Virus record (IMG/VR): IMGVR_UViG_3300007038_000006
Span: 1 to 33,445 of that record
Reading direction: 5' to 3' (one strand)
DNA from: a virus
DNA: 33,445 nucleotides
Shown here one piece after another: positions 1-33,445 of the stretch; within the stretch, counting starts at the first letter, position 1, and each line of letters begins with the position of its first letter. Both the position numbers and the translations under genes were made by a program. The notes below the pieces were generated by a model that worked only from the letters and a program-made list of their open reading frames with translations, did not search any database and was not told the origin of the DNA.

Positions 1-99
1 TGATTGTGTTTCGTACAATCTTGACCTGATCTGTTCGAGTGTGTCCGTTTTTTCAAATTTCATATCAACTCAACTCCAAAATTTGACGTCCTTTTCAAA
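1..99. repeat. Terminal overlap, left copy (circular map)
   Basis: These 99 bases are identical to 33347-33445. The length and exact identity fit a k-mer overlap at the ends of a circular contig rather than a biological terminal repeat. The overlap holds the start codon and upstream region of the DnaB-type helicase, so that gene is intact on the circle. A true 99-bp direct terminal repeat cannot be excluded from sequence alone. Confidence 0.95.
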
Positions 100-137
100 T
101 AACCTAACCAATCCTACCACCTAGTCCTTAAAAAGCT

Positions 138-167
138 CGCCACGCCGATTTTTGACCCATTGTGGCG
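138..167 (-). terminator. Hairpin between the replication gene and the helicase
   Basis: The arms CGCCAC (138-143) and GTGGCG (162-167) pair perfectly around an 18-nt loop. In the minus-strand RNA the hairpin is followed after three bases by five U residues, as in an intrinsic terminator. It lies just after the stop of the winged-helix replication gene and before the helicase gene across the junction, so it may attenuate read-through. On the + strand it is followed by TATTTTT, so it could act both ways. Confidence 0.5.
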
Positions 168-179
168 TATTTTTGGTGA

Positions 180-1124
180 TTAGGATTGGGTGTTTTCAGG
201 TTCGTGATACGTTCCTTCCAGTATTCTGGTTAATACGTGTTCAGAACGAACAATAAAATCAAAATTCATAATCCAGGTTTGATTTGGTTGTGCGCAACCC
301 ATTAAAAATCTTGATTTTCTCAAGTGTTTTAAGAGCTGTTGCCAACGTTCTAGCGTTAGTTCGTAGCCTGTTTGTTCTTTGAACTCTTTCGCTCTCTGAT
401 CGAGCTTCTGTTTTCGTTTGTGCGTTAGTGTGCGGATTTTCGGTACAGCGTCATGTTGAAATTCGCTGTTCCATATGCGTCTGAATTCGTCGTAGTCAAT
501 TTGAGGCGTGTCGGTTTGTTTCGGTTTCCTTTGAGATTTTCGTTCCTTATGACCTTCCGCTTCCGATTCCGGTTTTTCCGAATCCGGGGCGCGGGCATCC
601 CCAGAAAGGGGATAATGGGGTTTTTCTGTAAGCATTTCATTATTGTCACTGTAAGCATTTTTATTATTGTCACTGTAAGCATTTGTTGTTGGTTGTCCAC
701 ATGTGGGTTTATCCACTTGTGGGTTTTCCGACAACTGGATTGAGGATTCATTGACCACTTCGTTGATATATTTGTCTTCCGTTTGTTGGCGCATCTTGTA
801 ACGCAATCGAATGTACCAACCAACGAATTGGCCTTTTTCATTTCTACGCTTAACTTTCTGAATTAATCCCAACTCCATTAATTGATCCTGGACTTTTTCC
901 AACTTGTCACGTCCCCAGTTCAAACCTTGGCGTGTAAATTGATCAGTTGCCCAGGGTTGATTAGTTTTTTGTCGTTTAGCTTGACGTAAGTAGAATGTGT
1001 ATAGTCCATGTAATTCAGCGGGATTTTTTTGCGCAAATATGAGATCGAGCGTTGATTGAGTGAAAATAATCAGTTGATCTTCTACGAGACCATCGTTATC
1101 AATACAATGATTTTTTTTGTTCAT
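180..1124 (-). CDS. Winged-helix replication protein (O-like / helicase-loader type)
   Basis: A 314-aa protein lying directly upstream of the DnaB-type helicase in the same direction. Residues about 25-105 look like a winged-helix DNA-binding domain of the phage replication-protein kind. Residues about 110-205 are a low-complexity polar linker rich in Asn, Lys and Glu. The C-terminal 100 residues (RRIWNSEF, then WQQLLKHLRKSRFLMG and NFDFIVRSEHVLTRILEGTY) resemble the conserved tail of phage replisome organisers that recruit helicase or loader. The start codon follows AAGGAGG and overlaps the end of the preceding gene. The linker contains DNA repeats in more than one reading frame and DnaA-like boxes (626-722), as expected if the origin lies inside the gene, as in lambda O. 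Initiator or loader is inferred; the exact family was not checked. Confidence 0.8.
   Translation of the reverse strand: MNKKNHCIDNDGLVEDQLIIFTQSTLDLIFAQKNPAELHGLYTFYLRQAKRQKTNQPWATDQFTRQGLNWGRDKLEKVQDQLMELGLIQKVKRRNEKGQFVGWYIRLRYKMRQQTEDKYINEVVNESSIQLSENPQVDKPTCGQPTTNAYSDNNKNAYSDNNEMLTEKPHYPLSGDARAPDSEKPESEAEGHKERKSQRKPKQTDTPQIDYDEFRRIWNSEFQHDAVPKIRTLTHKRKQKLDQRAKEFKEQTGYELTLERWQQLLKHLRKSRFLMGCAQPNQTWIMNFDFIVRSEHVLTRILEGTYHEPENTQS
626..722. other. Candidate replication origin: iterons and DnaA-like boxes inside the replication gene
   Basis: The 12-mer CTGTAAGCATTT occurs three times (626-637, 649-660, 673-684) at 23- and 24-bp steps. A second 16-bp-period pair follows: CCACATGTGG (697-706, perfect palindrome) and CCACTTGTGG (713-722), each flanked by GGGTTT. 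TTGTCCACA (693-701) and TTATCCACT (709-717) each differ by one base from the DnaA box TTATCCACA. In both repeat families the copies fall in different reading frames of the host gene, so the repeats are kept at DNA level. Origin function is inferred by analogy with lambda and P22, whose origins lie within a replication gene. Confidence 0.6.
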
Positions 1125-1588
1125 TAGTTAACCTCCTTGTTAAATGTAACGGTATCTGAATCAGGTCTTGGTTGCTCATTATTTGCTACATATTGAACAA
1201 TTAAGCCATACGTATGTTGATTTATTTTTTTTAGGTCTTCATCATTATTGAGCATTTCAATAACTTGTTTGCATGTCTCAATATTGCCGAATTGATATAT
1301 TGTATAATCGTAACTCAAACCATTGGCTGTAAAAATGCGGTTTGTTTCAATAACATGCTTATCAATTAATCGATTAATAACGTTATAAATCTTTGCATTT
1401 TTCCAACCGCATTGTTTAGCTATTGCTTTTATAGATAATTCACAATTGTTGTTGTTTAAGTTCATATATCTAATTAATACATGAAGTAAATAATGCTCGT
1501 CGGGCGTTAATAACAATTGAAGATGGTGATTTATTTGTGCAAATCCTTCACCAGAAAAATAAACATTAGGTATGGGTGCTTGGTTCAT
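1124..1588 (-). CDS. Small winged-helix DNA-binding protein, early operon
   Basis: A 154-aa protein of no family I can name. Residues about 28-85 (LLTPDEHYLLHVLIRYMN, then ELSIKAIAKQCGW and KIYNVINRLIDKHVIET) have the helix pattern of a winged-helix domain: an AIAKQCG-type helix, a recognition helix and a wing. Its ATG overlaps the stop of the 89-aa gene upstream (TAATG) behind AAGGAGG, and its own end carries the same ribosome site for the next gene, so the three are translationally coupled. A role in replication control or initiation follows from position only. Confidence 0.65.
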   Translation of the reverse strand: MNQAPIPNVYFSGEGFAQINHHLQLLLTPDEHYLLHVLIRYMNLNNNNCELSIKAIAKQCGWKNAKIYNVINRLIDKHVIETNRIFTANGLSYDYTIYQFGNIETCKQVIEMLNNDEDLKKINQHTYGLIVQYVANNEQPRPDSDTVTFNKEVN

Positions 1589-1857
1589 TATTTAACCTCC
1601 TTGTTATCAGAATAAAACAGTCCTAAATCGGATAATAATTGATCATAATTGACGGCATGTTGGCCCACATCTGTTTGAATAACATAGCCTAAGCTGATTA
1701 AATTTTGAATTGATTGGCGGAATTCGAGGAGTGATAATCCGATCTCGTGAATCCATTCAGCGTAGCCTTTCCGTATAATGTTTATAGTGTAATCCTTTGT
1801 TACAGGAGTTTTACAATACATAGTGTGATCCTTTGTTACAGGGGTTTTACAATACAT
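1588..1857 (-). CDS. Small early protein with repeated N-terminus, winged-helix-like
   Basis: An 89-aa product, first of three coupled genes leading to the helicase. The first 24 residues are two copies of a 12-residue unit (MYCKTPVTKD plus two residues), encoded by a 36-bp tandem repeat in which each unit carries AAAGGAT followed by ATG; initiation at 1857 or 1821 is therefore equally supported. The rest (residues 27-89) is a short helical domain that may be a truncated winged helix (LSLLEFRQSIQNLISLGYVI). The last residues NKEVK encode the ribosome site of the next gene. Function unknown. Confidence 0.6.
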   Translation of the reverse strand: MYCKTPVTKDHTMYCKTPVTKDYTINIIRKGYAEWIHEIGLSLLEFRQSIQNLISLGYVIQTDVGQHAVNYDQLLSDLGLFYSDNKEVK

Positions 1858-1894
1858 AGTGTGATCCTTTGTTATGGGATTTTACAAAATACAT
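1786..1894 (-). repeat. Three tandem copies of a 36-bp start-site cassette
   Basis: Units at 1786-1821, 1822-1857 and 1858-1894 (minus-strand reading) each begin with ATGTATT and contain AACAAAGGAT about seven bases before the next ATG. Two units are 36 bp and in frame. The promoter-proximal one is 37 bp with small changes, which puts its ATG in another frame. The repeat thus multiplies a ribosome site plus start codon. Confidence 0.85.
1847..1894 (-). CDS. Possible 15-residue leader peptide
   Basis: The promoter-proximal repeat unit starts with ATG (1892-1894) preceded by a strong AAAGGAGT site seven bases away. It reads MYFVKSHNKGSHYVL and stops at 1847, overlapping the start of the 89-aa gene. 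It has the best ribosome site of the three units, so ribosomes probably begin here and re-initiate downstream. It may be a regulatory leader or simply a decayed start. Confidence 0.35.
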   Translation of the reverse strand: MYFVKSHNKGSHYVL

Positions 1895-1930
1895 TTGATT
1901 ACTCCTTTTTTCATTTGATTCAGTATATAT

Positions 1931-1973
1931 ATTGTATCATAGAGCGCCCTGTTTTTCATCGTAGCTATGATAC
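1931..1973 (-). promoter_or_regulatory. Extended -10 promoter with inverted-repeat operator, replication genes
   Basis: On the minus strand TGATACAAT gives an extended -10 (hexamer at 1931-1936), about 35 bases before the AAGGAG of the leader start; there is no good -35. The perfect 9-bp inverted repeat GTATCATAG (1934-1942) and CTATGATAC (1965-1973) overlaps it. The arm centres are 31 bp apart, about three helical turns, so two proteins on the same face could repress or activate here. Confidence 0.45.
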
Positions 1974-1987
1974 CCCCAATGCCACAC

Positions 1988-2043
1988 GGAGTGGATTGGG
2001 TTTAAAACACTCCTGTTTTGCCCCCGCTAATGCGGGGGTTTTT
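1988..2043 (+). ncRNA. Possible short antisense RNA ending in an intrinsic terminator
   Basis: Two hairpins follow each other on the + strand: GGAGTG (1988-1993) with CACTCC (2008-2013), then CCCCCGC (2021-2027) with GCGGGGG (2032-2038) and five T residues. All protein genes here run on the minus strand, so this terminator serves an antisense transcript. No clear + strand promoter was found, so the 5' end is unknown. Confidence 0.35.
2021..2043 (+). terminator. Intrinsic terminator, + orientation
   Basis: A seven-pair GC stem, CCCCCGC and GCGGGGG with a TAAT loop, followed by TTTTT on the + strand. In the minus direction the hairpin is followed by CAAAACAGG and lacks a U tract, so it should stop only + strand transcripts. 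Confidence 0.8.
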
Positions 2044-2045
2044 AT

Positions 2046-2327
2046 TCACTCAATATCATTAGATTTAGCCAAATTATAATTTTCTCTAATCAAATCTGGC
2101 CATGTTTTGTATATTAGTTGCATGTTGTTTGGGTCTGCATGTGCTAGCGCTTCAGCTAATCCTTTCTCAAATGAACCACCATATTTCATCATTGCCTTTG
2201 CTGCAACGCTCATAAATTGCGTAAATTCGCTGAAGTCATTAAATCCTAATGCTCTCGCTTGAATATCAAATGATTTCATTAAATTATCCATTTCATTGTC
2301 GCTCATTTCTTTTATTTCAATTGTCAT
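2046..2327 (-). CDS. Small early protein of unknown function
   Basis: A 93-aa acidic, mostly helical protein with no family I recognise. It begins MTIEIKEMSDNEMDNLM and contains an alanine-rich helix (VAAKAMMKYGG) and a conserved-looking AEALAHADP stretch. The ATG follows GGAGT and overlaps the stop of the zinc-finger gene upstream (ATGA), which indicates coupling. As the third gene behind the strong early promoter it may be a host-takeover or anti-defence protein, but only position supports this. Confidence 0.7.
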   Translation of the reverse strand: MTIEIKEMSDNEMDNLMKSFDIQARALGFNDFSEFTQFMSVAAKAMMKYGGSFEKGLAEALAHADPNNMQLIYKTWPDLIRENYNLAKSNDIE

Positions 2328-2518
2328 AAATGACTCCTTTTTTTATCGTTTAAATATTGTCTAAATCGGTCTGTCATGACATTATACAGTGCAAACATAA
2401 CCTCGCCCGTTACGTCATCACGACAGTTTGAATCGCAATAATGACGATTCAGCGCATCAGTATAAAGACTTGCATGCCCGCTTATGTTCTTATTGCATGA
2501 GTAACAGTTGTAGCTCAT
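2324..2518 (-). CDS. Small zinc-finger-like protein, early operon
   Basis: A 64-aa protein. The start at 2518 is chosen because AGGAGG lies just before it; a longer frame reaching 2590 lacks such a site and would begin before the Cys pattern. The N-terminal half holds CYSC (Cys-x2-Cys) and CDSNC (Cys-x3-Cys) about 20 residues apart, with His residues between, a plausible single zinc site. The C-terminal half is helical and ends in basic residues. Function unknown; early and small, coupled to the 93-aa gene. Confidence 0.75.
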   Translation of the reverse strand: MSYNCYSCNKNISGHASLYTDALNRHYCDSNCRDDVTGEVMFALYNVMTDRFRQYLNDKKRSHL

Positions 2519-2548
2519 TTTTTCCTCCTGTTTTGTTATGTTTGCGAT

Positions 2549-2562
2549 ACAAAATATTTTGT
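2549..2562. promoter_or_regulatory. 434-type operator palindrome
   Basis: ACAAAATATTTTGT is a perfect 14-bp palindrome of the form ACAA-N6-TTGT, the consensus of phage 434 operators. It lies just upstream of the zinc-finger gene. A second perfect match, ACAATTATTATTGT, sits at 31243-31256 in the other early promoter region. Confidence 0.45.
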
Positions 2563-2598
2563 GTTGCAAAATCTGATTTTTATACAACACAAAGTTGT

Positions 2599-2616
2599 AA
2601 AAGGCCCCTTAGGGCC
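2599..2616 (-). terminator. Weak terminator or attenuator after the first early gene
   Basis: In the minus-strand RNA a GGCCC/GGGCC stem (2603-2607 with 2612-2616) with a four-base loop is followed by UUUU. It sits between the 68-aa gene and the zinc-finger gene, so it probably reduces expression of downstream genes. Confidence 0.45.
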
Positions 2617-2625
2617 AAGTTATGG

Positions 2626-2832
2626 TTATTCGTTAAATAGGTCTTCCAGTAATTCTGCCATTTGGTCTATACTACGAATGGGAGCCGGTATTCCCGGGGC
2701 AGATTCTAACCAGTACGGGGCTTGGGTAAAATCAACGTTTCTAGCCTTATCCTGTTCATCCCATGTTTTTTGCTCTTCTATGAGCTCATCTTTTGACCAT
2801 AGATATAGGTCATCTTTTAATTTTATTTTCAT
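2626..2832 (-). CDS. First gene of the early operon, unknown small acidic protein
   Basis: A 68-aa acidic protein with AGGAGG placed seven bases before the ATG. It begins MKIKLKDDLYLWSKDELIEEQ and ends AELLEDLFNE. I recognise no domain. It is first behind a near-consensus sigma70 promoter with an operator at the start of transcription, followed by a weak terminator, so it should be the most strongly made early product. Small acidic first early proteins of phages are often DNA mimics or inhibitors of host enzymes, but nothing in the sequence shows this. Confidence 0.75.
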   Translation of the reverse strand: MKIKLKDDLYLWSKDELIEEQKTWDEQDKARNVDFTQAPYWLESAPGIPAPIRSIDQMAELLEDLFNE

Positions 2833-2861
2833 TTTTGCCTCCTGTTTTAAGTTTTAAGTTT

Positions 2862-2884
2862 TAGTCGATGAGATGAATCGACTA
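2862..2884. promoter_or_regulatory. Operator or 5' hairpin at the early promoter
   Basis: TAGTCGAT (2862-2869) and ATCGACTA (2877-2884) form a perfect 8-bp inverted repeat with a 7-bp centre. It covers about +1 to +24 of the minus-strand early transcript, a typical repressor position. The same bases would make a 5' hairpin in the RNA. Confidence 0.55.
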
Positions 2885-2891
2885 TGTTTAT

Positions 2892-2920
2892 AGTATACTA
2901 AATACATTAATTTTTGTCAA
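2892..2920 (-). promoter_or_regulatory. Main early sigma70 promoter
   Basis: Minus-strand TTGACA (2915-2920), a 17-bp spacer, and TATACT (2892-2897). The -35 is perfect and the -10 differs from TATAAT by two bases. Transcription would start near 2885 and read the 68-aa gene and on into the replication genes. It is the best promoter match I saw on the minus strand. Confidence 0.8.
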
Positions 2921-2964
2921 AAATTAAAATAAAAAAATTTAAAATTTATTATTTTTTATCAATG

Positions 2965-2973
2965 TGTTAAAAT
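2965..2973 (+). promoter_or_regulatory. Extended -10 promoter for the late arm, leaderless start
   Basis: TGT followed by TAAAAT (2968-2973) forms an extended -10. The expected start, seven bases later, falls on the ATG at 2980 of the zinc-finger gene, which has no ribosome site. This suggests a leaderless mRNA. Confidence 0.45.
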
Positions 2974-2979
2974 AGAACG

Positions 2980-3156
2980 ATGAAATGTATAAAATGTGAA
3001 AATTGTTCAGGAAAAAAACAAATCGCAACTTTGGGTTATATGTACAAGGAATGTACAAAATGCAATGGAACTGGAGTCCGGTATGAACAAGAAAAAATCA
3101 AGCGAAAGCGGGGACGTCCAAAAAAAACAGAAAAAAACGATGCAAGAACGCATTGA
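2980..3156 (+). CDS. Small double CxxC zinc-finger protein before the terminase
   Basis: A 58-aa protein. It has CIKCENCSG and, about 20 residues on, CTKCNGTG, a CxxC...CxxCxGxG pattern like DnaJ-type zinc ribbons, then a basic tail with KRKRGRPKK that resembles an AT-hook. The last 74 bases overlap the small terminase gene in another frame. It has no Shine-Dalgarno site; the predicted promoter places transcription start at the ATG. Similar small zinc proteins precede terminase genes in other phages, from memory. It may bind DNA or act with packaging; this is inferred. Confidence 0.7.
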   Translation: MKCIKCENCSGKKQIATLGYMYKECTKCNGTGVRYEQEKIKRKRGRPKKTEKNDARTH

Positions 3157-3640
3157 AAGCGTTAGAAAAAAAAATGAACAACGTGGACGTAAACCCGAAT
3201 TGACGCAAGAATATGCAGATTATATATGCGATATGATCGCCACGCATACAGAGAGCACGCGACAATTATGTGAGATGTATGACGATATGCCCATCATTGA
3301 AGTGATTAATCAGTGGCGTTGGCGTTATCCCGGTTTTGCATCACAATACGCACAAGCTAAGATGCAACAAGCGGAGCTTTTAGCTGAAAGTTTAGACGAT
3401 GTTGCTAGTGAGCGCAATTATTATTTTGACGAAAAAGGAAACAAAAAAGTCGACCCTGGCTATACAAATGCTCAACGTTTAGTCACTGATACAAGGAAAT
3501 GGATAGCGAGCAAACTGCTACCGAAAACCTATGGTCGTCAAGTTGAATATGATCAAGCATTGAACGAAAATGAGCAGCTAAAGAAAGAGCTGCAAGAATT
3601 GAGAGCGCAACTTGATGAGAAGAACAAGAGCGAGTATTGA
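3083..3640 (+). CDS. Terminase small subunit (likely)
   Basis: A 185-aa basic protein. The start at 3083 follows GGAG at six bases; an upstream GTG at 2996 was rejected because the zinc-finger gene occupies that DNA in another frame. The middle (residues about 35-110) has a terS-like pattern: GRKPELTQEYADYICDMIA (a helix-turn-helix resembling the DNA-binding domain) and a later WRYPGFASQYAQAK helix, then VDPGYTNAQRLVTDTRKW. The C-terminus is a coiled coil (NENEQLKKELQELRAQL) suited to ring assembly. It overlaps the large subunit, the classic order. The small subunit recognises the packaging site and regulates the large one. Confidence 0.85.
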   Translation: MNKKKSSESGDVQKKQKKTMQERIESVRKKNEQRGRKPELTQEYADYICDMIATHTESTRQLCEMYDDMPIIEVINQWRWRYPGFASQYAQAKMQQAELLAESLDDVASERNYYFDEKGNKKVDPGYTNAQRLVTDTRKWIASKLLPKTYGRQVEYDQALNENEQLKKELQELRAQLDEKNKSEY

Positions 3641-5171
3641 TTACGACAAAGAACAGTTAGCGTCACAGCTACGTAGCTCTCTTCTTGAGTTCACACGCAC
3701 TTTTTTTCCGCTGCTTACATCTCGAGATTTCGTTGTGCCGCAGCCCGCTGGCAGAGAATCGCATGTGATCAGCATTTGTAGAGCACTTACACGAGCGTAT
3801 CGACTAGAGATCCCGTCTAAGAAATTGATCATTAATGTGCCACCAGGGCACTCTAAATCGACATTGCTAGCGTTTTGGGTTGCTTGGACGATGTCGAGTT
3901 ACCCCGATAGTCGTTTTCTGTACATTTCTTACGCAAAAGGGCTGGCGGCAAAACACACAGAGACAATCAAGCGCATCATGTCACTGTCTCACTATGAGTA
4001 TCTTTTTGACGTTCGAGTGAGTCGAGACAGTCGCGCAAAAGATCATTTTCAGACAGAACATGGCGGTAGCGTGTGTGCTTTTGGCTCAGGCGGTGCAATT
4101 GTCGGACAAGATGCTGGATTGCCTGCACTCAATCGGTTCAGCGGTGCGCTCATTTTAGACGACCCGCACAAAGTCGATTCGGTGACGTCAGACACAATGC
4201 GTGAAGACGTCATAGAGAACTACAGGCAGACGTTACAGCAACGGGGCAGAGGCGTTAACGTTCCGTATATCTATATTGGCCAGCGTGTCCATGAAGCCGA
4301 TTTGGCAGACTATTTGAAAGATGGAAAAGACGGTTCTCAATGGGAACAGGTCATTTTGCGCAGTTTAGACGATTGCGACAACCCGTTGTATCCAGAAGCG
4401 TTCCCGTACGATCTGCTCAAACAGCGACAGCAGCATGACATTTACATGTTCGCTGCACAGCATCAGCAAGACCCACAGCCGGCGGGCGGGGCATTATTTA
4501 AGCCAGAATGGTTCGTTGAACTCGACGAAGAACCCGACATCTTTCAAACCTTCATTACAGCAGACACGGCAGAAACGAGCAAATCGTACAACGACGCAAC
4601 CGTTTTTAGTTTTTGGGGTGTATATGAAATAGACAATCAAGGCGTTAAGACGGGACAATACGGGTTACACTGGATTGACTGTTTAGAAACACGCGTAGAA
4701 CCTAAAGACTTACAACCCGAATTCATGCAGTTTTGGACAGAATGCTCACGGCATAGCATGCCCCCGAAACTAGCGGCAATTGAGAAAAAATCAACGGGCG
4801 TGACGTTAACGAGTGTTTTAGAAGATATACGGGGTCTTCAAATACGTGACATCAAACGCAGCCGAGCCGACGGCAACAAGACGCAACGATTGCTTGAGAC
4901 ACAACCTTATGTTGCCGCTAAACTGATTTCCTTTACAGCGGGTGATCAGCATGTAACAATGTGTAAAGAGCACATGAGTAAAATTACAGCGAATGAGACG
5001 CACAGACATGATGATATCGCTGATACATTAGCTGATGCAGTACGAATCGCACTCATTGATCAGACACTCATTTCAGCGCATTATGATCATGCGCAACGTG
5101 ATTTAATCTTAGACGAATTAGCGCAGGATGCGCAGCGTTTACAGCAACTCAAACGAGCCAGGGATGGTTAA
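3615..5171 (+). CDS. Terminase large subunit
   Basis: A 518-aa ATP-driven DNA packaging motor and headful nuclease. Walker A is NVPPGHSKST (residues 74-83), Walker B is ALILDD (178-183), and an adenine or coupling segment around 155-168 (FGSGGAIVGQDA) matches terminases that use a GSGG motif. The nuclease domain starts near 313 with ITADTAE (Asp317), then AAIEKK (Glu390) and HRHDDIADTLADA (Asp466, Asp467, Asp470), giving the expected three acidic groups. The start is set at ATG 3615 rather than the TTG at 3612; the gene overlaps the end of the small subunit. Length is normal. It docks on the portal encoded immediately downstream. Confidence 0.95.
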   Translation: MRRTRASIDYDKEQLASQLRSSLLEFTRTFFPLLTSRDFVVPQPAGRESHVISICRALTRAYRLEIPSKKLIINVPPGHSKSTLLAFWVAWTMSSYPDSRFLYISYAKGLAAKHTETIKRIMSLSHYEYLFDVRVSRDSRAKDHFQTEHGGSVCAFGSGGAIVGQDAGLPALNRFSGALILDDPHKVDSVTSDTMREDVIENYRQTLQQRGRGVNVPYIYIGQRVHEADLADYLKDGKDGSQWEQVILRSLDDCDNPLYPEAFPYDLLKQRQQHDIYMFAAQHQQDPQPAGGALFKPEWFVELDEEPDIFQTFITADTAETSKSYNDATVFSFWGVYEIDNQGVKTGQYGLHWIDCLETRVEPKDLQPEFMQFWTECSRHSMPPKLAAIEKKSTGVTLTSVLEDIRGLQIRDIKRSRADGNKTQRLLETQPYVAAKLISFTAGDQHVTMCKEHMSKITANETHRHDDIADTLADAVRIALIDQTLISAHYDHAQRDLILDELAQDAQRLQQLKRARDG

Positions 5172-5174
5172 TTT

Positions 5175-7367
5175 ATGGTCAAAGCTGCTGTCAAGGATAA
5201 ATTTCAGCAGATAAAATCAAATATTGAACAGAGTTATGAATATTTCAAGCCGAATTATGAGCGATTTCGTGACTTTGTTAATTTTATCTATAAGACGACG
5301 ATTAACGACACAGAGAAAGGCGTCTTATCTGAATTAGGCAAACCGCAGTTAGAATTCAACGTTTTAGAAGCGTATATTAGTCGGCTATGCGGCGAATTTT
5401 CGAAGATGGATCCGTCATTTGAAGTGCGCTCTAAAGACGGGGTTGAGTTAACTGACTCACGCATTATTGACGTTGTTGAAGCACATCTTAAAGCAGCCTT
5501 TAAAGGCGGTGATCAAGATAATTTATCGTATCAAATCTATAAAGACTTATTGAGCGGCGGGTTTAGCGTTGCTCAGCTCTATACAGATTATCCCGACGAA
5601 TTCAGTATGGACCAAAAAATATACGTTGATCGTGTCTTTGACCCGACATTATGCGGTTTTGATCCGCTGGCACGAGAATCGCATAAAGGCGATGGGCGAT
5701 TTTGCTTTCAGCTATTTCCGATGGCTTATGATGAAGCAGTTCAAATGTGGGGCGAAGACACGATAAAACCGATTAAGCACCATACTTATAAACAGAATAG
5801 TTTCAATTGGTCATATAAGAACCAAAATGAAAACATTGTTTTAGTCGCTGAATATTGGTGCAAACAATATAAACGCAAGAAAATTGTTAAATTAACGAAC
5901 GGTCATGTTGTTGAAAAAGAAAAATACAATCAGTTTTTAAAAGAATGGGAAGAACGAGGATTTTTAGAGCAGCCACCACAGATCATCAAAGGCAAGGAGC
6001 GGATGGCGAACATTCCCCGAATCGAAAAATACACGATATGCGGATCTGAAATATTAGAACATATTGAGAATACGCATTTTGATCATTTGCCCCTGGTATT
6101 CTTTGATGGCAATAGTGAAATCATACGTGGCCCCAACAATGGTTCCGCGATTCAAATGACACGGCCTTATGTCTATCAAGCACGGGATACGCAACGTGTT
6201 AAAAACTTTGCGGGACAGACAGCAGCACATGAAATCGAGAACATGACACAGCATAAATGGAAAGTGCCCTATGAAGCGATACCGAATGACAAAAAATGGC
6301 TAAAAGCGTATACAGACCCGCAAACTGCCAATGTTATTGTTTATAATCAATACAAAGACGGTGACCCGAATAAACCCGTGAATGCGCCTCAGGAAATACA
6401 GCGACAGCCGATACCGAATGAGGTTCTACAGACATTCCAACTCACGGATCAAACGATACAAGGCATTCTAGGCTCGTATGATGCGACCATCGGCATTAAT
6501 GACAAAGATATTAGTGGCAAAGCGATTCAACAAGGTGCAATGCAATCCAACGCAGCGGCGATGCCTTACACAGTCGGATTTTTAAATGGCTGGAATCGAT
6601 GCGCTCAGATTTATCTTGATCTCTTACCTAAATTCTATGTTACGCCCCGAACGATCCCGATCATTCAAAAAAACGGGAAACGAGACTATTACAAAATCAA
6701 TCAATCCCCAAATGTCTTCTTTGATTACGAGTCTAAGAGTTTAGACGTCAAAGTCAGTGCTGGTGTCAGTTTCAGTGTTCAAAAACAGAATGCATTGAGT
6801 AGCATTATTCAATTAATGCAGGCCAGTGATCAATTTAAGCAATTCATGAACGAAGATGGTCTAGAAGTATTGCTAGATAATTTAGAAATTCGTGGCATTG
6901 ATAATCTCAAATCAATGGCTGAACAATTCATGAAACGGCAACAACAACAAAAACAACAGATGATGCAGCAGCAACAGCAACAGCCATCACAAGCTGAATT
7001 GTACCAACAACAGTATCAACTCAAACAAGCTGAATTAGCGCAAAAAGCACAGGAAGTACAACAGAAACAGCAGCTTGAAGCGGCTAAATTAGCGCAAAAA
7101 GAACGTGAATCAATGCGACAATATCAAGTTGACAGTTCTGAAGCGGCATCCGATGCAGCGAATCATCAGCGTGAAATTGAACTGAAATTTTTAGAGCTGA
7201 TGAATAAAATTGATCAGACACAGCATGAGCAATCGATTAAAGAAGAAAAGATCGATGCAGAACAAACCAGAAGCGCGGTTGATATGGCGTTGAATTTGTC
7301 ACAGCATGCGCAAAAGATGTATAATGGAGATGAGACGTCAAACATGGAGGATGACGAAAATGGCTAA
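5175..7367 (+). CDS. Portal protein, P22 gp1-like
   Basis: A 730-aa protein, close to the 725 aa of P22 gp1, four bases after the terminase stop. The N-terminal part (IEQSYEYFKPNYERFRDFVNFIY, LEFNVLEAYISRLCGEFSKMDPSFEVR) and the centre (GIND KDISGKAIQQGAMQSNAA) fit the P22 portal family. From about residue 590 the chain becomes a long Gln-rich coiled coil (runs of five and seven Gln) and then a charged helix, equivalent to the helical barrel of P22. Twelve copies form the DNA channel at one vertex and bind terminase, scaffold and the gp4-like adaptor. Confidence 0.93.
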   Translation: MVKAAVKDKFQQIKSNIEQSYEYFKPNYERFRDFVNFIYKTTINDTEKGVLSELGKPQLEFNVLEAYISRLCGEFSKMDPSFEVRSKDGVELTDSRIIDVVEAHLKAAFKGGDQDNLSYQIYKDLLSGGFSVAQLYTDYPDEFSMDQKIYVDRVFDPTLCGFDPLARESHKGDGRFCFQLFPMAYDEAVQMWGEDTIKPIKHHTYKQNSFNWSYKNQNENIVLVAEYWCKQYKRKKIVKLTNGHVVEKEKYNQFLKEWEERGFLEQPPQIIKGKERMANIPRIEKYTICGSEILEHIENTHFDHLPLVFFDGNSEIIRGPNNGSAIQMTRPYVYQARDTQRVKNFAGQTAAHEIENMTQHKWKVPYEAIPNDKKWLKAYTDPQTANVIVYNQYKDGDPNKPVNAPQEIQRQPIPNEVLQTFQLTDQTIQGILGSYDATIGINDKDISGKAIQQGAMQSNAAAMPYTVGFLNGWNRCAQIYLDLLPKFYVTPRTIPIIQKNGKRDYYKINQSPNVFFDYESKSLDVKVSAGVSFSVQKQNALSSIIQLMQASDQFKQFMNEDGLEVLLDNLEIRGIDNLKSMAEQFMKRQQQQKQQMMQQQQQQPSQAELYQQQYQLKQAELAQKAQEVQQKQQLEAAKLAQKERESMRQYQVDSSEAASDAANHQREIELKFLELMNKIDQTQHEQSIKEEKIDAEQTRSAVDMALNLSQHAQKMYNGDETSNMEDDENG

Positions 7368-7554
7368 AATGGATTATGGCAAATACTCGCCCTATAAGCT
7401 TTCCAAAGAATCCCGTAGTTATGCCAAAAAAGGCATTGGTGAATCCGTTCAATATTCTAAATCCAGTGATATTAAATCAGCTGGCGAATCAGTCAGCGGT
7501 GAATACGGTGACAAAATCAAAATGAAATCAATGCCTAAAACTAAATTATACTAG
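7360..7554 (+). CDS. Small basic protein after the portal
   Basis: A 64-aa protein rich in Lys, Ser and Tyr (MAKMDYGKYSPYKLSKESRSY), without a recognised family. The start at 7360 follows GGAGG by nine bases; the ATG at 7351 is too close to that site. It overlaps the portal stop by eight bases. Position between portal and scaffold suggests a minor capsid or assembly role, not shown by sequence. Confidence 0.65.
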   Translation: MAKMDYGKYSPYKLSKESRSYAKKGIGESVQYSKSSDIKSAGESVSGEYGDKIKMKSMPKTKLY

Positions 7555-7704
7555 GTATTGTTTTGTGAGATAGATTCATTTATTATGAAATTATTGATCA
7601 ATAGGATTTGATCACGTGACAAGCACGTAAACACTTGGATACACGTTACGGAAACGGCAAAATCCGGTCACACGTTCCAAAACGGAAAAAATGGAGTTGA
7701 TGCA
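7555..7704 (+). other. Intergenic region with four CACGT motifs
   Basis: Largest gap in the head-gene block. It contains the palindrome ATTGATCAAT near 7592-7602 and CACGT at 7613, 7624, 7642 and 7671, the first within CACGTG. The last two belong to an imperfect direct repeat (ACACGTT, then AAACGG). No convincing -10/-35 pair was seen; the scaffold ribosome site GGAG is at its right end. It may be a regulatory leader or an activator site. Confidence 0.35.
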
Positions 7705-8421
7705 ATGGAAAGCAATGGACAAGCTGAACAAGCGAATCAGGAACAGCAACAAGCGGATCAACAATTGCCGCAGTCAAAAGTTGATGAGTTGGTTGCTGGC
7801 GCAAAACAGAAAGGCAAGCAACAAGCTCAGGAGGAGCTGGAACAGTTGCGAAAGGAAAAAGAACAGCTGCAAAAAGTGTATGAAGAGGCCAAGCAACAGG
7901 CTGGCACCATGGGCGGGATGCAACAGCAACCTGATATGGAGAAAATACGTAATCAAGTCTACCAAGACATTTGGCAAGATTTTGAAAAGCAGCAATCTGA
8001 GTACCAACAGGAGCAACAGCAAGAGGAAGCGAAACGCATTGCTGCTGAGTATGATAAGCGCATGAAACAAGGGCCTGAACAGTTTGAAGATTTTGAGGAT
8101 GTGGTCAAAGGATTTGATCCCCAATCATTCCCTAATATTGTCATGTTAGCCACTCAAATGGATAACACACCGGGCATTATTTATGAATTGGCTAAAAATC
8201 CTAATAAGTTGGCGACAATGAGTCATTTAGCAGAGCGTAGCCCACAGGTAGCGCAAAACGCGATGCAAAAGCTCAATGAGTCAATACAGGCCAATACTCA
8301 AGCTCAACAACAAGCCCAGCAAGTCAGCGAGCCATTGTCTAGATTACAATCAAGTCCAAAGGCTCAGGACACAGGAAGTCCTAATTCAGTCGCTGACTTT
8401 AAAAAATTGTTTAGAGGCTGA
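7705..8421 (+). CDS. Scaffolding protein
   Basis: A 238-aa, highly polar, Gln- and Glu-rich, almost wholly helical protein without cysteine, placed directly before the coat gene. Coiled-coil stretches lie at about 24-68 and 80-125 (QEELEQLRKEKEQLQKVYEEAKQQ). A less polar middle (SFPNIVMLATQMDNTPGIIYELAKNPNKLATM, about 140-171) and a short basic C-terminus (SVADFKKLFRG) match scaffolds, where the basic tail binds coat. P22 gp8 is longer (303 aa). It directs procapsid assembly and leaves before or during packaging. Confidence 0.88.
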   Translation: MESNGQAEQANQEQQQADQQLPQSKVDELVAGAKQKGKQQAQEELEQLRKEKEQLQKVYEEAKQQAGTMGGMQQQPDMEKIRNQVYQDIWQDFEKQQSEYQQEQQQEEAKRIAAEYDKRMKQGPEQFEDFEDVVKGFDPQSFPNIVMLATQMDNTPGIIYELAKNPNKLATMSHLAERSPQVAQNAMQKLNESIQANTQAQQQAQQVSEPLSRLQSSPKAQDTGSPNSVADFKKLFRG

Positions 8422-8469
8422 TCTATTTACTTCCTGTCCTGTTAAAACGGAATTTAACGGAGGCAGGCC

Positions 8470-9723
8470 ATGGCTCAATTGCCAAATAATATACTGCAAA
8501 ATGTTGAGACGTATAATAAAGCTCAACTAGCGTATTTAGAAAATCTCAATTGTTTTCTACATACCGCTAATAAAGCGTTTCAGGATTTTAGAAATGCGCA
8601 ACCAGCAAACCTGGGCGATACCATTACATTTGATAAACCGCCTCGATTTGTGGCCAATGATGGCCTCGTTGTTAATTTTGGTGGTGTTGAACAACGTGTT
8701 CAAAAGTTAACAGTTAATAACGCAAAAAACGTACCGATTGCTGTTGGTTCACGTGAATTGAAATTGAATCTCTATGAATACATGAGTCGGTTTGGTCGGG
8801 CAGCGATTGAAGAACTATCGGCTGTCATTGAAGCGGACATTGCGAATGTGTGTGTTGAGCATCCCTATCGCTTTTTTGGCGATGGTAAGACACCCATTAA
8901 TTCATTTGAGCAATTAGCACGCGCACTGGAGAATTTCCGTAACTTTGGTGCCGCTCGACACAATACCAAAGGCTATTTGGAAGATGTGTCGGTTTCATCA
9001 ATCACCAACAGTGGCTTAAATCAATTTGTTCCCAAACGAAATGAAGAATTGGCGAATAGTTGGGAATTGGGTGATTTTTCACAATGTGAATGGTATAAAT
9101 CCAATTTACTACCTGTTCATAATGCCGGCACTGAAGGTGAACAAGACACGACATTAACAGTGGATAGTGTGACTAAAGATGCCAATGGTGCGATTACAGC
9201 CATTACATTCAGTGGCACCAATGCGAGCAATGATGCCAATTCAGTCAAGAAGAATGATAAATTTGAATTTCAGGATAATGTATCCGGTCAACCTGATTTA
9301 CGATTCCTGACATTTATTGGTCACCAAACATCCGCACAAAAAGTTCAGTTTAGAGCGACCTCAGATGCAGCCAGTGATGGCAGTAATAAGGTGACTGTCT
9401 CGATTGAACCGTCATTACAAGCGACCAGTGGCAAAAATCAAAATTTAAATCATGAAATTGTAGCCGGTATGCAAGCCAAAGCGCTTCCGTCGCATCGGGC
9501 AGGCATGATACAGAGTGGCAATCAATTTTATGTGGCGATGCCTCAGCTACCGGATCAAGACCCTTATAAGACATCGGTAGTAACAGATGATGATACAGGT
9601 GCGTCACTTCGGATGTACACTGGTGCGCTATTCGGTCAAAACGTTCAGGGAACCGTGGTTGATGCCATTTGGGGTAAGACGGTTGTGCCTGAAAATGCAA
9701 TGTCACTCATATTCCCGCTATAA
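8470..9723 (+). CDS. Major capsid (coat) protein, P22 gp5-like
   Basis: A 417-aa HK97-fold coat protein; P22 gp5 is 430 aa. The N-terminus (MAQLPNNILQNVETYNKAQLAYLENLNCFLHTANKAF) and the segment GDTITFDKPPRFVANDG fit the P22 coat family. Residues about 220-330 (DTTLTVDSVTKDANGAITAITFSG through KVTVSIEPSL) look like the beta-rich insertion domain. GGAGG lies six bases before the ATG, the strongest ribosome site in this block, as expected for the most abundant virion protein. Confidence 0.93.
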   Translation: MAQLPNNILQNVETYNKAQLAYLENLNCFLHTANKAFQDFRNAQPANLGDTITFDKPPRFVANDGLVVNFGGVEQRVQKLTVNNAKNVPIAVGSRELKLNLYEYMSRFGRAAIEELSAVIEADIANVCVEHPYRFFGDGKTPINSFEQLARALENFRNFGAARHNTKGYLEDVSVSSITNSGLNQFVPKRNEELANSWELGDFSQCEWYKSNLLPVHNAGTEGEQDTTLTVDSVTKDANGAITAITFSGTNASNDANSVKKNDKFEFQDNVSGQPDLRFLTFIGHQTSAQKVQFRATSDAASDGSNKVTVSIEPSLQATSGKNQNLNHEIVAGMQAKALPSHRAGMIQSGNQFYVAMPQLPDQDPYKTSVVTDDDTGASLRMYTGALFGQNVQGTVVDAIWGKTVVPENAMSLIFPL

Positions 9724-9734
9724 CGGAGGTTCAC

Positions 9735-10472
9735 ATGGTTGCAACACCGATTGTTAATCAAGGTCAAAAACACATTGAAGGCCTGTTAGTCTCACATAAT
9801 GCTGATAAAAAACTGGATGTATCAGCTGGCCAAGCACGTGATTCATCGAATACGAACGATATTATTTTAGGATCGAGTGTGACGATTGATGCCAGTAATA
9901 ACGGCAAAAATGGATTAGATTCAGGCAGTTTGGCGAATAACACATTATATGCTGTTTATGCCATTGGTGATTCACGAGATAAAGCCAGTGCAGCAGCCAT
10001 TGTATCCAGTGATATGAGTCAACCGGTTCTGCCTAAAGACTATGATATGTACCGGCTCATTGGTTATGTCCGAACGGATGGCAGCGCCAATTTTCTGGTG
10101 TTTCATATGTACGGCGATGGGCATTATCGTATGGTTTGGTATGATGCCATTCGTTCTGTTTTGTCGAATGGAACATCAACGTCTTGGGCTGAAATTGATT
10201 TATCCAGCGATATGCCCTCTATTGCGACACAAGTTGTGCTGGACGTGTCTTATACGCCTAATAGCGCAACGAATAAAGCGTATTTTAGAACCATTGCATC
10301 CTCTGAAGCAGATGGACAAGTTAAGTTCGGATATGGCGTTGCGGGTGCACAAGTCGGCATGGCAAAAGTTCCAGCTGATGTTGATAGCGGTAGCGTTAAA
10401 ATTGAATACAAAGTAGATAATAGCTCCGATGATTTGGATGCGTCATTAGCGGGTTATGAAGTCTATTTGTGA
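9735..10472 (+). CDS. Virion structural protein between coat and gp4-like genes
   Basis: A 245-aa beta-rich, Ser/Asp/Asn-rich protein with no P22 equivalent at this position. It starts MVATPIVNQGQKHIEGLLVSHNADKKLDVSAGQARDSS, a pattern I associate with phage structural or fibre proteins that list surface properties (LYAVYAIGDS, YRLIGYVRTD). GGAGG precedes the ATG. It could be a capsid decoration or head fibre protein; the family is not certain. Confidence 0.6.
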   Translation: MVATPIVNQGQKHIEGLLVSHNADKKLDVSAGQARDSSNTNDIILGSSVTIDASNNGKNGLDSGSLANNTLYAVYAIGDSRDKASAAAIVSSDMSQPVLPKDYDMYRLIGYVRTDGSANFLVFHMYGDGHYRMVWYDAIRSVLSNGTSTSWAEIDLSSDMPSIATQVVLDVSYTPNSATNKAYFRTIASSEADGQVKFGYGVAGAQVGMAKVPADVDSGSVKIEYKVDNSSDDLDASLAGYEVYL

Positions 10473-10493
10473 TGCGTTTGTCGGGGCCGTCAC

Positions 10494-11198
10494 ATGTCAT
10501 ACAAAGTGTCAAAGCTGATCACCAATGCCTATTATTTAGCTGGCATTGTCTCAAGGGATTTTGAATCGGTCACGGACGGCCAAATTAGTGACGGTCTCGA
10601 CATTTTAAATGATTTACTAGGCGATAAAGCCATTGATGATTCATTATTGCCGTATACCAACAAACACGAATTAACAACGCAACCTAATATAGAAGAATAT
10701 TTCATTGATAATCTAATACAGATTAGTACGCTCAGTATTTTTATTGATGATATTCGTTATCAATCCACAGAACAGCTACGCAAAGAGTATTTGGGCTCAT
10801 ATCGTAATGTGAATATTAGTAGTTTGCCGTTTGCATATCACTATGAACGTGAAAAAGGAGGCACACGCTTATTTCTCTATTTCAAACCTGATGATGAATA
10901 CCCTGTTCATATATACGGTACATTTCAATTAGCCGATGTGAGTTTAGCAACTGATTTAGCCAGTACATTCGACCGTTATTATATTAACTTTCTTAAATTC
11001 GAATTAGCACGGCGTTTATGCATTGAATATAATTACACTGTCCCTAAGATGGTTGAAGAACTTTATCAGAGTTATTATAGCTGGATTCGCTTTAAATCTC
11101 AGGATTTAGATTTAACACAACAAACATTAAGCCAATTTAGCGCCAAAGGAGCTATTAATTATGCTGTTGCGAATCTGTCAGAAGGCTGGTCACCGTGA
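10494..11198 (+). CDS. Head-to-tail adaptor, P22 gp4-like
   Basis: A 234-aa protein (P22 gp4 is 166 aa, related forms are often longer). The start VSKLITNAYYLAGIVSRDFESVTDGQISDGLDILNDLLGDKAID is the hallmark of the gp4-like adaptor family, as is the C-terminal FLKFELARRLCIEYN. It forms the ring below the portal that closes the packaged head. Its stop overlaps the GTG start of the gp10-like gene (GTGA). Confidence 0.85.
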   Translation: MSYKVSKLITNAYYLAGIVSRDFESVTDGQISDGLDILNDLLGDKAIDDSLLPYTNKHELTTQPNIEEYFIDNLIQISTLSIFIDDIRYQSTEQLRKEYLGSYRNVNISSLPFAYHYEREKGGTRLFLYFKPDDEYPVHIYGTFQLADVSLATDLASTFDRYYINFLKFELARRLCIEYNYTVPKMVEELYQSYYSWIRFKSQDLDLTQQTLSQFSAKGAINYAVANLSEGWSP

Positions 11199-12808
11199 CA
11201 TCAACAATAGCTAATCAATCGGTCCCTGTTAAGATTGTAGGTAGTTCAACATTTGGTCGATTTGATCAAATCAGTTCTGAACGAACCTATAATATGTTTG
11301 TATCCACGGATGAAACGGGGCATGATCAATGGCTCATTAATTTTGCAGGCTATGAATCCGTCAAAAAATTATTTGATACAGATCAAGAGGGGCGTGGTTT
11401 ATTTCATAGCATCCGAGGTGGCTTTTTGCTCGTTGTTGTTGAAGCGAAAGTTTTTCGTGTTAGCACAACGTTATCAGTTCAAGAAGTGGGAAGCCTAAAT
11501 AGTTCGACAGGTGAAGTTTTTATTGATGAGAACCTAAACAGTCAAATTGCAATTGTCGATGGTCAAAACGTTTACATTTATAATCATGCATCCGGTCAAT
11601 TTGGTCAGGCTACCTTACGTAATGAAGATGATTCAGGCGCGTTTCAGGGGGCATTAACGCCCAATTATGTGACCTATCATAATACATTTTTTATTTTTGG
11701 GAACGGTTTAAGCACGAATGATGGTAGTTTTTGGTATATATTTGATCCGGCGAGTAGTGGCAATCTGAATTTAAAATTAGTTCAAACACTCACATTGCAG
11801 ACAAAACCGGATTATGCCAGGGCGATTGTACGAATGCCCGGCCGAGGCAATAATGTTCTTGTGTTTGGCGAATCTGTAGCCGAGATATGGACGAATGTAG
11901 GGGGCCTTCAGGTTTATCAGCGTAATAGTTCCGTGAATATTGACTATGGCGTTGCGTCTGTTGCAACAATTGCCACCAATGATCAATTTGTTGCATGGCT
12001 TGGTATTAATGAGCGTTCCAGTCCGGCCATCATGGTATCAACGGGAGGCAATGCAACGCCTTTAACGACAGATGGCATTGATCATTTACTAAGCCAAGTG
12101 ACTTTTCCTAAGCAATCCACTGCGATTATGTACCGACAGGATCATCATATATTTTATCAATTGACGTTTTACAATGCCGATGATGATTTTACCATTGTCT
12201 ATGATTTTACATTAAAAAAATTCTATGATTTAACGGATTTTGATTACACGCATGCACCAGCTCGCCAAACAGGGCATATTAACAACATCACCTATTTTGT
12301 CTCATTAAAAGATGGCCATTTATACAAAACCAATGTTGATATTAATACATATCGAACGGATCCGAATGGCCTCAATGATCGACAAATTCCAAGAATGCGT
12401 ATTTGTAATACCGTTCGTGCCCCCGTACCTCAGCGATTTATTGTGGATCGATTTAGTTTTGTGATTGAGAGCGGCACAACCTTGAATGCATACACATCAA
12501 CTGAATGTTTTGGCATTATCACGACTGAAGTGACTGAAGAGCCGATTTTAACCGAAACAGGCGAACCACTATTAGTTGAAGATGGGTATTGTACAACCAA
12601 CCAACCGCGTGTTGACTTGAGATTATCTAAAAATGGCGGTTACACGTTTAGTAATGCCGTCAGCTATTACTTAAAATTAACCGGTGATTATCGCAATCAA
12701 CCTCGATTTAATCGATTAGGGGCCTGTCAACAAATGACATTACAATTACAATTTTGGGGATTTGGTCGATTTGTTGTTAAAAACGGTGCAATGGAGATAC
12801 GTCAATGA
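11195..12808 (+). CDS. Tail hub protein, P22 gp10-like (DNA stabilisation)
   Basis: A 537-aa protein; P22 gp10 is 472 aa. The opening SVPVKIVGSSTFGRFDQISSERTYNMF, followed by repeated beta strands (GLFHSIRGGFLLVVVEAKVFRVS, NVYIYN, NVLVFGESVAEIW), fits the beta-propeller gp10 family. It plugs below the gp4 ring and carries the tail appendages. The start is GTG, overlapping the preceding stop. A gp26-type needle gene, which follows gp10 in P22, is not apparent here. Confidence 0.88.
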   Translation: MTSTIANQSVPVKIVGSSTFGRFDQISSERTYNMFVSTDETGHDQWLINFAGYESVKKLFDTDQEGRGLFHSIRGGFLLVVVEAKVFRVSTTLSVQEVGSLNSSTGEVFIDENLNSQIAIVDGQNVYIYNHASGQFGQATLRNEDDSGAFQGALTPNYVTYHNTFFIFGNGLSTNDGSFWYIFDPASSGNLNLKLVQTLTLQTKPDYARAIVRMPGRGNNVLVFGESVAEIWTNVGGLQVYQRNSSVNIDYGVASVATIATNDQFVAWLGINERSSPAIMVSTGGNATPLTTDGIDHLLSQVTFPKQSTAIMYRQDHHIFYQLTFYNADDDFTIVYDFTLKKFYDLTDFDYTHAPARQTGHINNITYFVSLKDGHLYKTNVDINTYRTDPNGLNDRQIPRMRICNTVRAPVPQRFIVDRFSFVIESGTTLNAYTSTECFGIITTEVTEEPILTETGEPLLVEDGYCTTNQPRVDLRLSKNGGYTFSNAVSYYLKLTGDYRNQPRFNRLGACQQMTLQLQFWGFGRFVVKNGAMEIRQ

Positions 12809-13071
12809 AAATACCTAGTTTTATGCATGTTCAATACGTTCAACCCAGTAATGGTTATTTAACATCTGATATGCAACATTACCATGACGAATTAAACCAA
12901 AATTTAGAAATTAATTTAGGCGATAACGGCTGGCAAGTACCGCAGTTAACTAACAGTGAAATCAATAATATAGCGTCCTCGAAACCAGACGGCACGCTAT
13001 GGTATGATAAAGATAACAACAAGCTAACCGTAAAGGAAAACGGTAGCATTAAGACAGTTAACACAACCTAA
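12805..13071 (+). CDS. Small tail-associated protein
   Basis: An 88-aa protein whose ATG overlaps the gp10-like stop (ATGA). The first half (MHVQYVQPSNGYLTSDMQHYHDELNQNL) is helical. The second contains DGTLWYDKDNNKLTVKENGSIKTV, a short beta motif seen at the ends of many phage tail and fibre proteins. Probably a minor tail part; it occupies the place of the needle gene but is far too short for one. Confidence 0.65.
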   Translation: MKIPSFMHVQYVQPSNGYLTSDMQHYHDELNQNLEINLGDNGWQVPQLTNSEINNIASSKPDGTLWYDKDNNKLTVKENGSIKTVNTT

Positions 13072-13085
13072 ATCAAAGGATTGAT

Positions 13086-13859
13086 ATGTTAGGTTCACTT
13101 TTAGCATCAGGCGGCCTGAGTGCGCTCGGCGAAGGATTAAGTGGCTTATTAGGGCATCAGGGTTATAAACAGGCAGGTCATTCATTAGATGACATTGCTA
13201 CTATGTATAAGAACATGTATAACCCATATATTCAAGCGGGCTACCAATCGCTGAGTGACTTACAAGATAAATACGGTCAACTTATGGACCCAACACAGCA
13301 TATGGCTGATATTATGGGTCACTATCAAGAATCCCCTTACGCTCAGACACAGCAAAACGAGTTACAACGTGCGCTCGGTTCAACAGCTGCTGCGGGCGGT
13401 TTCTCTGGTTCACCTTATCATCAGCATCAAGTAGCCCAAAACGTTCAAAATGTTTTGTCAAAAGACATGCAGAATTATTTAAAAGATGCGCTAGGCATTG
13501 AACAAGAAGGCATTTCAGGTGAGCAAGGATTGGAACAGCAAGGATTACAAAGCACCCAACAACTGGCTGAAGCATTGGGTGGCATTATGGGCCAGCAAGG
13601 TGAATTAGGGTTTCAAGAACAGCGAGGCTTAGGCCAAAAAGCCAGCGGTTTGGGGAATGCCTTATCACAATTATTGTCGCAATATAGTGGTTATCAACAA
13701 ACGAATGATTTATTGAATCCCAGTGCCTCTCAACCACCGATGAGTTCATTTCCTTCAATAGGTGAGACGTCCATGGAATCCAATTATAATGATCCGTATT
13801 GGGATGCGCTGAATCGTTCTGGTTTAATCAATAATAATCCATTGTCGAATGTGAGTTAA
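13086..13859 (+). CDS. Ejection (pilot) protein, small
   Basis: A 257-aa protein rich in Gly, Gln and Leu and largely helical. It begins with a glycine-rich, weakly hydrophobic segment (LGSLLASGGLSALGEGLSGLLGH), followed by MYNPYIQAGYQSLSDL and AAAGGFSGSPYHQHQVAQNVQNVLS, features of phage DNA-transfer proteins. It is first of three genes in the place where P22 has gp7, gp20 and gp16. Such proteins leave the virion with the DNA and build a conduit across the envelope. Assignment to gp7 in particular is by order only. Confidence 0.75.
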   Translation: MLGSLLASGGLSALGEGLSGLLGHQGYKQAGHSLDDIATMYKNMYNPYIQAGYQSLSDLQDKYGQLMDPTQHMADIMGHYQESPYAQTQQNELQRALGSTAAAGGFSGSPYHQHQVAQNVQNVLSKDMQNYLKDALGIEQEGISGEQGLEQQGLQSTQQLAEALGGIMGQQGELGFQEQRGLGQKASGLGNALSQLLSQYSGYQQTNDLLNPSASQPPMSSFPSIGETSMESNYNDPYWDALNRSGLINNNPLSNVS

Positions 13860-13861
13860 TA

Positions 13862-14953
13862 ATGGTTAAACGATTCATGCAAACAGGTGTTTTTCAGCCT
13901 CAAAAGCCGGATTTTTCAGGCATTGGTGATGCATTAGCTCAACAATTTAAAGGCGCACAAATGGGGCAGGCGATGCAACAGATGCCTCATCAACAACAAA
14001 TGAATCAATTAAAAGAAGCATTGGCAAAAGCGAATATTGGTCAAAAACAACAGCAAATGCAATTAGACCCGCTTAAAATGCAATTACAAGAACAACAATT
14101 GAGGCAACAACAACAACCTAAACCAACGTCATTAATGAAAAATATTGAGTGGCTAAAACAAAAAGGCATGGGCGATGATCAGGCATATCAAATGGCCGTT
14201 AGTCATATGATGGGGCCTCAAACCAGAATACGTCAAACAAAAGACGGTGGATTTGAGTTATTACAGGGCCAAAACGTTGGCATGAAAGATGTCCCCGGTG
14301 CGCCAACCCATCAAATACAATCCAATCTTGAGCAAGGTATAACCGGTACTGAAACCATTAAACCGGATCTTATGAATTTAGCTGATATATTTGATCGTAC
14401 TCATTCGTATTTGAGTAGAGCTAAATCCAAAGTAGGTGGCGTGTTAAATCAAATGGGATTACAAGATGTCAATCCTTATAGCCGCTATCCTACATGGCGT
14501 CAGCAAATGAATTCAATTATTAATGAAAAAGCTGAAAGTTTGATGAAGGCATTTCAAGCTGGACGGGGTAAACATTTATTAGAGGCGACTAAAAAAATCT
14601 TAACGCCAAATCCTGAAGAAGACCCTAATATGTATCGTCAACGACTTAAAGATTTTTCGAATAGCCTGGATAAAAGGAAACAAATTTATAATTTTCACCT
14701 ACAGAATGGCTATACTCCTCAATCAGCAGCTATTAGGGCTATTAATGAAACACATCCCAACAAAGTGATTAAACAACTGAATAAATTAAGCGAACCATCG
14801 AATCAACAATCATCAAAGCAGGCTCAACAGTCTATACAATCAACCAAAAAACCGTCTGATACGAATCAAAAAATTTATGTTAAAAAAACACCTGATCAAT
14901 TAAGCGATGAAGAATTACTAGAATATCGTAATCAGTTAAAAGGGCGTCCTTAA
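13862..14953 (+). CDS. Ejection-type virion protein, Gln-rich
   Basis: A 363-aa protein. Residues about 15-95 are an extreme Gln-rich helix (GQKQQQMQLDPLKMQLQEQQ). The centre (TETIKPDLMNLADIFDRTHSYLSRAKSKVGG) and the following helices look globular, and the C-terminus is polar and ends SDEELLEYRNQLKGRP, a motif common at the tails of phage proteins. It starts two bases after the previous stop and abuts the next start. It is in the P22 gp20 position. Role inferred from order and composition. Confidence 0.68.
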   Translation: MVKRFMQTGVFQPQKPDFSGIGDALAQQFKGAQMGQAMQQMPHQQQMNQLKEALAKANIGQKQQQMQLDPLKMQLQEQQLRQQQQPKPTSLMKNIEWLKQKGMGDDQAYQMAVSHMMGPQTRIRQTKDGGFELLQGQNVGMKDVPGAPTHQIQSNLEQGITGTETIKPDLMNLADIFDRTHSYLSRAKSKVGGVLNQMGLQDVNPYSRYPTWRQQMNSIINEKAESLMKAFQAGRGKHLLEATKKILTPNPEEDPNMYRQRLKDFSNSLDKRKQIYNFHLQNGYTPQSAAIRAINETHPNKVIKQLNKLSEPSNQQSSKQAQQSIQSTKKPSDTNQKIYVKKTPDQLSDEELLEYRNQLKGRP

Positions 14954-16912
14954 ATGCCATATATTAGTCAACAAGCATTGGAAGATGAAATTAAACGACG
15001 TGGATTAGATAAAACCAGTGATGATAATGATTATCAAAAAACCGTTAGTCAGTTAACAAAACAACAACCTCTAACAACAATTAAACGACAAGATCCTGGT
15101 ATTGGAACCCGATTAGTTAATACATTATCTAATTATTTAAGTGATATTGGCCAAACGGGTGAACAATTAGCATCAAAGCCTGTTAGCGCTGTCTCTGATT
15201 TAGGCAAGGGGACGATAGAAGGACTCTATAGAGGAGCCTATGGTGCTGGTTTACCCCAAGCCGGTCAATATGCAGGCCAAAAAATCGATGATTTAATTAA
15301 TGCGATTGCTGGAACGCATCTTCAATCTCCAGATGCGCCACAACCTGCATTAGGTCAATCTGCACCAGAACGTGTTGGTATTGGTTTAGGTCAGGGCACA
15401 ACAGCTGTTGTGCCTGCGTCTAAATTAGCTCAAGTCGCTAAAGCAGAACCCGCGTTAGCCAATGTTTCACCTCGTCTTATTAATCCTGCGATTTTATCTG
15501 CTATGTCAGCCTATACAGAACCGGATGATCGACCATTAGCGGCAACAATGGGCGCGATGCCATCGGCATTACATGAAGGTGCACGAGGGATTAAAGGCAT
15601 TAAACGAGGCGGCCAGCAGGCATTAGACAAAGGTCAACAAGCAGTCCGTCAATATAGACAGCGACAACAGGCAAAAGAGGATGCCTATATTAATCAACCT
15701 CAATTCCAGAGAGAGACGATTAAAAAACAGATTCCTAATTTATTACCTGATGATCTTGATTACAACGATATTAATCAATCAATTGAACGCGATATTAAAT
15801 CGCATCATGACAAAGTATTTAATCAAAACAAAAAGAATTTTCAATCATTAGAGCATTTGGCCAATCAACATGATTTAACAGGCCCTCAAATGGTGTTGCC
15901 TGAACAACCTGAAGTTGAATTAATTGATAAAGAACCTAAAACGGTTATATCGCATTTTAAAAAAACAACCCATTCACGTAATAAAGATCCTTTAACAGGC
16001 GAGCGAAACTATACAGTTAAATCAATCGATCCACTAACAGGTCAAAAAATTTATAAAGAAAAAACAACAAAAACAACAGCTAAAGAACCGGTTTATAAAA
16101 CTGTATCCGGTCAAACAGAAGAAGTGCCGGTTAAAAGTGAAGCGAAATTAGATTTAGATGACTCATTACAGCCTTTAAACAAATTATATAAGATTGCTGA
16201 AAAATTCCCTAAATATAAGTATTTACGCAATATTATTAATAATTTTAACAATCATACCAATTATAATAATGCGCGTATGTTATTGCGTCATTTAAATGAT
16301 AAAGAAACCGATATTGAAAAAATGGGGGACAGTGATGATAAACCGTATATGATACCGGCTATCAATGACGTTAAAACAGCGTTAAATAATGATATCCATC
16401 GTAATTTGAAAGAAAAAATTGGGCCTGAAGCATCTGAACGTTATAGTGAAGCATTAAAATATCATCGTGATAAAATGCGGCCATTTAGAACACAATCCGT
16501 TTTGAAAAATTTTGTAAAAGATGAAAAAGAACCAGATTTTAATACATTAGCTGATAAATTAGCAAAAAATCCCAATGTATTAAGATATGTTTCAGATGAT
16601 TTGCCTAAAGAGACAAAAAATAAATTAGCATTAAAATTATTCAAAAATGAATTATCACCTAAAAATGGTGGCGTTCAGGTCACTAATCCTGATAAAATAT
16701 TAACAAGGTATCAAGATTTGTTTAGTGATAATAAAACACATCTTTTACCTGATCAGCTGAATGAGTTTTTAAAAGATTCATTACAGCATCAAACAGAATA
16801 CCCACCGGATGAATCAGTTTCAAATAAACCCAAAGTAAAAGAATTATTGAAAACCGGTGGAAAAATTTTAGGTGGTTACGAAGTAGTAAAGTTATTAAAT
16901 GATTTATTCTGA
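14954..16912 (+). CDS. Large ejection-type virion protein
   Basis: A 652-aa protein in the place of P22 gp16 (609 aa). It opens with a short helix shared with many phage virion proteins (YISQQALEDEIKRRGL). Residues about 85-145 are Gly/Ala-rich and could interact with membrane (GTIEGLYRGAYGAGLPQAGQYAGQ). The remainder is highly charged and helical. Residues about 325-395 carry related KTVISHFKK, DPLTGERNYTVKS and DPLTGQKIYKEKT segments, a small internal duplication. No lytic transglycosylase motif was recognised. After it the ejection block ends and a new promoter follows. Confidence 0.68.
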   Translation: MPYISQQALEDEIKRRGLDKTSDDNDYQKTVSQLTKQQPLTTIKRQDPGIGTRLVNTLSNYLSDIGQTGEQLASKPVSAVSDLGKGTIEGLYRGAYGAGLPQAGQYAGQKIDDLINAIAGTHLQSPDAPQPALGQSAPERVGIGLGQGTTAVVPASKLAQVAKAEPALANVSPRLINPAILSAMSAYTEPDDRPLAATMGAMPSALHEGARGIKGIKRGGQQALDKGQQAVRQYRQRQQAKEDAYINQPQFQRETIKKQIPNLLPDDLDYNDINQSIERDIKSHHDKVFNQNKKNFQSLEHLANQHDLTGPQMVLPEQPEVELIDKEPKTVISHFKKTTHSRNKDPLTGERNYTVKSIDPLTGQKIYKEKTTKTTAKEPVYKTVSGQTEEVPVKSEAKLDLDDSLQPLNKLYKIAEKFPKYKYLRNIINNFNNHTNYNNARMLLRHLNDKETDIEKMGDSDDKPYMIPAINDVKTALNNDIHRNLKEKIGPEASERYSEALKYHRDKMRPFRTQSVLKNFVKDEKEPDFNTLADKLAKNPNVLRYVSDDLPKETKNKLALKLFKNELSPKNGGVQVTNPDKILTRYQDLFSDNKTHLLPDQLNEFLKDSLQHQTEYPPDESVSNKPKVKELLKTGGKILGGYEVVKLLNDLF

Positions 16913-16916
16913 TATG

Positions 16917-16945
16917 TTGACTTTTATTTTTTTTGTTATTATATA
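16917..16945 (+). promoter_or_regulatory. Promoter for the fibre genes
   Basis: TTGACT (16917-16922), a 17-bp spacer and TATATA (16940-16945) on the + strand make a good sigma70 match. Transcription would start near 16952. The following leader holds an AT-rich hairpin ending in six T residues shortly before the AAAGGA ribosome site, so it may be attenuated. Confidence 0.6.
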
Positions 16946-16999
16946 TTTGATCATGTTTGATTATATTTAATATGAATCATTTTTTAAAAAGGACTTTTA

Positions 17000-19168
17000 A
17001 TGACAACACCCAATTCACAATACATACCCGCGTTCACCATCCAAGAAATTATATTAAATAAGGATGATGGGGAACCATTAGCGAATGGGGTTGTTAAATT
17101 TTTTCGTGATATACAACGCACTGTACCCAAGCCGGTTTATCAGCTAACCGGTAATGCGCTGAATTATCAATTTCAATCCTTAGGCGCTCAAATTACATTA
17201 GCTGTGGACGGCAGTTTTACGGATACCCAGGGTAATCCGATTGTTCCGTATTTTTATCCCTTTGATTCAGATGGTAATGATGATCGTTATTATGTAGTTG
17301 TTGAGAGTGCTGGCGGTATTACACAATTTACACGTGAGGCAGTCCCCGCTGAAGCCGGTCAAGGTCCCTTACCGCCTGAATTACGGAATAATACAGAAAA
17401 CGAATTGATCAATCCGCAATTTGTTGACGTATTATTCAATAAAAATAAAACAAAAACGATTAGTGTATCTGGATCGAATACCGTCACCGATATTGCGCCG
17501 GGGTGGGCCATTATCTCATCAGGTACTGGCGATATTGAACTAGAACAGGTGACTAACATTCCCCAAAACTCGGCTACCAATCCATCCTATGCGTTACGCA
17601 TTAATGCTGATTCAGCCATTGGCAGTGATATTACATTACGCCAACGATTAACTGAAACACCCAAATTACTGAACAGTGATTTTGCTTCTGGCACGTTAAC
17701 AGCAGCATCCAATGAAGATACAACATTTATCATGAGATATGAACCGTCTGATAACTCAGCAACATCACATGAGTTATTTTCAGATGCGATTGATGGCGAT
17801 GGGGCCTATCACACATTACAAGGTGTGTCGCAAATTGGGGGAACGCTCAGTACGGATAATGCACCAGATGGTTACATTGATATTAAAATCATTATTCCAA
17901 CGAATCGGAATGTCAAAATAACGAGTTTACAGCTAGTTGGGGTCGATAATCAGGAAAATATTCCGTATGACCAGCAAACGGTCGACCGACAACGAACATT
18001 ATTGAGCAATTATTATCGTCGTAGTATATGGATTGAACCAAAAACCGATTTATTAACCGGCTGGACATTTGGCCAAAACCCATGGCAATTTTCATCACCT
18101 GGTGATGTAGCGGTTAAAGCAAATGGTTATGAAGGACCGGATCAAACCATTTTTATTCAAAAAGAATACGTTAAATCACAACAAGAAGATAATATTAAAC
18201 GCGCTCAAGTGGGTGCCTCAGAACATAGAGGGTTACAAATTCGAGCCAATAAAGCCAGTAATCAATTTGCTTTAATCCAATACATTGATGCGCGAACCAT
18301 GACTCCTTTTTGGGATTATCGTGCCTCTGTTAAAGTGAATGCGCGTACATTTTCGTCTAGTCATAATAGTGACATTAAATTTAAATGTCGATTAATCTAT
18401 AAAAATGGCCTACCGAATAAAACAACTCGAACTTATCCTATTCCTAATTGGAGTGGTGATGAGCCGAGTTTTGACAATGATTTTACCGTTATTAAGCCTG
18501 ATTTAGATCCGGAATATACCTTAAAACGTTCTTATGAGACGATAATTGGTAGTAATTATTTTCCAAGTTACACATTTAATAATTTTAAATTGCCTACGCC
18601 CAGTTCAAATGATATAACATTAGCTGTTGTCATTTATACCACCAATAATATGGATGAAACATCAACAGCTGATCGCATTGTATTTGATAAAATTAACCTT
18701 GTACCGAATGAATTTGCGATTGATGTGTATCCTATTACGTTTAATGAGATGTTAAGTCGTTGTCAATATTATTGGGAGCAAAGTTATCCCCTGGGTATCC
18801 TTCCAGGAGCACAAACAGCAGACGGTGTGATTGAAGCGTATCAACCCGCAACACTGGCAAATGTATTAGCTGCGACAATTCAAGAACAATATCAAGTGCG
18901 AAAACGAACGAATAACCCCGATATAACCATTTATAATCCATTCGATAATAGCACAAATAGTGTACATTATATACATAGAATTGCCTCAGGCAATCGAGAT
19001 GAGGGGAATAAACCATTTGATCAGTATTTCAATTTAAATAAAAATGATCGAAAGTTTGTTTGTTTTGCTACAGGTGGTAAAAATTATAATAAAGTTACCC
19101 GACAAGGCAGTTATCCCACCGGTGTAGTCGAATTTCATTACACCAGTGACGCACGCATAGGAGTTTAG
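17000..19168 (+). CDS. Tail fibre or large surface protein
   Basis: A 722-aa beta-rich protein. The N-terminal 140 residues (FTIQEIILNKDDGEPLANGVVKFFRD through YVVVESAGGITQFTREAVPAEAG) form a domain that recurs at the start of phage fibre-like proteins and may attach to the virion. The rest reads as one or two carbohydrate-binding-like beta domains (WAIISSGTGDIELEQ, SYALRINADS) and a C-terminal part with FNEMLSRCQYYWEQSYPLG. It has its own promoter and the ribosome site AAAGGA. It likely contacts the host surface; no enzymatic motif is visible. Confidence 0.68.
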   Translation: MTTPNSQYIPAFTIQEIILNKDDGEPLANGVVKFFRDIQRTVPKPVYQLTGNALNYQFQSLGAQITLAVDGSFTDTQGNPIVPYFYPFDSDGNDDRYYVVVESAGGITQFTREAVPAEAGQGPLPPELRNNTENELINPQFVDVLFNKNKTKTISVSGSNTVTDIAPGWAIISSGTGDIELEQVTNIPQNSATNPSYALRINADSAIGSDITLRQRLTETPKLLNSDFASGTLTAASNEDTTFIMRYEPSDNSATSHELFSDAIDGDGAYHTLQGVSQIGGTLSTDNAPDGYIDIKIIIPTNRNVKITSLQLVGVDNQENIPYDQQTVDRQRTLLSNYYRRSIWIEPKTDLLTGWTFGQNPWQFSSPGDVAVKANGYEGPDQTIFIQKEYVKSQQEDNIKRAQVGASEHRGLQIRANKASNQFALIQYIDARTMTPFWDYRASVKVNARTFSSSHNSDIKFKCRLIYKNGLPNKTTRTYPIPNWSGDEPSFDNDFTVIKPDLDPEYTLKRSYETIIGSNYFPSYTFNNFKLPTPSSNDITLAVVIYTTNNMDETSTADRIVFDKINLVPNEFAIDVYPITFNEMLSRCQYYWEQSYPLGILPGAQTADGVIEAYQPATLANVLAATIQEQYQVRKRTNNPDITIYNPFDNSTNSVHYIHRIASGNRDEGNKPFDQYFNLNKNDRKFVCFATGGKNYNKVTRQGSYPTGVVEFHYTSDARIGV

Positions 19169-19170
19169 TT

Positions 19171-19560
19171 ATGGCTGGCCCATTCAAAAAATATTCAACG
19201 ACACAAATTATTAATGATTTTGGGCAAATGCTAAGCCCTAATATTTATTCAGCTGCATTAGCTGCGTCAACTGATACGAGTTTAACCGTACCCACGATTA
19301 CAACGACTGGGATTGGCTGGACTAAATCCAATCGTACGGTTTTAGCCATTGTTCGGGTGAAATCAGATGCTGAAGTTTATATGGCACTGAATACAACAGC
19401 AACTGAACCGGCTGGGGCCAGTTTTGCGAGTACGGATGCGGAAATGGTCTCCGTTTATGAACCGTATGCACGTGTTGTGACTGAAGGGGACGTCTTGCAT
19501 TTTATCACGCCCGATGGTTCAACACCCATTACAGTGGCCTTTTATCCGTATCAGACATGA
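19171..19560 (+). CDS. Small structural protein
   Basis: A 129-aa single beta domain starting two bases after the fibre stop, with AGGAG before the ATG. Sequence features are TVLAIVRVKSDAEVYMALNTTATEPAG and ARVVTEGDVLHFITPDG, which resemble small virion proteins found next to fibres. It may be a fibre cap, decoration or assembly factor. Not identified. Confidence 0.6.
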   Translation: MAGPFKKYSTTQIINDFGQMLSPNIYSAALAASTDTSLTVPTITTTGIGWTKSNRTVLAIVRVKSDAEVYMALNTTATEPAGASFASTDAEMVSVYEPYARVVTEGDVLHFITPDGSTPITVAFYPYQT

Positions 19561-19586
19561 TTGATTAAATATCGCAAGGATGCGTT

Positions 19587-22319
19587 ATGACAAAATTTTC
19601 ACGATTCACTGACGGTGGTGATCTACAGGAAGATGATATCATTGTCGGACTCAGAGGCGGTGTGAATACACAATTTAACTATAAAGGTGTCACATCGCCT
19701 GTTCCCGTTAACAAAGGTGGTACAGGCGCGACAGATGCTGTTAACGCGCGTCAAAATCTAGGCCTCAGTATTGGTTCCGATGTTCAGGCGCATGATGCTG
19801 ATTTAGATGCAATTGCAGCGTTAGCTAGTACGGGTATTCCAACACGAACAGCTAATAACACCTATTCAATCCGATCCATTCAACCCACTGCCAATGAAAT
19901 TGCTATTACGGATGGGGATGGGGTTAATGGGAATCCAACCGTCTCACTGGCCGCTAATTTAATCATGCCTGGTAATGAGGGATTTACGCCGCCCCAGGGC
20001 ACATCCGCTCAGCGTCCAGGGTCGCCTAATAATGGTGAATTACGTTGGAATAGTGATAATACAGTACTGGAATATTATGACGGCTCGTCATGGTCTGAAG
20101 TGACAGGGCATACGAGTATAGCGGGTACGGGTATCGTTGCTAAAACAGGAACGACAACGTATGCTACGCGTACGATTCAACCCACTGCCAATGAAATTGC
20201 TATTACGGATGGCGATGGGATTAGTAGTGATCCGACAGTTGGTTTAGCAGATAATCCCATTGTCCCGGGTAATGAAGGCATCACACCACCTCAGGGCACA
20301 ACAGCTCAACGCTCAGGCAGTCCTAATAATGGTGAATTGCGATGGAATAGCGATAATAATCAATTAGAATTTTATGATAATGGCAGCTGGTCTGATGTCT
20401 CAACGAATATTAGTATATCAGGCACTGGCATCTTTGCTAAAACAGGAACCAATAGTTATCAAACACGAACCATCCAATCAACAACGAATCAAACAGCAAT
20501 GACGGATGGGGATGGGGTTAATGGTGATCCAACGATTGCATTAGCTGATAATGCGATTTTACCGGGTAATGAAGGCATGGTGCCTCCTTCAGGGAAAACA
20601 GCACAACGTGCCAGTTCACCCACTAACGGTGAATTTCGCTGGAATAGCGATAATAATCAATTGGAATTTTATGATGGTAGTATTTGGGCGGATGTCCCTG
20701 AAATTAGCGGAACTGGCTTTGCGGTTAAAACCTCAAGTGGTTCTTATGCAACCCGCACATTAACGGATGTGGCGGCCCAAACGACCATTTCAAATGCCAC
20801 AGGGGATGCAGGCAATCCGATTATTGGACTAGCGGACAATCCGGTTCTACCTGGCACTGAAGGATTGACCCCTCCTCAAGGCACTGATTCACAACGGCCT
20901 AATTCCCCCAATAATGGTGAATTGCGATGGAATAGCGATAATAATGTTTTAGAATTTTATGATGGTAGTATTTGGGCGGATGTGCCTGAAATTAGTGGAA
21001 CTGGCTTTGCGGTTAAAACCTCAAGTGGTTCTTATGCAACCCGCACATTAACGGGTGTATCGACTGAAACGACTATACAAAATGCGACTGGTGATAATGG
21101 TAATCCAATTATTGGACTAGCGAACAATCCAGTTCTACCTGGTAATGAAGGATTAACGCCGCCATCGGGTTCAACAGGTGATCAACCAGGTTCACCCAAT
21201 GACGGTGAATTAAGATGGAATAGCGATAATGCTGTTTTAGAATATTATGATAATTTTCAATGGGTTAATATTGCTAACGAAACACAGTTAAATGGCTTAG
21301 TCTGTCGTATTATTAATGATGACGATTGGCTAAATGCCACACCGAATAAAGATTTTTTCAATTTTATTCATGAACCCATTACAACAGGCGGTGATTATAG
21401 CAGAAAAACAGTCGCCAAAATTCAGGGTAAATCCTATAACACGGATGGAACCGCGATACAGGATCTGAATAGTCGAACCGATGTTGGCATCTCATTTTCA
21501 ACCAGTAATGATGGCACGTTATCAGAGCAAATGACCATTGATAATAATGGTAATGTTGATCACAAAAATCATGATGTCAGTAATATTGCCGATTTATTTG
21601 TTAACAGTAATGTCGGTATTAAAAATACCTCCCAATCCAATCCGCTCGTTGTCGAACATTCCAGTAGTGATCCGATTAAGATGATTTGCACGTCATCTGG
21701 TTCATTTTGTGCGCTAGAAGCGGAAAATGATAATGGTGATCGAGTCTTCTTTGGCATCGCTGGTTCCACTGTCGGTTCAGGTCGCAATCGAGAAGCGTTT
21801 TTTGACTATTTTGATGCGGTGTCATTCGTTTTCAGAAAAAATAACAATGAATTATTACGGATTGATCCAGGCGGTGATGTTTCCAATACCGGCATTTTTT
21901 CATCCAGTCAAGGCGATATTAGCACGGTTAATAGCACAACGGTTAATGTGACAACCGTGAATAGCAATCGATTTAATTATAGTGATAACAAAAAGACATT
22001 AGATGATGGTGATACCTATTTAGTCTCCTATGATCATTTTATGATTATTGAAACATCAGGTTCTAATGGTATTACACTCGATTTATCAAATCATGATTTA
22101 ACAGGCAGTTTTTTGGTCACTAATTTAATCAATTATACAGCCGGTAGTGAGACGATTAATTTTACAGTGAGTGGTCCACGAACATTAACCACATTTGACA
22201 GCAATAATGGTAATTTACTTAAACAAAATACCAGTTCAACGAGTATCGATTATGATTTAGGTGCCAATGAACACATTGAAATTCAAATTTTAGACGGTAA
22301 GAATATTTATATTGGCTAA
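19587..22319 (+). CDS. Tail fibre with five tandem repeat modules
   Basis: A 910-aa protein. Residues about 35-95 contain NKGGTGATDAVNARQNLGL and VQAHDADLDAIAAL, motifs typical of receptor-binding tail fibres. Five modules of 96-99 residues follow; their PG(N/T)EG signatures begin at residues 128, 227, 326, 422 and 518, each followed by PNNGELRWNSDN and a YD(G/N) motif. The C-terminal third contains a beta region and ends with ANEHIEIQILDGKNIYIG. The repeated modules would form a long trimeric shaft; the tip is likely the receptor binder. AAGGA precedes the start. Two modules are almost identical in DNA, so length may vary by recombination. Confidence 0.82.
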   Translation: MTKFSRFTDGGDLQEDDIIVGLRGGVNTQFNYKGVTSPVPVNKGGTGATDAVNARQNLGLSIGSDVQAHDADLDAIAALASTGIPTRTANNTYSIRSIQPTANEIAITDGDGVNGNPTVSLAANLIMPGNEGFTPPQGTSAQRPGSPNNGELRWNSDNTVLEYYDGSSWSEVTGHTSIAGTGIVAKTGTTTYATRTIQPTANEIAITDGDGISSDPTVGLADNPIVPGNEGITPPQGTTAQRSGSPNNGELRWNSDNNQLEFYDNGSWSDVSTNISISGTGIFAKTGTNSYQTRTIQSTTNQTAMTDGDGVNGDPTIALADNAILPGNEGMVPPSGKTAQRASSPTNGEFRWNSDNNQLEFYDGSIWADVPEISGTGFAVKTSSGSYATRTLTDVAAQTTISNATGDAGNPIIGLADNPVLPGTEGLTPPQGTDSQRPNSPNNGELRWNSDNNVLEFYDGSIWADVPEISGTGFAVKTSSGSYATRTLTGVSTETTIQNATGDNGNPIIGLANNPVLPGNEGLTPPSGSTGDQPGSPNDGELRWNSDNAVLEYYDNFQWVNIANETQLNGLVCRIINDDDWLNATPNKDFFNFIHEPITTGGDYSRKTVAKIQGKSYNTDGTAIQDLNSRTDVGISFSTSNDGTLSEQMTIDNNGNVDHKNHDVSNIADLFVNSNVGIKNTSQSNPLVVEHSSSDPIKMICTSSGSFCALEAENDNGDRVFFGIAGSTVGSGRNREAFFDYFDAVSFVFRKNNNELLRIDPGGDVSNTGIFSSSQGDISTVNSTTVNVTTVNSNRFNYSDNKKTLDDGDTYLVSYDHFMIIETSGSNGITLDLSNHDLTGSFLVTNLINYTAGSETINFTVSGPRTLTTFDSNNGNLLKQNTSSTSIDYDLGANEHIEIQILDGKNIYIG
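19968..21290 (+). repeat. Five about 290-bp coding repeats in the fibre gene
   Basis: Module starts are at 19968, 20265, 20562, 20850 and 21138, giving periods of 297, 297, 288 and 288 bp. The block 20664-20766 recurs at 20952-21054 with only two differences in 103 bp, so those two units look recently duplicated or converted; the others are more diverged. Confidence 0.9.
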
Positions 22320-22400
22320 GAATTTGTTTAAATTCTGTTTAGTTTAGCCTTGATTTGATATTGCCAGTAATAAAGGTTACTGGAAAAATGAAGGGGTAGA

Positions 22401-22518
22401 GAAAAACCGCTAAGTAATGATGGTGCAGTTTAATCTTTCTAGCTGCCTGTTCGGCAGTTAAATCATCATCACTTAACGGTTATCGCAGCGTATTTTTTAA
22501 TCTGCCTACGCGGCAGTC
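22401..22518 (-). ncRNA. Minus-strand structured RNA with two type I-F CRISPR-repeat-like hairpins
   Basis: An RNA of about 118 nt read against the surrounding virion genes. It starts next to its own promoter at 22524-22552. First comes hairpin CTGCCGCGTAGGCAG (22516-22502), then a 31-nt spacer, then hairpin CTGCCGAACAGGCAG (22457-22443). Bases 22481-22464 then pair with 22422-22405 over 18 positions. In the minus RNA both non-Watson-Crick positions (22476 with 22410, 22470 with 22416) are G-U pairs; in a + RNA they would be C-A mismatches. UUUUU follows at once (22406-22402), so this stem is also the likely terminator. The hairpins have the 5-bp stem and 5-base G...A loop bound by Cas6f (Csy4). 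It may bind type I-F Cas proteins as a decoy or guide. Confidence 0.75.
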
Positions 22519-22521
22519 AAT
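22435..22521 (-). CRISPR. Degenerate two-repeat, one-spacer type I-F-like mini-array
   Basis: In minus-strand order: repeat 22521-22494, spacer 22493-22463 (31 nt), repeat 22462-22435. The period is 59 bp; type I-F arrays use a 28-bp repeat and 32-bp spacer. By hand, the first repeat matches the P. aeruginosa I-F repeat, as I recall it, at 22 of 28 positions. The second matches the Enterobacteria form at 24 of 27 positions plus one deleted T in the 3' handle (CTAGAAA for CTTAGAAA). The first handle is altered to ATTAAAAA. No cas genes are present. The spacer pairs with its own flank (22405-22422), so it may be a structural element rather than a true guide. Confidence 0.7.
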
Positions 22522-22523
22522 TT

Positions 22524-22552
22524 ATAATATCAAACAACGGTGATGATGACAA
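22524..22552 (-). promoter_or_regulatory. Promoter of the repeat-like RNA
   Basis: Minus-strand TTGTCA (22547-22552), a 17-bp spacer and TATTAT (22524-22529); each hexamer has one mismatch to consensus. The predicted start, near 22518, falls at the first repeat. The -35 overlaps the ribosome site of the + strand gene at 22561, so transcription of the two may interfere. Confidence 0.65.
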
Positions 22553-22560
22553 GGAGCGTT

Positions 22561-22818
22561 ATGAGCATTAAATACCGAGGTGAAACGTTTCCAGGCTACA
22601 ACAAACCGAAACGAACACCCAACGCCAAAAAAAAATTTGCCGTGGTCGCTAAAAAGGGCGATAAAACGAAATTAGTACGGTTTGGTGATTCGGATATGCG
22701 CATTAAAAAAGATCAGCCTAAGCGCAAAAAAAGTTATTGTGCGCGCAGCTCAGGCATTAAAGGGGCCAATGATAAATTTAGCGCTAACTACTGGTCAAGA
22801 AAAAAATGGAATTGCTAA
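22561..22818 (+). CDS. Small very basic conserved phage protein
   Basis: An 85-aa protein, start at 22561 behind AAGGAG (an upstream GTG at 22540 lies in the RNA promoter and lacks a site). It reads RTPNAKKKFAVVAKKGDKTKLVRFGDSDMRIKKDQPKRKKSYCARSSG and ends SANYWSRKKWNC. This matches, from memory, a widespread small phage family of unknown function with an FGD...RK..(F/Y).AR and a closing YWSRKKW motif. It lies among virion genes; a DNA- or RNA-binding role would fit the charge but is not shown. Confidence 0.72.
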   Translation: MSIKYRGETFPGYNKPKRTPNAKKKFAVVAKKGDKTKLVRFGDSDMRIKKDQPKRKKSYCARSSGIKGANDKFSANYWSRKKWNC

Positions 22819-22827
22819 GGACGCATT

Positions 22828-24006
22828 ATGCCTAATTTGCCGATATCACAATTTGATCAATTATTAACAACGAATAAAACGCCAGTTATTAGTCTGAATG
22901 GCGCATTGCCTCTCTCTGATTTACGGGATGAACAATACACAGCCAATACAGGTACGATTGTTGATAATCGTTCTGAATTCCGATTGCATCATCAGGCTAC
23001 TGGTGATTTTGTCCGTTTTCAGAGTCAAGAACGTGGCAATTATCAGCCTGGATTTGCCTTTGAATCCGGTATAGGGATTCGAATGGATACCACTACATTA
23101 ACAGGTGATTCCCTTGCTTATTGGGGTTATTTCCAAATAGATAACAATAACCCGCAAACAATTCAGGAAGGATTGGTATTTGGATTAGATCAAAATGGCG
23201 TTTTTGTTGAAGTCATTAAAGATAGTGTGTCAAAAGAAAAAGTTTATACTGATCAATTTAATATACGTCCCAATTATTCAATTGATTTAACAAATGGATT
23301 AGTATTTCAGATTACATTCACTTACTACGGGTATGGCCAAATATTATTTCAGGTTATTAATACTGATACGATCGGATCCGATCGATTGCGACAGAACAAT
23401 ATCAATTTACATAGTGTCGTATTAGATAATGAAACCAGTTTAGATCGTGTTAATCTAAAAGTGGGCGCATTATGTAAAAGCAGTACGGGCACCGTTGATT
23501 ATTCCCTCTATATTGGCGGCCGTCAAATGAGCATTATTGGCATTCCTCGGCGTCGTAACCGTATTAATTCAGGTCGTGTTGAATCTGTTTCTATTAATAA
23601 TACATTTTCTCCCGTTTTATCACTACGTAAAAAATCAACGTTTAGCCAAATTTCAGTTTCATTTAATTCAATTAAAGCGTTATGTGATACGGATGCTATA
23701 ATTCAATTACGATTAAATGCTACAATTACAGGTGGCACGAGTCCTAATTTTGGTGATTTAGATGAGCAATCATCATCTGAAACAGCCATGGAATTAGATA
23801 CCAGTGCTGACACGGTTGATTTATCAACGGGTGTAAAAATATACGAATCGTTTATAAGCAGTAATACTGTCGGTAATTCAACAGGATTTAGTAATTTAGA
23901 TATTGATGAATTTGGCATACCTGATGATGCTGTTTTAACTGTTGTTGTTCGAACGTTAAGCGGAACAGGTATCCTTGATTTAATAGCACTCGTCAACGAA
24001 GATTAG
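22828..24006 (+). CDS. Virion surface or fibre protein
   Basis: A 392-aa beta-rich protein. The stretch ALPLSDLRDEQYTANTGTIVDNRSEFRLHHQATGDFVRFQSQERGNYQPGFAFESGIGIRM (cut here into its recognisable parts: DLRDEQYT, FRLHH, YQPGFAFESG) resembles an N-terminal jelly-roll-like module found in structural proteins of many environmental phages. The C-terminal part has RRRNRINSGRVESVS and repeated short strands. The ribosome site AAGGA overlaps the preceding stop. Function beyond virion surface is not visible. Confidence 0.6.
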   Translation: MPNLPISQFDQLLTTNKTPVISLNGALPLSDLRDEQYTANTGTIVDNRSEFRLHHQATGDFVRFQSQERGNYQPGFAFESGIGIRMDTTTLTGDSLAYWGYFQIDNNNPQTIQEGLVFGLDQNGVFVEVIKDSVSKEKVYTDQFNIRPNYSIDLTNGLVFQITFTYYGYGQILFQVINTDTIGSDRLRQNNINLHSVVLDNETSLDRVNLKVGALCKSSTGTVDYSLYIGGRQMSIIGIPRRRNRINSGRVESVSINNTFSPVLSLRKKSTFSQISVSFNSIKALCDTDAIIQLRLNATITGGTSPNFGDLDEQSSSETAMELDTSADTVDLSTGVKIYESFISSNTVGNSTGFSNLDIDEFGIPDDAVLTVVVRTLSGTGILDLIALVNED

Positions 24007-24019
24007 TAAAGGATCTACC

Positions 24020-24979
24020 ATGGCAATTAAAAACATTATCACGGAAGTGGTCGGACGTGTCGGTATTCAACCGACTATTGCGTTTATTGATACAGATGAC
24101 ACCAAGGCAACCGTCACCGCATCTGGTTATCTCAATAAGGCCAGAGAGCAGGGTTATAACTTGAATGATCAACAATTTGCACTAGTTAAAACCCGTGATG
24201 CCGGTACTGGCTGGTATCAGATTAATAAAAATGGCAATAATTTTGATTTATCAGGCACGATTCCGCCTGGCATCATTGATAGTGCCACGGCCAATCGTAT
24301 TGCAATATTTAATAATGCTGATGGCCAATTAACACAAGATGCCTCAACCGCCATTAATGAAGGTAATATTCAAGCAGGTCTTGACGGTAGCAAAGGTCAA
24401 TTCATAGCCTATCCAGCCGCATCCGGTGCTTGCCGAATGAATATAACGTCTAATTCATCCACAGGTGATAATGATGTAACCGTCACCATCCGTGATCATG
24501 GTCAAGATACACAATATTGGTTTGCTGATGTTGGATCGGGTGATGGCGGTGTTTTAACTTGTCAATTTGCATCGCCTGATCTACCCAACGCGAACATGAA
24601 ATGGATTGATTTAACCGTTACTCACCAAGGCCTTGGCGGCGGTGGTCAAATAACGTTTAAAGAGAGTGATGGAACGTCTAATTACCGCATTCGTGAACTG
24701 TACATTAATTCAGGGGGAACAAACTTTAGCGGGAATAGCGGTGATCGTGATTTAACCATTACGGATGGCACGACTGATTTTAGTGTGATACCTGCGGGTA
24801 CATTGCAATCATTAGCCAATGCACGATGGGGTGATACCGGTTTACCTTTTCCAGCGAGTGCCTCTATTAATACGCAATCAACCAATGGTGATGCCATTTT
24901 TGTCCAATATAGTGGCGGTAGCAATGATTATAGTGCGGGTGAAATAACCATTACCGGTTGTTTTGAACGAATTGATTAA
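24020..24979 (+). CDS. Virion structural protein, fibre-like
   Basis: A 319-aa protein. The N-terminal 60 residues (VGRVGIQPTIAFIDTDDTKATVTASGYLNKA) recur in structural proteins of aquatic phages, from memory. The rest is Gly, Thr and Asp rich and beta-stranded (DVTVTIRDHG, GGGGQITFKESDG). AAAGGAT precedes the ATG. Last of the large surface proteins. Confidence 0.6.
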   Translation: MAIKNIITEVVGRVGIQPTIAFIDTDDTKATVTASGYLNKAREQGYNLNDQQFALVKTRDAGTGWYQINKNGNNFDLSGTIPPGIIDSATANRIAIFNNADGQLTQDASTAINEGNIQAGLDGSKGQFIAYPAASGACRMNITSNSSTGDNDVTVTIRDHGQDTQYWFADVGSGDGGVLTCQFASPDLPNANMKWIDLTVTHQGLGGGGQITFKESDGTSNYRIRELYINSGGTNFSGNSGDRDLTITDGTTDFSVIPAGTLQSLANARWGDTGLPFPASASINTQSTNGDAIFVQYSGGSNDYSAGEITITGCFERID

Positions 24980-24991
24980 ACAGGAGCTAAC

Positions 24992-25165
24992 ATGGACAAC
25001 ATAACAGTTAAACAATTAAAGCATCGATTAATGCAGATTGAACAAGCCATTGACCAGGCCAGGTTACATTACAATACATTGCTAGGTCGTCAGGCTGAAT
25101 TACAAGATTGGATCAATCAAGCAGAACAACCAGCGGACAAATCGGATGATGCGGAAAAAGAATAA
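24992..25165 (+). CDS. Small coiled-coil protein
   Basis: A 57-aa protein behind AGGAG at five bases. It reads as a single amphipathic helix (VKQLKHRLMQIEQAIDQ, then LLGRQAELQDWINQAEQ) with an acidic tail. No signal peptide or transmembrane segment, so not an obvious spanin. Function unknown; first of a run of small overlapping genes. Confidence 0.65.
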   Translation: MDNITVKQLKHRLMQIEQAIDQARLHYNTLLGRQAELQDWINQAEQPADKSDDAEKE

Positions 25166-25286
25166 TCAATATATTCTGTATTCAAAAGATGGAACAAAAA
25201 AACTAGGCACGTTTAAAACGAAAAAAGCAGCGGAAGCTAGAGAACGTGAAATACAAAAGATCAAGCACGCCAAAAAACAATCGTGA
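25149..25286 (+). CDS. Very small basic phage protein
   Basis: A 45-aa protein: YILYSKDGTKKLGTFKTKK then AAEAREREIQKIKHAK. The pattern (short beta hairpin, KTKKAAE, ERxIQxxKH) recurs in tiny proteins of many phages, often near lysis or nuclease genes. It overlaps the preceding gene by 17 bases and the nuclease gene by 41 bases in other frames. GGAAAAAG-type purines are within rather than before the gene, so translation probably depends on coupling. Confidence 0.6.
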   Translation: MRKKNNQYILYSKDGTKKLGTFKTKKAAEAREREIQKIKHAKKQS

Positions 25287-25659
25287 ACATCAGGAACAAG
25301 TGAACTTAATCCGTTGGATTCATCACTATCCCCAAATTAGCGGCAATTTGATTGCGATACCGAATGGCGGTAAGCGGCCTATATCAGAGGCCAAACGGCT
25401 AAAGGAAGCGGGTGTTCAACCTGGTGTTTCGGATTTATTTCTGGCGTTACCCAATGATTATTCAGCAGGCTTATGGATTGAATTAAAAGCGATGCAATCC
25501 AATGGTTATTTTCCTAATCCAACTGATTTGCAAGTTAATTGGTTAAAACGTATGAGGCAATCGGGGTATGATGGCATGGTTGCAAACGGCATGGAACAAG
25601 CTCGTCAACAAATTATTGAACATATTCAACACACATCATTCAAACAATTATTCTGTTAG
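25246..25659 (+). CDS. VRR-NUC domain nuclease
   Basis: A 137-aa protein starting at GTG. It carries the VRR-NUC order of motifs: EHQEQVNLIRWI (residues 14-25), IPNGGKRPISEAKRLKEAGVQPGVSDLFLALP (the Asp of VSDL is catalytic), GLWIELKA (Glu-x-Lys), then QVNWLKRMRQSGYDGMVANGMEQA. This is the small PD-(D/E)XK Holliday-junction-type nuclease common in phages. It probably resolves branched DNA before packaging. It shares 41 bases with the preceding gene and 92 with the lysozyme gene. Confidence 0.88.
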   Translation: MKYKRSSTPKNNREHQEQVNLIRWIHHYPQISGNLIAIPNGGKRPISEAKRLKEAGVQPGVSDLFLALPNDYSAGLWIELKAMQSNGYFPNPTDLQVNWLKRMRQSGYDGMVANGMEQARQQIIEHIQHTSFKQLFC

Positions 25660-26272
25660 TTCAATTGATACAACCAGTGATCAAACGCCATCACGATTTG
25701 GTCAAGCGTTTCGTTTTCTGATCCAAATTGAACAGTCCTATATTAATGATCCGTTAGATTCAGGCGGACCAACTAAATTCGGTATTACGTCAGCTTATTT
25801 AAAGGAGTTACAGAATCGATTTAATGAAACGGATGAAGCGATTTTAAAAGGACTTAATATTGATCCGTATGAGCCGATAACTGAAAAAACTGTTAAATCC
25901 ATTTTTTTATCCGATGCTAAATGGTTTTATAAACATTATTGGTGGATTTATTATCATTTTGATGAAATTAAACATAACTCGTTGAGCATCAAATTATTTA
26001 GCATGAGTGTAAACATGGGGCCTGAAACGGTCATCAAGGATTTACAAACGGTCGTTAATCGTGAATATGAAAACATTCAATTGAAAGTGGATGGCATTTT
26101 AGGTCCTAAAACCCTTCAAACCGTTAATCAATTGCCTAATATTCATTGTTTACTCGATGATTTGATCAGTCATTGGATTCGACATTATTGTTATTTAGTG
26201 GATCAAAATGCCGATAATGCTCGATTTATTAATGGCTGGATCAAACGAGCAATACGTTTACCGGATGGATGA
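25568..26272 (+). CDS. GH108-type peptidoglycan muramidase (endolysin)
   Basis: A 234-aa protein. Residues about 45-75 (RFLIQIEQSYINDPLDSGGPTKFGIT) match the catalytic block of GH108 N-acetylmuramidases; the Glu of IEQSY stands where the catalytic Glu of EGGY normally lies. The C-terminal part (LSIKLFSMSVNMGPETVIKDLQ, VDGILGPKTLQTVNQ) matches the peptidoglycan-binding half. The first 22 residues (MMAWLQTAWNKLVNKLLNIF) are amphipathic and partly hydrophobic and could anchor or export the enzyme; alternatively the true start is later, since no in-frame ATG with a clear site was found. It would lyse the cell with the small membrane protein downstream. Confidence 0.85.
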   Translation: MMAWLQTAWNKLVNKLLNIFNTHHSNNYSVSSIDTTSDQTPSRFGQAFRFLIQIEQSYINDPLDSGGPTKFGITSAYLKELQNRFNETDEAILKGLNIDPYEPITEKTVKSIFLSDAKWFYKHYWWIYYHFDEIKHNSLSIKLFSMSVNMGPETVIKDLQTVVNREYENIQLKVDGILGPKTLQTVNQLPNIHCLLDDLISHWIRHYCYLVDQNADNARFINGWIKRAIRLPDG

Positions 26273-26275
26273 TAT

Positions 26276-26560
26276 ATGACCATTTATATTGATAAAAATT
26301 ATTATGTTGACAATATGATACCGTGTGAGATGGCCGCTGCATGCGAAGCTGTTCGTTTAAATGAACCATTTGTTGTTGAAACACCTTATGGGCTTCAGCA
26401 TGGCAACGCAGGTGATTTTTTAATTCGAATGATCAACGGCGATTATTTTGTTTGTGGTCAACATGTGTTTTATTACAATTTCCAATGGATGGATCAAATC
26501 TATAGACATGGAGGGACCGATGAAATTAGTCAAAAAATTAAAACAACCAAGCACAATTGA
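26276..26560 (+). CDS. Small protein of the lysis block
   Basis: A 94-aa soluble protein. The middle, VVETPYGLQHGNAGDFLIRMINGDYFVC then VFYYNFQW, is a small beta fold that recurs in phage and plasmid proteins of unknown role. Its start is four bases after the lysozyme stop. It overlaps the holin-like gene by 41 bases. Confidence 0.65.
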   Translation: MTIYIDKNYYVDNMIPCEMAAACEAVRLNEPFVVETPYGLQHGNAGDFLIRMINGDYFVCGQHVFYYNFQWMDQIYRHGGTDEISQKIKTTKHN

Positions 26561-26678
26561 AGGATTAATAGCAGTTGCGGCAGCCACGGTCATGTTATTT
26601 ACGCCTGAACACATTGATCAAATCATTGAAACCGGCTTATCCGTGTTCGGTGTTAAACGCATCGTGTTAGATGATTAA
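26520..26678 (+). CDS. Small holin-like membrane protein
   Basis: A 52-aa protein with GGAGG five bases before the ATG. It reads MKLVKKLKQPSTIEGLIAVA and then AAATVMLF, a basic N-terminus followed by a short hydrophobic helix, then HIDQIIETGLSVFGVKRIVL as a second amphipathic segment. The pattern matches small phage proteins next to endolysins that are often called holins. It would let the lysozyme reach the wall. It is the last late gene. Function inferred. Confidence 0.65.
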   Translation: MKLVKKLKQPSTIEGLIAVAAATVMLFTPEHIDQIIETGLSVFGVKRIVLDD

Positions 26679-26862
26679 AAATCATACAAAAGTGAATACT
26701 CAAAATTAATTCTGCAACGACAATAATGATGACAATCATTTTGTACGTACGCCAATAATCGTATGAATACAATACGTTTTTATTGAATAATTGTATTACA
26801 CAATAACCGATTAGTATTATTAGCGACCAATCTAACCATGCGAGTTGATGTAAAACCTTCAA
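26653..26862 (-). CDS. Two-helix membrane protein, convergent with late genes
   Basis: A 69-aa protein. The start is set at TTG 26862 because AGGAG lies eight bases upstream; a GTG at 26880 would place that site inside the gene. It has two hydrophobic helices, LIILIGYCVIQLF and MIVIIIVVAELILSIHFCMIF, separated by a polar loop. It overlaps the 3' end of the holin-like gene by 26 bases tail to tail. It could be an antiholin, a superinfection-exclusion protein or a spurious frame. Confidence 0.45.
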   Translation of the reverse strand: MKVLHQLAWLDWSLIILIGYCVIQLFNKNVLYSYDYWRTYKMIVIIIVVAELILSIHFCMIFNHLTRCV

Positions 26863-26890
26863 CTTTTTGACTCCTGCCACCGTTTAACGT

Positions 26891-26914
26891 TTTTTCCACA
26901 ATTTTTGTGGATAA
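26891..26914. other. DnaA box pair between the converging arms
   Basis: TGTGGATAA (26906-26914) is the exact reverse complement of the DnaA box TTATCCACA. TTTTCCACA (26891-26899), one base off, faces it. The two form an inverted repeat, so this may instead be a hairpin. A very AT-rich stretch follows to 27000. Could be a secondary origin or host-factor site. Confidence 0.45.
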
Positions 26915-27004
26915 CTGGCCGTCAATAATACAATACAGCCATTAAATCAACTATTTAGCAAATTGTTTATTTTTTTTATATATTAACTATAATCGTCATG
27001 ACAT

Positions 27005-27046
27005 AACCGCTACGCCTCTTAACAATGCGCAACCTTAGCGGTTTTT
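27005..27046 (+). terminator. Terminator of the late arm
   Basis: AACCGCTA (27005-27012) pairs with TAGCGGTT (27036-27043), followed by U residues on the + strand; the loop is long (23 nt). On the minus strand there is no U tract. It overlaps the stop codon of the DUF3987 gene and would halt late transcripts as they meet the early arm. Confidence 0.5.
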
Positions 27047-28149
27047 CTGAAATACTCAACCAGATTGATTGCTTTGTTGACTGTTTCCTCATGGATCAAA
27101 TCATTATCCAAATTATTATTTTCAGCATCTTCAAGCCGCTGTAAAAGGACGCAAAATCGGTAAAAATAGGCTTCGAGCTTGCTATACATTCCAGCAAGCG
27201 TTTCATCAGCCACTTTGTTAGTCACATCAATATTCTGATCCTCCCAATCTTTGGCCGCCTTCTTATCAGCGCCATCCTTGATTCGCATTTTCATTGGCTT
27301 AGGATTGCCGTTGTGATCTAAATCTGGCTCAACATCCAGCAACTGCTTAATTAGCTTGCTATATTGTTCAATTGTTTGCTCTGACAGTTGACGCTCAGAA
27401 CGGTTTCTTTTCTTCTCATTTGGACAGAACGCAAACAGGATACGCTGCAAATAGCCGTTTTCAGCCCGTCCGTTTTTTGATAGCTCAGAAAGGCCAGACA
27501 GCGTCATCCCCCCTGAGACTGAAATAAATGTTTTGGAAACACGAAGGTATTCATCATTGGTTTTACGGTTGCAATCCGTATAAGAGCCGTTCCAAGCAGT
27601 TAACCAAAATGACTTATCAGGCCCATTGCTATATTGCTTATTATTTTTAAACAAATCAGATAATTCATCCTTGTAATAACCCAGCCCTCTTGGGTTGTAT
27701 GCACAATCCTGGATTAACGCTTCAGTCGTTGATGATTTGATCAGATGTTTTTTAGGTCTTTGTTTCTCTGTTTCACTACCTATGTACTGTTTCTTCTCAT
27801 CTGGCGTCAAATTTTGGTCATTATCAAATGGTGATTTCTTTTGTTGATAATCTGAATAACTCTCACTATCAAAGTCCTCAATAGGCTGAACGGCTAATTT
27901 AAGGGCTCGTGATTTTTTAGCGCTTGAGGGGCCAACGAGCGCCACATAAACAATCGGAAGCTCTGTCCAGCCTTTGGCTACCTCAATTTCTGCTGTTAAT
28001 CCGACTGAAACAGAGGCACTAAACAGAACAGACGTCCCCAGGTATTCCTTAGACAAACCAAGGCAAACACTCGCTTCTTCAATCAATGTTTGAATTGTAG
28101 GTGGAAATACGTTAACGGGGAAATTTATATTTTGAATTATTGTTTTCAT
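27019..28149 (-). CDS. DUF3987-type protein
   Basis: A 376-aa protein. The start at 28149 has GAGGG at five bases and overlaps the preceding stop (ATGA). It begins FPVNVFPPTIQTLIEEAS and contains VALVGPSSAKKSRALKLA, the degenerate P-loop of DUF3987 (GPSSxKKS instead of GxxxxGKS), then STTEALI, PRGLGYYKDELSDLF, KSFWLTAWNGSYTDCNRKT and GRAENGYLQRILFAF. These match DUF3987 proteins, which resemble primase-helicase-like P-loop ATPases in phages and mobile elements. At the end of the recombination operon it may act in DNA replication or unwinding. The biochemical role is unknown. Confidence 0.82.
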   Translation of the reverse strand: MKTIIQNINFPVNVFPPTIQTLIEEASVCLGLSKEYLGTSVLFSASVSVGLTAEIEVAKGWTELPIVYVALVGPSSAKKSRALKLAVQPIEDFDSESYSDYQQKKSPFDNDQNLTPDEKKQYIGSETEKQRPKKHLIKSSTTEALIQDCAYNPRGLGYYKDELSDLFKNNKQYSNGPDKSFWLTAWNGSYTDCNRKTNDEYLRVSKTFISVSGGMTLSGLSELSKNGRAENGYLQRILFAFCPNEKKRNRSERQLSEQTIEQYSKLIKQLLDVEPDLDHNGNPKPMKMRIKDGADKKAAKDWEDQNIDVTNKVADETLAGMYSKLEAYFYRFCVLLQRLEDAENNNLDNDLIHEETVNKAINLVEYFRKTAKVAHC

Positions 28150-28382
28150 GATTCCCTCATATCTGTATCGTTTCTTGATGTCATAGTGCAATCTATCTTT
28201 TTGAGAAAATCTTCTATTTCATTGATTCTACTGATTTGATCATATAGTCTTTCAATTATTATTTCAACATAGGCGAGTCTAGGATTGTCTTCAGCATTGC
28301 TATCACTTTCGTTTTTAACTTTTTCAATCGTATGCCTGAATTTTTCTAAAAAATCTTTATACTGTTGAAAATACTGACTCAT
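28146..28382 (-). CDS. Small coiled-coil protein
   Basis: A 78-aa wholly helical protein (YKDFLEKFRHTIEKVKN, then VEIIIERLYDQISRINEIEDFLKKI). No family recognised. Coupled to DUF3987 by ATGA overlap, so it may be its partner. The ribosome site before 28382 is poor. Confidence 0.55.
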   Translation of the reverse strand: MSQYFQQYKDFLEKFRHTIEKVKNESDSNAEDNPRLAYVEIIIERLYDQISRINEIEDFLKKIDCTMTSRNDTDMRES

Positions 28383-28494
28383 ATTTTATAAAGACTGATT
28401 ATTATAATTAAATTTCATATGTCTCCTTTTATCTTATTATCTTATTTAAAAGTGAATACTCTCCGCCATAATGGCGATGATGACGACGCGATTT

Positions 28495-28926
28495 CTAAAA
28501 TGGTACATCATCATCAAAATCCGGCCGTTGTTGTGTCGTCTTGGACTGAGTCTTATTTGATGGACTCTGTTGTTTTTTATTTACTTTATGATATTGCTTA
28601 ACTTTAAGGTTGTCATAACCGTTAAAATGTTCATATTTAACATCACATGTTCCACGTTGACCAATACAGTCATCAGGGGCTAATACGCCATCTTCAAACT
28701 CAAGCTGATTGCTATTACAAAACTGTTTGATTTTCCATTTTGCTTTGTCATTACTGACTAAATAATCATGCACATAATCTGTATTCCCTGCCTCATCACG
28801 CACCTTTAAAATAAGATTGATCATCTCATTACCGCTTTTTGAGACTTTTTCAAGCGCATTGTGTACCCGATAATCAACGGTGCCTTCATTAATGACGGTT
28901 TGATCAACATCCGTGTTATATTTCAT
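28495..28926 (-). CDS. DUF669-type single-strand DNA-binding protein
   Basis: A 143-aa protein. The core (VDYRVHNALEKVSKSGNEMINLILKVRDEAG through CIGQRGTCDVKYE) is the OB-fold-like DUF669 pattern common in phages. A Gln, Ser and Lys-rich linker leads to the acidic tip FDDDVPF, like the tail of bacterial SSB that recruits partner proteins. It lies with exonuclease and ERF genes in one operon and would coat single-stranded DNA during phage recombination and replication. Confidence 0.85.
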   Translation of the reverse strand: MKYNTDVDQTVINEGTVDYRVHNALEKVSKSGNEMINLILKVRDEAGNTDYVHDYLVSNDKAKWKIKQFCNSNQLEFEDGVLAPDDCIGQRGTCDVKYEHFNGYDNLKVKQYHKVNKKQQSPSNKTQSKTTQQRPDFDDDVPF

Positions 28927-28927
28927 G

Positions 28928-29236
28928 TTATAGCTCCATTTTTAATAATTGTTTTCTATTCTGAATGTCCAATTTATCAAATATACTTGATATATACGAA
29001 TCAACGGTTCGTTTCGTGATGCCCATTCTAACGGCTATTTGATAATTAGACAGTTCTTTTTTTATATACTTAACAACATCTTTTTCTCTTGGTGATAATG
29101 GTTTATTACTGAATTTCTTTTTTTTATATTGTTTCTTAGGTTTTGGCTCGTCCAGTTGATGATCCAATATGAAAAATTCCATATTGGGGTTATTTTTGTT
29201 GTTAATCTCATAAATCAATCGATTCCAATAACTCAT
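28928..29236 (-). CDS. LuxR-type helix-turn-helix protein
   Basis: A 102-aa protein; start at 29236 behind AGGAGG (an upstream extension to 29275 overlaps the ERF gene and lacks a site). The first 45 residues end in a Lys-rich stretch (KKQYKKKKFSNK). Residues about 47-102 (LSPREKDVVKYIKKELSNYQIAVRMGI, TKRTVDSYISSIFDKLDIQNRKQLLK) are a clear LuxR/GerE-type HTH, with the usual T-V-x-x-Y/H-I recognition helix. There is no receiver or ligand domain. It probably regulates phage or host promoters; an HTH of this type inside a recombination operon is unusual. Confidence 0.8.
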   Translation of the reverse strand: MSYWNRLIYEINNKNNPNMEFFILDHQLDEPKPKKQYKKKKFSNKPLSPREKDVVKYIKKELSNYQIAVRMGITKRTVDSYISSIFDKLDIQNRKQLLKMEL

Positions 29237-29247
29237 ATTACCTCCTG

Positions 29248-29835
29248 TTATCGTTGCATTAATCGTTGAACCCATAACGCTGCCTGATCAACATTCAGCT
29301 CTTTGATCGATTCAACGCCCGCCTGCGCCAGCGCTTTTTTTATTTGCTCGCTGGCGATATTTTTTTCTTCTATCAGCTTATTAATTTTTTTTATCTGATC
29401 AGACGTTGCCATTAATTTTTTTGATGAACTGGCATGATTGTTGAGTTGCTCATGTGGCCCTGACTGGTCATTGTCCCGAACATCGTCAATGCACAATAAG
29501 CCGTTCAGCGCGTATTTACGAGCGTACGAACTGGTTGCGCCAGTTACCTGCGCCTCATCCATGCCTTTTTTAGATAGTGGTTCGCGGGCGTAAGCGACTG
29601 AACTAATTGAATGATCATCATCTGATAGCGTCGCCGTCGCCTTAATATAATATCGCTCGCCAACGCATACTATTTCATCTTGCAAATTGAGATAGACACC
29701 GTCTAAATAAGGTTTAATCGCATTAAGCACGTCTTCACAACTGCGATAATTATAGCCACCAAACGAGTTATATTGATTTTTGGGCGCTTTCATTTCTTTT
29801 TGAATTTTAATTAGTTTGCTTTTTAGATTAGCCAT
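29248..29835 (-). CDS. erf: ERF-family single-strand annealing protein
   Basis: A 195-aa recombinase. Start at 29835 with GGAGGT five bases upstream; it overlaps the exonuclease stop by eight bases. The block KAPKNQYNSFGGYNYRSCEDVLNAIKPYL and the later VAYAREP, MDEAQVTGATSSYARKYALNGLLCIDD are the conserved ERF motifs. The C-terminus is a small helical domain (DQIKKINKLIEEKNI...). In P22, Erf circularises the injected DNA by annealing terminal redundancies; the same role fits this headful-type phage. Confidence 0.93.
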   Translation of the reverse strand: MANLKSKLIKIQKEMKAPKNQYNSFGGYNYRSCEDVLNAIKPYLDGVYLNLQDEIVCVGERYYIKATATLSDDDHSISSVAYAREPLSKKGMDEAQVTGATSSYARKYALNGLLCIDDVRDNDQSGPHEQLNNHASSSKKLMATSDQIKKINKLIEEKNIASEQIKKALAQAGVESIKELNVDQAALWVQRLMQR

Positions 29836-30688
29836 TGATGACCTCCAGCGTTTCGATTTCTTGTTCATATCCAGGCCATTCGTCATTCGCTTTGCATTCT
29901 TTGTAGATGCCTAATGCATCTTTATAGCGTTGACGGCCACGGCTGATCAATGACGGTGACATTTCGAATGTGCGTGTCAAATATGGCGCCTCTTTTTCAA
30001 TCATGATCAACACAAATGATTTAGCTGGATAGCCGTTGGCATTGAGACCGTCTAAATTCATGGCTGCTTGCATGTCCACGCCATAGCGCCAAATATGATC
30101 CTGTACGGCCCATTTATTGAGTGAACTACATGTTTTCAAATCGACTACAACGCCGTTATTTAAATAATCGAGACGGCTTTTAACAGCTATACCGTCTTCT
30201 TGCCAAAAAACATTAACTTCTACTTGATCAGTTTGTGTCATTTGCTGATAGTATGGATTACGCTTTAATGACATGAGCCACTGTTGTAACTCGTCATACT
30301 CTTTTTGTTTGAGCATGGTTCGGCCGTTTGCCTTAACTTTGTCTTCTTGATAGGCCGCGTGTTTTTCATTTTTTGTGTGATGATTCATGATGTAGAATTT
30401 CTCGTCAAAATGTTGCGGTTCCAGGGCTAAACAATGAAACGCCTGGCCCATGACCATGGGCTTAGTTTCTGATTTACCGCCTAGCACGTGATTGTAATAA
30501 AACCGTGCGGGACAATCGAGTAAATCAATAAGCGAGCTACGAGACAGCGCCTCATGCGCTAAATACTCGTGCATTGGCATCGCAAATTCAATCATATTGC
30601 ACGTCTCCTTGTGCTTTTGTTGTATTGCAGTCCTTGCAATGTCACCGAATAATAGACTAGAATAATCTTGCTGATATTGTTGTTTCAT
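29828..30688 (-). CDS. RecE-like PD-(D/E)XK exonuclease
   Basis: A 286-aa protein with two possible starts: 30688 (GGAG at eight bases) and 30595 (AAGGAG at eight bases, encoded within the longer form). The family motifs begin after the second. ALSRSSLIDLLDCPARFYYNHVLGG, MVMGQAFHCLALEP, VKSRLDYL and VVVDLKTCSSL (Asp-x-Lys) fit RecE/DUF3799-type nucleases, followed by YGVDMQAAMNLDGL (the QAA helix). It would degrade one strand of double-stranded ends and hand the other to ERF. It is translationally coupled to ERF. Confidence 0.88.
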   Translation of the reverse strand: MKQQYQQDYSSLLFGDIARTAIQQKHKETCNMIEFAMPMHEYLAHEALSRSSLIDLLDCPARFYYNHVLGGKSETKPMVMGQAFHCLALEPQHFDEKFYIMNHHTKNEKHAAYQEDKVKANGRTMLKQKEYDELQQWLMSLKRNPYYQQMTQTDQVEVNVFWQEDGIAVKSRLDYLNNGVVVDLKTCSSLNKWAVQDHIWRYGVDMQAAMNLDGLNANGYPAKSFVLIMIEKEAPYLTRTFEMSPSLISRGRQRYKDALGIYKECKANDEWPGYEQEIETLEVING

Positions 30689-30775
30689 TTTGAAATCTCC
30701 TTTTGATACATTGCCTGGTTACAACAGGATTAAGACACAGATTGATACAACGATATTAGTTGTGTGTTAGTAAAC

Positions 30776-30798
30776 GGTAGCGCCAAGATGGCGCTGCC
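30776..30798. other. Strong GC hairpin between early genes
   Basis: GGTAGCGCC (30776-30784) pairs with GGCGCTGCC (30790-30798) around a five-base loop; the single wobble pairs only in a + strand RNA. It lies between the 129-aa gene and the exonuclease. No long U tract follows in either direction, so it may be a processing or stability element, or a weak + strand terminator (ATTTCTTT follows). Confidence 0.4.
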
Positions 30799-30817
30799 AT
30801 TTCTTTATCTATTTAAA

Positions 30818-31207
30818 TCATGCATTTGCTCGATCAGCTAATAAGCGTTGCTTGATAGACCAAGACAAATCCATGTTCCAAAATTCTTCTTCTTGATTCG
30901 TATTGATTATTTCTTCAACACGATCATGTATAATAGGCCAATACCAATTGACAAATAACTGATCAAGTGCTTCTTTTAAGTCTGTTGTGCTTAGATAATG
31001 CGATTGAAGATAGATATCTGATGCCGTTTGATCACCTTCTATGAGCCATTCAGTATCGTCACCGTCTGTAGTGGGGTCGTCAACATACGCTCGACAGAGT
31101 TCCCAGCGCTGTTCAAATGGTAGGTCATTTATATCATAATCTTTATCGAGTACGTCGATATAGCCATAGTCGAACAAATCGAGCACAGCTCTTCGGAACT
31201 GTTTCAT
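30818..31207 (-). CDS. Acidic early protein of unknown function
   Basis: A 129-aa strongly acidic protein rich in Asp, Glu and Trp (DPTTDGDDTEWLIEGDQTASD, FVNWYWPIIHDRVEEIIN). GGAG lies seven bases before the ATG. No family recognised. It is the first gene of the recombination operon after a candidate promoter with an operator. The charge and small size fit a DNA mimic or host-enzyme inhibitor, but this is only suggestive. Confidence 0.65.
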   Translation of the reverse strand: MKQFRRAVLDLFDYGYIDVLDKDYDINDLPFEQRWELCRAYVDDPTTDGDDTEWLIEGDQTASDIYLQSHYLSTTDLKEALDQLFVNWYWPIIHDRVEEIINTNQEEEFWNMDLSWSIKQRLLADRANA

Positions 31208-31242
31208 AATTTAACTCCTTTGTGTGTGTGTTAGTCGTTATT

Positions 31243-31280
31243 ACAATTATTATTGTCACATATATTTTAACTTCTGTCAA
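31243..31280 (-). promoter_or_regulatory. Promoter and 434-type operator of the recombination operon
   Basis: Minus-strand TTGACA (31275-31280) sits 17 bp from GACAAT (31252-31257, four of six). The palindrome ACAATTATTATTGT (31243-31256, ACAA-N6-TTGT) covers the -10. A Cro-like protein is encoded directly upstream. Confidence 0.45.
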
Positions 31281-31561
31281 CGTTTTTCTTTCATTATTTC
31301 CCCCATTTTTTGATAGACGACTGAATTAGTTTTGAATACATCCGGGCGCAATTCGTGCGGTAGCACGGTGTAGTTAGCCAGTTCGCAAATCTGGACGACT
31401 AACGCTGGTGCTATGTATCGCTCGCCGTTTTCGTATTGCCAAAGCACTGTATGACTAATGCCCAATTCTTTGGCAATCTCTTTCTTAAATCGAAACGCTT
31501 TGCAGGCTCTCTTAAACGCTTGAATCGATTGTTGTTTTTCTGTTTCGTCTAATCTAACCAT
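31277..31561 (-). CDS. YdaS/Cro-like repressor
   Basis: A 94-aa HTH protein. Residues about 15-75 (FKRACKAFRFKKEIAKELGISHTVLWQYENGERYIAPALVVQICELA) are a Cro/YdaS-type helix-turn-helix, and LRPDVF close to the end is the typical YdaS closing motif. It is preceded by an extended -10 promoter and several palindromes. In lambdoid phages such proteins repress early promoters or, in the YdaS/YdaT pair, affect cell division. I see no CI partner beside it. Confidence 0.85.
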   Translation of the reverse strand: MVRLDETEKQQSIQAFKRACKAFRFKKEIAKELGISHTVLWQYENGERYIAPALVVQICELANYTVLPHELRPDVFKTNSVVYQKMGEIMKEKR

Positions 31562-31598
31562 AACTACACCTATTTTTTTCTATTTTTTTGATACTTTA

Positions 31599-31607
31599 TT
31601 ATAACAT
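31599..31607 (-). promoter_or_regulatory. Extended -10 promoter of the cro-like gene
   Basis: Minus-strand TGT followed by the perfect hexamer TATAAT (31599-31604). The -35 (31622-31627) is poor, but the extended -10 compensates. The palindrome TGTGCGCACA lies directly upstream of it. Confidence 0.65.
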
Positions 31608-31627
31608 AAAGTTGACATAAATTAAAA

Positions 31628-31789
31628 TGTGCGCACAAAAATCAATGTGTGCAGCACAAAATTTTTTATGACAAGGCTTGACAGAAAAAAATCAATTCAA
31701 TCAAAACAACGTGTTATATCTGTCAGAGCGCCTGACAAATGACAAAACTTCTGACACAAACAAAATTGTGCTGCAATTGTGCTGCACAA
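31628..31789. promoter_or_regulatory. Operator cluster with GTGC...GCAC palindromes
   Basis: TGTGCGCACA (31628-31637), TGTGCAGCACA (31648-31658), TTGTGCTGCAATT (31766-31778, half-degenerate) and TTGTGCTGCACAA (31777-31789). The two on the left are 20 bp apart and the two on the right 11 bp, about two and one helical turns. This looks like repressor binding sites grouped as in lambdoid OL/OR; the Cro-like protein is the natural binder. Confidence 0.6.
31721..31737. promoter_or_regulatory. TGTCAG inverted repeat with half-sites
   Basis: TGTCAG (31721-31726) and CTGACA (31732-31737) are perfect arms around AGCGC. Further TGACA half-sites occur at 31740 and 31752. This is a different sequence from the GTGC palindromes, so a second regulator may bind here. 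Confidence 0.45.
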
Positions 31790-31920
31790 ATAAAATCATG
31801 GCACGTCATGATGTTTTATTTTACGTGCAATAACGTGCATTTAGTATTATTGAGGTATTATTAATTATTTGAAACTGCAAATTAAAAATTAAAATGAACA
31901 GTTTAAGAAACGTTTCAACG

Positions 31921-32038
31921 AGTTGCACGGTTGCAGTCCAGGGGCATTCAACGATGCAACTATGCGCCACTACCCCCCCGTTATAAGCGATTTTTGCTAG
32001 TTGCACGGGGGGGTCGTAGGTGGTTATTCTATGCAACT
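31921..32038. repeat. Two related 40-nt inverted-repeat units with a G7/C7 pair
   Basis: Unit 1 (31921-31961) and unit 2 (31999-32038) each start AGTTGCACGG and end ATGCAACT, so each closes with AGTTGCA pairing to TGCAACT. The 37-bp stretch between them carries ACCCCCCCGT (31970-31981 region), the exact complement of ACGGGGGGGT inside unit 2. The set can fold in alternative ways. It could be an origin, a packaging site or a structured RNA. Confidence 0.6.
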
Positions 32039-32056
32039 GCTCAGTATAGAAATAAA

Positions 32057-33409
32057 TTAAAAATTCAAAAAATCAGGCGTGCTATGCAGCTCATCATCAT
32101 GCGCCGTGTAATATAAGGGTGCTGAGGGTGTTTTAAACTGATAAATCGTTGGGCAAAATTCCAGAACCAAACGACCCACGGGGCCACTTCTATTCTTTCG
32201 AACGAGTAATTCAGCGTAACCCTGGTTGTTGTCTGTCTTTTTGACGAGTTCATCACGATAGAGCATTGCAATAACATCAGCGTCTTGCTCAATCGCCCCT
32301 GAATCCCGCAAATCGACTGTATTCGGACGGGGGTTATTTCGGTGTTCAACCCCGCGGTTGAGTTGCGATATAAGAATGACGGGGATATTTAAATCCTGAG
32401 CAATGATTTTCAGCTCTCGTGTCATATCCGCTATTTCTAAGTTGCGATTTTGATAACTATTTTCAGATTTCATGAGCTGTAAATAATCAACGACCAGTGC
32501 TGATAATCCGTGTTTCCTCTTCAATTGTGACGCACTGCGCCGTATTTGTCCTAGTGTCGGTTTGTTAGACTGCGCAATGTGTAGGCTCAACTGTTGTAAT
32601 TTGGGCAATGTCTCAGTGATGCGCTGATACTGCCCTTGATTGAGCTTGCCTGTTTTGAGTGCCTGAGCATCGACATTAGCCATAGCACTTAAGAGACGTT
32701 CTTGTAATTGTGAAAAAGTCATCTCAAGCGAATAAAACAATACATGTTGCTGTTGTGTCGCCATATGCTGTACTAGATTCAGCCCAAGCATCGTTTTACC
32801 CGTTGAGGGCCGGCCCGCAATAACCACTAGCTCGCCGCCGTGCAGCCCTGCAGTGATGCGGTCTAGATCAGGGTAACCGGTGCTGTAACCAGTGATGCCG
32901 TCTGAGTTAGCTCGCCGATCCAATTCGTCGAGAAACTGCGTGACATGGTCACCAATGGGCTGGCTGTCGAGTGTGCTAACGCTCGATTGATCAATGAGCT
33001 GATTAAATTGCTCAAATCGTCGTTCGTCTTGCTGATCAATTGCTTGTTTAATCGCTTGAGACTGCTCAAATAGATGTAAATCATTGAGCACATTGTCATT
33101 GATATCACAGTAACTTGCGAAATTGTTGGGTTTTGGATAGTAACTCATAGACGCATTGACCATTTTTTTAGCTGCCTCAAAATCAACATCGAGTAATGCG
33201 ATATGTTCGACAACGTCGCCTGAATCATACAGTGATTTAATGGCGTCGTAAACATCGACTAACGAATTGATGCACGTTGAACGTGTTAATCGATTAAACA
33301 ATTCATCTAAGTGCTCGTTGTATTCAATCGCTGTTAGCAATATGATTGATTGTGTTTCGTACAATCTTGACCTGATCTGTTCGAGTGTGTCCGTTTTTTC
33401 AAATTTCAT
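32057..33409 (-). CDS. dnaB: Replicative DNA helicase, DnaB-type
   Basis: A 450-aa hexameric helicase that unwinds DNA at the phage fork. The N-terminal helical domain spans about 1-150. The RecA-like domain follows: Walker A GRPSTGKT (199-206), FYSLEM (225-230), Walker B LVVDYLQL (305-312), ISQLNRGVE (347-355), a sensor block DLRDSGAIEQDADVIAMLYRDE (366-387) and the arginine-finger region RKNRSGP (404-410). All core motifs are intact. The start has GGAG ten bases before and lies in the 99-bp overlap, so the gene is continuous with the replication operon at 180-2832 on the circle. Confidence 0.95.
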   Translation of the reverse strand: MKFEKTDTLEQIRSRLYETQSIILLTAIEYNEHLDELFNRLTRSTCINSLVDVYDAIKSLYDSGDVVEHIALLDVDFEAAKKMVNASMSYYPKPNNFASYCDINDNVLNDLHLFEQSQAIKQAIDQQDERRFEQFNQLIDQSSVSTLDSQPIGDHVTQFLDELDRRANSDGITGYSTGYPDLDRITAGLHGGELVVIAGRPSTGKTMLGLNLVQHMATQQQHVLFYSLEMTFSQLQERLLSAMANVDAQALKTGKLNQGQYQRITETLPKLQQLSLHIAQSNKPTLGQIRRSASQLKRKHGLSALVVDYLQLMKSENSYQNRNLEIADMTRELKIIAQDLNIPVILISQLNRGVEHRNNPRPNTVDLRDSGAIEQDADVIAMLYRDELVKKTDNNQGYAELLVRKNRSGPVGRLVLEFCPTIYQFKTPSAPLYYTAHDDELHSTPDFLNF

Positions 33410-33445
33410 ATCAACTCAACTCCAAAATTTGACGTCCTTTTCAAA
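33347..33445. repeat. Terminal overlap, right copy (circular map)
   Basis: Exact copy of bases 1-99. It carries the first 21 codons or so of the helicase and its ribosome site. See the left copy. Confidence 0.95.

Follow-up and report, generated by a model that had tools for sequence, protein, structure and literature searches.

RNA anti-CRISPRs (Racrs; RacrIF1-IF3, Camara-Wilpert et al. 2023, PMC10651486) are intergenic RNA genes of phages, with their own promoter and without cas genes, that carry a solitary type I-F repeat hairpin with the bases critical for Cas6f. Cas6f both binds and cuts RacrIF1, and binding requires C6 and G20 at the base of the stem (PMC10651486). RacrIF1 inhibits by way of the RNA that lies upstream of the cut, with active products of ~70 and 76 nt, and forms a Cas6f-Cas7f subcomplex without Cas5f/Cas8f (PMC10651486). 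The published Racr survey asked for at least 90% identity and coverage to a known repeat and used SRUFinder, which drops any candidate whose flanking 100 bp contain a partial match of >70% identity. Viral mini-arrays with guide function also exist (PMC11656645). A CreA gene has two degenerate repeats with one spacer between them (PMC9458426; PMC8501985); haloarchaeal CreA RNAs guide Cascade, with the first handle kept and the last lost (PMC9458426).

The window (the whole stretch of DNA analysed here, an entire viral record of 33,445 bases) holds at 22552-22400, on the minus strand, an element that resembles all three. Like the Racrs it is a phage intergenic RNA gene with its own (here predicted) promoter and without cas genes; both of its hairpins retain the equivalents of C6 and G20, and ~75 nt of RNA would lie upstream of the cut. 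In the terms of the Racr survey, it is intergenic, lies on a mobile element, has a promoter within 250 bp upstream and has no cas genes. Unlike a Racr it has two hairpins rather than a solitary repeat, the first repeat seems to have diverged past the survey's 90% identity, and the spacer is locked by the terminator arm. Since the second repeat-like hairpin is only 59 bp away, the 100-bp rule of SRUFinder would have skipped this layout.

Like the viral type I-F mini-arrays (PMC11656645; our contigs L110 and L129, and plasmid L250), the element has two I-F-like repeats ~60 bp apart, one spacer and no cas genes, and its period of 59 bp and spacer of 31 nt are close enough to the I-F 60/32 standard to pass on length. 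Unlike them, its first handle is degraded rather than its last, a target was not found, and its terminator uses the spacer, whereas the L110 and L250 mini-arrays have a separate terminator. With CreA of the CreTA modules (PMC9458426) it shares the two degenerate repeats that flank one spacer, but CreA belongs to a CRISPR-linked addiction module, guides Cascade and has its first handle intact, while here no seed target and no toxin partner were identified. The locus is probably a spacer-locked, two-hairpin variant of the RNA anti-CRISPRs: it would work like a Racr yet is not solitary, and it has the period of a mini-array but not the handle, nor a target that we could find. No description of an RNA with two hairpins locked by its terminator turned up in the literature searched, which covered few subscription papers or preprints.

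Architecture of the element

A sigma70-type promoter, TTGTCA-N17-TATTAT (22524-22552, minus strand), matches the consensus at 10 of 12 positions and has TG before the -10, making it an extended -10 promoter. From the promoter consensus, +1 is predicted at ~22517, 1-2 bases upstream of hairpin 1. The first repeat-like sequence (22494-22521, minus strand; ATTGA CTGCC GCGTA GGCAG ATTAAAAA) forms a hairpin at 22516-22502, with ATTGA as its 5′ flank and a degraded 5′ handle, ATTAAAAA, as its 3′ flank. It is followed by a spacer-like segment of 31 nt (22463-22493, minus strand) and by the second repeat-like sequence (22436-22462, minus strand; TTTAA CTGCC GAACA GGCAG CT-AGAAA), whose hairpin lies at 22457-22443 between the flanks TTTAA and CTAGAAAG, the latter a handle with a 1-nt deletion. 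Both hairpins are the exact type I-F core CTGCC-G(N3)A-GGCAG on the minus strand, with a hairpin-to-hairpin period of 59 bp. The terminator-like end (22402-22422, minus strand) consists of the 3′ arm of an 18-bp stem (22422-22405) and a U tract (22406-22402). The 5′ arm of this stem is the 3′ 18 nt of the spacer (22481-22464), and hairpin 2 lies inside the stem. The order on the minus strand is therefore promoter, hairpin 1, ATTAAAAA, spacer, hairpin 2, CTAGAAAG, 3′ arm and TTTTT, and the predicted start is 75 nt from the second Cas6f cut.

An earlier sequence-only reading by a model had described two I-F-type hairpins 59 bp apart on the minus strand, a sigma70-type promoter at the first repeat and the lack of cas genes; all of these are present as described, and its coordinates and its spacer are correct. 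It had also counted 18 pairs and five U in the closing stem, and the count stands, but it took the stem to simply trail the second hairpin, whereas the stem encloses that hairpin and draws its 5′ arm from the spacer. The autonomous promoter-to-terminator RNA gene that it proposed is likewise what we predict from the positioned promoter and the terminator-like stem.

Genome and setting

The record carries a 99-bp direct terminal repeat (1-99 = 33347-33445), so the genome is probably complete, and statements of absence hold genome-wide; it also looks circularly permuted. Cas6f/Csy4 had no match in this apparently complete genome, and no known acr gene was recognised near the element. The gene content (portal, terminase, DnaB-like helicase, Erf annealing protein, exonuclease VIII and endolysin) points to a P22-like podophage. 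The element occupies a gap of ~240 bp, flanked by a tail-fibre-like gene (19587-22319) and by the gene of an 85-aa basic protein (22561-22818). The 10-mer GTGATGATGA is present twice in this region, in the spacer (22472-22463, minus strand) and just ahead of the 85-aa gene, within the promoter/ribosome-site region (22540-22549, plus strand).

A proposed decoy for Cas6f

From this layout we infer transcription, binding of Cas6f and inhibition through a decoy effect. Our proposal, which we hold to be somewhat more probable than all else together, is that the ~118-nt minus-strand RNA mimics type I-F repeats and titrates Cas6f without an active guide. Transcription would start 1-2 bases before hairpin 1 and stop at the terminator whose stem top carries hairpin 2. 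The Cas6f of a type I-F host would bind the hairpins, cut at their 3′ bases and remain bound, as it does with crRNA. In the simplest model the RNA is a Cas6f sponge: hairpin 2 would be cut and held, while the cleaved 3′ fragment would stay paired to the spacer and block its use as a guide. The phage would in this way draw Cas6f, perhaps together with some Cas7f, off the crRNAs of the host. If the RNA does bind Cas6f, RNA anti-CRISPRs are not restricted to solitary repeats, and the survey's 100-bp partial-repeat rule will have missed a class. A terminator that doubles as anti-guide would also explain how a phage can carry a crRNA-like unit with no active guide.

Guide or decoy

The sequence-only reading had left the choice between a Racr-like decoy and a single-guide mini-array against rival phages. 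We favour the decoy, which is the best reading of the locus, over the guide, for which no target was detected and whose spacer is sequestered and handle degraded. A one-spacer mini-CRISPR that uses the host I-F Cascade against a rival phage or the host itself is unlikely, even though the period of 59 bp and the 31-nt spacer are near the I-F 60/32, functional viral mini-arrays are known (PMC11656645) and I-F mini-arrays are numerous in viral contigs.

The spacer is locked in silico, with 18 of its 31 bases paired to the terminator arm. Across 37 viral I-F mini-arrays, the window included, the energy of the spacer-terminator duplex against shuffles had a median z of -0.08, and that of the window is -6.08; ranked by how much the spacer pairs on average with the sequence downstream of it, a measure that gives no separation by itself, the window is third of the 37. 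The first handle (ATTAAAAA) has 5 of 7 consensus bases, against at least 6 of 7 in every one of 36 comparator arrays (oriented viral arrays of two or three repeats, with opposite-strand readings excluded by requiring a G...A loop), and decay in these arrays hits the last repeat, not the first. With the 18 nt at its 3′ end pairing with the terminator arm and its 5′ handle degraded, the inter-hairpin RNA is predicted to be unfit as a guide.

The target search that the sequence-only reading suggested for the spacer returned none, within the limit that diverged or unsampled targets would escape detection. Viral contigs gave no match with every sixth (flipped-out) position masked, named phages gave only marginal partial matches, and scores in the phage's own genome and that of its relative were no better than those of shuffled spacers. 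Genome-wide, no standard-register seed match comes with a CC PAM; one CC site (22507, plus strand) arises only when the spacer start is shifted by one, and 14 of 30 bases then match. In the other direction, none of 884 candidate I-F spacers from the fetched loci, compared with the phage on both strands, matched it (best only 24/32).

Relatives and neighbouring genes

The nearest phage found, L159/G001, found via its portal, is a distant one (portal ~50% and capsid 66% identical) that has the structural module in common; the CTGCC-N5-GGCAG hairpin is absent from this single relative. The neighbouring 392-aa and 722-aa proteins led to no further relatives. The 85-aa basic protein (22561-22818, plus strand) is phrog_7595; 267 viral stretches, diverse in their gene context, carry a relative of it. 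The hairpin pair was found in none of 80 fetched loci of these relatives; since the fetched copies occupy other contexts without the pair, we do not count the protein as part of the element. No homologue of the element was found, and by this distribution it is, as we read it, an accessory cassette of this phage.

The lack of a homologue that would show conservation, the divergence of both repeats and the 1-nt handle deletion, whose pattern ACTGCCGNNNAGGCAGCTAGAAA was not found elsewhere in viral contigs, would suit a remnant, left when an acquired I-F array decayed, with no present function. The hairpin cores are nevertheless perfect, the promoter and an exceptional terminator-like stem are precisely placed around them, and an 18-bp stem built from the spacer is not expected of neutral decay; we give the remnant a slim chance, slightly below that of the mini-CRISPR.

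Departure from chance

With at most two mismatches allowed, the 15-mer core matches the window only at the two hairpin sites (four strand matches, the hairpin being palindromic). Shuffles gave a mean of 0.66 matches, and 2 of 100 reached four. When 301 nt were compared with 4227 Rfam families, CRISPR-DR4, which fits type I-F repeats, was the top family for both hairpins, at 27.5 bits (E 3.4e-4) for hairpin 2 and 25.0 bits (E 2e-3) for hairpin 1, both below the gathering score of 35. The I-F repeat mimicry claimed by the sequence-only reading is upheld by the exact core, twice, and by this top match, albeit sub-threshold.

The minus-strand fold, which the same reading had put forward as a check, is far better than chance, with z about -6: a 130-nt piece folds at -42.8 kcal/mol (z -6.2) and the 122-nt unit at -42.0 kcal/mol (z -6.5), with none of 200 shuffles equal in either case. 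Of 3000 random sites in fetched loci, one has an equally strong enclosing stem; the stem of the element ranks first among 545 I-F hairpins, and its score is reached by this site alone among 5112 sites sampled in the window. The plus strand, read as a leader or a terminator for the 85-aa gene, was discarded: there the stem has no T tract after it and the fold is weaker (z -3.4 versus -6.2 on the minus strand).

In 2.9 million viral contigs, a scan for the paired core retrieved 76 stretches, which are recognisable I-F arrays; together with first handles of at least 6/7 in 36/36, this makes the paired pattern specific for I-F. A 30-nt query of repeat 2 aligned over 80-93% of its length, with one gap and at 93-96% identity, to repeat-like sites on plasmids; repeat 1 is more diverged. 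The close sequence relatives of repeat 2 are a mini-array of a Photobacterium damselae plasmid, which shares its GAACA loop and has a separate terminator of its own, repeat-like sites on Serratia plasmids, and a repeat on viral contig L194 that at 41.7 bits is above the Rfam threshold.

These results bear on the notion that the locus is a small RNA or terminator of the phage with no link to CRISPR, whose hairpins are I-F-like by chance; we rate this as improbable as the remnant. The sub-threshold Rfam scores would allow it, and so would the search for the host and its CRISPR type, in which alignments of portal and major capsid gave no match in 84,980 genomes. Handle matches count for little here, since the flanks are AT-rich. 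What speaks against coincidence is the pair of exact cores, both on the same strand and spaced at the I-F period, together with a paired pattern that retrieves I-F arrays from viral contigs and the close plasmid relatives of repeat 2; the arrangement is not a chance one.

A CreA- or CreR-like guide that steers Cascade to repress a nearby promoter is very improbable. In its favour, CreA genes likewise have two degenerate repeats and one spacer, and GTGATGATGA of the spacer recurs at 22540-22549 in the promoter region. Against it, the first handle, which CreA retains, is degraded here, the shared 10-mer is at the non-seed end, the genome has no standard-register seed match with a CC PAM and a toxin-like partner was not identified. 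Self-targeting of the CreA kind was rejected, as the standard-register seed matches in the genome lack the CC PAM.

A second RNA, orphan abiF

The phage has a second RNA that may bear on the Cas6f decoy. A full-length match to the abiF RNA (RF03085) lies at 27006-27043 on the plus strand and scores 41.9 bits against a gathering score of 37. Its unit (26988-27048, plus strand) has a perfect -10, TATAAT, at 26988-26993 and its own U tract/terminator, and an Abi_2 protein had no match in the genome. The AbiF toxin of C. difficile is neutralised by an abiF RNA, which can also act in trans (PMC12373285). The orphan RNA is possibly a decoy antitoxin against a host AbiF system.

An exact 15-mer, CTTAGCGGTTTTTCT, is common to the 3′ ends of the CRISPR-like RNA (22414-22400, minus strand) and the abiF RNA (27034-27048, plus strand). 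Such sharing has an expectation of 0.05 matches at up to two mismatches, yet a handful of exact 15-mer repeats is expected somewhere in such a genome; the 15-mer hints at a common terminator origin of the two RNAs. The orphan abiF RNA with its shared terminator sequence counts in favour of the decoy reading of the CRISPR-like RNA, and it supports, but does not prove, the idea that this phage collects RNA decoys. It would point to a phage strategy in which RNA mimicry disarms RNA-dependent defences. The full proposal is more tentative, with odds that we place on the lower side of even: RNA anti-CRISPRs would have a second architecture, a decoy with two hairpins and a locked spacer that traps Cas6f and whose terminator is the anti-guide arm, and this decoy would share one 33-kb phage with an orphan abiF RNA, so that RNA mimicry is turned on two unrelated RNA-dependent defences.

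Related units in viral contigs

Display of a repeat on a stem was seen at least once more, in contig L220 (~1400-1500), where a solitary I-F-like repeat sits atop a 14-17-bp stem. In L194 (~2820-2990) an I-F-like repeat is displayed on a stem and a second hairpin lies 43 bp downstream. Stem lengths under the I-F-like repeats of L220 and L194 are 12-17 bp. Four other contigs (L180, L213, L233 and L192) have mixed CTGCT-GAATA-AGCAG and CTGCC-type hairpins at ~60-bp spacing, forming two- and three-hairpin units of the kind that a solitary-repeat survey would drop.
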